Shown here: positions 1-64,000 of the stretch, in pieces
How the letters are laid out: every line of letters starts with the position of its first letter
Position numbering within the stretch: position 1 is the first letter of the stretch
DNA from: Amyloporia xantha
Lineage: Eukaryota > Basidiomycota > Agaricomycetes > Polyporales > Adustoporiaceae
Length of the DNA stretch: 64,000 bases
Direction of reading: 5' to 3'
NCBI GenBank assembly: GCA_036971615.1
Contig: JAYKKR010000003.1
Location: 2,480,001-2,544,000, forward strand
The notes under the pieces: generated by a model
What the model was told of the DNA's origin: nothing
Databases searched by the model: none
What the model saw: the letters and a program-made list of their open reading frames with translations, nothing else
Made by a program: the position numbers and the translations under genes

Positions 1-91
1 GGCTACAGGTCATGCCTGCCGACATGGGGGGTGTGCCGAGTGTATGGTAAGGCATAGTATTGACTCTGGGTCCGAACATAGGTTGGCTGGC

Positions 92-99
92 CAATCAGA
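92..99. repeat. Left target-site duplication of the hAT element
   Basis: The 8-bp sequence CAATCAGA lies immediately outside the left terminus (TAGTGTTG). The identical 8 bp lies immediately outside the right terminus at 4242-4249. An 8-bp duplication is the signature of hAT-superfamily insertion. Confidence 0.93.
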
Positions 100-3000
100 T
101 AGTGTTGTCCCCGAGGCGAGTCCAACTCGAAACTCGACTCGAAAATGATAGAGAGTTCCCGAACTCGTTCGGCCGAGTCGAATCGAGGGATCGACTCGGA
201 AAACTCGACAACTCGCTGACGAAACATTGTCATCACGCTCGCTGATTGGTCAGGTAGCCCACTATCCCGCTTTTAGAAGTAGGAACATGGTCCGGTGACG
301 TGACGCGCCGCCTTGTGCAGCGCGTCGCTGCGATGAGTCCGCCATACTAGTCAATGTCGCCAGCCTTTTCGCGAATTAATCTCATAGTTTATGCGGTTGC
401 GACGTGAGCTCCTAGACCATGTCTCGCAACATATAAATACTGGTGAATTATGCACTTTTTACAGCATTTTATTCATCCACTAGAGGACTGCTGTTCGCTA
501 CATGGACTCTACCTGTGCGGTGTGCGGATCACGTAGCCTTTGCCAATGTCGCAGGATGGAAGGCCCTCAGCACAGTGCTCATCCCTCTGTAGAGCCTACT
601 CAGTATACGCATCCTCAAATGCCCGTGAATTACACTCACCCTCCTCCTTTCCATGTAGCAGCTCCAGGCACTGCTTCTACGTGGACCGGATCTGTCCCTC
701 CTCACTTTGCGCCCCCGTATAATGGCCAGTACTACTATCCACACATGCCTGCGACCGTCTCTGTGCCGTACCCCAACGTGAACCTTACCGAACGTTCAGG
801 TTACCTACAGGACGCGACTGCGGCAGTTGTCAATGCACAAGCGGTCGAGGACGGAAACGCAAGTGCCAGTGGACGCTCAGGGAAGCGTAAGAATGCAGAC
901 TCGCGCAGTGGATCTGGCACAGCACCCAAGCGGCGTCGGACCCAGCCAACTGCGACTCGCACTGCTAGTGCGAGTTCAAGCACTCCTGTGAGTGCACCCA
1001 TGATGACCGCATCTATTCTTGGGGTTGGACCACCGTCGTCTGGCCCGAACCCCTCAGGAACAGCCACGGAGGACGGCGCTTCAGATGCGCCTGCTATCGA
1101 CGAGCATCCCATCTCCTCATTCAAGTCGACTCGGACTCGTGATGCAAACAATTGGTCAGCGACGGATGTCTGGTATTTCATGCGTGCCCTCGACAATGCC
1201 ACTGAACCCAACGTTAAGCCCCTGCCCGAGAACGAGCCTACTCTGACCACAAAGCCGAAGTCACCTTGGATTGGCTGTAAGCTATGCACGTAAGTTTCAT
1301 GCATATCTACTTGATCCATGGTCTCACCTTTTTCAGGAAACACTGGAAGGTCTTCAAGAATAACAATACTGGAGGCATAACAACCACTCTACGAAATCAC
1401 CTTAACAACGTACATTATGATGTTTACACTGAAGTCTGCAAGTTGAAAGGTCTGCATGCCAGCCGAAAGACGTCAGCATCCACGGCTGCAAAACCTCGCG
1501 AACCGTTCACTGTCGAGGGCCTTCGTGAGCGGCTTGCACGTTGGGTGGCTGTGGATGACCAGGTAGTTCAAAATCAAATAGATCTGTCACGGTATATTAT
1601 ATACTAACACTGTTGGGCTTACAGTCCATGTATTGTGTCGATTGTCCAGAATTTCGGGAGCTTCTCCTCTATCTCAACCACGACCTCGATGACAAGGACA
1701 TCCCGCACCATCGTAGTTTGCGCAATGAGATAATGCGGCTCCATCATGTTGCCACGCAGGAGATATACAAAGAACTCCAGGTACGCGAGCCCTGTGTCTA
1801 GTTGCCTTCACGCCGTTGGGTAACATGTATGATCTAGTCATCTCCTGGACGTGTTTCATTCACGTGCGACTTATGGAGCAGTCGCGAGCTCATTTCGTTC
1901 TTTGCGCTCACGGCACATGTGTGCATGAAGGACGAGAATGGAAATCTGTGTCAACGAAATCATCTCTTGGCATTCGCGATATTGGAGGGATCACATACTG
2001 GTGATAATATTGCCCAGCTCTTCCTCAAGATTGTGACGGATGCAGGTATCAAGCACAAGGTACATCAGTAATTTGTATTTGGCTTACTTTCTTGGTGAAA
2101 GCTCATGATAAACAATAACAGCTTGGATCAATAACTTGTGATAATGCATCAAATAACGATACATTCATGAGATGCCTTGCCGCTGTCCTCACACGTGAGG
2201 GAATACCGTTTGACGAGCATGGAAACCGTATTCGGTAAGATCTCCTAATTGTAGATAGCTAGACACTCACAACTTCTTCAGTTGTTTCCCTCATGTCCTG
2301 AACATTGCAGTACAGAAGGTTTTGACTGAACTTAAGGAGAATCCAGTCGAGCCTATACTAGCACTTGCAAACAATCCGGAAGACTTACCTGAGCTAATGA
2401 GATATGCGAATGCAGTGGAGGCGGATCCAGTCGGCAAAACACGTAGCCTTGTAGCTGCTTGTCGACAGTCAGGGGGAAGGAGAGCCGATCTTCGCAAACT
2501 AATCCGAGAGGGTAATAAGACGCAGCACTGGATCCTAGACAACAGAGAAGGCATGCCAGTCGTGCAATTGCTGCGCGACTGTGAGACGCGATGGTCATCG
2601 ACGTTTTTTATGATGGACCGTGCGCTTCTTCTCTATCCGGCAAGTATCGTTTACGCCCTCTCACGCCTGTCGCTGACATTAATAGACATGTTCACAGGCT
2701 CTCCGCTCGTTCCTAGCTCATCCGGAACGCTCGGACATTGCACACCATCTATTACTCCCTGATCAGAAGAGTGTCCTCACACATATCTATCAGCTACTCG
2801 AGATTCCCCATCAAGCGCAAGAACTTGTCTCTGGCGAAAAAACCCCGACCGTCTCTATCGCCATGCCGGCATACGAACTGGTAGTGGACGCATGGAAAGG
2901 TCTTCGCAGCACTCTTCCGAAACTCGTTCATTACATCAATGTCGGAGTGGAGAAGATCGAGGAATATGTGACAAAATCCCGGCGTTCTAGAATTTATGCA

Positions 3001-4241
3001 CTTGCAATGAGTAAGCAAGAGCTTTTGCTGTAGTTGTGACTACTGACAAGTATTGTACAGTCCTCAATCCGACTATGAAGATGGATTGGATTGATGAGCA
3101 CTGGGCAACTGATGAGGCTGTTCATGCTCGTGAGTGGATGTTAGAAGCAGTACGTATCTATCGGCATCTAGCTTTTTCGTTACTAATAAAATCCCGATTT
3201 AGATGTTGCAGTACAGGATCGACGAACGCCGCAAGCGTCTGACGGCCACATTGACAGCAGTCACAACACCCGGTAGCTCATCGCAGAAAGCAGCCGACAC
3301 ACTACAGCGAGGACTCTCCGGCCTTCGCAGTCTCAATGAACGAATCCGTCGCTCTGCATCTCAGAGCTCAGTCGAATCTGAAACTGGAGCTTCAGCCGCA
3401 GCGCCATCGATGCCGACTACAGCGGATAGTAGTACGGCACCTTCCAATCAATCTGAGGAGATGTTGGCTGCCCAGGATCGCGTTGCCGTGGAATGGGAAT
3501 TCAAAAGGTACATCGAAGAAGGTGTTGTCGAGAACATTGAGAGAGGTTGTGACCTCTACAGATACTGGACAGTAAGTCTCCTGCCCGATCTGAGCTCGTG
3601 GATCCCAACCTAATGTATGATATGTTGTAGGTGAAGGAACACATCTTTCCCTACCTGTATCACGTTGCTCTTGACATCCTTCCGACACAAGCATCAGCTG
3701 TTTCATGTGAGCGAATGTTCTCGTCAAGCAAAGAGACTGATACGTTACGACGAAACCGACTATTACCCGAAACCATGCAAGCACTCCAGATTCTGAAGTA
3801 CGTTTATAAGCAGTCCCGGCTTAACTTTACCTCAGATCTCGTGGCGCGTGAGGAAGACTATACGATCGAGGGTCCAGTCACGGAAGCCGCGATGGACGAG
3901 CTACTTAGAGCTGGCAAGTATGACGAACTTGCTGAACTCATTTGCAACAGCAAGGAAGTTCCTTCTCCGGGGTCTGAAGAGTGACCGTAATTTATCATGT
4001 ATATATTCAATATTTCATTCGATATACTGTAGTACACCCGCCGCTGGTGCCATTCAGACGTCAGTACACTCGGACATCTCTGTACCAACTTGAATTCTGC
4101 GAGCTGATTGGCTGGAATATCCGGCCCGGATTCCTACCAACTCGCGAGTCAACTCGAAACTCGACCCAAATGAACTCGACATTCCGAGTTTGACCGAGTT
4201 TGACACCTCGACTCAACTCGACTCAGCTCGTACCAACACTA
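100..4241 (+). mobile_element. Complete autonomous hAT DNA transposon
   Basis: The element is 4,142 bp. It begins with TAGTGTTG (100-107) and ends with the inverse CAACACTA (4234-4241), giving an 8-bp perfect terminal inverted repeat. Both flanks carry the identical 8-bp duplication CAATCAGA, as hAT elements make. Inside each end lie many copies of CGAGT/ACTCG (about 110-220 on the left, 4140-4230 on the right). These match the subterminal repeats that hAT transposases are known to bind. A single ten-exon transposase gene fills the interior with no stop codon or frameshift that I could find. Intact ends, intact coding frame and a perfect duplication point to a recent and possibly still active insertion. 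A related broken copy lies at 54352-54945. Confidence 0.93.
502..3984 (+). CDS. hAT-family transposase, ten exons, apparently intact
   Basis: This is the transposase that would cut and paste the surrounding element in the nucleus. Proposed exons are 502-1289, 1337-1562, 1625-1780, 1838-2059, 2122-2234, 2282-2639, 2698-3010, 3061-3149, 3203-3571 and 3631-3984. They sum to 2,988 nt, giving 995 residues in one open frame. The N-terminus is Pro/Ser-rich with a basic stretch (KRRRTQ). A BED-type zinc finger is split by intron 1: C259, C262, H284 and H289 (CKLC...HLNNVH). The RNase-H-like core shows CDLWSS (D401) and CDNASNND (D471). The C-terminal dimerisation region shows SCERMFSSSKETDTLR, with E905 as the candidate third acidic residue. 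Intron 6 (2640-2697) appears to start with GC (GCAAGT) rather than GT. The start ATG at 502 opens the longest frame in exon 1. The catalytic assignment follows the hAT family; activity is inferred. Confidence 0.92.
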
Positions 4242-4249
4242 CAATCAGA
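4242..4249. repeat. Right target-site duplication of the hAT element
   Basis: CAATCAGA directly follows the right terminus CAACACTA and is identical to the 8 bp at 92-99. Confidence 0.93.
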
Positions 4250-5163
4250 GGCCGTTCTTCAGGATTTTCAAATTCCGAAAACACCAAAAGTCTGTAATCA
4301 GAAAATGACTTCCCTATCGGAAAATGTCTGAGAGATGTCCGCCCGTCGGATATCTCATCTAGCCCGCGGTGCTAGTGTAAGGAGCAAATCGAGCGAATCC
4401 CGGCGAATCCTGATTATTTAACCAATCTTTATAATTGTGGGAGGGACCAAAAATATGTTTCAAACGAAATTATAACAAATAGTAGATAACCACCTTTGGG
4501 GTCTCGTTTCCCTGAACCGTCAGCGGGGGTCCTAGAGGCGACTTTGTCAACTGCTGAGACCCCGCGCCTTCATGGTGCAACACTCCACCAAAAAAAATTA
4601 TTATAACAAAGCAATTAAAGGGATTGAACACACAACAGTGACAGACAAGCAAACCACTAGACTACAGTGCATGCACATGTTTTTGTAAACAACATATTGC
4701 TATGGGAAGTTACTGGGCCAAGGTGCTGTAGAATGCACGTAAACACTGTCATAACTTGTGGTGGGGGGAATTGCATTCACTCTACACAATGTCTGTGATG
4801 TAGCCATCAACATGAGGTCGATGTTGCACAAGGATCATATATATGATTCATAACTCTTTGCAGGCTCTGGGCTGGCAGGCTCAATGGGATCAGAGCTGCT
4901 GTAAAGTCTCACTGAGTCACTCTTACCATGACTCGGACAGTAGTACGTTGCACCAAACTTCTATATTCAGAAGAGTGCTATGTACTGGTGTGCGAATAAT
5001 GAGAGTTATCCTCCTATCACGCACACACGCACCCCTATGGGACAGTGCGCACAACACATGCATACAAGTAAGTACTGTACAGTGGTTTGACCCACAATCT
5101 TTCAGATCATAATAGGTAGCATAGATGAAGAAATGATATATACAGTAATGAGATAAAATAACC
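4250..5163. other. Intergenic stretch right of the hAT element
   Basis: Apart from the SINE-like stretch at 4480-4680 I see no coding signal here. The open frames are short, have no splice partners and resemble no protein I know. Confidence 0.5.
4480..4680 (-). mobile_element. Candidate tRNA-derived SINE
   Basis: Read on the minus strand, TAGTCTAGTGG (4664-4654) resembles a polymerase III A box. GTTCAATCC (4629-4621) matches the B-box consensus GTTCRANNC. The A-to-B spacing, about 35 nt start to start, is normal for a tRNA. The region then leaves tRNA structure and continues through an A/T-rich stretch into GC-rich sequence, with no acceptor-stem pairing visible. That fits a SINE head plus body rather than a working tRNA gene. 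The outer limits, target duplication and copy number cannot be set from one copy. Confidence 0.5.
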
Positions 5164-5191
5164 ATAAGGCACCCATAGGGGTACCTTACAG
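5164..5191. repeat. 28-bp palindromic repeat, copy 1
   Basis: The sequence TAAGGCACCC, one variable base, then TAGGGGTACCTTACAG is a near-perfect inverted repeat (TAAGG[C/T]ACCC against GGGTACCTTA). A second copy, differing only at the variable base, lies at 10986-11013 in the same orientation. The stop codon TAA of the gene at 5186-7065 falls inside this copy. It could be a terminator-like hairpin, a protein-binding site or the end of a mobile element; the sequence does not decide. Confidence 0.6.
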
Positions 5192-7065
5192 CTGCACTCC
5201 TCCACAGAGCTGTCTGTCAGACACTACACTAGGGGGTGGAGAGGGTGATGCAGCACACATTTTCTTGTACATGTTGATCACCGCAACATCATCAGGTGAA
5301 CAAACATCATTGTCATGAATTCTCCTCATGGCAGCTATGACATGCTCTACATACTCTGAATCTGGAAGTGAGTGTGCATATGAAGTAATATGATTTCTTT
5401 GCTTGACATGGTCATCCATGGCCTTCTGGTGTGCTCCCATCCATATGAAATTGATGACCAAGGGGAAGGGGTCATGGACCACTGGGACCAGTGTCTGAGG
5501 CAGCAGATGAAGGCTCTGGCAAGCCAGCAATCATTATGTCAAGATGACTAACTCTAGCCTGTGCACTGATGATACGAGTGCATTCCTGTATGACTGCTTT
5601 CCACTTGGCAAGCATCCTGTCATGCTGGTCTTGCAGGACAGGATCCACATTGTATTTGTGACACAGGAACTGCACAGTGACCCAGTGTTAGTGAATGTTC
5701 CTGCTGTGGCAGGTTTAGTGGACATACCACACCAAACCCCTCTCTAACCCAGTCTGCCACTGTCCACTTTAGCCACAGACCCTCCTTCAGCTTGACCCTC
5801 TCCTCCGCTGTCCCTCTGAACAGCAGCCATTGGGCACGAATTTGCCCAATGTAAGCCTTCTCATGCTTCTTCCACCCAGTTGAAAGGAGATCATTTGCAT
5901 CTCCACCCCCAGGTATGAACCCATTGCATTCAGGCTTGGTGTTTCCATCATTGATGTAATCACTTTCCTCGATGTTGAGAATAACATATGCCACTGGCAT
6001 GGGTCCCTTTGAAGGCATGGAATTGTAAATCTGTAACTGTTGTCAACATTGTACTCAATGGCAACTAACTCTGCCCTTACCTTATGCAGAACATCATTGA
6101 GGCTCTGTGTGTAAGATGTCTGTACTAAAATTAAATCACTGTTGTTATGAACTGCAACTGCTGGCTCCATATCCTTATGAAAGCTGAAACAAACGCTAAT
6201 CATACAATCCGCTTTCTGCATGTCCAACTTGTTGATGACAAGCCTCTCGCCATCAACCTTGAGGTGTTGATGGTTTGAGCAGATGGTCGGCTCTAGCACA
6301 GCGGAGATGGATTTTGCCATTGACATGGTGGCCATTTGATGAAGGCCCGACGGGCTGATTATCTTCAACTTGTTCATGTCCTTGTCGTAGCGAAACCTAT
6401 AGACCAGGATTAGAGAAGATTATTAGAGAAGGCGACAACTGAATCACTGACCAGAAATATCGAAGAAGCTGCTCGTGGTCAACAAGGTAGTCCCGTAGAA
6501 GGAACCACTGTTCTAGGGTAATGTGTCGTTCCTATACCTACCGTCAGCACAGTCTTTGAGGGATCAAACCAGCCGGACTCACTACTTGTTTGTTGTATAT
6601 CCAAGGGAACTGCGGATCCTCCAACAGATCGCCAAACACCTCGTCTGCGAGGTGCCATTCTCGGATGGCGGAGACTAGGGCCTCGCGTTCGCCCCAGTCA
6701 CACGCCTTTGAGGGGTCGGTTGGACCCAGCAACGGCGACGAGTTCGTGCGTCCAATGGAGGCCGTAGAGAACGTGGGCCCGCCAACGGATGTTGTAGGCG
6801 AACCGGTAATGGAACCGTCTGGGATCGATTGTGTAAGAGTTGGCTGGCAGGTAGGGTAGTGTCGACACTCACGATCTGTATCTCCACCGTACGATCCCTG
6901 CGACGACTGGACGCGGAACGGCTCCCCAACCATCTCGGTAACAAAGAGGTCGATGTCGCTGGTATCGGAGGGATTGCGAGCGCGAACGACCTGGCCTGGA
7001 TGCGCGTGCGGGTTGTCCCCGTCACAGGAGACGCTGCCGGCAGACGTGCGATAAAGAGGGGCCAT
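5186..7065 (-). CDS. Unrecognised seven-exon protein
   Basis: I do not recognise this protein. Exons on the minus strand are 7065-6873, 6818-6586, 6531-6452, 6396-6081, 6036-5728, 5669-5553 and 5515-5186. They total 1,578 nt (525 residues) in one continuous frame. The first about 100 residues are Ser/Thr/Pro-rich and probably disordered. After that comes a compact region with Trp-rich helices (EQWFLLRDYLVDHEQLL) and mixed segments such as CMISVCFSFHKDMEPAVAV. The tail is Ser/Pro-rich (SPSPPPSVVS). No signal peptide or membrane segment is seen. Two introns are unusually short (44 and 37 nt), so the last exon junction is the least certain. The ATG at 7065 is the first in frame; the frame stays open further upstream without an ATG. 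The gene lies between the two copies of the palindromic repeat. Confidence 0.65.
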
Positions 7066-7741
7066 GGGGGAGTGAACGTTTGAACTGCGAGGGCGGGCAC
7101 GGAAGCTCTGACAGAGGGCACCTAAGTAAGATAGGCCATCAAGCAAACGGGCACATTCACGTGACCTGAGCTGTCACGCTCAGCAGGAGAAAACAGTCCA
7201 AAGGAGTATTCTCCTGAATACGGCCACTTACAAAAATTTGGTCTCGGACAAGTTCTTTGAAATTGTATTCTTAACTGATTCTCGGAACACATGTTTTTAT
7301 TTCCGTTTGTGTGAGGAGTAAACTCCTGAGCAAAATGCCAAGATACGGACAAGCGCCGTTCTCACTCTAATACGTTTCGTCAGAATTAAGATTCATACCA
7401 GTCGCTAGATAACCATGCAACAGGAATCAAAGCCATCCAGGGATCATTCCATGTCCGATTCAACAATTGACCAGATAATCGTACATCGAGGACTATACAC
7501 AACGAGAGTTAATCAAGTCGAGAGCAGGATACGCAATTTCACAGCAGCTATCAGTTCCAGGTACAGCAAATTACCGATACATTCGACGCGAGGAAAAAGG
7601 CAGCATAGTGATGACAGTATAGGATGCGGTACACAGCAAGACATGAACGCATGAGAAACATTTCCTAGACAGTATATGAGATACAAGATTTCCGTAAACC
7701 GACTCACCGTATCGCAGCATAAACCGACAGCCTCCAGATCC
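7066..7741. other. Intergenic stretch
   Basis: No gene is supported between the unrecognised gene and the end of the AT-hook gene. The short open frames on both strands have no continuation across splice sites. Confidence 0.5.
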
Positions 7742-10511
7742 TCAAAAATGCTTCAACTCCACAGCTACAGACAGCCCCTTCATCATGCCAAGACCCGCGG
7801 GGGGTTCCGTCTCCGTAGCCGTGACGCTCATACGGCCAACGCAGGCGGCACCGACAGCATTCTCGTCAGCAGCACAGTCGCACGGCATTTCGACCGTCCC
7901 AGTGCGCCCGCGCAGAATGACCGTCGTATGATCGCGGTCCGTCCTAAAATGCAGTTCGTTATGTCAACGTCAGCACCAGATGTACCACGGACAGCGAGAG
8001 ACGCACCGCATGGGGATACGACTGCCCCAGACCATCTCCTCCGCGACACTACGCACGAATATCTCGTCGACGATCGACTGCGGGTCCCGGATGATGGAAT
8101 AGCTGCCTTTGAAGACGGCAGGTGCTTCTCGCCCATCACCCCTGGTCATGCTCACGGCAGGCGTCGCACGGCTCGCAACCTCTGATGGGGAGGTTGACTT
8201 GACGGCGGCAAAGTGCTCGGCGAGCACCTCATATAGATCCGTACAAGTCTGGTACTCCCGCGTTTCGAGTTGACTGCGCGACATGATGGCGGCGGTCTCC
8301 TGACTCGGATCAGGCGAAGGCACGCGATTGACGAGAGGGGATGACTGTGTTGTGGACTTAGACTTGGGTCTTCCACGGACCCACTGAAGGTTAACAGTAT
8401 CGATATACCATCCGTCCTCGGGTGACTCCTCGGGATCCTCAGTGGCCTTGCGTTTACCTGGGACACTAGACTCGGTAACGAAAGGTCCGTCCAGCTGGCG
8501 TACGCTCGTGTCTTCTTCCTCCTCCTTTTCCTCCTCTTCTTCACGACGAAGCAATTCGAATTCAACAGCGTCTTCTTTATCTCCATTAGCTGATGCTCTC
8601 CTTGAGACCGGTCGGGTCACAAAACCATCGGATGACATTGTCTCACCTTCCATGCTCTCATCATCGCTACCGTAGTCAGCGATCGATGTCCACCCATCCT
8701 TGATGACCACATTATCTTTCTGGTGCTCGACTTGGCCTGCCTCGCACTTAATGTCTGTCTTGCCTGCGGCATGCACTGCTGGAGCGCTCTTCTCTCGTTT
8801 TCTGTCATTCGACGACCCCGTGCCTAGCTGTTGCGAGAGGCACGCCGCGCATTTGGAGAAGACATATTGCTTCACTGGAGGAAGAGTCTGATTGCATCCA
8901 TCGTTGGAACAGATGCGATGCTCAGAGACGGTAGGAGCAAAGATTGAGGAGCTCGACGGGGTCAACGCAGAATTGGCCAATGGCCGAGGCTTGGGCACGG
9001 TGACGGAGCTCGCCGATACCGAGCCAGGCAACGACTTTTTGTTCGCTTCCGTGGAGGCAGTAATCGCGGCCGCGACGGAGGCAGCGGCAGACGGTGCCAA
9101 CGCGCCACCTGCCCCTGTACCAGCCTTCGGCTTGTTCTTGCTACCCTTGGGCCGTCCCCGCTTCTTATGACCATCGAAGGAAACTGGTACGGACTTGATC
9201 GATGCTGGTGGTTCCGCGATCGCTATGATGGCGTTAGACACAAACATTTGCGTATATAATAGAGAGTACCGAGGTTGACATACCCTTCGGCTGCGAAATA
9301 AGCTCTGCCGGCGCACTTTTCCTTGGTCTCAGGCGCAGATTCTTCGCAGGGACATCGAGCTCAGGATTTTCTTCGACCGCCGTGGTCTCCTCATCGTCCA
9401 TGGCTTGATCAGGCTCCGCATCTGGCAGAGCAGTACTGCGCAAGCCGCCGCGTTTACTGGGAGTCACCAGGGGAAGCGAATGCTTGCGCGGTCGTCCTCT
9501 AGGGCGTTTGGCGGGTATCGCCAGTGCCTCTTGCGATTTAACTGGGCCAGGGCGGAAAGTCGTGCTAGACTGGGTCAAGGAGTCGATATTGCTAGCATCG
9601 TTAGCTCCAAACGAATTGACGTCGGCAGTAGTATTCGGACCAAGACTCTGCGCGATCGCGTCTGCGAGTGATAGGGACGTTCTAGCGGGCACCCTGGAGC
9701 GCCCAATTATAGCGACAACGGTGGACACGTCGGGCTCTACTGTGGAGTTCCTCGAGCGAGTCGCACCTGACCGGAGATTCGCTGGTCTGAACGTCGAGCG
9801 TGTCTTGGATGCCGATGCGGAGACAGCCCGTTCGTCAGGGTGCTTGGGAGATCTCCTTGGGGTCTTATCTAGGTTGCTCCTCCGGGCGCTCCCTCCACCA
9901 TAAGTGCGGGTGTAATGTGCTGAGGAGTGAGCTACAGGGTCAGCAAAAGGGTCTCGACTGAGGCTACGTCTGCGCGACGTAGCCCTCGAGGTAGTCCTAG
10001 AGCGCGGGTCTGGCGTGCCGGATACTGGACTTGCAGGTGATGGCGTGCGAACGGGAACAACGATGTCCTCAAATACTTCTTGATACTGGACGTCATTCCC
10101 GTAGCCATCTTCCGCCGCAGATTCCTCTGAATCGGGTACATCGGGAGAGGGTTGGCGTGATCGTCGTGGGGTCGAGGTTCGCCGCCGCTGACGTGAAGAA
10201 GAGACAGGAGTTTTCACCACATTACCACCGCCGTTTAAGTATCCGGTGAAACCTGCTGAGTTCCGACCGGGCCCGATCTTGGCTGGACCAGAGACCTTTC
10301 TGACGGAAGGAGTGCCTTGAGTCCCCATCATCTGCCCGTAGAGGTCCCAATTATCAACAACACGCGAGTGAGAACAATTGAACGCGTCAAAGATAAAATA
10401 ATGGTCAAATACATACATAGCAATGCCGTTAGAACGTACAGGTCCTCCACCAACGACACCGCGACGCGTCTGCTCCTCCAGACCCAGCAAGGCCGGATGC
10501 CGACAAGCTCT
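7742..10511 (-). CDS. AT-hook protein with a CX4C-LPP-CX2C module (5' end unresolved)
   Basis: This is a probable nuclear DNA-binding protein. Three exons are clear: 10511-9284, 9222-8007 and 7943-7742, with introns of 61 and 63 nt that keep the frame. Two AT-hook-like cores are visible: KRPRGRPRKHSL near 9500 and KKRGRPKGSKNKPK near 9140. AT-hooks bind the minor groove of AT-rich DNA. Near 8860-8910 the protein reads CSNDGCNQTLPP...KCAAC, a Cys module also present in the gene at 41167-45062. Much of the rest is Ser/Pro-rich, with an acidic run (about 8510-8550). The reading frame is open up to 10511 with no ATG, so at least one upstream exon is missing. A frame starting ATGTTCATAGC at about 10674 is a possible first exon but I could not join it. 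The function beyond DNA binding is unknown. Confidence 0.7.
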
Positions 10512-11106
10512 TCACTAGAATCTAATCGTTCCTCAGGCTGTTGAGTTGCTAAGGAAGGCTAAAGCAAAGCACATAAACTGAGTCAAACGATGACCAGTGG
10601 GATCCTGAACAGAATATGGACGCGACGAGCTGCTCGAGGTTGCTCTGTCGAAGAACGTTGACAGCTATGAACATTATGTAAAAGGTGCGGGCAATCGCTG
10701 AGTATCACGGTCAGGTGACTAATTTACAGGCCCCCAATCATCAACGGCCTGAGACGCGAGAGGTCTCGACAGATTCATCGATCTAAACATACGCTTAATT
10801 TGCTACGTTGAAACAATCCATTAAATCACGAACTAATAGTCACTACAGGTCCAGAGTACAAATATAGTGTTAGCATCTTATAGTAATTCAAATGACACAC
10901 GCTACAGATCGTTGTACAATAAGTGAGGAAAGGACGAAGCAAACATGCGTACCCAAAATTGGCGCTTAAGATACAAGCAATAACTGTAAGGCACCCGTAG
11001 GGGTACCTTACAGTAGCTTACTTCCATTCCTTAGTCCGTGGCCGTACGTTACAGCCGTCGGACGACGCTCACGCTCTCGCCCTCATACTCTCTTCCTCGC
11101 CCACAC
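10512..11106. other. Intergenic stretch, possible first exon of the AT-hook gene
   Basis: This probably holds the missing 5' exon and promoter of the AT-hook gene (reading minus). The second copy of the 28-bp palindrome lies at 10986-11013. Nothing else is supported. Confidence 0.4.
10986..11013. repeat. 28-bp palindromic repeat, copy 2
   Basis: This matches the copy at 5164-5191 over 28 bp with one difference (CACCCG here, CACCCA there), in the same orientation. The repeat folds on itself (TAAGGCACCC against GGGTACCTTA). It lies about 95 bp beyond the stop codon of the oxidoreductase gene. In both copies the palindrome is at or near the 3' end of a minus-strand gene. Confidence 0.6.
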
Positions 11107-12528
11107 TTAATCCTCAGAAACCTTGATGACGACCTTTCCGACATGTTGTTGACTTTCCAAATATTCGTACGCACTGCGCGTCTCCTCAAATGTGAATACT
11201 TTGTCGACAACAGGTCTGAGGCCGCTCGCCGAGATCAACTTGTTCATACTTTCGAACCTGCGCAAACTGTGAGTGAGCTCAAATCATACAAAACGTCAGA
11301 CTGAACACACTGAGTGCGCGACCCGATGAGAATGCCACGCAGCAGGATCGCCTTGCCCGCGATTTGCTTTGGTACACTGCTGATGTCACCACCCTATAGG
11401 ACGAGGTCAGGACGACGCACGCAAGTATTTGAAGTAGACCTACCCCGGCAACAAAACCAATAACATGAATCGACCCAGCGTAGCGTACGCATTCGACAGA
11501 TTTCAGGAGGGTTCCTGCGCCTCCAACCTCAATGATATGATCAACGCCCTTGCCGTTCGTCTACAGTTATTATTGAGAGAAGGTGATCGATGAATTCCTT
11601 GCAGTGCTACGCACGATCTTGAGTACTTCCTTCTCCCATTCAGGAGTCTTCTTATAATTGATGAGATGTTTTGCGCCCAATTTGGCGGCGATCTCAAGCT
11701 TCGAGTCGGACGACGACGTCGCAATGACGGTCGCGCCAGACGCGACGGCAAGCTGCAGACCGAAAATTGAAACTCCACCAGTGCCTTGCACGAGAACCGT
11801 ATCACCGCCTTTGAGCGGGTTGGGCCCCATTAGAGCGCTATAGGCAGTGACAGCTGCACATCTAGGAATGCCCCATCAGTATTAAGCGTGCAGCACGCAG
11901 AGAAGCTACGCACGGCAACGTAGATGCTTCTTCGTAGGACAAATGAGATGGAATTCTTACAAGGCTCTAAACAGGAAAGAGGCATCAACATGGGCCAAGT
12001 TAGGTAACAATATGACGAGACGAACGTGCGCAGGTAAGATCTTGTACTCGGTCAGAACACCGTCGATCGGAGCACCAAGACCTGTGAGTTTGATGCGTTC
12101 ATCTACATCACCGAAGACGTGATCTACAGCAAAGTTGGAGCAGACGCGGTCGCCGACGTTCCACCCCTTGACTTCATCGCCCACAGCGAGGATCTCACCC
12201 GCCATGTCAGAACCAGGGATGACATTGTCTTTCTGACGGAGGGGATACTGTCCCTTGGCAACTATGAGGTCGCGGTACTGAAATAGCGATGACATGAAGC
12301 TGGCCTCAACGGGATGAAGTGACAGGGAGTTACCTGGAGAGAGACGGCATGAACCTTCACGAGAACTTCTGATGACTTTGGCGCACGAAGAGAAGCTTGC
12401 TGAAGGGTGAGATTATGGAATCCGTCGGCCTGAGACACTGTAAGTGCCTTCCCGCCAGAAATGAGCGAGAAGTGCGACGAACGTACCTTGGGAAGATGGT
12501 ATTCGCGAGTTGTTGTCGGGATGGACAT
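11107..12528 (-). CDS. Medium-chain (MDR) zinc-independent alcohol dehydrogenase / quinone oxidoreductase-like protein
   Basis: This is a predicted NAD(P)H-dependent oxidoreductase of the quinone-reductase branch of the MDR superfamily, likely cytosolic. The start ATG at 12528 gives MSIPTTTREYHLPKV. Several introns of 50-60 nt join in frame. The GroES-like N-terminal half includes YRDLIVAKGQYP, VIPGSDMAGEI and GDEVKGWNVGDRV. The nucleotide-binding half shows VLVQGTGGVSIFGLQLA followed by ATVIATSSSDSK. The C-terminus is the usual segment VFTFEETRSAYEYLESQQH then GKVVIKVSED. The structural-zinc cysteine cluster is not visible, which fits the zinc-independent branch. The substrate is unknown. 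I found no frameshift; an apparent break near 11960 is resolved by an intron ending in TTTAG. Confidence 0.85.
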
Positions 12529-13529
12529 CTTCAAAAATGCAGGAACTAATAGAGGTGAAGATGAGTGCTCGACGTCAAGGCCTACTTATATGACTGCGAC
12601 GGAGGTGGATCACGCAATCAAGAGCAGAAATAAGGATCAAAATTGGTCAGAATATCACTGGGAGAGGACGACTCATTCGGCCATCACAATGCACCACATG
12701 CTCTCACTGCGGGGAGTCTGCGAGGGTCCTCGTCAGGTCCTCGTACCTCCAAATTATCTGGCTTGCAAAACGATTTCTAAGAATTAGGAGAACCTATTCG
12801 CGTCGGGGGAGCTCAAGATGGGGGTTTACTCCAGCCACCGCCAAGTTGACCGCAAACGGCAAAAGCCGAAAACAATGCGGTCTCGGTGGCGGCAGGCAGT
12901 GGGTCCTTGGCGGTCCCCCTACGGCTCCGGAGAATTTGGCCCTAGCCATTGACATGAATGCTTAGGCAAACCCGGTGCGCTCGATGTCGCGTAGTGTTCT
13001 GCGTGGATTGGGCACCAGTCTGACACTATTTAGAGGCACATATGCTGTTGAATGTATGCCAAACTATGTCTCGAGCAATTTCAAGGAGCGGGAATCCACA
13101 ATTGGCATTGGCGGGTAAGTCAGATCGATATCGCCAGACGTTCTTTACTGCGACATGACCACCGCGTTTCTCTTAGACCTGTCGGGACAGGAAGAACGGC
13201 TACAATCTACTCGCGAGAGCTTGCTGATTACATTTTGTATGCGATTGATATTGGTGCCAAGTGCTGTAATCTGATCTGGGATGGCCATCCCTTTTACTTA
13301 GTTTTTTGACGTCAGAGAGGAGTCCTGTTTTACACTGTCCAGGACACCATTCGGATTACGCCTACACCGATGCAGTGTAGCATTGGAGAATACCGCGTCG
13401 AAGTCATTATGAAGACATGTTCAAGATCGTTGGCTTTTGCAGCAGTCGATCTGAATAAAAATTCCAGCGGGTCCCAGTCAGCGCTATGTCAGATGTCAGA
13501 TGTGAGAATGAGAAACTGCTCTGACCATG
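12529..13529. other. Intergenic stretch
   Basis: No coding signal is supported. Around 12835-12900 there is a GC-rich stretch with weak self-complementarity (GCCACCGCC against GGTGGCGGC), too imperfect to call. Confidence 0.4.
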
Positions 13530-13725
13530 CACCAGATGCCATCCATGCCAACGACGAGGCCAGTGTTATCGACAAAGCCCTGAACTGCAAAGTCCCATCT
13601 CCACTTCCGCACCCGACGTCCAATATATACCCTCCGGGCTTCGCATCAAGTGCAGAGAGGACCGATGAAGTGAACGCCCGAGAGTACACGAATGAAGCTG
13701 CCTTGTTGTATACGTCCACCGAGTG
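13530..13725 (-). pseudogene. Relic of a class I SAM-dependent methyltransferase
   Basis: The minus strand reads VYNKAASFVYSRAF followed by ILDVGCGSGDGTLQ, which is the SAM-binding motif I of class I methyltransferases. After one frame shift it continues FVDNTGLVVGMDG, which carries the motif II acidic residue. The frame then ends about 15 codons later and the rest of the catalytic domain is absent. The piece is therefore a truncated, frameshifted remnant. It may have been a small-molecule methyltransferase of the kind common in basidiomycete secondary metabolism, but the substrate cannot be read. Confidence 0.65.
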
Positions 13726-14693
13726 TCCGACGAGATCGCGGCCACTGTGGATGCCCACGGTGAACCAACGGCGAATCGCTTCCTCAGAGAAACAAACGGC
13801 TTGACGATAAAAGCGATTCCGCGCCTTGTATTCGACAATGCAGTGGATGCCATACTTAGGACACTGCGATAAGCTTGAACTTTGAGCGCGGCACCCCGAT
13901 GGACAGGAGGGCGACAGCAACCCGATGGGGAGGGGAAAAGCCCGCTGCATGACGCTAATTGATTCTTATCAGCCCATACGTCGGCCACCATCACCCTTCC
14001 CAAATTCATCCTGGCAAGATCGAGCCCAGATATATCATGCTTTTAAACACAGCTGCGCAGCAGAGCGGAGACAAGCTTACGGTGAATGCACCAAAAAAGA
14101 CGGAACTCCAACTAGCGCGCTCGGATGCTGCAGATGTCCAAGTTGAACCAGGCAAGCCATGCAGACTATGCTTCAGTACAAGTGCACAAACAGTTCCTCC
14201 CGATATTCAGTGTATACGTAGCTATTATACGGAAGGGAACGAAGGGCACTTCCACCGCCCGCCATAGACATGACATATCGAGAGCAGTAGTCGCTCGCAG
14301 TGACGCAGTCGCCGACGCTGGATCGTGATTTCTGATCTTCCCATTTACCAATATTGCAGATTAAGCTTAAGCTTATTGTAAAGATCAGCGCGGCACCCAA
14401 TGGTACTACATAGTAGCGCTCTAACTCCTAGCGCTGCTAGTACCACATGATAAGCACGGCATTGCAAATCCGCTGCTAACAGCCTAGCTCAAACGCAGAC
14501 GCTCCGCCGGGACAATGTGCATGCCTAATGACTCACCTCGATTTCTTGTTAGTCCGATGAAGACGGAAATGAGGCGCTACCCCACTATTGGAGCGCAACT
14601 GTCTTTCATCACACCCGAGAGGAGCGACGCCAAACCAATGTCCAGAATTTAACATATCCTGTGTGGATAATTCGGGTTGGAGTTCACGGGTGA
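13726..14693. other. Intergenic stretch
   Basis: No gene is supported. Open frames are short and lack recognisable protein similarity or splice continuity. Confidence 0.4.
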
Positions 14694-16070
14694 CTAGCTA
14701 GTGTACTGAGGCGGCGGTACGTCTGGCACGTCGGCTTCGAAGTTACCAAACCATGCCCTCTGCTCGCCATCGCTCCGTGGAGAACTCGCAGACTGTCCGA
14801 AGGACACCGGATAGCGACGAGTGCTGGGCGACGCTGAGGACAATGTCCGATCCCCCTGATCCCCCTGCATCTGATCCCGCCCATCAGACCCGGACCCAGA
14901 CCGACGCACGTCCCTGCGGTATTTCGATGCCGTGATACGGGGCCCCACGGCGAGCTCCTCGGGATTGTGGGGCGTGTCTGAATAAGGGTCCGAGCGAATG
15001 CTGCACATTGTCGCAGAGACGCCGACATAGGATGGGTCGACACCGCCTACTGCGGCAAAACTACGCGACGGCTCGAAATGCCCTCCTCTCGGAATGGCAT
15101 TGTCGGTGTACGCGGACACAGGGGTGCGCTGTCGTTTCCGATACATCATAACGAGGAGAATGACAATGGCAAGTCCTGCGACGGAACCGCCAACTGCGCC
15201 GCCTACGATCGCGCCGGTCATATTGTGTTGCACGACATTGACTACGCTTGACCCGGTTGACCCGGAGGGCTCTATGGTGCTTGACACTGGTGATGAAGAC
15301 TCCCCTTGTCCCGGTGTCACAGAAACCTTACTCGTGGAGCCGGCAGGCCCGAGGATCGACTGAGTGGATGGAGAGATCACAGAGGGTGATGATGATGATG
15401 TGCTATCCTCGTCCGGCATCCTAAACCGAGTAGCTCAGTCAACATTTGAGGAAGGCTTTGCCCACGGACGTACGTGTATATAGCATAGTCGAATAGATGT
15501 ACGGCAGTCGACTCGATTGTCAGATTATGCGGGACTCCTGGAGGCAGCGGTGCGAGCGACTCGTTCACGTACGTGGGGACGTTATACGCAAAGCCTTCTG
15601 TGACGTTATCCGGACGATACTGATATCTGCCGACATATTCACCATCGAGCGTGAACGTGAGGTTCATCCTCGTCTCGACCACCGCGGTCGCGCTGAACGG
15701 AATGAGGTTCCCTTGGATACAAAACGTGTATATTGCGGTGCCTGCAGAGCAGTGAGTCCGCAGACGGGTGGGCGGTCCGAGTCTACCCACCGTTGAACAA
15801 TAATATTACAGTAGGCGTCCCTGGCCGTCTGACTTGATCGTAAGTCGAATCGTGCCATGTATGGTCGAAGGCGAGGCTGACGTTGGGTTGGAGTTGGCAT
15901 CCAGGACACTCAGCGCCTTGCGCCCAATCTGAAGTCGGCGTAAATGAGGGTACCAGACCGGTAGACTCGTCTCCCCATTGGTCGTCGATAGTGATGTTTC
16001 GGGCCACGGCGACTGCATGGAGTACCGCAAGAATGTACAGATGAACGACGACCAGCCCGTTACGCAGCAT
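14694..16070 (-). CDS. Single-pass membrane protein with extracellular domain and disordered tail
   Basis: Three exons on the minus strand, 16070-15791, 15741-15474 and 15420-14694, join in frame with introns of 49 and 53 nt. The N-terminus is a signal peptide (MLRNGLVVVHLYILAVLHAV). An ectodomain of roughly 180 residues follows with several N-glycosylation sequons (NITI, NVSL, NLTF, NVTE, NESL, NLTI). A Ser/Thr-rich stalk leads to one transmembrane helix (GAVGGSVAGLAIVILLVMMY) with the positive stop-transfer YRKRQR. The cytosolic tail is Ser/Arg-rich and ends DVPPPQYTS, a PPxY-like end that could recruit WW-domain proteins. This architecture is common in basidiomycete surface proteins. No enzyme domain is recognised; a sensor or wall-anchoring role is only a guess. 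Confidence 0.8.
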
Positions 16071-17526
16071 GACAGCTGACACGAGTGGAGAGCGAATTCT
16101 GCCCCAAGATTGCAACGACCAGCGTACTGTGGGGATGTGGCGGGTGGTGGTGTAACGAGAGTAGCGATCTACGTTTGGCTAATGGTAGGATAGACGAGAA
16201 AACGAACCCCAGTCGTCGTGGGGTGGCAATTGAGACAGCAGTGCAGGCGCATCGCAGGTAATCAGAGTGAGAGACCTTGTCTCGTCCATCTTCACATACC
16301 TTCCTCGGTCGGATATTGTTGTGCATCTATCTGTTGCTAATAGCCACTCTGATATGAGACGTACTCATTCGGAAGTTCTCCTTACATAGAGGAGAAATAG
16401 GACGATAGAGATCCGAAGTAGGGGTGACCGAGGACAGATAGAAGACGAGAACGGGACGACTGTTGATCTTCATATGGGTGTTGGACACCTGAGGGAAATT
16501 CTCGATCCTGAATGGGAGAAGATGTATTGCCTTGAGTAACGGTAGCTATGTCGGGAGAGAGAATCAAATGGAAGCCATGACGATACGACATGCGTGAGAT
16601 TGATAGAGAACTTGGACTATCGCGCCCATGGCTTGCGATATTGTGCGACGGTAGACATGCGTACCGGAAATGGGGACGCGGATGCAGATGGAAGGACATT
16701 GGATGCGTTATCGTACGTAAGTACAGTGTAACAGGAATTGAGGACGGCGGGTCGAGCGAGGACTATCACAACATTTTGATCGACAGGTTTGACAGCTTGC
16801 GCCGAGCTAACAGCCTAAAGATGCGAGCTAACAGATCTCAGTTTGGCTGTGCAGTGATGTCAGAATATCCAATAAAGAGAAAACACAGTTCAAGGGTGTC
16901 TCCCCGTTGGAATGGGGGTAGTGGTACCCAAGTCGTGCCTATCAGTGTCATCTCACAACCGAGCTGTCGACGAGCTAGGAAAGTCGAGACCTTAAACGTC
17001 GCTCGCCGCGGTCATGCATGTCCTTGGCACATACGGTTATGTATCGCGTAGATGATGACCCTGCCGAAGGCAGAGCATCGGTGAATGGCTACTGACAGAT
17101 ATCCTTACATGTCTTATGTCGGGATGCCTGCAGAGCTATAGGTGCCTGGTCGCGATTGCCGACGACGGGGTCTCCCTCGGGTCGGCTGCTCGCGTAACTG
17201 AGCAGTTGGTCCTGGGCACGTACCTCGAAAAGGTCACTACACACAATGCCGGCGCTCTAGCGCAGCCACAAACCCTTTGGGAGCGTAGATATCTAACGAC
17301 TCACCTTGATGGATCCGATGGCCGGGTGGTGGATGATCGCAGACATTGACAGCAAGCTGCGGTTAGCCTGGTGGAGCAGTCACCAGAAACGTTTTTCATA
17401 ACGCAACTTTCAGGCGATGATAACTGCCCACCAGTATACCGAATGCGCTGTCACAGCCTGTAGCGGACTCGTGGTTTTGTCGTGGTGGTCTGAAGTTAAG
17501 AGTGAAACGCGAGGGGAGAGCTACTA
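16071..17526. other. Intergenic stretch
   Basis: No gene is supported. The longest frame (16590-17051, plus) has no recognisable motif or splice context and is likely chance. Confidence 0.4.
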
Positions 17527-17886
17527 GGGCTGCTCAATTCTGCTCGCTTGGTGCGCGCTCACTCAAGCACCTCCTTGTTTAGGCTACTTCGACACGGCTA
17601 AATCCGAGCGCGCTGCATCAGCCACCTGCGCTGCACAGGGTGTAGGTGTATTATTTCCTGACGTGTGCGAGCCATTCTCGTGCCCAAACCTTTCGTACAG
17701 GCTATGGATACATGTACAAAAACGCTAATGACTTTTCCAAATTTTTTGGCCAAGCCTGCAGTCAGAGAAACCTTCACCCATACGAGGACCCAACCTGTTC
17801 TGCTTGCCGTGGCTGCCGAGTGGAAACGGCCAAAATGGGTAGGTAGTCAGACGAGCGCGCACCGAGCGAGCAGAATTGAGCAGCCC
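17527..17886. mobile_element. MITE with 34-bp terminal inverted repeats
   Basis: The element is 360 bp. Its left 34 bp (17527-17560, starting GGGCTGCTCAATTC) and right 34 bp (17853-17886, ending GAATTGAGCAGCCC) are inverted copies with a single mismatch, and the match stops exactly there. Both outer flanks are TA (17525-17526 and 17887-17888), consistent with a TA target duplication as Tc1/mariner-type elements make. There is no coding capacity inside. It is therefore a non-autonomous element. The superfamily assignment rests only on the TA and is tentative. Confidence 0.85.
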
Positions 17887-17888
17887 TA

Positions 17889-18689
17889 CTCGCTCATTTG
17901 CAACTTGCGGCTCCGTCTTGGTCGGGGCGCCAATTATGGCATCAAGGGTATCATAGGGTATCGGCAATCTAGATTACCTCATGTCTCGGGCGGAGGTCGT
18001 TATGTCGTTAGTAAGTCAATAAGTTCTACAATTCTACAATTTCTTGTACGCTCCGTTATGTGAGTTTCGAGTCCCTACATCAGTCCCCATTAGTGACATG
18101 AGCGTATAGCTATCTCCCGAGAAGATATTGTTCCGAATAATGCACAATGTCTCCTCTGTCTCCTTATGGGGCTCAAAAACACCTTGAGATGAAGGGTAGG
18201 ATCATTGCTATGCTACGGCGCACTCACAATACTGATTATCACGACATTTGATGGATTTATAGCCGCTGCCAATCGAATCAATCTCCAATGGTGGTGAAAC
18301 CCAAAAAAGAGGTCTGCATTGCTACGGATGGGCCAATATGAGCTAGTCCATAACCGCAAGAGGGGGTATGAACGGCCCCGAGAGACCCGACTTTGGTGCT
18401 CCTTCATATCTGCATTTGATGCGGCTCCAAACGTCACCATCTCAGATTTCTTGCTAGACGGCGCCGGCGGACGCTCCTAGCCCATTTTCGAGCGACCTGT
18501 TTCGTGATGCAGTGAGATTTGTGCATGATTTTGAGCCTGAGTGGGCTGATTTATGACAATCTGACAAGCCTGGATAGGACCGGAACGGTGCCCCAATCGT
18601 ACTACGGCGCGAAACGCCAACGAAATGTCAGGAGCCCATAGATCGCATAAATACCGCCAATGAGATGGACATGCAACAGCATTCCTACC
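17889..18689. other. Intergenic stretch upstream of the P450 gene
   Basis: No coding signal is seen; this presumably includes the P450 promoter. No clear TATA box or regulator site is identified. Confidence 0.4.
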
Positions 18690-20619
18690 ATGTCCGTCTC
18701 CTTTAATTCCTTCGAGACGGCCACTGCCGCTTTCTTCTGTGCAATTACTGTATTAGCTTGGAGACTTGGGTTTGTTCGATCTCGCCGTCCCGAGTCGAAG
18801 TTGCCGCCTCTCGTTGATTACAAGGTATGTATGCTCTTGTGTAGTAGACCCTCGCTTGTTCACGCCATATCTCCCACAGTGGCCCATTCTAGGATCTACC
18901 TTCGACTTCATTAAAGACCCTTCCGGCTTCACCAGAAACGCGTATTCGAAGTATGGTCCTGTCTTCCGTGTCTACTTCCGTGGCCACGTCCAAACCGTCG
19001 TCGGCAAAGAGCACGTCCGCGACGTTTTCCTCAACCCTGCTTTCAGTTATGAGGTATGGCTCCTTCATGACCCCGCACAGCGTGTACTTTGCTAACATCT
19101 ATGTAGGAAGCTGTGAAGGACGAATTTCGTCTTGCGGACATGCTCGGGACGTCGTCTGTCGCGCTGGAGCCACACAGATTATTCGCCTACATCATTACTC
19201 CCTTCCTTGCTCGTTTCATTCCTGTTCTCTCTAATGTCCTTACACGCGGATACGACATTGGCCTCGGCCCAGACCCTAAGGAGCCGGTGCTCGTTCAGGA
19301 CCCGGGCCACCTGATAGAAGATGTTATTGCACGCGCAACAACCGTCTGTTTCTTTGGGGAGGTCTGTCGCAGTCAATAGAAACTACGCATAGTGACCTAA
19401 CAGACATATCCATTACAGGAACTTGGCTCTAACAACGAGCTCATCCCTCTCTATAAAGACTTCGCGACCTCCATCGGGCATTTCGTGAGCCGCAAAAGCC
19501 CCGTACTGGCCCTTTTCCCGAAAGTGGCGCAGTTTTGGATGTGGTGCGTGGAGTTTTCATCGCCCAATGACCTGCGTTTTGCTGAAGCTTCTTTTAGGCT
19601 CAAGTTCAGTACCTTCACTTCGCCTACAGCCGTCCATCGCGCGAAGCTCCTAAAATGTGGGTGTTTCGTATCTTTTGGTGCGCTTAGACGGCTGATAGTG
19701 GAACCGTCAGACACCATGCCTGTTGTCAACGAACGACGCCGACTTATGGCTGAACTGGGCGACGACTACGACCGTCCCGTACGTCCGCATTCGTTTGAGG
19801 CATATGCAGAATGCTCACAGAGTCATAGGCCGATTCTCTCCAAGCCTATCTGGACAACATCCCTCTGAACCAGCCCATCGACGAGAACGAGATGGCAACC
19901 ATGATGCTCACGCTTGTCTTCTTTTCCATCCACACCACGACAAGACGCACGAAGGACTGCCTTTACAACCTCGCGAAGTACCCGCAGTACCTACCCGAGT
20001 TACTCCAAGAACAGAAGGAGGTCTTGGGTGAGGACTGGACGGATGGCAGCTTGAATGTGGAACACATCAAGTCATTGCACAAGCTCGACAGCTTCCTCCG
20101 CGAGACCTTCCGCACGGGCGGCCGGGGCATCGGTCTCCCGCATAAAATTATCGGCATGGATGAGTGGAAGTTGCCAGGCGGCTACGTTCTTCCGAGAGGT
20201 GAGTCTAGGAGCGCCGCACTTGGACAAAAGACCTTCGCTTATATGGCCTTTACATCGCAGGATCGGTGGTCAACATCAACACGGACGACGTTTTCTACTC
20301 GCCTGAGCTGCAAGGCCCCAACCCGGACGAGTTCAACGCTTGGCGGTTTGTCGGCACAGACAAAGGCGCAGTCCGTATTGGACCGGACCTCGTCACCTTC
20401 GGTCTCGGAAGGTCAGTCACCGTATACTCTTGTCACCGACCGCGAACTGATCGCGATTTTGTGTCTTCAAGGCACGCATGCCCTGGTCGCTTCTTCGCCG
20501 TGCACGAGATCAAGATCGCGCTGAGCCTTGTGCTCAAGCGCTACCGCATCACGTTCCCCGACGACGTCAAGCCCTCTAGCTCGGGCCCGCTTCTCTTCAC
20601 ACCCGTCCAGGCGGCTTGA
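18690..20619 (+). CDS. Cytochrome P450 monooxygenase
   Basis: This is a membrane-anchored heme-thiolate monooxygenase, expected at the ER with a P450 reductase. About nine exons join in frame; the clearest are 18690-18824, 18880-19053, 19107-19361, 19830-20200, 20261-20412 and 20471-20619. The N-terminus has a hydrophobic anchor (AAFFCAITVLAWRLGFV) and then a Pro-containing hinge (SKLPPLVDY). The I helix reads FFSIHTTT, the variant seen in ent-kaurene-oxidase-like fungal P450s instead of AGxDT. The K helix has ETFR (ExxR). The heme-binding loop is FGLGRHACPGRFFA, with the axial Cys seven residues after the G; it is split by an intron. The start ATG at 18690 gives MSVSFNSFETATAAF. Substrate unknown; the SIHTTT type suggests terpenoid or hydrophobic substrates. 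It is followed by an MFS exporter. Confidence 0.9.
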
Positions 20620-22183
20620 TGTAACCCTCTTCCAAGCCGGTGGCTTTCCCACCTATCCTAATTCAGTCTCAATCGTAGACTACATCCAGAATTTTCCAGG
20701 CCTTGTATAATCCCAATCCCCGTCCTTATTCTTATCTCCATCTATCTATCTACGTCTCGCGCAGGCAGGTGACCGTGACGGTCGCTTTGCAAGTGGCCGC
20801 TCCGTATTGTACAGTATATGCATATCGCTCTTTGTTTTATGTGTTTTCTACGTGAAAACATAAATATATAGAAATCATACACTGTTAGAGTCTTGTCATG
20901 TTGTCCCAGTGTGAACTCGGCATTAATTTAGTTTCCTGCCATCAGGATCAATACTGCGCCGTCCGGCGGTCCTTCGCAGTGTGGATGTCCACATAGGCCC
21001 CTGTAATTAGCATCTGCGGGACTGCATCAGCGCCAGCTCCAATTCCGTGATTTGCCTTGGCACCGCCCAAGGCGCGCCCCAATGGCGCCGGCCGTGTCAG
21101 CATCTGCACGGACTAGTCTGTACCTCTGGAGACATCAGCGTTGCACCAACCCCGATTTCCGCGGGATCACTGGCACAGGTACCGCCTACTGTATTCCGGA
21201 ACAAATCGTCCGCTGATCACATCAAATTTACGCCTGTACAGTCGGTGGATCCCATCAATCTTGCGCTTGGGCGTTCTGTCAACAGGACTCCGCTTCCCGA
21301 GTTCTTGCCGCTCGCCAGCTGATGAACCTGACGCGTTGCGCAGAGCGGCAGAGAGCACTGTAGACGCTCAGGTGAGAAGAAGAATAGGACTTTGGCCTTG
21401 GGTGTCTACAAAACGGTCCAATGTGCCTGTGCATTAAAACTTTAAACGTCCCCGCGTGTGCTGGAGCTGATAGATATCTTGTCGCGTCTTTCAATTACCT
21501 TTCGCGTTCACACGCACGTGACCGCGACAGCGCGCTCCGAGCCCCTGACCAGTGACGGGCCACTGTTACCCACCCCTCTTTTGTTTTCTTTTTTGTTTTC
21601 CTGCTTGTTTTCTTGCAAATCAGACGATGCTTGCCGGGCTGCATGACCTGAATCCGAATGCCCTAAATGTTGCCATTCCTATGCCTGTGTAACCACGCAT
21701 ACCTCACGAGCCTGACTATTGGGCCATGACTACCGAGCGGAGCTCTGTGAGCCCCAAGACTAAGTGTCAAGGTATGATGAGTGCCGAGCCGTCTGGTCGC
21801 GCGTTCGGAGGTCCTGAGCATTTATCCCAGAAGCACAATAACTCCATAATCTCATTCCCGCGACGAGCCGGGACCAGTGGTGAGTCCAACGCCGTCCCCT
21901 TACACAATTAGACTAAGTGTTCGTTACTAATCAACGTTCAGGAATGGAATAGTGGGTCACGTTGATTGTCGTTCCGCTCCGACAGCGCGTAGATAAATAT
22001 CAACTGAGAACGCCTGAGCCAATGGTAACCCGCCCCGAGAATCACGGAACATGCTAGGCGGTACTATAGAGCGGCTGTTGTTGACGCACGGAGGACCTGA
22101 AACTTTCTGGCTCACGACTACCGCAAGGAGACCTCCCATTTTCCAGGCCAGAACGACTGACAGTCTCCAGGCTTCTTACCACC
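20620..22183. other. Intergenic stretch between P450 and MFS transporter
   Basis: About 1.5 kb without a supported gene. A pyrimidine-rich stretch with repeated TTTTGTTTTC lies at about 21580-21615. The proximal part probably holds the P450 3' UTR and the distal part the transporter promoter. Confidence 0.4.
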
Positions 22184-24535
22184 ATGAGCGAGTCGTCCCC
22201 ATCTACTGGTAGCGCTACTCCTCCTCAGGCTGTAGGAAATGACAACTTGAAGATGGCAGACCCCACCCCAGCTCAGACTGAGCAGGATAATGCGGAGGAG
22301 ATCAATGGTCTCTCGCACAATATGAAGCCATGGGAGCTACACATGGCATTCTTCAGGTAGATTTTACGGTGTTTCATTCGCGCGCAACACTAGGACTCAT
22401 GGTCGGCATCTCAGTCTCGCCGTAGGGGGCTTCCTGGCCGCACTGGATCAAACCATCGTATCGACATCCATGCCGACAATCGCATCGCAGTTCAACGCAT
22501 TGAATGAGCAAAGCTGTAAGTGGGCACGACTACCCGACGTTGATGGCCTTCTCACATTCTGCTTCGCCGCCCCCTAGGGATCGCCACATCTTACCTCCTC
22601 ACTTCGACTGTTTTCCAGCCGTTTTTTGGCCGTGCGTCAGAACTCTGGGGATGCAAGGTCAGCTTTAATCCACATACTGGGAGATGCGTACGCTCTAACA
22701 AATTCCGCGTCCCAGGCGATGTTATTCACGGCTATTTTCCTATTCGAGTTCGGTTCTTTGATGACCGCGACAGCCCAGAATTTCATTTGGCTGTGCTGTG
22801 CTCGAGCAGTAGCAGGTAGGCATGTGATACGCGATCACCGTCTTCAATGCTGACTTTTGCGACCTATGCAGGTATTGGCGGGGCTGGTTTGATGGTGGGG
22901 CTTGTATTCATGAGAGTGCAGGAGATGTCCTGACCAACTTATGCCTTAGGTCATCATTATCATAATGATCAGCCAGTGAGTCGCTCTATTTTTCTATGCG
23001 GACATGAGCGTAAACCTTACATCCCTTCGTTCAGAATGGTTCCGCTGCGGGATCGTGGGCGATACATGGGTGTGATGTATGCGCGTCTGGCGTTAGCAAA
23101 TGTTCTCGGACCTGTAAGCCGTGTTTCTCGCTCTCTTTTTTATGGCCTCATCATTTTGATGATATGTCGGGACACAGGTACTCGGAGGCATCTTCACGAG
23201 AGACGTGACCTGGCGCTGGTGCTTCTACATCAATCTGCCCATCGGCGGCCTCGCCATCGCCGTCATCTTTTTCTTACTTGGAAAAATCCCCGACAAGAAG
23301 AAGGAAAACGTCTCGATCAAGGACATCGACTTTGGCGGGATAGCGATACTGTCTGTGTGTGTTGTCTGCCTGCTCCTCGCGTTCTCATGGGGAGGGACCA
23401 TCTACCCATGGGGCAGCAAGCGGGTCATCGCGTTGCTTGTCGTCGGAGGTGTGCTGATTCCTATCTTCATCGCGTACGAGAACCTGGTGCCGCACTCGCC
23501 CGTTATCCCTCTGTCGATGTTCCGCCACCGAAACGTGATCACGTCCACGCTCAACTACTTCTTCACTAACATGGCGGTGTACGGCCTCGCGCTCTACATC
23601 CCGACCTACTTCCAGCTCGTCAAGGGCGACACGCAGCTCGTCTCTGGCATAGAGCTGCTTCCCTAGTACGTGCCGCTTTCCCGAGCACCGTCCGTCCTGC
23701 GCTCACATGTGCGCCTGCGCAGCATCATCCCCCTGTCCTTCTCGTCCGTCGTCGTCGGTATCCTCGTGTCGAAGACCGGCTGGGTGCGGCCGTGGCTCAT
23801 GGCCGGCGGGCTCGTCAACCTGGTCGCCGTCGGCCTGTGCATCCTCATCAACGGCACGACCCCGCGCGGGGTCGAGTTCGTCTTCCTGATCCTCGCGGGC
23901 ATCGGCATGGGCTTCGTGTTCCAGACGAACACCGTCGCGGCCCAGAGCCAGGTGCAGCGCGGCGAGCTGCCGAGCGTGACGACGATGACGATGTGGAGCA
24001 AGAGCCTCGGCGGGATCGTGGGCATCTCCGTGCAGGGCAGCATCATCCAGAACGTGCTCACCAAGCGCGTGCTCGCGAACCCGATCTCGGCGCCGGTGAG
24101 TGGCGGGTGCGCGCTGTTTCTGGGGATATGTGAGGCTGACTGTTCTTTGTGTGTGGCGTGCAGTACCTCTATGCAGTGTCGTCCGTGTCGCTGCTGCATC
24201 AGACCCCGGCTGACGTGCAGGCTATCGTGCGCCAGGCTTATGGGACGGCGTTCTCGCGCATGATGATCGCGACGACGGCCTTGGTTGCCGTCGGCTTTAT
24301 CGCCTCGCTGTTCACCGCGAAGGTGACGCTCAGCAAGAAGGCCAAGGCGGGCGCGAAGGACGCCAATGCTGCCAGCACCGTAGAGGCAGCGGAGACGGGG
24401 GCGGGCTCGGACTTGGAGAAGTCCGCGTCTCGTTCGATCAGTTGCGAGGACAGCAGGCAAGGCGACGAGAAGGGGAGAATGTGTGGCGAGGAGGAAAAGT
24501 CCCCAGGCAGCCCACCGGGAGGAGAGATGGTGTAG
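22184..24535 (+). CDS. MFS drug:H+ antiporter, DHA2-like (14-helix type)
   Basis: This is a predicted plasma-membrane exporter of toxic or secondary-metabolite compounds driven by proton exchange. The cytosolic N-terminus is Ser/Pro/acid-rich, followed by the first helix with the family signature GGFLAALDQTIVSTSMPTIA. WIATSYLLTSTVFQPFFGR and the motif A loop GRASELWG follow. TWRWCFYINLPIGGLA is the classic motif between the central helices of the 14-TM group. More helices continue to FSRMMIATTALVAVGFIA, and the tail is charged and Ser-rich. Ten or so exons join in frame. An apparent stop at 23664 is resolved by an intron starting GTACGT with acceptor GCGCAG at 23724. Its position downstream of a P450 on the same strand suggests possible co-function, but no core biosynthetic gene is in the window. 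Confidence 0.88.
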
Positions 24536-25185
24536 GCATGCAGCATACGGTAGTCGAATTTACTCTATTATTGCACTCTGTATAGAAATCGCATCTGTTC
24601 GTCCGACAGCTGACCGTATTACGACCAAGCGCAAGTTGTCCAGCTGCAGACATTGTGGCACAAACAGACGTTCTGCATTTTCAACTTATATAAATACATA
24701 GCAGTTTATCTGCAGCTTACCTGTGTCACTGATAGGCTAATCAGAGCGACCTATTCACCTCCAACGCCCTTCTCTGCCTTTTCCTGCGAAAGTTGCCAGG
24801 AAGGTCCGAAACAAGAACTAGCTTCTTGAATTGAGCCATCACCAGCTCGACGCGCAACTGTTCTACCGCTTTGTATACATCTCAACATCGCCGTTCTGCG
24901 TACGCAGTCTATGCGTTCAGCTGCCTTGCTATGGTACATCGTCAAGCTCAGGGTGGCCGACATCGTTATCCTACTCGAGCTTCAATCAGCAGGAACCAAC
25001 GGAGGGCAGTGCGTGGGAGCGCATCTGCAGCAGCCTGTCACTGTCCACTAGCGATGCAGGATGAGCAGCACTATCTTCAGTGTCTTCGAGCCGTGGCCGC
25101 CACGCTGGACGGGTTCCCGGTGATCCCCCAGCAGCCTTGGTTACCCCCAGATAACCGCTAGCGCTCTCACATCCCTTCGGCACCC
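24536..25185. other. Intergenic stretch upstream of the Sec14-like gene
   Basis: No gene is supported. A short frame beginning ATGCAGGATGAGC at about 25052 stops before the Sec14 start and is not joined to it by splice sites. Confidence 0.4.
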
Positions 25186-26285
25186 ATGTCTCAGCCGAGC
25201 GACGAAAAGCAGGCCACCACCCTCGAGCAGTTCCGGCAACAGCTCGTCGGGCAGGACCTCATACACGATGGGGATAGCATCGGCACGGACGACTGGACGT
25301 TGCTGTGAGTCGTCGCTGCACGAATTGAATGTGAACGCAAGCGACGGCGACGATGACGACTGACCCGGCCGTCTGCAGGCGGTTCCTTCGCGCGCGCCAG
25401 TTCGACGTCAAGGCGGCGACGACGATGTGGGCCAACTGCCAGCAGTGGCGCAAGACGGTCGCCGGGGTGGGCATCGACGCGCTGTACGAGCAGATGGACC
25501 CGCACGACGTACGCTTTCCCGCTTGATGTGTCCGTCTGACCAGCGTGCTGAGCAGCGCACCGCCCGCGCCCGCGCAGTTCCCGGAGCGCAGGAAGGTGTT
25601 CGAGTACTGGCCGATGTGGTTCCACAAGACGGACAAGGAGGGCCGGCCGCTCAACATCCAGCGCTACGGCGGCGTGAACATCCCCGAGCTGTACAAGCAC
25701 ATCACGCCCGACCGCTTCTGGCAGTACGTCATCACCCAGGCGGAGAGCATCCCGCGCGACGTGATCCCCGCGGCGCGTCGCGCGACGGGCCGACAGGTGG
25801 ACGGGATTTTCCTCATTGTGGACCTCAAGGGCTACGGGTGCGTCTGCGGCTGCTTCTCGCGCGCGCGCGCGCGTGCAGGCGGGGGCGGGGCGCTGACGTC
25901 GAGCGCAGGCTGGGCCAGTTCTGGCAGATGAAGACGCTCGCGAAGGACGCGTTCCAGATCACGCAGGACTACTATCCCGAGACGTACGTGCGCGCCCCTC
26001 CGCCCTGCATCTGCTTGCGCGCTGACGACGCCCCCGCGCGCGCTCCCCGTCGGCAGGTCGTCGAGGTTCTTCATCATCAACGCGCCCACGACGTTCACGA
26101 TCATCTGGTCGTTCCTCAAGCGGTGGCTCGCAAAGGAGACGCTCGCGAAGATGGACGTGCTCGGGTCGGACTACCAGGCTGCGTTGCTCGAGCACATCGA
26201 CGCGGAGAACCTGCCCGAGAGCCTCGGCGGCGCGTGTCGGTGCGAGGACGTTGGCGGGTGCCAGTGGTGCAAGGTCAGCAGGTAG
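25186..26285 (+). CDS. CRAL-TRIO (Sec14-like) phosphatidylinositol/phosphatidylcholine transfer protein
   Basis: Sec14 proteins bind and present phosphatidylinositol and phosphatidylcholine to support Golgi lipid signalling and secretion. The start ATG at 25186 gives MSQPSDEKQATTLEQFRQQL. The CRAL-TRIO N-terminal helix bundle includes TLLRFLRARQFDVKAA, across an intron. The lipid-binding domain shows YWPMWFHKTDKEGRPL, FLIVDLKGYG, and then, across the last intron, SRFFIINAPTTFTIIW. ETLAKMDVLGSDY and IDAENLPESLGG are the usual C-terminal signatures. The protein ends in a short Cys-rich tail (ACRCEDVGGCQWCKVSR). Introns are short and GC-rich. No N-terminal membrane segment is seen, so it should be cytosolic. 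Confidence in the family is high; identity as the main Sec14 or a paralogue is not decided. Confidence 0.9.
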
Positions 26286-27014
26286 GATGACATGGGCGTG
26301 TGGACTGGCAAATGGACGTTTGGCTTCGTCTTGGGTATTATGTCAGGCAGCATCTACTCTCGTGGGTTTACGTATGGTGTAGATGTCTAAACCTTGTAAT
26401 AGACCAGGGAGCTTTAGGATTGAAGCTGTGTTTCCGTCGCATTGCCATATTCATTCCGCAAAGGGACTTTGGCGTGCATTCTACAACGTCCCGCCGTTAT
26501 GTCATTTTGTAGGCTGGTGTGCGGTCGTGAAATCACGCATAGCGACGCATATGTGTACGACTCTCGTAGCTAGCGGGGCATTACATAGCCGTCAATGTTG
26601 GTTCAGTTTCCCCACGTCTGGAGAAATGCTAGTCGGCCAAAAACTATGTACTCAATCGATGATCAAGAATATTATTATACTCTAAGCACGATGCGCAGTC
26701 AGACCAGACTGCTCAGAATCCAGAATCGTAGTCGAGAATCTGCCCCCTCGTTTCGTTCGTCGATGCTCGGTGCTGTAGAAAGCGGCCTGTGTGCACTGGA
26801 AGACGATAGCATGAGATGCCTCGCCTCGCATGCGCCGAACAGGACTAGGAGTGGACATACCCTCTCGTCCCGCAAGCTTCGCATTCGATGCCAATATTTG
26901 CATGGCCGTCCTGGAGCGCTAGCCTTGAGCGGACACGCGCAGGACCCAGATCCAGTCCAGGACCAAGGCCGCGCTGCAGACGTCGCCCCGCCCACGGCGG
27001 ACCCAGCAGCGCGC
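26286..27014. other. Intergenic stretch
   Basis: Convergent 3' regions of the Sec14-like gene (plus) and the basic coiled-coil gene (minus). Plus-strand frames here run into the antisense of the latter and are not genes. Confidence 0.4.
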
Positions 27015-27800
27015 TCACTCTTCGTACTCCGGCAGCGGCTCGTTCTTCATCATCAGGCGCCGCGCACGCTCCTCCGCGCGCTCCTGCTGCAGCTGCTCGC
27101 GGAATGCGCGCACCTCCTGCTGCAGCTGCTGGATCTCCTGCGAGCGGTAGCGCGAGCCCTGCAGGCGGTCGATGCGCGCCTCCGTCTCCCGGATCCGCCC
27201 CTGCAGACCGAGTCCGGCGCGCTCGTCGGCGTCGGGCGCCCGAGTCGACGCCGACGCTGAGGGCGTGTGCAGCGTGCTCGACTCGGCCGTCGACGTCGAC
27301 AGCGTGGGCTCTGTGCTCTCCCTGTGCGCGGCGCGGCTGCGTCTGCTCCTCCGCTGCCCGGAGGCCGTGCGGTGCCGGTGCCGGTGCGGGCGCCGTCTGC
27401 GCTCGGTCGTCTCTGGCTCTGTCTCCGTCGCGGACGCGGATCCGGGGAGGGTGCTCGCGTCGTTGCTCGCGCTCACGGGCGCTGCGCCGCGCGCGCGCTC
27501 CCCGGGGTCGTGCCCGGAGCCCGTCCTGCGTTCGCCGCGGCGCCGACCGCGGGGCTTGGCCGTCGAGTCGGAGGAGTGGCCGCGCGCGCTGCCTCTGGCG
27601 TCGGGCGCGTCCTCCGTGCGGGTGGTTGGCCCTGGGCTGAGCGCGAGCGGGGGCAGCACGGGGACGGTGGGGGTGGCGTAGTAGGGCTCGATGCGGGTGG
27701 ATAGGTCGTGTTGGGCTCTGCGCGAGAAGAAGCCTCGCGTGGGCGGTGGTGGATGGGGGTCGGCAGGGTCTGGCCGAGAGCGTCGTCTGCAGCAGAACAT
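27015..27800 (-). CDS. Small basic, low-complexity protein with C-terminal coiled coil
   Basis: I do not recognise a named family. A single open exon starts MFCCRRRSRPDPADP; the paired Cys after Met could be lipidated. The middle is Arg/Ser/Pro-rich and probably disordered (RRRRPHRHRHR). The C-terminal 70 residues form a clear coiled coil (IQQLQQEVRAFREQLQQERA). The protein ends PLPEYEE. The frame is open further upstream to an ATG at 28013, but that extension is only Arg/Ser/Pro low-complexity, so I chose 27800. The GC content is very high, which produces long antisense frames on the plus strand that should be ignored. Confidence 0.6.
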   Translation of the reverse strand: MFCCRRRSRPDPADPHPPPPTRGFFSRRAQHDLSTRIEPYYATPTVPVLPPLALSPGPTTRTEDAPDARGSARGHSSDSTAKPRGRRRGERRTGSGHDPGERARGAAPVSASNDASTLPGSASATETEPETTERRRRPHRHRHRTASGQRRSRRSRAAHRESTEPTLSTSTAESSTLHTPSASASTRAPDADERAGLGLQGRIRETEARIDRLQGSRYRSQEIQQLQQEVRAFREQLQQERAEERARRLMMKNEPLPEYEE

Positions 27801-28770
27801 GGGGAGCAGTGGTGCGCGGTGACTGGACCCACGTCGTCGCCGAGAGCCCTGCCGACGGCGGACGCGGTGTGGGGACGGAGGGGGTCGCCTGGGTGGGTGC
27901 GAGGTTGGAGAAGAGAGCTCGGCTAGCTGGGGAAGGGACCTGGACTGATCGGTGCTGGTGATGCCTCGAGGTTCGGATTCAACCAGCGTGTCCTCGGGCA
28001 CTCTGTTAATCATGCCGTCCTGTCACCAGTCAGGCCATATACGTGAGATCTGCACGTCGTGGTTGTCAATGTCAAGGGTGAAATTGTCTGCTGTTGCTAG
28101 GAGAACGCAGAAGATGAACAGTGTCGAGGCCTGGGATGGGCGGAGGGATGAGAGCAAGTTCGGTTATAAGGTGATGACCTAGTACTGCGCGGTGGTGCGA
28201 ACGAACTGGGCTGTCTAACTTTCTTTCATAGCCCTCATGTGCGCCTACAGCCTTCAGCTGCTCTCCAAAGATGATCCCCTCGAGGGTTTGTACAGAGCAG
28301 CATCGCACGGCCTGCCAAACAGGCTGACGACCAATTTCACTTCCTCTGTCATTGCACCACCGACCATTTCGACCAAGTGCGAGGATTGCATGCATACAGT
28401 GAGCAGAGTCTACCTGAACTGGATCCTTTGTCGAGACGTGCCCGGGTCACCCGTTCGCGATCAATGTCAGATGAAGATCGTGGACAATAACAGCCTTGTT
28501 GATGTCTGCACTTTTTATCAACAGTCGGACAACGCAACAATGTTACAGCCGGACGCCCTCCAAGGATCAGGTCAGTGGCAGAGAAATATCGTAGCCACAT
28601 ACAGTTCTGAAGAAGGCGATAATGAGCAATGTTTGTCTTGGCAATGTCTAATATCTATACATCGAGGTCTACACGGATCATGGCTAACACGCCGGTACTG
28701 TGCGCGTGGGGCCAGAAGCTGCTGCAGCCTGAATCGGGCCACAGAGCTATCACGTCTTCACGTGTAATAT
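27801..28770. other. Intergenic stretch or long 5' region
   Basis: The open extension of the coiled-coil gene runs to 28013. From there to 28770 no coding signal is supported. Confidence 0.35.
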
Positions 28771-30596
28771 CTAAAACTGGGATGTCTGCGAGTCGCTTTC
28801 AGCACCGCCGCGGCAGACGACAACCACGAAAACACTGACCTGTCTCCCAAGTCCCCCAAGTCCTCCCCGCTCATATCCACCTTTGCCCTCCTCGCCCTTC
28901 TCCCCTGCGTCTCGCTCCCTCTTCGCGTTGTCGCGCGCATAGCTCCACCACAGCGCCGTGCCGGAGACGAGCGCGACGACGTAGCAGCCGATGTTGATCG
29001 CGTGGCCCTGCACGTACCGCGGCGCCCACTCCGCGCGGTATATCTGGCCGGAAATCGCGCCGCCGATGTTGCCGATGGAGAAGATGATCCCCGTCGCGGC
29101 CGCGCGCTTCGACGCGCCGGCGAAGTTGGACGAGAGCCACGTCCAGCACACCGAGATCGGGATGAACCTGGCGCAAAGGGTGGCCGTCAGTCCGCGCGGG
29201 AGAGGCAGAGGCGCGAAGGCGCGACTCCGCGACTCACATGAACATGATCAGGAAGAACATGACGTAGCGCACGACCAGGTCCTCCGCGGCCATGAGCACG
29301 ACGAGCGCGGTCATCGTGACCGACACGCCCAGGACGTAGTGCCAGAAGAGGTGGCCGTAGCGGTCTGCGGTCCAGCCCGCGATCAGCACGATGACGAACC
29401 CCAGGCCGTACGGCGGGCACGCCATGAGCGTCGCGCGGGTGCCCGCGTACCCCAGGCCGGCCACGACGCTCGGCAGCGACAGGATGACGCTGTAGACCGG
29501 GATGTAGTTCGCGATGTAGACGAGCCCCCAGAGGTACACGCGCGAGTCGCGGAACGCGCCGTGGATCTGCGCCCCGCGGAACGCGGCGCTCTCGCGCGCG
29601 GTCTCTGCGCGGTCGGCGGCGTTCGACAGCTCGATGATCGCCTTTTCGGCCGGGGTGAGGAAGGGCGCGGTGGCGGGGTAGGCGGACATGAAGACGAAGG
29701 AGACGAGGCCAAAGCCCGCGGTGATGCAGCCTTCGACGATGAATATCCAGCTGGGGGCAGAGGTGTGTCAGAGGGAATGGGTGGTGCCGGACTGGGACGT
29801 ACCGCCAGCCGGCAATCCCGTGCGTGCCGTTGAGAGCGTGGATGGCGGTTGCGAGGAGCCCACCGAAGGCGCCTGTGAGGGAGACGGAGGAGTAGAGGAC
29901 CGCGAAGCGTCGGCCCTGCATGGGGCGTGGATACCAGCAGCTCACTGGCGAGACGGTCAGGAGACCACGCGCGAGCGATAGAAGCATGTGCGGGCAGCTT
30001 ACTCCAGTATACGATCCCTGGGAGGAATCCAGCTTCGATGAGGCCGAGGAAGAAACGGACTACCAGCAAGCCTGAAGCGCTGTGCACTAAGGAGGTTAGG
30101 GCACAGACGAGACCCCATACGACCTGTGCAAGATAAGCAGACGCATCTTGTCAGGGTGGATTTGAGACACACGGACCGTCAGACTCGGGATGTACCACCT
30201 GGGGCTTATACGTTTGAGAATGATGTTCGAGGGTGTCTCGAATATCACGTATCCAATGAAGAAGATGGAGAGCGCCCAGTTGTACTGGTTGTCCGTGAGA
30301 CGCAGCGAGGACGCCAAGCCGAAGACCTTTGCGTTGCCGATATTTGCTCTATAGAGCCCGTGAGTACATATAGGTCGATCCCTGCAGGAATAGAGCATAG
30401 CAGCTCACCGATCGATATATGAGGCAAGGTAGAGCAGAACGGCGATGGGCATTATGTGGAGGTCGACCTTTCTCCAGGTCCTCCTGATGGTCTCGGGATC
30501 ATATTGATCAAGAGTCAAAGGCACGTTCTCTAGAGCAACTTGACCAGACTTGACGTCCGAATTGGACGATGAAGCATCGTCGGTCTTGTACGCCAT
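28771..30596 (-). CDS. MFS anion:cation symporter (Dal5/allantoate-permease-like)
   Basis: This is a predicted plasma-membrane importer of organic anions such as allantoate, nicotinate or related vitamins. The start ATG at 30596 begins a charged N-terminus ending in the family signature WRKVDLHIMPIAVLLYLASY, then IDR|ANIGNA across an intron. LTDNQYNWALSIFFIGYVIF and ETPSNIILKR are typical of the ACS family, as is VRFFLGLIEAGFLPG. Further helices follow in several exons: RRFAVLYSSVSLTGAFGGLL, GLVYIANYIPVYSVILSLP, and TGIIFSIGNIGGAISGQIY near the end. The C-terminus is charged, with a Gly-rich GERGGLGG-type stretch, and ends about 35 residues later. Exons are on the minus strand with short introns. 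The substrate cannot be read from the sequence. Confidence 0.88.
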
Positions 30597-32084
30597 AGCT
30601 TGGCCTGTGCGCTGCTACTCGGACTGAAGGGGCAGGAAGAGGTTGCTCGCTCGCTGGCCATGATCGATGAGGCTGGCTATAAAGGGTCCATTTAGCATAT
30701 CGTCGAGGTACGCTGGAGAGGGGCGTTGAGCTGGGACACGGGCCAAGGAGGTGCAGCCATTGTTGCCAATGGGAGTGCAAGATCGCGCAAGAGCCTTCGC
30801 AACGCGTCCACCTGATGTTACCACCGGCACGTGATACGCGTCGCGTCGCGCGTGCGCAAGACGCGTACGTTGATAGAAGACCGGTGACAGTGCGACGCGT
30901 GGACCACTCGCGGTGGAGAGCATGCGCGCGAGAATTCCTTACCTCGTACCCAAACCGTGTCAGCCTGGACCACCCGGAGCGGAGGGGGTCGCGCGCAAAC
31001 ATATGGTGTCCTGCCATGTGAGATGTCTCTGAAAGCTGTTGTTTCGGAAAGGGTGGGGGCTTACGAAATATCAACACAGCTTCAGACTGCGGTTGCGGCC
31101 TCGGCCGTGCAGGACAGAAGAACAGGCAATGAAAGTGAAAGCGACACTCAATAAGTCATCATCGCCTGGCCGTCTATCTATTCGTGCGGGAGACGCTGCA
31201 CCTTCGCCATCGCCGCGTTCAACTCTGCTGCAGACGACTCTGACCTGAGCGATACTATCGGACAGAGCAAGCGGGACTCTTACAGAACTTGACATGTGCA
31301 CAAACGTGTTCATGTAATGTCTCGGAGAGAAAGTGGGCTTGGGACTGCTTGGGAGGGCAGCGTCGGTGTCCCTTACGTAATCGGACATGGACCTGAAAGC
31401 GGCTATCCGGCTGGCGTGCCCTTGTGTCCGTCGACTCATGTAGAGCGCAATACAGAATCGCCATATCTCGACGCTGCCAACCTGAATGTTACTCTATCAC
31501 CATCTACCATCCTACTTGCTAGTCGTTTCCAATCTTTAGCTTACAGTCAAGGCCTGCGCATCTACCCTCATCTAGCCTCTGTTTCAGCTGAGGAAACATA
31601 CGACTTCGGTATGTTTCATTCCTTTCCAAGTTGATTCATACTATCGTGTTCTTAATTCGACCCGCACGGTTGGCCAGGTTTCACTGTGACTCAATTGATT
31701 CCGCTTCCTCTAGACTTTGGTTAACTTCGAGAAGCCCCCTCGTACATGACGCACCACATCAGCTCGTCGGTTTTATAGCGTTAGGCGAGATCTCGGTGAG
31801 TACAACAGTCTTGGTCGACTTTTCACCTGGCTGTATGCGGGTAAGACCTGAGATAACTGGCGTCGCCCCTTGGCTCATGCTCGTGTCCGTTGCATATATG
31901 CAACGTGCTGAGTCAGTGGCTGTGGACATAATCAATCATCCGTGGAGACCGTTCCGCTCTCATTTTAACCCTTTCACACGGATATCCGTGCTTGGTCATG
32001 GCTTCTGCTTTGCTACTCTTCATCTTGGAGTCGTGCTGACAGACTGTATGCAGTAATCCCAAAACCCGCACGTCGCTGACTCGT
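30597..32084. other. Intergenic stretch
   Basis: Divergent promoter region between the permease (minus) and the F-box gene (plus). About 1.5 kb without a supported gene. The many short frames lack motifs and splice continuity. Confidence 0.45.
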
Positions 32085-34541
32085 GTGCGCAACGATACCT
32101 CCCTCCAGAACACACAACACAGCACTACGCTCATGTGCACCGCATCGTCCACGACGTGCATACACTCGCTCCCTACAGAGCTGATCGAACACGTCCTCTT
32201 CTTGGCCGCAGTGGGCGGATCCCCTACCGATATCTCTGCTTTCGCGCAGACATGCCGCATCTTCCATGCTATCGTCTATCAGTGTCCAGACCAACATCTC
32301 TGGCGTGAAGTGTTCCTCACGACGTTCGACGACCCCCGGATGTGCGACAAGCGTGTCATCGGAGGTGACGGCGACGAGGAGGCGGCATTCGACTGGGGCG
32401 AGGAGTTCAGAATGCGGATCTGGACCATGAACAAGCTCAAGCAGATGTGGGCGCCGCCAGCCTCCCGCCCCGCAACCGTCTCGCTGAGCGAAATCGCCGC
32501 GTGGGCCACCGACGCGCTGGAGACCCTCGTCAGAGTCGTGCGCACCGCCCTTCCGTGCCCGCCCACCATATGCCCGCTCTTCCCGCCCGACGGCAGCAGC
32601 CTCGCCTTCGCGCCGGGCATCTTCCCCGCGAACCCCACGTATCCGATCTTCCCCTGCGTGCAAGGCGCGCCGTTTGCCGGCGCGGGATGCTCGCAGGCGC
32701 GTCCCTCCAGCGCGTCGCGCAATATCGCCTGGTTCGAGGATGTGGTGCGGCACGGGCTGCCGGAGCTTCTCGCTGATATCCTGTCGGGGCAGCGGTGGCG
32801 GGGCGGCGTTATGGACGAGAGGCTGGACGCGCGAGAGGCGAGGATGATGCAGGCGCTGGGACGTGTCACGGCCTACATGGGGTTCCGGCCCCTGATCCCG
32901 CCATCACAACGTGGTCAACTGGAGGAGAATCGACGTATCTTGGGCGGGGAGCATGAAGCAGGCGAGGAGGAGAGGAAGGCCGGAGAGGGCGAGTCGTCGC
33001 AGTCGATGCTCGATATTATGAGCCAGCCGTCCGACTTCATCACGCAGGTGGCGGACGTGGACGTGGACGAAGAAGAGGGGCCCGCGCCGTTTGTGGACAT
33101 GAGTGCGGCGGCGCAAACCAAGCGAGCGCGTCGGCTGGCGCGCATGCGTGTGTACAATATGCGGTATCTCTCGTCCAAGAGGCACTGGGGCCCGTTCTTA
33201 GCCGTGGAACATACCCAGGCTGAGACGAGGGGCGATGAGGATGAAGAAACCGTGGGACAGCTGGAGTTTCTGCAGCCCATTCTAGATTCGATCAATTCTC
33301 AGCAGGCTGCAGATAATCCAAGTGGACAAGGTGCGGAGGATGAAGACAACGACGACGGCGCCGACGGAGACTACGGCGACGGAGGCGATGCCGGGCACGA
33401 TGGGGATGAGGAGACAGACGCGGGCAGCGACGATGAGGAGTGGACGCTACGTCGCACCCGTGTCCGATCTTCGTCTCTGTGTCTCCCAGATAACTCACAG
33501 CTGCGCCCAGACTGGGCGTTCCTGGCTGCCATCCGCGTCGTCGTGGAGACAAACATGCGCGAGGCTGTTGGTTCGAAGGAGATCAGTGGATTGCTCTCGC
33601 TGGAAGGACTCAGGATGGGGAGCGCACCGGTGAACATGGGTGCGGATTCGTCTTGGTTCTATGCCGGCACCTCCCGCGAGGCAGGCTCTGCAGGGGAGAA
33701 AGGAAAAGGGAAGGGGAAGGCTACTGATCGTGCCTCGTGTACTGACGCAGAGTCTGGGAGCGTAACGAAGGGCTGGGATTGGGCAGGCGTGACGGGTGTG
33801 TGGAGGTGAGTCGTAGTGTCTAGCGTGGGTGTTATGGTCTCACCTACGTCTTTGGTCTCAGACGATGCCTCTGTTGGATGGATTACCGCGATTTGATCAG
33901 TAAGCGTGCTCGGTCGACCGTCTGATCATTGCTGATGTGGGGTATTTGGTATTTAGAACATAACGTGTGTAAAATGCCAGCTCTGACTGGGGCCGGATAC
34001 TGATAGTATTCCTCCCCCAGATCTCTTCAGAATTTAATGATCCCTCAATACAAGAGGCTGTCCGGATACTACCGCTGCGCCTCCGCGTGGTGTCGTATTC
34101 TCCGTCCCCGGTGCCCGCCTATCCTGACAGACCCACCATTCATATTGAGGGAGAAACATCTGGGTCGGCTGAGGAGACGCGCAAAGTACGAGGAACGGTA
34201 TCTGTCATCGCTGATGGCAGTGTCAGATGGTCGACGGTATTGGTGCGTATCTCACCCTCAACCCTATGGTCCTTGTTCTGCGGCGTTTGTCTCCACGGTG
34301 GGTTTGCTGACATCATGGTCTTATGGTACAGGTAGGTAGGGAAGAAGGCGATCCTGATCAATGGGAGAGCGAGGGAATACAAATTGGATGTCCGTCTAGT
34401 GGCATGGGCGTTCTCGGACTATGGACCGGAGCACAACATGAGAGAATGGATCCCTTGGGTGAGTGAACAGGTGTTCAAGGTGGTTTAATTTTGATTGACG
34501 CCATGCCACAAGGTCCGGTGTGGTCCTGGAAAGTAGCTTGA
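32085..34541 (+). CDS. F-box domain protein
   Basis: F-box proteins are substrate receptors of SCF ubiquitin ligases, binding Skp1 through the F-box. The N-terminus reads IHSLPTELIEHVLFLAA...AFAQTCRIFHAIVY, a clear F-box, followed by HLWREVFLTTFDDPR. A long exon (32085-33808) is followed by short exons that I joined by frame: RRCLCWMDYRDLI, a Ser/Pro-rich SYSPSPVPAYPDRP segment near 34090, EEGDPDQWESEGIQIG and GLWTGAQHERMDPL. The last exon gives GPVWSWKVA and a stop at 34541. Stopping at the end of the long first frame would miss about 150 residues of clearly coding sequence. There are acidic stretches at 33340-33440. An alternative in-frame start is at 32133. The substrate is unknown. Confidence 0.85.
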
Positions 34542-34919
34542 GCTATTGGTATCTTATTGGTCTATTTATTACGGACCGCGCGTTCATGCCTCATCTGGTA
34601 TGGTTTGAGTTTCAGTACATACACGTCTAAGTCTTCGCCTGCATAGCTATTTCGTACATACTGTTCTTTGTCAAGCAAGCTGATTCAAGTCTTAACGGAA
34701 ACTGGCTAATGAATGTCATTTCTGATTGAAATTTGGTTTCGGCCAGCGAAATATTATCCCCTGAAGATGATGTAAGTACAAAGCCATCGTGGACTACTAG
34801 TACGTATGAAGGTGAGAAGGCACCACGTCATCGTATGAATCTACTGTAAAACGCCAAAATCCAAACATGCTTCTGACCTCAGCCCAGCACATCTTACAAA
34901 CCCCAGCCACCACGGGCCA
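34542..34919. other. Convergent intergenic stretch
   Basis: 3' flanks of the F-box gene (plus) and the DUF262 gene (minus). Nothing else is seen. Confidence 0.5.
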
Positions 34920-37388
34920 TCATCTTGGATCCGGGTGAACAGGAGGATAGTGTGAGTACGGAGGTGGTGGGAGTAGGTGCCCTGGATGCGCACGTCTCAC
35001 ATCTTGACTCGGTAGATGGGGGGGAAGTGGAAGGTGGTCTTGTCGTGTATCTCGTGTATCTGAAGGGTGTCTGTTCCACGCATCATACTTAGCCATATCA
35101 GGAAGCTCCAGGTAAGGTCTTGGTGCATAAGGCTGACTCTTGTTGGGATGCTGTCCCATACGTGCCATCATATCGTCTTCCAGCGTGCTAGGTCGTCGGG
35201 GGAGAATGTGAGGAGGGAGAGGAAGATGTGACGGGTATGTCGATGTCGCGCTCCTGGGAGCCGATGATTCAGACGGGAGAGGCGGAGTGGGAAGCGAAGG
35301 ATGAGGGCGTGGTGTTGAGGTCAAGTGTCGCAGTGCGGCTGGTTCGGAAGGGAGCGAGCGTGGTATTGATAGGTCAGTGGCGCCGTTTGCCTTTGCGGCC
35401 TTTACGGCAGCTAAGCGATCGTTGTGCGATACCGATTCATGGACAGGGACAGGGGTGGAACGTGGGATAGAGACGGGCGAGGCCGAATGTTGGGTTGGAG
35501 TGGACATGGCGTGGGCCTGGGATGCAGTCAGGGAGACGGGAGCTGCCCGAGGAGCACGCTTCTTCGGCGAACCGCTATCCGCACCATTACCCTCCTCGTC
35601 TTCAGCCTCCCCACGTTTCCGCTTGAGCGGCTGCAGCTTAGCGGCTGCTAGAGAGTTCGGATCAGCTTGGAGCTGCGAAGGTTTGAGATCCTTGATGAAG
35701 TCGATCATGATCTTCATGACCCTGCTGTTCATCCGGATGTCGACCTCCTTCTCGCGCACGCGTTTCCGCAGCGTGGTGATAGCCTCCGTCAGCTGGGCAA
35801 AGGTGAGCTTGTACTTGTGTACGTGGATGAGAGTCGCGATGGCGATGAACTCGACGGGGGCGACCTTCTTCACGTCCGGCAGGTGGAAGGCCGAGTTGTA
35901 CTTCTCGTCCTGCGCGAGGAGCAGGAAGATCCGGAAGGTCTGGTGGACCTTTTTACAGAATTCCTCCTCCGGTTCTTCGTCTCGCTGGAGCATCTTCTGG
36001 AAGGCAGCCATACCCGGGACGGCATTGAGTGCGGGCCATTTCTCCATGTTGTGAACAGCGTGGACAAGACATCGGAAGTCGCCCCCTCGGCTGGCATCCC
36101 AGTCGAGTTCCACTGCCAGACCATCATTCACATATTTGCTTTGAAGATCACGAATGAATGATGCGGTCGGGCTGCTGATGGCCTGCAATTTCTCTAATGA
36201 GAGCGAGGATTAGCAGGGGCTGCGCTGCATATATCATATATCGTAATCGAACCTGCAGGTGTGAGAGCCATTCCAAGCTGCACCCTCTACTCAACGTCGG
36301 GGTCAGCGCGATTACATATACATCTGGTGTGAGATGGAATACCTGGAAGATCTCCCTTTCATTCTCATTGGTCAAATCTTGATATTCCATGCAAACCTGC
36401 AAGTAGAGCACGTCGGTATTGATATATTTCAATAGATGGAATCGAGTCTTACAATCTGCTTGTTGCGAAATATTTTGATATATCTCTCCGGAAGCTTTTT
36501 CACTGCCTTGAACCTTCCTATGTCTTTGTAGACGAATTTCTCCTTCGTAAAACTTGCAGAAACGGACACGTTAACAGAGTTTAGGTATATTTTTTAATTC
36601 GAACCCATACTTGTCTTTATCTAACAGCCGAGCGCCATTAACAAAAGTTCAAGCAGTGCAAATATGTAGGACGTACGATAAATCTGTACTCATGGTTATT
36701 ATTGACTCTGTGATGCGGACGCGTGTACTTACCTCGCCATTCATGAATCTTCGCCGTCGACAAATCGACATAGGATGAGCACTTAGTTGGAGCACAAATG
36801 TGCAACCTCTCACCGATAGATTGATGTTAATCTTTGCTTCCCGTCTATGCATACTCTCCGCTCCGATCCATCTGGTCGATATACGACCGCTGCACTTAGT
36901 GTAAGCCCAAATTAATTTCAGTTAGATCTCCGCGCACCGAAAATCAGTGGGGGGACGTAGAAGTTGCGAAAGATAGAGTCAATGATGCCTTCAAACTATT
37001 TAGCGTCTCCAACAAGAATGCAATAAGCAGGGTTGTTACCGATTTGTTTCAATTCCGGCCAAACGACGTCTGGGCAATCGTCAACATAAGAAGTGGACGC
37101 GACAGGGGTACTGGGCCACTCACCGCGTTGATAGTCAGGGCATAGCTCAATGTCATTACTGACAATCTGGTCTGGAGAAAACCTCAGAAACAGTCCTGCT
37201 CGACGAGCATCAATATGCATACCATAAAGAGACTGCGTGGTGTAACTGGTCGCACGGGGCACCTTCAGGGCACCAGTCATTTTGTAGTCGCCATCATCGT
37301 CTTCCGGTGCTTGTCCGGACGCTCTCGTGATATGTTTTGAAGCAGAGAGGGGAATATCTTCGTCTGAAAAGTCTGAGGCATCCGACAT
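34920..37388 (-). CDS. DUF262 (GmrSD N-terminal-like, ParB/Srx fold) protein
   Basis: DUF262 is the nuclease/NTPase-type N-terminal domain known from GmrSD restriction enzymes; its role in fungi is not established. The start ATG at 37388 gives MSDASDFSDEDIPLSASKH. About ten exons join in frame. They read SLYDQIV, LCPDYQR|DVVWPELKQIG, IIDSIFRNFYVPPLIF, then CIDGKQRLTSIYRFMNGE. The DGKQR motif corresponds to the conserved DGQQR of the family. Then follow FRNKQI|VCMEYQDLTNENEREIFQ, LGMALTPAEKLQAISSPT and a helical region. The C-terminal 200 residues are Pro/Ser-rich with a basic segment (LKRKRGEAEDEE, a possible nuclear signal) and end in repeated LPLPPH-type motifs. An exon carrying DGKQR is easy to miss because it is only about 80 nt long. 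The region directly upstream of the ATG is a Helitron-like terminus. Confidence 0.85.
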
Positions 37389-37409
37389 GGTAGTGCACAA
37401 ATAACAATT

Positions 37410-37740
37410 GTCCCAAATGACCTGTCATTTGGTTATCAATTGATGTACGGTGAGTGTGCTTATGTAAGGGCTCCACCCTCGTTGGAACCGAAACGTTTAA
37501 GCGGTCACGTTCTTGTTTGTTTCCAGGTGATGTTTCTCACTTTGACTTTGCGCTTTTGCTCCTAGGAGTCCACGCATTCGAAGGGGGCCTACTTATTCTG
37601 CTGTCCATGTCTGTGCCAATTTTTGAATATGTTTTGTAAGCTGTTGGAAGCGGTAGACGTATCTTTTGACTGCATCACGTGGTGTATGGAAACCACTCAC
37701 GTGTATTTCACGTGAATGGTGCTCGCATTCGGTTGCCACG
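37410..37740 (+). mobile_element. Helitron-like 5'-end fragment
   Basis: From 37410 this sequence matches the start of the Helitron at 54946. Both begin GTCCCAAATGACC then TGTCATTTGGTTATCAATT, which includes a palindrome CCAAATGAC/GTCATTTGG. Both continue with related CTCCACCC, GGAACC and AAACGTTT blocks over about 100 bp, and later share repeated CACGTG motifs. No Rep reading frame follows, so this is a truncated or non-autonomous copy. It starts 22 bp upstream of the ATG of the DUF262 gene. The exact termini do not show the canonical A/T flanks of Helitrons, so the boundaries are approximate. Confidence 0.6.
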
Positions 37741-37865
37741 TGGTGCTATATGATTTTATCTCAAGTAGGAACTTCTTCCTCATCAGAGTCGTCACTTTGC
37801 TGCTGCCAGTGCTTGACTTAGTGTCGGTATCAGTGCTGTTCTGTGGGCCGGGTCGTACTCACATG

Positions 37866-37979
37866 TGCCGCTGGACCCGCTCGCGTCGTCCTTGCGGCCG
37901 CGGGAGCTGTTCACGATCGCGTCGGAGGTGCTGGGCGTCGCAGAGCGTCTCCAGACGGTTCTCAACGAGGAGCAGGATG
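37866..37979 (+). pseudogene. Orphan coding-like fragment downstream of the Helitron-like end
   Basis: About 38 codons read VPLDPLASSLRPRELFTI and continue with ASEVLGVAERLQTVLNEEQD. They have strong coding-like codon use and no start, stop or splice partners I could find. It looks like one exon of a host gene left without its neighbours. Helitrons are known to capture gene pieces, and this piece lies just behind a Helitron-like end, but capture is inference. The source gene is not recognised. Confidence 0.35.
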
Positions 37980-38426
37980 TAAGGGTGAACAACAGTAGCA
38001 TCTTTACCCTTTGATAATAGGAAGAAGCTTGACTGCCCAAAAGCGAATTGCAATCCTGGCTCTATAAAACTAGACGCAGCAATGAACCTTTCTCCCTGTC
38101 TAATTCACGCTACGTCTAATTACATTGACTTATGAGCTGATGGTATTGCGACGTGATGGGTACTAAGATGAAGGTCCGGCAACCGTGAAGGGCACAGTCT
38201 AAGGTCATTTGGATTCGGGCGTGCGGAGCATCGCCGTCTCAAACCAAGTCAACCTATTCGTGAACGAGCGCTATCGCCGCTAGAGGGGCGTCTGACTATG
38301 GACGCGCTCAGGCACGTGACCCCATTTACACCCGTTTCGCGACTGAGTTCCTACACCCGCCGTACATTCACGCCTCTTGCTCTGTTCCTTTCATCTGACT
38401 CTTCTGGTGTCGATACAGGAGGAGTG

Positions 38427-38452
38427 GCAGCAGCAGCAGCAGCAGCAGCAGC
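38427..38452. repeat. GCA trinucleotide microsatellite
   Basis: About eight and a half GCA repeats. In the frame upstream of the Mad1 start they encode an Ala tract, which supports treating the upstream frame as 5' UTR rather than protein. Confidence 0.85.
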
Positions 38453-38495
38453 TTGTCTGGCGTGTAGACACAGCAGTGGTAGCTCGCCTGGCACA

Positions 38496-40999
38496 ATGGA
38501 TGGCGACAGCTTCACCACCCCAGTCTCTAGCACCAGCAGATTCACATCTTCCTTCTCCAGAATTCGTACTGCCAAGCGCGATTCTCTGGCTGCAGAGCTT
38601 GAGCGCGGTGAGCGTGCCAAATTACATTATTCGGACAATGAATCCCATCTGAAACAAGCTCCCGTGGGTCCTGTTGCATTGTTTAACGCAGATCCCCAGT
38701 TCTCAGCTGCCAAACGTCAGCAGCGGTCACAGGCATTCACCTCGCATCTCGCTCATGCGTCTTTGGAACGGCAGCTCGTGGCAGCACAGACGGCGAAGGC
38801 CGACCTGGAAACAAAGCTAAGGGAGAAGGATGTTGTCATCGAAAAACTCGAAGGTGACCGGCGTTGGCTCTCCGAGCGCGAGAAGGAAGAAAGGGAGGAA
38901 AAGGAACGTGAAAGAACGGAGCGTGCCGAGGAGAAGGTGTGTCACCACCCACGTTGCCCTGCTTGTTTCCCGGATTTGAAGTAGACATTCAGAGGAAAGC
39001 CGACAGCGAATTACGCTCTCTGCGCAACTCTCTCATGACCCTACGCGAACAGCATGCCGACCTGCAGGACGAGCACGGCTCCCTGTCCCGATCTACCTCC
39101 CAGACTATCACGTCTCAGAAGTCGCAGATCGCCACTCTCACCCGCCAATTGTCTCTCGTTCAGGAGCAGCTTGAAGAGTACAGGCAGATAGCGGATGAGC
39201 GAGGCCGCGCATTTGAGGAACTGCAGGCCCAATTGGACGATCTGAACGCTGCCCAAGACAGCTTTGTTCAGAAGGAAGCGGACGATGAGAATTGGGCTAT
39301 TGTGCGCGAAGAGCTCCACCGGCAATCGGAATACATGCGTACTCTGGAGGCCTCGAATGCGAAGATGAACTCGGAGCTGATCACTCTGCGGGAGAGACAC
39401 ACTAATGTTGAGGTCCTCAGAGAGCAGAAGCGTGATCTGGAGCGCAAAGTTACCGGCATGGAAGAGCTGCGGGAGAAAGTGGTGCGCTTGGAAGCTGAGC
39501 TCGGCGCCGCTAGACATGAAAGAGAACAATGGTGCGTATATCATTACCGAGACCAACTTATTCGGTTTCTAAGACTGACTATCCAATTAGGGCGGCGGAG
39601 AATGCTGGGCCGTCTACGCCCTCAAAGACGCCTGTATCCGTGACTCAGAGCTTGTCCAATCTTCGCCTTGAACATGCTCGCCTGTTGGAGGAACATGGGT
39701 CCAACCGTGCACTGCTTCGTCGTCGCGAGGTCGAAATCGCGGAAGCAGAACGGCGCAACAAGGAAGCTCAAGAGTCCCTGGAGAATCTGCAGACAGATGT
39801 TCGTGGTCTCAAGGCAAAGATAGATCGCATCGAGCACGACAAGATATTGGCGGAACGAGAAGTCACTTTTTTGCGTGCTATGGTGGTGAGTTGATGTCGG
39901 CCGTGTGCTGTTTGCATGGGGCTCACAATCTCTGATTTTAGGCGAGTTTCACTGCCGAGGAAGCATCTCAGAATGGCATGAAAGTCGAGGAAGCCACGAC
40001 TCAGCGTGTCCAACAGCTGGAAAGTCTGCTCGTAGACTATAAGTCGACTATCAAAAAGCTTGAGCAGGAGCTAGAAGAGCTTGGAATTGATGCACATTCA
40101 CTCGGTGGTGCTGCTCGTCTCAGACAATTACAGGAAGAGCTCACGAAGGAGAAAAACGCCAAGTTCAATGCTGAGAAAGGTATTGGACGATGTTCATTCG
40201 GCGAGGCCCTTCATGATTTAACCGACATTTGCACGTCGTAGCGCTCGCAGAAGTTGAGTCCGCTTCAGAGACTCATCTGGAGAAGATCGAGGAGCTCGAA
40301 CAAACATTATTCGAGCTGGGTGGGGAGATCGGCGGTGGGAGACATGTACCTCCAGGCGTGCGCGTTCTGTCAATGAGGGACAACCCTGCTCAGCAGTGGG
40401 TGGACCTCAGCCAAGCCGCCATGGACCGCCTCAAAGGTGAAAACGAGGCTCTGCTGAAGAGGCTGAAGGAACTCGAGGAGAGCGGTGCCAGAGGGACTGG
40501 GCAGAGTTCAAGTTTGGAGGAGTTAGTTCCTCGCGAAAGCTGGGAAGTCGTCAACAAAGAGAAGACTAAGCTCGAAGAGGAGCTGAAGCAGAAAGAAAAA
40601 CGACTTATGCGGCTTCAGCAGGTACATTCTCTGCTTTGGAGATCCCAAATTGTTGACTCATGAGTCACGACTGTTTAGATCTTTCATGCAAAGAGCGCAG
40701 AGTTCCGAGAAGCTATAGCCTCGATCCTCGGCGTGAAACTGGCCTTCTATCCCAATGGCCAGGTACGCGTAACATCGCAGTTTGACCTGAATGCTGCATT
40801 TGTATTCCAGCCTACTGGCGCAGGCGGAGATGGCATGAAAATGCAGCTTGTCGCCCAAGGAGACGGCGGCCCGGAAGACTTACCGCAGTTGATGCGATAT
40901 TGGGTCGAGCAGGAGCAATGTATTCCTGGCTTCTTGGCTAGCATCACGCTCGAATGTTATGAAAAGGATAAGATGGAGAAGAAGCGAGGTCCCCATTAG
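38496..40999 (+). CDS. MAD1: Spindle assembly checkpoint protein Mad1
   Basis: Mad1 recruits Mad2 to unattached kinetochores and delays anaphase. The start ATG at 38496 (GCACAATGG, good context) gives MDGDSFTTPVSS. The same frame is open upstream to an ATG at 38298 but would add an Ala tract. The body is almost entirely coiled coil over about 600 residues (for example LVQEQLEEYRQIADERGR and LEELVPRESWEVVNKEKTK). The C-terminal domain is diagnostic: IFHAKSAEFREAIASILG then VKLAFYPNGQVRVTS, the Mad1 RWD-like kinetochore domain. Six exons join with short introns; the first acceptor is at 38991 (ACATTCAG). The protein ends EKDKMEKKRGPH. A Mad2-interaction motif was not pinned down. Convergent with the next gene, with only 167 bp between stops. 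Confidence 0.88.
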
Positions 41000-41166
41000 T
41001 ATGACTGACGGGTGTTTGCAATGTATGTGCACTGTACGACTATCGGATTGTCATGTTCCCATTAATTTCATTGATGCGCAGGTCGACGTACAGCTTATCA
41101 CTTATGGCTTGGGTAATGTAATAACTAGTAAACTACTAATGATATCTTCATAGTCAACCTCTCTCA

Positions 41167-44100
41167 TCATCCAGCCAATGTGAAACTGATTGCGATCCTC
41201 TGACCTGGAATATATGCGTGACTGCGATCCCAGCCGACCGTAATTTCTAGTTTACCCGTCATCGTCTTCACAATGTGGACCGTACGAGGTTCAGGTTGTG
41301 ACGACGACAAAGGGATCTGGAACTCATGCAGTGATCTGAAACTACTGACTATAGCATCGTTTTTGTCCATAAATACGTTCACACGTCTAAACGTTTCGGT
41401 CTATCAGAAGTGAGGTTGAACAATCACGAAACGTAAGAACGCACCGGAGTGGGACTCGTAGCACTTCCTCGATATGCTTAATGACTCCGCTCACGACGGA
41501 GTCCACTACCCCCCCGGCGGGGTCCGCAATGACAGAGTACCCACCGTCAAAATTGAATTGTGTTGAATCTGGAGTGATATCACCCCCGGACGCTTGATCA
41601 AGCTTTGATTGCAGGTAATGTTTCTGAGCCCGCAGAAAAGCGACGAGTCGTTGGCAAAGCGTTTCAAGAAGTAAAGATAAATGCTGATAGACAGTCTAAA
41701 AGAGCGGTGAGACCAGGAGTAATGCAGCATCAGGGAAATCTCACAGATGACGAGACTGTATGACCAGACGCATGTGGAGTGATGGCAGGTGTTGTGGTTT
41801 TGCTCTGAGGCGGCCGAAGGGGAAAATGGACGACATTAAGCGAACGTGCTCGTTGCTGTCTTCTGCGTTGGCGACACCGCTCGCATTGCTTCCACTTGTA
41901 GCTGATAAGAGGAGGAACCACCTCACGACAACTCGAACCAGTGCAGATGCGAGATCCCGGAGAGTATTTTTCTGTCGTAATAATGAGATTTATGCCAAGG
42001 AGAACGTGATAGTGGTATGTACCCAGATCAGGAGTTGTCAGGCGAAGCTGTCACCACATATGTAAATCATGACACAGAAGCTGAATCAAACAACGGGCTA
42101 CCTTACGCCTAACGTGACGAACATCGTTCTCATTGTTATTGTCGCGCTTATTGAGCCTCGAATCCCGCTGTTGTTGTCGAGCACGGTCACGACAATTTTC
42201 ACACTGGCGCCATCGTAGACCTGGCAGCAAGAGGTTACAGCATCGACGCCGACTACACCTAGTACCGGGATGCCTGTTTTTCAATGGCGTTCGTGTTTTG
42301 TCCGGCTACATCAGTTCCACGTATGAGGCATGTCCTCATATTCTGACTGGGACCAAACTCTCACCTGTTCACCGTTATCGTCTTCTAAGGGGTCAACTTC
42401 TGACTCTCCCTCATCCGTAGAATCTTCCAACGGTGTTAGCTCGGAGAGATCACTGTCCCAGGACAAGTATGTCGGGGCTGAAGTCGCTGGCCGCTCGGCA
42501 CGCTGGGCAGTATTTGTGGTAAAAGGTAGTTCGAGCGAAGGTGAATCCGATTGTTGCACGGCTATACGTACTACATCCGTTTCCACGGACAGCGAGACCA
42601 CATCACTATATGTATCATGTTTGTTGTCGACTTGCAAGGAAAGTGGCGGATCTGTATTTCTGGTGATGTCTTCTGACGGGAGTTCTTGGTCTACTTCCAT
42701 GGCTACGTCCGAGCTACCCGATCTCATACTTAGAACATGACTAAAGTGAATGGTAGTGACTCACCTTATGGTAATGACGGCGCCTTCTTCTGAAGAAATA
42801 TAGCCTGCAGCTTGATCTCTCGTCATCATGTCGTCGTCTAAAGACGCAGATTTGCCTAATGCACCATCGGATGCTCCTTCGGGCTGCATCGTATCGAGGA
42901 AGCATGAGAGCGAGAAATCCATACGATCGAGGCAATTCTTCCTGGCTGCAATATGTTCAAGAAGTAGAGCTTCGGCGCGTTCTACCATCAATTCCGGCTG
43001 AAGGTCGAAGGTGTGATTTGCTTCAGGAAGAACTACGTCTTCTATCCTCTCTCGGTTGCTGCCGTCTGGGCTATGCACAAGGTGTGGCTCGCTACTAGCC
43101 TCTCTCAGCTTGCGTTCGATGGAAGTAGGTAGCGACGTGTTGAGCGAATTACGATTACGCGGGTCCGGCATGCATATACTCGATTCACTCTTTCCCTATG
43201 GCAGCAAGATGAGCTTATTGGCTACATCAATCAGATGTTAACTGACCTCATACCGCTCATTTGATGAGGTTAAATCGATTACTACTTTTGGTGCATGCGC
43301 GTATGAAGTCGTAATGCTGGCGGAGCTGTCTACAAGATGCAATTCGTTGCGCCTCTGCTGTGATATTGGCACCGTAGTCATGTCGTGTTTTTTGCGGATA
43401 GCGCGCATCGCCATTGTATGAAGATGGGTGGAACTTTCGGGTTTTCTTCCATTCGCAACCTAAAAATAATTAAAATAAGGATAGGAACCGACGACATAGG
43501 TCTAAGGAAATATATCGCATACATTTGATGATGGGTACGCCAAGGGTACACCATTCTGATTTTAAACCCCAAGTAGCAACAGTTAGCGGCCAAATATGAT
43601 TATATAAATAGAGATCGAGCCGGTGAAATGCTTACTGAATGCGATCCAGTGGACATCACAGCAGCATGCCGCAAAGTTCCTAGATGGCGCCGCTAAAGAA
43701 TGAAACCTCAGCGCGGTCACATTTGAGAGAGTAGATAGAAATAATCAGCGTACGTGTTTGAAATTAGGATCGGTCACGTTATACGGAGGATGGGTAAGCG
43801 TCGTGCTGGTCACTTCAGGGGCCATGGTAACTGGAGAGATGAGTGTCGCATTCTCAGGGTTCCACTGCTTTGTAGCTGTTACATCAGGACGATTGCTACC
43901 TTGTGACACGAGTGTCTGAGGCACACGCATCGAAATATCAGACGAGCCCTGAACGCAGCTAGGGCACCAAGGCCCCCGATACTGGGGTGGGACAACGCGA
44001 CCACATCCAGATGTTGCGCAAAACCGTACATGATCCTGCGTTTGGATAATATTGGCTGACATTTGCCTTCCTCCATGGATTTCTGGTTGAGTACGGTGAA

Positions 44101-45062
44101 AGCGTTCGGAAGATGACTGTCCGGGATGAAGAGATAGACGCGGATCTATTGCTCTGGTACGAGAGACAGAACTGGTTGCATTTCCATTGGGAATGGAATG
44201 CTGTGCGGGCCGTATCGCAGCCTTAAGATCCTAACACACATGGCATAAGAACTGTGATTCATCAACGATAGTGGCCAAAACTCACATGAGATGTGCACGT
44301 TTGTACGTTTGGAACAATAAGGCGTGGGATCATCACTTCTCCCTTAGAACTGTAATGAGGAGCGGGAGGTTTGCGCCAAAGGATACGCCCCTGCCTATCA
44401 CAGCTAATGCCAATCGGCGGGTTGAAAGCCTCTATAGGCGGATGATCCCAACTGCTCTGCGGCGGCGGTTGAGTCTGATCGTGGAGAAGTACATCTAGAT
44501 TCGCTGGATGAACAAACGACGTAGACATCTTGAGAAATGACGCTGCGAGTTGCGGGCCATCCAAATTATGAGGGATGTGAATGAGTTCGTCTGGAAGTAG
44601 CGAGGCTTCTGGGAATGGTGCGCGAGTTTCCCTGTGGATGCGATTGAGTGCTTCTTTCTGGCTACATGAGGCACACATCACTAGTTTACTAGACTCAGAG
44701 AGAGGAGCGCTCGGTGTGATCGCGACAAAACAGGAAGGGCAAATTCTTGCCTGCGGATATGTCATAAATTAGAGGAAAATGAAGTATTTTTAGGTTACCA
44801 CTTACCATGGAGGGACTTCCGGGAAGTTCACTAGATCGTTGACAACCATTTGGTCGACAGACTGTGCAGAAACCGTTATCTTCTACATTTATTCCATAGC
44901 CCTTATGAGCGCATTTGAGATTAGCAGTAGCAATCAGCAACGCTGTACAGACGTCAAATGGATGATAGAGCATCGAAGAAAAAAGGAAGTTGTTTCAGTG
45001 CCCATTATATATTCCCTCTAAATGCAAGACTTACGTGAAGCATGCGATTGAATGTTGTTCAT
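41167..45062 (-). CDS. Large protein with repeated CX4C-(V/L)PP-CX2C modules
   Basis: I do not recognise a named family. I join about fourteen short exons in frame from ATG 45062 (MNNIQSHAS) to the stop at 41167. Cys modules are CAHKGYGINVEDNGFCTVC (44900), CPSCFVAITPSAPLSES with CASC (44740), CATSGCGRVVPPQYRGPWCPSC split here as CATSGCGRVVPP and PWCPSC (43990), CSRRRCCNLLLPGLRWRQC followed by ENC (42200), and CTGSSCREVVPP with WKQCERC (41910). The spacing CX4C, then PP or LP, then CX2C suggests zinc binding. Between them are Ser/Thr/acid-rich linkers (TPLEDSTDEGESEVDPLED) and basic tails after the modules (RQRRRQQRARS). The C-terminal part is a different fold (GGYSVIADPAGGVVDSVV, ending GQRIAISFTLAG). 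DNA or RNA binding is plausible. Some exon edges near 42000 are uncertain, and two adjacent genes cannot be fully excluded. Confidence 0.65.
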
Positions 45063-45859
45063 TAATCGTCTTTCGATGTGAATGAGCACTTTAGAGTTGC
45101 AGAGACTTCTGAGGAATTCGATGACACAAGAACAGCTGTTAAGAGAAATAATCAGGTAAAGGAGGATAGGAACGACGACATGACGGCTGTTCGTAGTTTA
45201 AATATAAGGTGAGCTATCGTCCATCCGAGCAGGTAGATGAGATCGTGGAATCTGGGGTCGCAGTGAAATTTGACATAGAAGACCCAATTAGCTACATCGT
45301 AACAGTTTAGCCGAAAACAAGAAAGGGAGGCTGGATGCCCCTATCACCTATGTCGTTAGCCCAGGATTGCAGACAATGATGAGGAGTAATGCAGCGTAGT
45401 CCCTTCAGCTATCCTGCTCAGGGACTCGTACTCAGTTGTCTATCTCTGTTGAGCTGCGCCTGCCCGCCCGTGAAGTAGTGACATGGCTGTAAATTTTACC
45501 GCACCTTGAGTCGGGAGGAGTATTGCCGCCCACTGCGTACGGGCGGATTACCATATTTGGTAGACAGTCCGGGGAGACTGGCAGATTCGTGAGCCTACAT
45601 AGTTGCGGACGCTGGCTTACGTTCGCTCGTCATGATCACAGGAATCAACCGCGATAATGTTCGCCAGCGCTGGCACGAGTACAAGCAGAAGATGATTCCA
45701 TCGACGCGAGCTCGTCGCCGAAGACCACAATGAACCGACAGGCAGCCCCTGAATTTGCCATTGATGTATGGTAAATGAAATTTAATTTTAAGTTGGGTAG
45801 GATAAAGAGCGGACATTAGAAGTGACTGCAAGGCCAGAGGGCGAAGGGTTATAGTAGTA
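45063..45859. other. Intergenic stretch
   Basis: Promoter region of the Cys-module gene (minus) and 3' flank of the F-box gene (minus). A minus-strand frame at 45595-45987 overlaps the F-box gene end in another frame and is not supported. Confidence 0.45.
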
Positions 45860-47461
45860 TCACAGATGCAGGCCTGCGTGAAGAGGACAGTGCGCAACAT
45901 GCAGTTCAGAAACGAGACGGTTCTGATTTGGTCGGCAGCTAAAGGAGGGCATATGGCCCGGACAGGGCAAGACCGGGTCAGGGCCATTTTCGCCCATATC
46001 CACCATATCTCTTAATTGCCCATTCGTGGGCGGTACGTCGAATACTTCCATACGAACATGTTGTCGCAGCCATTCTATCGAACCGAAGTCGATTGCACAT
46101 TCGCTGCCCAATCGCAGCAGAGTAATGGGTCGTGCGCAATCCTTGCGAAACGCAATGACCTCTTTGAGACATTCGGCGTCGGAATCGATATTGGTTATGC
46201 TTATGGTGGAGAGTCGATGCCAGAAAGGGGTATGTAGGAAGTAGTAGGGATCCTTCGTCAATTGTTCTCTCACGTTCAACACTTCCATGAACACCTCCGG
46301 GTCAGCGTCGATAATGGCCAGATGAGTTAGCGCGGGGAAGGTAGCGATGAAACTAGAGTCGAGATCGTGGATGTGCATTGATCCAGGCATGTGCGAAATG
46401 CACAGCGTGTCCACGGCAGGAAAGCGAATGGGAGTTTCTTCGTCTTTGAGTCTTTGCAGCAGCTCGTTGAAATATATGGACGATACCTGCGACAGCTCTA
46501 GATGCGATAACGAGGGCATATGCAGCATGTTCAGGAGCTCGTAGATATCGTCGATGTTGTCCAAGATCAGGTGACGTAAGCACAGAGCGGGTATGGGAGA
46601 CTTGTCAGCGACGAGGTCCGTATAAGGCGGTACGAATGAGATACAGCTCAACGATAACATTGTAAGCGATGGTGACCTCGACAACAATGCCCGCAAAGCA
46701 GTAAAGCTGAAAATCTGTCTTTCCTTGGTGGCAAGGAAGAGTTCTGTGAGACCCTGTGCAAAATGGGAGGAGAGGGAAAGCCCTATATTTGTGAAGCGCA
46801 TGCAACGAAGTGATGGTAATCCACCAGTGAGAAACGGCTCCGTGTTCGTGTATGGTTCGGTTGAGACAAGTTGCAGATATTGAAGGCGAGGTAAAGCTAT
46901 TCCCGGAAGAGCTTCACGGATCTTGACTATGACTTCTGGATAGGTTGTAAAGACAGAGAAGCGACGCCAGCGATTGACATGAGCAACGAGGAGCTCGATA
47001 TACTTCTCCACGTTGTGCCACTGGTCCGTCTGTTTGTATAGACGCCATGTGTTGGGGGGACTGGTGCAATCTAGAATGATATCGATGGTCCGTTGCCTAG
47101 ATCTCGTAAGAAGGGTTGATACGTATTCCGGTGGTTTCTCTCCCGTGAGACATAGATAAGTCCATATCACCGGAGTATTTAGAGCGATGCTACGCCAGCG
47201 TCGGGAGACATGGGACACGGTCACAGGGAACGACGTATGGCCTTTGTAGCGAGGTTGGCGGTACCCAAACTCGAAAACAAGAGACATAATTTCCGAAGGG
47301 ACGTAATGGATAGGGGCCAACTTGGCAGTCTCGGCTTGTACGCCGCGTAGCTTCTCGTCGATGGCTAAGATCTGATGTATGAGCTCATCGCGTTTGTGGC
47401 ACAGCTGCAATGTCTGCTCTCCGAGCTTCTTGATTTGTTCCTGCCGTTCGCGGCCAAACAT
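45860..47461 (-). CDS. F-box protein with N-terminal coiled coil and LRR-like body
   Basis: A single-exon F-box protein of 533 residues, of a type heavily expanded in Agaricomycetes. It starts MFGRERQEQIKKLGEQTLQL with a heptad-rich helix, then the F-box signature IHYVPSEIMSLVFEFGY...VSHVSRRWRSIALNTPVIWT. The rest has irregular leucine-rich repeats (LPRLQYLQLVSTEP, LPSLRCMRFTNIGLS, MPSLSHLELSQVSS, ALTHLAIIDADPE) that normally bind the substrate of the SCF ubiquitin ligase. No intron is needed. It is transcribed divergently from the Shp1/p47 gene across about 400 bp carrying three ACGCGT boxes. The substrate is unknown. Confidence 0.85.
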   Translation of the reverse strand: MFGRERQEQIKKLGEQTLQLCHKRDELIHQILAIDEKLRGVQAETAKLAPIHYVPSEIMSLVFEFGYRQPRYKGHTSFPVTVSHVSRRWRSIALNTPVIWTYLCLTGEKPPEYVSTLLTRSRQRTIDIILDCTSPPNTWRLYKQTDQWHNVEKYIELLVAHVNRWRRFSVFTTYPEVIVKIREALPGIALPRLQYLQLVSTEPYTNTEPFLTGGLPSLRCMRFTNIGLSLSSHFAQGLTELFLATKERQIFSFTALRALLSRSPSLTMLSLSCISFVPPYTDLVADKSPIPALCLRHLILDNIDDIYELLNMLHMPSLSHLELSQVSSIYFNELLQRLKDEETPIRFPAVDTLCISHMPGSMHIHDLDSSFIATFPALTHLAIIDADPEVFMEVLNVREQLTKDPYYFLHTPFWHRLSTISITNIDSDAECLKEVIAFRKDCARPITLLRLGSECAIDFGSIEWLRQHVRMEVFDVPPTNGQLRDMVDMGENGPDPVLPCPGHMPSFSCRPNQNRLVSELHVAHCPLHAGLHL

Positions 47462-47690
47462 GACGCGTCTGAGTAGCTATGTTTAAGCCTTTATCGCATC
47501 ACAGAGCTGCCTAGTGTACGTACCACGACTCTGGGAACGGTGCAATTGTATGACACTCGTCAGTTCGATTCAAGAGCAACACTAGGCGAGAGAAATGAAT
47601 AGTCGATTATCACACGAAGAGTTCGAGTCTTACCACGTAGTTGAGGGGTTAGTTTAGTGAAGAGAGCTCGAGCAAGGCTTCGTCTATTGA

Positions 47691-47778
47691 ACGCGTCAAT
47701 TTGAGGACGCGTTGTTTAGCCACAGTCACGATTATGCGTCACGGCGAGATCGTCACAGGGTGCACGTGCACGACGCGT
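47691..47778. promoter_or_regulatory. Cluster of three ACGCGT (MCB-like) boxes in a divergent promoter
   Basis: ACGCGT occurs at 47691-47696, 47707-47712 and 47773-47778, within 88 bp, between the divergent F-box and Shp1/p47 genes. ACGCGT is the MluI cell-cycle box bound by MBF-type (Mbp1/Swi6) factors in fungi. Three copies in 88 bp is well above chance for a 6-mer. Cell-cycle regulation of either gene is inferred. Confidence 0.5.
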
Positions 47779-47862
47779 AACTGTGGCGAGCGGGGTGTGT
47801 AGAAAAGCTCTCAACGCTCATCGACATATCGCGGACCTTCATCCGAAACATTATATAAAATA

Positions 47863-49414
47863 ATGTCTGGCGATAACGGTACTTCTCGTCCTACACGGCC
47901 TTGGACTCGTCCTTCGAATACCCCTCCTAGGATTGGCCGCATCGGAGGATGGAGCTCTTCTGCCTCTTCGTCCAGGTGAGTCTGCAGAGTCAATGCCAGA
48001 TCCACTGTTGAAGTGTCTGCATCTCAAGTGCCAGAAGTAACTCTGGAGGACCTCGAATTGCCACACTTCGTGATGTGGGCAGCAGCGGCCCTTCATTGCC
48101 CCCGGGCGGGATGGGAGGGCACGGGCATGCTCACAGCGGCAGTGACGACGACGACGACGCAGAGGATGAGAACCAAGAAACCCAAGGAGAAAGCTGGTTT
48201 GCTGGGGGAGAGAGGAGGTCTGTTTCAGCTTGCTGACAAGCAGGGAATCGCTGACGCCTCCCTTCACCGATAACAGTGGTATCTCCATTCAAAACCCTGA
48301 CCGTCCTGGCGCGGTGCCTGGTGGCAATCTCGTTCGCGATCTGCTGCGTAGAGCTGCTGAGTACGTGATGAGACTGGATCGAGCGTGGTCAGTCTTGTGC
48401 TGAATCCCTTTCATAGAGCTGGGCCTCCACCCCAGCCTGAAACCGGCTCCGCTCGCAGCGCGGCGTTCGCCGGCAGTGGCCATACTCTTGGCAGCGATGA
48501 GGTAGAGAGTCAATTGATACCTGATCCTAGTGCTCCTGCAGGTATGATCTTGTCGCGCTTCCCTGCTCGGCTACTAATCTATAGTAGAGCTCGAGGAGGA
48601 AACGGCTATCCGTCATCTCACTTTCTGGCGAGACGGCTTCAGTGTTGAGGATGGACAACTTATGCGTTACGATGATCCTGGCAACTCCCAGATTCTTGCT
48701 GAAATCAACGCAGGGTAGGATTCTGGCTCTAATTTGCCGTGCTGTGCGCGTATTCACCATTCGCCCTTACCTCTTAGTCGGGCACCCCCGCATATCTTGA
48801 ACGTCGCTCCTGGTCAACCCGTTGAATTGCGAGTAGTCAAGCGTCTACAAGATGAATATGTGGCCTCTCCAAAGGCACGCAGCTCTGCTACCTTCTCGGG
48901 TTCAGGCTATCGGCTCGGCTCCCCAGTGCCGTCAGTGTCATCAGCTGCTACGGCTGGTCCCAGTGGGAGTAGCGACATGCCGGGATCTTTCCCAGGCGCA
49001 AGTACTACTTCCAGCGCAGCCTCGCCTGAAAGGAATGCGGAGTCTATCAACACCAGGTTCGAGGTCGACCAAACTCTACCTGCGACTAGTGTGCAAATCA
49101 GATTGGCGGATGGGACTCGGTGCGTATATAGTAAATCACCGGTGGCAACTACTCTGATGAATATCGTAGCCTGGTATGTCGCATGAACCTGACTCATACC
49201 GTCGGTGACATTAGGAATTTCATTAACGCGTACGCTTTGAGTCAAATCTTGTCTTATGCTTGGTTCTCACTGTGTTTAAAGTGCACGTCCCGAGAACAAT
49301 TCGCGTCCGTACACAATCGGCACGGCGTTCCCTACTCGCATATTAGAAGATGACTCCCAGACCATTCAAGCTGCCGGCTTGATCAACAGTGTAGTATTAC
49401 AGAGATGGGTCTAA
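47863..49414 (+). CDS. Shp1/p47-like Cdc48 (p97) cofactor with SEP and UBX domains
   Basis: Shp1/p47 recruits Cdc48/p97 to ubiquitinated substrates in membrane fusion, protein degradation and phosphatase control. The start ATG at 47863 gives [13 protein letters not shown] and then [11 protein letters not shown]. An acidic linker ([14 protein letters not shown]) leads to [10 protein letters not shown], typical of this family. The SEP domain reads [20 protein letters not shown] ... [18 protein letters not shown]. The UBX domain reads [22 protein letters not shown] with the loop [12 protein letters not shown] and ends [10 protein letters not shown]. At least seven short exons join in frame. The UBA domain expected at the extreme N-terminus of p47 is not visible. 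The gene shares a divergent promoter with an F-box gene. Confidence 0.88.
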
Positions 49415-49811
49415 GTGATATAGGGGAGATTTCTTCACACTACTTTTGGGTGTTCTGTCCGGACATGCTGTCTGAGTATGTAAATGATGTATAGTAATGA
49501 AATCGAAAGCGTTTGGGTCGGTGAATGTTGTCGTGCGTGTCGACATACGACCTGATGTTCGACGAGGTCACCGTCTATGCGCAACAAGCCGTATGAGTCG
49601 ATGTACATCGTCTGTGGTTACGCGACATGGAAAGCTTATGTAAATGTCAATAGAACGACCTTGTAGGTCGATGTCGATTCGTGTGTGAAAAACACGCCTC
49701 GACGCGTCTGTGGCACCTGCACTTTATCTCGAGTATCACGCGTCGCTACCGCGTGCGACCCTGCCATTCTCAATTTCCTTGTTGCACACGCCGTGTAAAA
49801 GCGTATTCAAG
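49415..49811. promoter_or_regulatory. Nse3 upstream region with two ACGCGT boxes
   Basis: ACGCGT occurs at 49702-49707 and 49738-49743, about 110 and 74 bp upstream of the Nse3 start. MBF-type factors that bind this box drive S-phase genes in fungi, which fits a DNA-repair/cohesion-like complex subunit. No other gene is supported in this interval. Confidence 0.45.
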
Positions 49812-51244
49812 ATGGCTCGTGCCGGTACTCGTTCACAACGACAGCCTTCCCAAACTCAAACGCGCCAGCCCAGGGGGTCGCAATCTCAGCCTCAACGTAC
49901 TCGACGTGGTCGCGTCGACGAGGACGAAGAAGAAGCGGAAGACGGTGATCAAGCAGAAAGAGAGGATGACGACGCGAATGGCGAAGACGACGCTATGGAT
50001 GGAGATGGCGCGCAGAAGGTGAGTGCTTATCATTCTCCCCCGAGACGAAGTTTATGAATGCTATCTGAAAAGGAGCTGGAGAGAAAAGCAAACGATCTCG
50101 TCCGACTAGCCCTCTTCACAGAGAGTAGGCGCGTTCCTTTGAGAAGGGAAGAAATCTCAAAGAAAGGTGCGCATTGGATTTCTCTTTAGGCTTGGAGTGC
50201 GAACCTTTGGCAACATCCTGCATCGGGTAGTTCTGGGTTCGAGCACACGGTCCTTCAATGTGGTCTTAGCCCATGCACAAGATATATTGCAGAAAACGTT
50301 TGGTATGGAACTAGTCGAGTTACAGTCTCGCGCCGGTTTGGAAAAGGATGCTGCCACCGACAAAAATGCAGATCTGATGAAGAACACTGGTGTGAAGAAG
50401 AGAGGTACGAATGCACTCGATACCGGGGGGTTTTCCGTGCATCTTACAGTTTTCGATTATTCGCAACACAGCCGCCCCCTCGGGAACAAAGACGTATATT
50501 CTACGCTCTCTGCTAGATCCGAAGATCATAGAAAGAGCGTGTATGCCAGATCCCGACATCTCAAGGCTCGAACAGGAGGAGCTTGTCAACGACGATGATT
50601 ATGACAATGAAGATGCTGGTGTTGGCGCTCATTCTAACGGAAGCATCTTGGCGTGGCATCATTGTGATGAATTGGGATCGGTCGGTCTGCTTTATGTCAT
50701 TCTTGCAATGATACTCGTCGACGGAAGAGTGATGAGGGACAGTAAGTGCTTTCTCCGTGTGGTCAGAATGCCCACCAACTTTATGTACCCAGATGACCTA
50801 CGAGCGATCCTCAAACGTCTTCGTCTCCCGTCTGGTGCTACCATTCCACTGAGCAGCCGATCGACCCAGCAATCATTCACAGTTGACACATATCTGACGC
50901 AACTCGTGCGCCAGGGATACCTCGATCGGCAACGCGTCGGAGAAGCAAAGGGTGGGAAACGCGGCAGAGCTCCAGCAGCTACTCAAGCGGCTGCTGGCGA
51001 CGATGGTGCGAACGTATTCGAATGGCGCTGGGGATCAAGAGCCATGAGTGAGGTTGGCGAGACAGCGATTGCCAAGTTTGTCGCCGAATTCATGGTCGAG
51101 CGGCCAAGGGAGGAAGACGAAGAGGAGGATGCGGAGGCCGCTGACCGTAGAGCCGAAGACGCGGCAAAGAAGAAGCAATTCGAAGCCATCATGAAGGGTA
51201 TAGAGAGGGCTGCTGCTGGTATTGCTTTGCAAGATCTTAAATGA
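49812..51244 (+). CDS. nse3: Nse3, MAGE-domain subunit of the Smc5/6 complex
   Basis: Nse3 with Nse1 and Nse4 bridges the Smc5/6 heads and helps DNA loading and repair. The start ATG at 49812 gives MARAGTRSQRQPS; the N-terminus is basic, Gln-rich and then acidic. The MAGE domain runs from LERKANDLVRLALFTESR through ILQKTFGMELVELQ, SGTKTYILRSLLDP, WHHCDELGSVGLLYVILAMI and LPSGATIPL to YLTQLVRQGYLDRQR and VFEWRWGSRAMSEVGE. Five or six exons join in frame; acceptors at about 50228 and 50479 resolve two apparent frame breaks. The C-terminus is a charged helix (EDAAKKKQFEAIMKGIERA). Its length of about 390 residues is normal for fungal Nse3. The domain call is firm; the name follows from fungi having a single MAGE gene. 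Confidence 0.87.
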
Positions 51245-51465
51245 TGTTGACTGCTGCGTCCGTGATTCTTGTTGTGTGTTGGCTATGTTTATTACTACTG
51301 TCGCGCGATGCTTTGGTATCATAGTTAGTAAGGTAGATTCGTTATACTGATGATGCACAAGCTACGAGAAAGACATAAATTGTATGTATCCACAAAGAAC
51401 GTGCATGACCATGGAATGAAAGAACAGCCGAGTCGATGCATCCAAGAAATGGTAAGCTGTGTTTT

Positions 51466-53620
51466 TTACGCCTTTACTCTCCTAGTCATGGTCAACGGTA
51501 CGTTGTGCACACCGAAGCTAAGCCCAATGAGATCACCCTGCAAGACACGCTTCCTCCACATCTCTTTGGTCTCACCAGGCTTCAGAGGAACGCTAAATTT
51601 CCAGTCCCGTAGGAGGCATGTCAACAGGCACACACCAACTGTCAGCGCGAATTTGCGACCGATGCACGCTCGGGGTCCAAGACCGAAAAATGTGAGGTCG
51701 ACCTCGGACTGCACATCGTACCAACGTGATGGATCGTAGCGTTCTGGGTCAGGGAAATGCCGAGGATTGTAGTCTAGCGGGCGAATAATTCATCTCAGGA
51801 AGCCAGATTTCATGTTTAAGAAGTCATGTAAACTCACGAATACCGATCATGTCCACGATAATCCGGGTGCCAGGAGGGACCACAAGCGTCGTCTCGTTCC
51901 CCTTGTCATCAGAGAGTTTCAAGGGGACGGTGTCAGTAGTATCTCTCGTCAACAACGAACCTCCAGCTGAATGGAATTTCAGTGTTAGCTTAGCCGTTCG
52001 ATCAAAGAAAAGGTGAAATGAACTCACGGAACATTCGCACAGCTTCATGAAAGCAAGCGAGGACTTTGTCAAGCGAAGCAAAATCATCGAACGTCTGGTT
52101 GTGAGGAAAGTTATAGGCGAGATGACAATCTATCACCAAGTCAGTACGTACCGGGTCTCGACCATCTGGTAATACTTCGTTAATGAACTTGACAACCTTC
52201 TCCTGTTCCTCTTCATACAAAGCAAGTAGCGCCAGTGTCGCGGTGGACGCGTGAGCCGTAGTCTCTGCGAGTTCTGTTATTGTCTGGACGACCGCCAGCG
52301 TGATGAGTCTTACCATGTCCAGCAAACAAGAATGAAAACACGTTGCCAATCTGGAGATAAAGATTAGCACATGATCATGGCCAACGACGTCACGATGGTA
52401 CATACAACTTCATGATCATCCAGTCCGTTCTTGCCTTCGGATTCGCTGGCAGAAATTAGCCTCGTGAACAGATCGCTGGCTGTCGCCTCATCCTCCATGG
52501 ACGACGCAAACTCTTCCTTCTTCGCCGCAATAAACGAACGCATGAGTGTTGCGAGACGACGGTAGGCTTCATCAACTGAATGCAAACTATGAACCGGTTG
52601 ATGAGCGCCGTCCTTGCTAGGTCATAACTTTGTGCTAACCGTTTGATAGGCAATTTATAGGCCCATTTCGGCGTGGCGAGACGAATGATAACATTATCAG
52701 AAACAATGGCAAGGGCCTTCTCGAATGGTATTTCACCCTCTTCGACGGTGCCGAGCCATGGGAACGGGAGACCGAAGCCGCATCGCGATATGATGCCTAG
52801 GGTGAACTGCGCATATTAGGATAAGCTAATGAGACGCAACGATGAAGTTTAGATACCTTTGATAAGTAGAGATCAATCGCATCCAAAGTGAATGACTTCC
52901 GCTCAAGCCACTCCTCTCCTTCTACCATCTCATGGTAGAAGCGAACGGTATCACGCGCCGCCATGGTATATCTAATTTAGTGATGAATGCGCATTCCAAC
53001 CGACTGCAGAGTAGGGGATACATACGCCCTGGGGGAAAACGCAGGTCCTACCACCCGTTTATGCTTCCTATACGCTCCATGATTGACAGTGAGGATACTA
53101 TCTCCCCAAAGCCTGGCGGGCGAAATGTCTAAGTTAAACGCGTGAAGAAAGAAGATTCATCCACATACAATAACGCTTCCATGGCTTCCGGGGCTTTGAT
53201 CAAGGACGGGTCGTTCCTTAGGACTTGTTTGGCGACTTCCATGGAAGACGTGGTGATAACCGGGTCGCCGAAAAATGAGACCCATGAAATCGTCTCGGTG
53301 CCGTAGTAGTTGTAAACTGCGATACATAGTAAGAAAAGGAGACATGGCTGACGAAAAGATACCGCCTCGCCTGATTTCCGCCACAGCCACTGCCAGTTGA
53401 GGCCCGGATTGAAGTAGTTGGTTGGTATGGATGCGCCAATGAGAGAAAATTGGGGGAACAGGCTGCGAAAGCCGGGAAGGTAGCTAACCCTCTGAGGGAA
53501 AGTTAGCTGGGAATGTGCGCGATTGCTAGAGGTCTTTACCTTCAAGTTGATTATGAAGCGCACGGCCTTGGCGACTAGCCAGACGGCCAAGAGGGTGAGT
53601 ACTGCGGAAGTCCACATCAT
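51466..53620 (-). CDS. Cytochrome P450 monooxygenase
   Basis: The second P450 in the window, on the minus strand, starts at 53620 with a membrane anchor (WTSAVLTLLAVWLVAKAV). Exons carry VYNYYGTETISWVSFFGD, LWGDSIL then GAYRKHKRVVGPAFSP (the C helix, WxxxR-type region), and YRRLATLMRSFIAAKKEEF. The I helix is GNVFSFLFAGH with TTAHASTATLAL after an intron, the classic AGxxT form. ACFHEAVRMF carries the K-helix ExxR. The heme loop is FFGLGPRACIGRKFA. It ends DLIGLSFGVHNVPLTM...RRVKA at 51466. About ten short introns join in frame. It differs clearly from the P450 at 18690-20619 in its I helix and heme loop. The substrate is unknown, and no clustered biosynthetic gene is adjacent. Confidence 0.87.
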
Positions 53621-54351
53621 GGTCTCTCGGTGAAGCGACTTGGCGTGGAGGGGTATTATACAACTGAGTGGATTAATTTCAGCGAGGTGGTTCGATATTT
53701 ACACGACCCATTACACGATTCGCAACGCCGAGCGTGGCTGGACAATGAGACTTACCATAGCAGGACAGGTAGATCTCCGAGTACAGTAACCGCTGTCGCC
53801 ACTGTTCGGTCCCTCTGCGACCTGATCCATCGTCTATTCCGGAATTACTCTTCAACCGTTTAGGCCACTGTTCAACGTTTGGCAAGCTTCTAAATGATAT
53901 GGAGTCTCTTGAGACCAGCTCACATCGCGAACCCGACGTTCAAGCACTTGCACTGCGACACTTGGCGCGTCCTGTTCGGTTCCTGGTTGTGATTGCTGTT
54001 TATCGATAGTCCTGAGCCGGTACTAGTGACTGTGGAACGCGAACCATCCGCCTATTGTCATCCATTTTTGATCAGTCACTGGCAACGGAGACTACATCCG
54101 CCTGGGACCGCCAGGGACCCATTGCCTGCCGACACCGAGGTCGCATCGTTTCCGGTGGCTCGGGCCATCATTGCTGTTTGAACGAGCCTAGCTTCAGTGC
54201 CGCTTCACCGTCCTGAGCGCATCGTGATAACTTGTCTGCATCTTCGTGGTCTCAAGAGAAGTATCGTGAACCGGGCGCCTGTTCACACCCGGTTCACGCG
54301 CGCGGGGCCTCAAGCGCCCGCGCAGACTTTGCCCGAAATCACAGTCGGTTC
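53621..54351. other. Intergenic stretch before the nested transposons
   Basis: No coding signal is supported. It holds the P450 promoter side and the flank of the hAT fragment. Confidence 0.45.
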
Positions 54352-54945
54352 TAGTGTTGCGTAGAGCTGAGCCGAGCCGAGTCGAGCTGGGCAACTCGGC
54401 ATAACTCGGATTTCCGAATTTTGTCGAGGCGAGTTGCGAGCTGGCTCGCGAGTTCGGGATGGGGCGGCCCGTAACTCCAGCCAATAGCATTTTAGAGTGA
54501 GGACGGCGAGCCAACAGATGCGGGTGACGCTATTACGATTCACAGATGCATAATAATACGAAATAATGATACAGAAGATATACAGGATGCTGTAATTGCT
54601 TAGGAGACTATGTATTAGAAGTAGTGTCAATTTTACTGTTGGATATCAACTCCTCAAGCTCGTCATACTTGCCAGCTCTGAGAAGTTCATTCAGAGCTGC
54701 CTCTGTCACAGGGCCTTCAATCGTGTAGTCGGCTTCTTGGGCTACAAGACCTGTTGCGAAATCAAGCCGTGCCTGCTTGTAAACGTATTTCAATACTTGC
54801 AGCGCTTCCATTGTGCACGGATCAAGGCGGTTCCGGCGGAGAGTATCGGTCTCCTTGCTTGAGGAAAACATCCGCTCGTAGGAGACAGCAGACGCTTGTG
54901 CGGGCAGCACATCGAGTGCCACACGATACATATATGGGTAGAGAC
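54352..54945 (-). mobile_element. Truncated hAT element (3' end only)
   Basis: The terminus TAGTGTTG at 54352-54359 is identical to the ends of the intact element at 100-4241 and is followed by the same kind of CGAGT/CGAGC subterminal array. Reading minus, the last exon follows: VALDVLPAQASAVSYERMFS then SSKETDTLRRNRL, ending NSKIDTTSNT. It is close to the intact transposase but has SYERMF instead of SCERMF. The fragment stops where the Helitron-like sequence begins (about 54946), so everything upstream of the last exon is missing. It was probably cut by the Helitron insertion or a later deletion. Confidence 0.85.
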
Positions 54946-57900
54946 GTCCCAAATGACCTGTCATTTGGTTATCAATTCATGTACGGTGTGCGGTGCTGAC
55001 AAATCAGCTCCACCCATTGGAACCTAAACGTTTTGCCGATCACGTGAATCTCATTCGTCTCGTGTTGTAGCTGCCACTGTGGAACACATCCTTTTTTTTC
55101 GACATTGTGTCTCTTCTGACCAAACGTGTCGGTGCTTCCACGCGTGCTGTAATTTTTTTTATCTATGTAACGTTTTTTGCTGTCATCGTTGTGGGGATAT
55201 TGCATGTGTATCACGTGTAATGTCACGTGCTTGCTATCGGTCACGCCGCTCATAGCTGTCTTGTCTCGTTGGATCGGCTCACGTGATTGGGATTTTTTTT
55301 TGGGCCGGACAGCCCCTTGTCGGACCCCGTCCCTTTTGTCGACTTGAGCCTACCTCGGGACTGCATCGCTTTTCTCGCCTTGAGCCTACCTCGCCTGTTT
55401 GCCTCCCGAGTTGAATCGATGGTTTGTGTTGTCGTGCCGTCACCGTTCATGGTGGTCGGTGTTATTTTGTGCGCGTGGGCGGTTCTGTGTGCCCGCGTTG
55501 ATGTTGTATGTCGCCCTGCGGTTCGTTTTGCGGGCAGACTAGAGGATGAGCACCGCCCGCCCTGTGCTGTAGTCCATGCCAGCGGTGGCGGTGATATGCG
55601 ATCCAATGTGTTTGATCACGCACTGTACGGACCATCTACCGTCGTGTACGCCCCCTCTGCGGAGTGCCTTCTCCCTCCGTTGTTATACTGTGGCTCCTAT
55701 GTCCGTCTTGGTGATGGGCCGTCTTCGTCTGTCGATGTGCGGCGGATTACCGTCGATGTGCCGCTATCTTTTCTTGCTCCTCGTTTACCGCTCCGTTCGC
55801 TTCAGGGTCTTGTACGCCTTCATCGTATTCAGCTTCCTCGTGCGTCCCGCAAAGCGCAGGATATGTCTGACGTTTTAGCCAGTCATGTGTGCAACTGGCG
55901 GTGCCCTACCTCTGTGTCTGAATTTATTTCGCTCGCTGAGAACAAGACTGCCGTACAGCAAAGCTCTCGCAGCGCCGTGTTCTCTTCTGCTTGGCTCAGT
56001 GGGCACCGGTTGATCTCGGGAATTCCTCCCCTGTCTCGGACCGACAGACTGTTTCGTTACGTTGCCTCTATGGATCTGTCTGCTTACGTTTTCTCGCCTG
56101 CAGACGTCGTCGTATTGGTCCCGGTCGCCGAGCTTGTCAATAAACTCCCCCTGACGTCTTTGTCGCAGCTCGCGTCTGTACATGGCGTACATGTGCCTGC
56201 GATACACCGAGGTACATCAGATTGTGCTCGCGTGTTGGGTTTGCATGATTGTCGTGCTAGTGGCTGTCTTAACCTCGTAAGCGTATTTCGCGCGGTATCA
56301 TCTGCGTCCCCTCCACGCGTCAGTGGGACTCCTCTTTCTGCAGATGTTGCAGATGGAGTTCACTTGTCGGAAGACGTTCATTCACCTGACCCTTTGCGAG
56401 CTCTGCCACCCGGTGTTCATCAGTTTCCTCCTGGCGTGGCAGACCGTGAACGTTTTCGCGATATCGTGCGGGACTGGTGTGCGGGATTTTCACCCGAGGA
56501 GTGCCATGAGCGTTCATGTGCAGTCTGTGCCCGTTTAGTTGTCTTGCGCGATTTGCGTCGGGAGCGGTGCGATTCACTTAACTTATATTTGTTGGTTCGT
56601 CATGCAGATGGTGTCACTCGCGCTGGGCGCCGCAATCTATCGGAGCCCGTTCGAGAACTTGACGGGCCGATTCTGTACGAACCCGCAATCCATGTTGTAG
56701 ACGGTGTTCGCTACGCGGATGTTTGTAAGACTTGCCATCAGGTGCTTTCTCGCCACAGTGTGCCTGCGGAGGCGCTTGCGAATGGATTGTGGATTGGCGA
56801 CGTCCCGCCTGAGCTGCAGGGGCTCTTGTTCGCAGAGAAGCTTGCTATCGCCCGGATGCGCCACAACGCCTTTGTGGTGAAGGTGAACAAAGGCCAGCGC
56901 AAGATGCGCGCGAACGCTGTCGTGTTTTCGCAACCGGTTCAGAAGGTATATGATACTTTACCCCCTCCTCGAGAGGAGCTCGATCTTTGTTTAGCAATTT
57001 TATTTACAGGTTCCTCTGTACCCACTGAGGAAGATTTGAAGAGGACCCCGTTGCTTGTCCGTCACAACGTCGTAATGCGTGCGCTTCGGTGGCTGAAGCT
57101 CAATCATCGAGAGTATGCGTCTGTCGAGATATCTGAAGAAAACATGCGCACGTATCCGGATTCCGCTCCTCCTGTGGCTATCATTCACCGCCGTACCGAC
57201 GGCTCCACCGAAGGCGAATCGCTTTCGGTCCATGATTTCGAGTCTGAGCACGGCACAGAGACAGGGATGTGCTCGTTTGCGATGCATGGTATGAATGGTG
57301 CTGAGCTGGTCGATATGACGTATCACGCTCGCGTCGCGCTCGCTTTGCGTCATTTTCACGAAGGGGGTAAAGTGTTGTCTGTGGGTCATGATTCTCAGCC
57401 GGAATCGATGTACCACAACCCGGCGTTGTACCCTTCCCTTTTCCCTTGGCTATTCCCCTACGGTCTAGGCGGTTTTGAGAATGAACGCATCTCTCGTCGC
57501 ATGGCCCGCAAGCAGCACGTTAGACATCTCCTTATGTATGCAGATCGCCGATTCCAGACCGATGAATATTTCGCGTTTCTTGTATTTAATCAGGAGCAGA
57601 TACGCTCCTCGTCGCGTGGTGGGTTCCTTCTCACTCAAAAACGTAATCTGAAACACGTTGTTGACCGTATCCTCAACGTAGATATGGATGCGTTGGAACG
57701 CCTGATCCGTCGCGGCCACGACGTCCTGTTCATTAAACCCGAAGACGAACAGGAAAAGCAGTGTTTTGAGCTTCTGTCGGCTATAGATCATGTTGCGGGC
57801 CATGTTGAAGGGTCGGCGACTTCTCGTAAGTACCAGAACAGTGAGATACGGTCACTCATCATCGCCGAGAATGTTCCCGTGTTTTTCATTACGTTTTCGC

Positions 57901-58173
57901 CCGTTGATTTCAAACATCCACTGTGTCTGTACTACTGTGGCTACAAGCAGGACGTTTCGCTCCCCCCCCCACAACCGATGACAGCGGTGCCCGGTTGCGT
58001 GCTATCGCGACCAATCCCGTGGCGTGTGCCCGGTTTTTTCACTTTATGGTTACGTCTTTCATTAAACATGTACTCCGTGCGGACTCTGACAAAATAGGGT
58101 TGTTCGGGCCTACGTCGACATATTATGGTACGGTTGAATCGCAAGGACGCTTGACTTTACACCTGCACCTGCT
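54946..58173 (+). mobile_element. 5' part of a Helitron, interrupted
   Basis: It begins with the same palindromic leader as the fragment at 37410 and carries a Rep-type reading frame from about 55287. The sequence is Helitron-like through the HUH motif (58160-58168) and then changes abruptly at about 58173 to unrelated sequence carrying palindrome arrays. The helicase half and the 3' hairpin/CTRR end are absent from the window. Either the Helitron was interrupted by the following element, with its remainder beyond 64000, or it is truncated. Confidence 0.75.
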
Positions 58174-58234
58174 ATTATATAGGGTTTTCGTAACTGGGTT
58201 GGGGTACACTTACCCCCCTTCTGGGTTTGGGTAG
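55287..58234 (+). pseudogene. Helitron Rep/helicase, N-terminal part, truncated
   Basis: This encodes the replication-initiator half of a Helitron transposase, which nicks and copies DNA by a rolling-circle-like mechanism. The main frame (55287 to about 57960) contains the Cys/His region VDGVRYADVCKTCHQVL and the conserved stretch ALYPSLFPWLFPYGLGGFEN. Also present are GGFLLTQKRNLKHVV and VFFITFSPVDFKHPLC. A run of nine or ten C at 57961-57970 shifts the frame; the continuation reads LRAIATNPVACARFFHFMVT and ESQGRLTLHLHLLL. The HLH here is the HUH metal-binding motif. Eighteen residues later the frame stops in unrelated sequence, so the catalytic Tyr region and the helicase are missing. The start codon is uncertain; other in-frame ATGs exist near 55420. 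Confidence 0.8.
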
Positions 58235-58300
58235 GTCCGATTAGGAGCGGGGAGGTACATTTACGTAGCGAAACCCTGTACAGTAGGGTAATATACCATA
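58174..58300. other. Left boundary of the palindrome-bearing element, G/T-rich
   Basis: Directly after the broken Rep frame the sequence becomes rich in short TAGGG, TTGGGG, TTTGGG and TAGGTC blocks. TAGGGTTTTCG (58178-58188) is mirrored in inverse by CGAAACCCTGTA (58268-58279). This could be the terminus of an inserted element or degenerate telomere-like sequence. It holds no gene. Confidence 0.4.
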
Positions 58301-58324
58301 AATACACGAGTTGAGAGAAAAGAA

Positions 58325-58727
58325 CGCGCTTCGGATAGAGCGTGCTGAAGCGCGAACGTAGTACTGAATGTACACACGTGAAGTATATGTACGAACGCGC
58401 ATCCGTTTTCTCGTGCGGATGCGCGTTCGAGGCACTCGAGTACTATACATATATACCCCGTCGAACGCGCATCCGCACGATCGAACGGAAGCGCGTTTTT
58501 TTGCCCATTTGGGGCAATATATTTAGGGATATATATGTGTGTAATTACTCCGTCGATCGCGCTTCCGTTCGCTCGTGCGGATGCGCGTTCGACGGAGATT
58601 ATGTGTGTAGCACCCGAGTGCGTCGAACGCGCATCCGCACGAGCGAACGGAAGCGCGATCTGCGCACTTGTGTAGACCACTAAAATACTCTCGATATCGC
58701 GCATCCGTTCGGACATGCGGATGCGCG
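58325..58727. repeat. Palindrome array A: six 30-bp palindromes
   Basis: Cores are 58325-58354, 58396-58425, 58466-58495, 58558-58587, 58628-58657 and 58698-58727. Each is exactly 30 bp: left arm CGCGCWTCSG, a 10-bp centre, right arm CKGAWGCGCG. Start-to-start distances are 71, 70, 92, 70 and 70 bp, and the intervening 40-62 bp are unrelated to each other. Copies 2, 4 and 6 carry the reverse-complement-type centre (TTCGCTCGTG-like), while 3 and 5 carry the forward type (CACGAGCGAA). The array lies about 130 bp upstream of the ATG of the ParB-like gene. The long open frames crossing it are artefacts of the repeats. Confidence 0.92.
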
Positions 58728-58855
58728 AAGAAGGCACGTGTGGGCGATGCATGTGACTGTGAGAGTCAAGTGATCGTATCGATCGACTGGGCGCTGGGAT
58801 GCGTTGGTCGTTCGATACGCCTCGACTTCACTTGTAACTGAGACGTACCTTTAAC

Positions 58856-60542
58856 ATGCCTCCGAAGAAAGCGACAACAACTGGAGGCCGCCGCCGAAGC
58901 AACCAGATCCTCCTGAGGTGGAGGAGCTCGATAGCAGCTCTGGAGAAGGAGGAGGAGGAGGAGAAGGTGAGTAGCATATACCTATGAGAGTGTGCATGGA
59001 TAACACTGTGGACAGTGCCGGCTGTAACACAGCTGAGTCGGCCGATCACGCTGCGCGGTCAGCGTGCTGGGGTGCCGCAGGGGTATGCGCCGCCACGTCG
59101 GCAGTCGAAGCCTGCTGCGCCGCCTGTGAAGCAGGCGACGATCGCTGGGCCGTCGAAAGTCGGTGCAGTCATCGACGAGGACGAGGACGAGGATGATGTG
59201 GTGGAGGAGGAGGAGGTTGTTCCTGTGGCGAAGGGGAAGAAGAAAGGTAAGGCGAAGGCGAAAGGTAAGGCGAAGGGGAAGGGGAAGGGGAAGGAGAAGG
59301 CGCAGGAGGTGAGCGACGGGGACGGGGAGAGTGGGGAGGGGACGGGGAGGAGGAGGCCGCGGAGGAGGAAGACGAGCAGACGAAGGCGGAAAGGGAAGCG
59401 GAGAGATCGGAGGTACGTAAGATTAACATGATCGGGCTGGATGTGATATTGACGTTCGATCGCACGGGGATCTAGAATGCGTTGCGGAAGATGACGACCG
59501 CGATCGGGCTGACGGACGACTCGAAGGAACGGGGAGGAGGTGGCGAAGCTGGAGGCGAAGATTTCGGAGGCGCTGTACGGGCATGTGCGGGTGCCGTTGC
59601 TGGACTTCCTCGCGAAGGAGTTGGGGATGGTGTTCGTTCCGCACCAGTGGAACGATCGGCCGATCAACAAGATGGAGGCGACTCGGCTGCTGGCGGAGTT
59701 GAACGTCGAGCACGGTGGGCTGCTAGCGGGGAACATGATCCAGATTGCGATCTCGGAGAAGTTCCTGGACGATACGCTGACGCCTCGGGAGCTGCAGCGC
59801 CGGGCCGGACACCTTCTACCGGAGCTGAAGATCGATCCCAGTGCGCGGGCGGAGCTGGAGGACGGTACGTTGGCGCCGGCGGAGGTGTACATCATCGGTG
59901 GGCACCACCGGAGGGAGGCGAACGCGATGTACTGCAAGCGTTTGCTGGACTCGTACGTGAAGGCGGAGGCGGAGATGGAGTTGCTGAGAGCGAAGACGGC
60001 GCGGACGGAGGTGGAGAACGATATGCTGACGAAGTTGGTGGAGATGTACGAGAAGGCTCGGGCACGTCTCGAGGAGAAGGCGATGTGGTCGGCGGAGGTG
60101 TACGTCTACGGTGAGTGTGCGATTGAATTATTATTATTGGATGTTTTTATTAATACGCATTACAGAGAAGTTGAGTACGGAGATGGGGTTGCATCTGTCT
60201 CGGAACCGAGAGATGCATCGGTTCTACGAGACGGAGGACGAGTATTTCCTGATGACGCTGCGTGCGTTGCGGGAGCTGGACCGCGTCCCGGGGAAGTTCG
60301 ATGCGAGGCTCGCGAAGGAGCTGAACGATGTGCGGTCGCGCACGGGGAATCGCGTCGGAAGCACGCGAATCACTTCGCGAAGCTGTGGGCGCACCCGCGG
60401 GCGGTGAGGTTCCTGATGTCTCTTACGAGATACGGGCGGGATTTCCTGCAATCGCCGTACCTGCGGATCGAGAAGGTGACGACGATGTTCAAGACGCACT
60501 TCGGGGTGAGTATGTGTGCTTACGATGGAGAGACATATGTTG

Positions 60543-60578
<36 letters not shown>

Positions 60579-63500
60579 CAGCTGTTCGTGTTCCTGGGGC
60601 AGCAGTCGTCGGACATCATGGGCTTGCTGGGGTCGAAGGAGGTGCACTCTGAGATGAAGACTGTGGCGGATGTCTCGAAGCTCCAGCGGAAGTTGATGGA
60701 GGACTTCGAGGACCTGGAGAAGCAGTACCGGGACGAGGACCTGCATGCGAGGATGACGCGACTGAGCAAGCGACTGTCGTGGATAGGGTACCACGAGGAG
60801 CGTATGCTGATGATGCGTGGTACGCCTGATTGGGAGGTTTGGCAGGACGACGCGGTGATGGTTCTTGCTGACGGTGCGTTCCGTGCTGCTGTGCGGACGG
60901 AGGACTGGAAGCTGGGGAAGACGACGGAGGCGTCGCGGAAGCAGCTGGAGGACATCAGCGTGCAGCTGATGGACAGTCTGGAGGGGCATTGGCAGCGGAA
61001 CCCGGCGGCGAACGAGGAGGAGAAGGCGTTCCGGCAGGTGGTGCTAGCGCGGATCAAGATGCTGTACACGCCGCTGCCTGCGGAGATGTACGAGTACGAC
61101 CTGTTCATACCTCCTCCCCCGCTGTCCCGTGCGTATCTGGCGTCGCTGGATAGCGAGCTGCAGCTGTACTCGTCGGGATGGTCTGTGGTGAGTGAATATT
61201 TTATACTCTGTTCCAATATGTCCGATAACGCGCATCCGCCCGAGCGAACGGATGCGCGATATCGGGACATATTTTTGTGTATGCGTGACGAGAGGTGCGT
61301 CTGACGCGCTTCAGCACGGTCGAACGGAAGCGCGTCAAACGCACCTCGATTGAATGCGCACAAGGTGCGTATATCGCGCATCCGCTCGCTCGGGCGGATG
61401 CGCGTCATACGAGTGCGATGACGACACACGTGCGTGTGCATGAACGTCGAATGACGCGCATCCGCCCGAGCGAGCGGAAGCGCGATATCGACGTCTATCG
61501 GACGACGTACCTGATGACCTCCGTTTTCGCGCATCGGCCAGCGCGAACGGAAGCGCGATCTGACGACGCTATGGGTATGCTGACGGGCGTTCTTTTTTAC
61601 AGATCGCATGGTTCATCGAACCGTTCGCACTGTGCACGTCGATGACGAACTCGACCGAGTTCATCGCCGACCACTGGCTGACGGTGTTCAACACGATCGA
61701 GCAATGGCCGGGGATCATGCCGGGGCAGGTGGAGAAGACGTGCGCCAGGCTGGCCAGGCTGGTGTGGAGCACGCGAGACGAAGCGGCGTCGTTCCTGGAC
61801 GTGCACTGGAGACTGATGCCGGAGTCGGCGGGTGGAGCCGTTCGAACACGAAGAAAGAGCTCGGGACCGGCATGTTCGCGATGTTCTGGTCGAGTGGGTG
61901 GAAGAAGACGCGCGTCAGGGAGCCGTCGGCGGAAGAAGTGGAGAGTGCGAAGGAGTACCTCAAGTACATCGACTTCGACAAGGTGATGGCGCCGAGGTCG
62001 CTCGTGCAGACCGTGTCGGCGTTGATAGATGCGCGGAACGAGTTCGTCGCTCGGGAGGACCACAAGAAGGTCGAGCGTCTGTTCGGGTGGCGAGCGTTGT
62101 GGTTCTCGGGCATGCCGTGGAGGGCGAGCTGGCGGAGGAACCGAAGACGGGCAGGAAGGGCTGGACGTGCCTCAAGAACCTCCGGCGGGACATCTCGTCG
62201 ATGGCGGTGGTGACGGCTCTGGAGATGAGCCACTTCCGTGCGTTCATGTTCGACTCGACGCCTCCGGTCATCCTGGATCTGCGGGATGACATCGCCAAGA
62301 TCATGTCGGAGGGTATGGACTCGTCTGCGGAGGTCAAGTTCGAGTGGTGGGATGAGTGCGATCTCACGAAGCAGACGAAGGAGGTGTCGAATCCGACGTG
62401 GGTCGAGTCCGAAACGCGGGAGGCCAATCCGCAGCGCAAGAAACAGATGGACGTGGTGGATCAGGAGAAGAAGAGGAGGTTGGAGAAGGCGGCAGGGACG
62501 GCGACGGCGGAGAGCACGAGTCGTGCGTCCGGTGGAACGACTCAGGCGAAGGCCGGGGCCAAAGCGAAAGATGAGCGGAAGGCGGAGGCTTCTGGGTCGG
62601 CGTCGAAAGCAGCGAAGCCAGTCAGGAAGAGCCGGGGCAAGGGCAAGGCCGCTGAGACCGTCAAGGACCTTTCGGCGTTGGAGATCTCGGATCAGGCGGA
62701 CCACGACTTGGAGGAGGCGAAGCGTCTCATCACGCTGATCGCGAACCTCCCGTCGGTTCGGCTGGTCACGCAGGATAACGTGGACGAGGATCCAACGACG
62801 CGTCCGCTGGACGGACTGGTCGCGTTCACGATGCGCCAGATGCACAAGGTGAGCGATCGTGTCTCTCTCTCTCTCTCGCGCGCGCGTACTTAACTTTGAC
62901 GTACTCATCATTATAATGTGTTCGCAGGCGATCGTCAGTACCGTGGCGCACAATCGCGAGCGTCAAGTTACCGAGAACTGGACGGAGCGGCTCGATGCCT
63001 CCGTTCTGCTCAAGACGTATGACGCGAATTCGCTGCAGCTGCCCAATGCGCAATACTCGGATCGCTTTGAATATCCTTGGGTGCGTTTGAGCGTGCGAGA
63101 GAGACGGATACCGACATCTGACCTATTATTTTTATATGTGTTCGCAGGACGTACCTACTGAGACCGACCTGAAGGAGCTGATGGACCTCGAGGAGTCCCA
63201 CATCCAGGCGCTGCAACAGGAGGAGGAGGAGAAGAAACGGGCGAGGCGGGCTGCCAAGAAGAAGGCCATGGCAGAGATCGCTGCTGCACCTGAAGGTGCT
63301 GGTGAGCCGGAGCTGACGCAGGAGCAGAACGACGATGAGGAGGAAGAGCAAGAGCCAGAGCCAGAGGAGGGTGGGGATGATGAACCGGAGGCCCCGGGTG
63401 AGCAAGGCGAAGGAGGCGGAGATGGACAGGGGGAGAGTGGGCCTGCGGGCAAGAAGCGCAGCAACTCGAACGTCTCCAAGAATTCGAAAAAGGCGACGAC

Positions 63501-63738
63501 ACCCTCTCCGGATAAGAAGCGTCCGCGCCGTGGAGAGACCCCTGAGCGCAACGAGGAGGAGGAGGAGGATGAGGAGGATGCGGAGATGGGGGACGACACG
63601 GGGAAGGGCAAGACGACCTCTGAGCCCGGCGTGTCTGCGCACCAGGAGCAGCAGGACATCCAGGGTGACGTGCTCTTCGCACCCGGTCAGCCTGATGACG
63701 ACGACCAAGAGATGGACGACAACTTCATCGGTGAGTAA
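58856..63738 (+). CDS. ParB/Srx-like domain protein of the palindrome-bearing element (frames interrupted)
   Basis: I do not recognise the whole protein. It starts MPPKKATTTGGRRR, then acidic and Lys-rich low complexity (KGKAKAKGKAKGKGK). Next is a domain with RPINKMEATRLLAELNVEHG and VYIIGGHHRREANAMYCK (59885-59937). The latter resembles the ParB/sulfiredoxin-fold pattern, an N-terminal 'LA..I...G' segment followed by G-x-H/R-R-x-x-A. Helical regions follow (LFVFLGQQSSDIMGLLGSKE, WKLGKTTEASRKQLEDIS, KYIDFDKVMAPRSLVQTVS, SSMAVVTALEMSHFRAFM). The C-terminus is highly charged (QEQNDDEEEEQEPEPEEG). Introns are clear at about 58967, 60116, 60510, 61189, 62850 and 63083. Joining all coding stretches needs about four +1 shifts (near 59545, 60347, 61834, 62115), at least three at G runs. 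The final FIG|GTGAGT could be a splice donor, so the gene may continue beyond the window. Confidence 0.55.
60547..60576. repeat. (AT)n microsatellite in an intron
   Basis: An uninterrupted AT run of about 15 units lies just before the acceptor TTGCAG of an intron in the ParB-like gene. Confidence 0.9.
61229..61557. repeat. Palindrome array B: five 30-bp palindromes inside an intron
   Basis: Cores are 61229-61258, 61305-61334, 61375-61404, 61455-61484 and 61528-61557, spaced 76, 70, 80 and 73 bp. They have the same 10-10-10 build as array A. They fill the intron between exon end GTCTGTG|GTGAGT (61189) and acceptor TTTTACAG (61601). That intron is about 410 nt in a gene whose other introns are mostly 50-80 nt. 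The third copy has a reverse-type centre (CTCGCTCGGG); the others are forward type. Confidence 0.92.
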
Positions 63739-63765
63739 GCATGTTCGCCTCTGTGTGTCTCGTTT

Positions 63766-63997
63766 CGCGCTTCGGCCAGAGCGAACGGAAGCGCGAACGA
63801 GACATATATATATATCGTATTGATGCGTCGAACGCGCATCCGCACGGACGAACGGAAGCGCGATCCACGCACCTCGAGAGTGTGCTCAGACACTCCATCG
63901 AACGCGCATCCGCACGAGCGTACGGAAGCGCGTCACGCGGGGGTACATGAAAATACTACCCGTACGACGCGCATCCGCCCGAGCGAACGGAAGCGCG
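63766..63997. repeat. Palindrome array C: four 30-bp palindromes running off the window
   Basis: Cores are 63766-63795, 63833-63862, 63903-63932 and 63968-63997, spaced 67, 70 and 65 bp, all with forward-type centres (such as CCCGAGCGAA). The array starts about 30 bp after a perfect donor-like GTGAGTAAG, so it may also lie in an intron. It probably continues past 64000. Confidence 0.92.
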
Positions 63998-64000
63998 ATA

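Follow-up and report, generated by a model that had tools for sequence, protein, structure and literature searches.

Palindrome arrays of Amyloporia xantha are part of an uncharacterised, probably mobile element at chromosome ends

We analysed a 64,000-nucleotide stretch of A. xantha DNA (the window; contig C23, positions 2480001-2544000) and conclude that its palindromes form part of an uncharacterised, apparently mobile element at chromosome ends. Genome-wide statements refer to a single genome, one assembly of 46.8 Mb, in which C-numbers denote contigs and L-numbers extracted loci. The element, family A, has a fixed left end that occurs on different flanks; most copies point outward, and some carry telomere caps or remnants. 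The palindrome co-diverges with the element family, and its arms vary less than the spacers. We give an even chance to the proposal that a mobile element joined to chromosome ends encodes its own dyad-binding protein with a VANC-like anti-silencing role.

Palindrome arrays and genes of the window

The sequence-only reading described fifteen palindromes (6 + 5 + 4) with exact cores. With up to three mismatches allowed, 15 sites are present at the expected positions, compared with a mean of 0.01 and a maximum of 1 in 100 shuffles, which upholds their places and number. The arm pattern is exact in 11 of the 15 sites, but there are two arm mismatches at site 58325 and one each at 61305, 61528 and 63766. 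Within arrays, the start-to-start spacing was re-measured and covers the same range as reported, 65-92 bp. Array 1 (58325..58727) consists of six palindromes upstream of gene 1 and was aligned over 19 copies, and array 2 (61229..61557) places five in an inferred intron. Array 3 (63766..63997, continuing to L005:196) lies downstream of gene 1 or in its last intron; four of its sites are indeed within the window, but the real array has seven, the others being at L005:33, 99 and 167 (C23:2544033, 2544099 and 2544167). Two more arrays are located downstream, inside a second gene. The arrays of family A occupy non-coding parts of a two-gene repeat: upstream, inferred intron and downstream.

Genome-wide, the family A pattern CGCGCWTCCG-N10-CGGAWGCGCG has 195 exact sites and the reversed control pattern none. 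Among the approximately 50 of these 195 sites that were listed, and in the extracted copies, the arrays accompany the same gene, and lone scattered sites without the gene were not found. The sites form arrays inside one repeated element, in agreement with the earlier view that they are neither a microsatellite nor a dispersed MITE, for which single scattered copies with a target duplication would be expected. The binding-site-like character that it assigned to the arrays was also right. While it recognised the linkage to a gene, it missed the chromosome-end element, the left end and the related palindromes. The spacers, described as unrelated, are unrelated to one another, but the two flanks of a single family A palindrome are often partly complementary; for the 24 sites of the copy on C34, none of 2000 permutations was as good.

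Gene 1 (58857..63739, plus strand) is an inferred multi-exon open reading frame (ORF) with GT-AG introns, supported by the ORFs and by constraint in one exon. All introns discussed here were inferred from GT-AG borders and reading frame, including the phase 0 intron that houses array 2 (GTGAGT...ACAG; 61188..61602, plus strand). Compared with the C34 copy, gene 1 of the window is seemingly frameshifted near 59330 and 61830, and the C34 copy carries one frameshift of its own. On its plus strand, the latter copy carries two large sets of ORFs, and its 24 sites (at most three mismatches) are distributed with six upstream of gene 1, five in a gene-1 intron, seven after gene 1, and four and two in two gaps between gene-2 exons. 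The gene-1 exon shows seven synonymous and no nonsynonymous differences between window and C34, six and none between C34 and C5, and one of each between window and C12. The motif GGHHRREAN (59897..59923, plus strand) lies in a region shared by seven aligned gene-1 paralogues, in which GG[HQ]HR..A and N.R are invariant.

Gene 1 matches no Pfam family. The tested parts of gene 1 and gene 2 likewise give no Pfam match, and no DNA-binding domain was recognised in them. A search of a 5.8-billion protein set with spliced gene 1 gave no homologue at E≤1 among 7992 candidates scored, and none of 111 pattern stretches in viral contigs was confirmed as a relative. Pfam, PDB sequence profile and Foldseek searches returned no usable match. 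Of 209 RVT_1 (reverse transcriptase) candidates, 150 were scored, and none of these 150 is inside the A and B copies examined; the RVT_1 match at C12:4118244 is outside, beyond the C12 element copy. No polymerase or transposase was found in the element, and the case for its mobility is therefore built on copy structure.

Left end, flanks and position at chromosome ends

The left terminus of family A (58174..58324, plus strand) is G/T-rich, begins with ATTATATAGGGTTTTCGTAACTGGGTTGGGG and was delimited from copy boundaries. A BLAST comparison of the region from 54001 onwards with eight other array-bearing places revealed 12 further copies, all of which start matching at window positions 58170-58174 even though the query began at 54001. 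With one locus that occurred twice among 32 counted a single time, the 31 family A copies with an examined left flank have 29 different flanks, and telomere repeats are present at the left-flank junction in none of the 31. Shared flanks occur in the C34 tandem pair and in the pair C12 (L014:5619) and C19 (L033:1290), where they are 93% alike up to the junction; the latter two copies may thus derive from one attachment event and have been copied later. On the far side, a flank is missing in family A copies. A 156-base left-end query has 41 matches in the genome, 40 of them from the first base, which is no proof of a sharp end since the query itself begins there; the sharp left end follows from the copy boundaries obtained with the query from 54001 and from the flank comparison.

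The flank in the window falls within the middle of a Helitron gene (DUF6570, Helitron_like_N; 55287..58173, plus strand), which lies outside the element and is the interrupted attachment target. Pfam assigns PF20209 (2.3e-42) and PF14214 (2.4e-12) to ORF 55287-58097, and the overlapping ORF 57923-58234 continues to an HLH-type stretch, presumably Helitron Rep, that is cut at the element start. Helitrons have an internal Rep/helicase and 5'-TC...CTRR-3' ends. We rejected a Helitron as the identity of the element itself: the Helitron domains are upstream of the left end, and the terminus is ATTATATAGGG.

The longest compared copies of family A extend over at least 16.1-16.3 kb. At about 2.0 Mb on C34, three units of 16,275 bp stand in tandem; in this contig interior (C34:1998393-2031092), three inward-pointing left ends follow one another head to tail, approximately 16.27 kb apart, with identical sequence at both observed junctions. 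A right end at position 16,275 of the C34 unit was considered and rejected: the C23 copy continues past it, collinear with interior sequence on C59. In the C23 copy, about 6 kb of extra DNA (C23:2544343-2550512, L005) contains ORFs with repeated KKRHEI-like peptides and is absent from C5 and C34.

The end of contig C23 is 31.6 kb to the right of the window. Of the 41 left-end matches, 36 are at most 100 kb from the nearer contig end and 37 are oriented outward, with a median distance of 21 kb from the contig end. The four inward-pointing matches are the C34 units and one C42 copy, and the five located deeper than 100 kb inside a contig are on C13, C10 and in the C34 units. Copies of the related family B are oriented outward in six cases and inward in two out of eight. 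The telomere repeat is TTAGG, rarely TTAGGG, as seen at the contig ends of C5, C9, C11, C1, C17 and C44.

Two contigs pass directly from a family A copy into the telomere, C9 approximately 610 bp and C17 approximately 160 bp into the copy. Four truncations carry 2-3 telomere units and then another repeat: C11 (position 3484), C19 (365), C7 (288) and C5 (1198). On C11 and C12, a new left end comes immediately after a truncated copy, and direct head-to-tail joins are present on C11, C12 and C34. Further truncations lead into unrelated sequence without telomere repeats, on C1, C5 (position 73), C6, C10, C12 (twice), C32 (twice) and C44 (three times). Telomere caps or remnants are thus seen on six of the truncations, not on all. 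The copy structure fits end attachment, erosion and healing.

Other sequences at these junctions also recur. The truncated copies on C10 (L021, family A position 878) and C12 (L014:6079) are both followed by the same foreign sequence, GATAGGCGCCAAGCCCCTCTGGGCCC. Another repeat, with the fixed start TGGTGGAGCGACGAAGCGAC, was observed at L034:452, L033:916, L013:3447, L017:5958, L020:7932, L021:4117, L023:6840 and L023:259; it is preceded by 2-4 telomere units in 8 of 11 occurrences examined and has the appearance of a distinct element attached to telomeres. At L012:1638 and L033:376, telomere units are followed by yet another fixed start, TTATGAGRCC...CTAGG.

Related families and the role of the palindromes

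Family B is located on C23 beyond family A and has its own arrays of GGAATAGCG-N8-CGCTATTCC, spaced for example by 52-53, 61 or 74 bp, upstream of a gene-1 paralogue and within inferred introns. The gene-1 paralogue is 26% identical to that of A in the compared exon, and the gene-2 paralogue, which has a non-coding gap containing two sites, 43% over 105 residues. The left end of family B, ATTATAGGGAGTTTTTCTAAATGGGTTGGGG, resembles the family A terminus and is sharp: with a query that crossed the end, seven of seven further copies reach query positions 769-774. Exact patterns of B (GGAATAGCG-TCCYRGGA-CGCTATTCC), B' (GGAATATCG-N8-CGATATTCC) and C (GCGGCATY-N14-RATGCCGC) occur at 49, 41 and 62 sites genome-wide, respectively, and each reversed control at none. 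By inspection, each of the 49 exact B sites is found no more than about 17 kb from a B left end, on its outward side.

The palindromes of B and B' differ by one base pair, at the same position on both arms. Gene 1 of B' is 67% identical to that of B in the compared exon, and beside this value the figure for family C, represented by nine sites in four extracted loci (two of them near-identical copies), is about 30%. In the gene-1 exon, dN/dS is 0.28 for B versus B' and 0.41 for C57 versus C6, with the other two C pairs saturated. Because exact patterns force a split between B and B', we rechecked the sites with up to two mismatches. On C23, 22 of 26 B sites are exact, three have another single mismatch and one has a single B'-type arm; in L021, seven of nine B' sites are exact and two have another arm mismatch. 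No site among the 26 and the 9 is wholly of the other type. Each related family has a different palindrome, which therefore co-diverges with the element, as though every family tagged its DNA for recognition by a protein of its own.

Sequence diversity in array 1 was determined in two groups of 11 and 6 copies, from the 19 aligned with C19 and C44 left out. Arm diversity is 0.028 and 0.012 in the two groups, compared with 0.057 and 0.050 in the spacers; the palindrome centres, at 0.099 and 0.068, are above the arms. The palindrome-free terminal 151 bp (0.034 and 0.024) shows roughly the same conservation as the arms, and low arm diversity by itself is thus modest evidence. The stronger argument is family specificity: the arm sequence, beyond its capacity to pair, is constant within a family and altered between families, as is characteristic of dyad sites recognised by a cognate protein.

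Functionless arrays, grown by unequal recombination and gene conversion, would account for the exchange of array members between copies and for the different introns that house the A and B arrays. They would leave unexplained why arms are less variable than spacers in both copy groups, and why several families share a similar layout with different sequence, and we consider such an origin quite improbable. We regard it as very improbable that the sites serve a host factor, such as a telomere or transcription regulator; their location at chromosome ends would suit one, but four palindrome types in one genome track the element family. The inverted repeats might also act as hairpins, formed by RNA in transcripts or by single-stranded DNA in replication intermediates, given that the family A flanks pair as described above and the folds are stable. 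A protein dyad would not account for this complementarity, which counts against the dyad reading but is not significant in B (590/2000 permutations) or B' (126/2000), nor in C, where three sites a locus are too few. Moreover, the arms keep a single sequence within a family rather than pairing alone, and arrays are also present upstream of the gene. A hairpin function therefore seems improbable.

In some DNA transposons, subterminal repeats are assembly sites for the mobility machinery. Assembly or replication sites of this kind for the element's own machinery, rather than sites for anti-silencing, would be expected to show the same co-divergence with the element family, and the first palindrome begins 152 bp from the fixed end. 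However, sites are spread over the whole element: they reach as far as 11 kb from that end and also occupy introns or gaps in gene 1 and gene 2. We judge this role unlikely.

We favour the proposal of a self-encoded dyad-binding protein. Family A would be a large mobile element whose one defined end connects it to broken chromosome ends, where it remains as terminal DNA, with its two genes running telomere-ward. Copies would erode from the telomere side, telomere repeats would heal some of them, and more elements would be added afterwards. The palindromes would be dyad-symmetric sites, specific to each family, that are bound by a protein encoded in the element, with the gene 1 product as the favoured candidate; gene 2 also follows the families, and the choice of gene 1 is thus a guess. 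Such a protein would recognise the element's own non-coding DNA, most likely preventing silencing, like VANC for VANDAL. The binding itself, the identity of the binder, the anti-silencing role and the manner of end joining are what we infer from this arrangement. We speculate further, at somewhat less than an even chance, that the families form an undescribed class of eukaryotic mobile element with enzymes of unknown type and one functional end, which caps broken chromosome ends and has diversified its own protein/palindrome code to at least four specificities in one genome.

If this is true, chromosome ends harbour a mobile element that lacks any recognised polymerase or transposase, and the families A, B, B' and C constitute a natural series in which genes are paired with dyad sites. 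The series would offer a way to study how selfish DNA discriminates itself from host and relatives. It would make the VANC-like idea testable outside plants, with the step from B to B' amounting to one base pair on both arms.

Comparison with known systems

CRISPR arrays are composed of identical direct repeats and unique spacers, with cas genes nearby. The superficial likeness noted in the sequence-only reading is rejected: the repeats here are varying palindromes, in both orientations, within a gene that has inferred introns.

The same reading drew a parallel with parS, which we could not establish. The gene-1 motif GG[HQ]HR..A is reminiscent of ParB/sulfiredoxin, and a gene 1 product that spreads from the palindromes and clusters or partitions chromosome ends would be consistent with dyad sites arranged in arrays and with the residues invariant in the seven paralogues. 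The likeness consists of palindromic sites and a weak motif resemblance and is supported by neither profile nor fold. Neither the genome, searched at E≤10, nor the exon proteins match PF02195, whereas 11 of 14 control genomes do, and Pfam gives no match to gene 1. The predicted folds of gene 1 are of low confidence (mean pLDDT 52 and 51); with these models, none of 88 Foldseek matches reaches E≤0.001, and neither ParB nor Srx is among the best 50 of the 88. ParB membership is not supported, and we hold a ParB/parS-like function to be a slim prospect.

Subtelomeric RecQ helicase gene families of fungi are also multicopy at many chromosome ends, according to part of the published account (PMC7473861). 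They differ from the present element, in which the tested gene-1 and gene-2 pieces contain no helicase domain and there is a sharp, defined end. MoTeR and FoTeR elements likewise reside at fungal chromosome ends and leave relics with telomere remnants, as parts of two accounts state (PMC8381367, PMC12857005). From what these portions describe, they are non-LTR retrotransposons inside telomere repeats, whereas no reverse transcriptase was found in the family A copies examined and their left flanks are non-telomeric. The absence of a described fungal system of this form, as first suggested, is consistent with a limited literature search: the titles and beginnings of abstracts listed, and the part of PMC9674265 consulted, contain no fungal element of this form.

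Among elements at chromosome ends, Terminons and EN-deficient Penelope-like elements, including the Coprina branch, serve as a comparison. Terminons, as portrayed in part of their description (PMC6431247), are likewise large, multi-ORF and at chromosome ends, with one-sided truncation, head-to-tail arrays and telomere repeats at truncations. Family A shows the same end attachment with one-sided truncation, apart from the inward and interior exceptions. It is unlike Terminons in its non-telomeric left flank and its telomere-ward genes, and no reverse transcriptase ORF was found in the A and B copies examined among the 150 RVT_1 matches scored from 209 candidates.

VANC21 binds motif arrays in introns and in intergenic and terminal non-coding DNA, and the motifs of VANC6 differ, according to part of the published work (PMC5735166). 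VANDAL elements thus resemble family A in having element-specific motif arrays in the same non-coding places (parts of PMC5735166 and PMC10398659), and family-specific motif arrays are what we find in the non-coding parts of the element. The same partial accounts describe, for related families, different motifs with diverged proteins, and array turnover. They also describe VANC motifs as 8-9 bp long, in one orientation and non-palindromic, in transposons with a VANA transposase, unlike the elements here. Neither a VANC domain (DUF1985, DUF287) nor a MULE transposase was matched by Pfam in the tested gene-1 and gene-2 pieces. VANDAL/VANC is accordingly an analogue of family A rather than the class to which it belongs, and as a putative functional parallel, VANC is the nearest.
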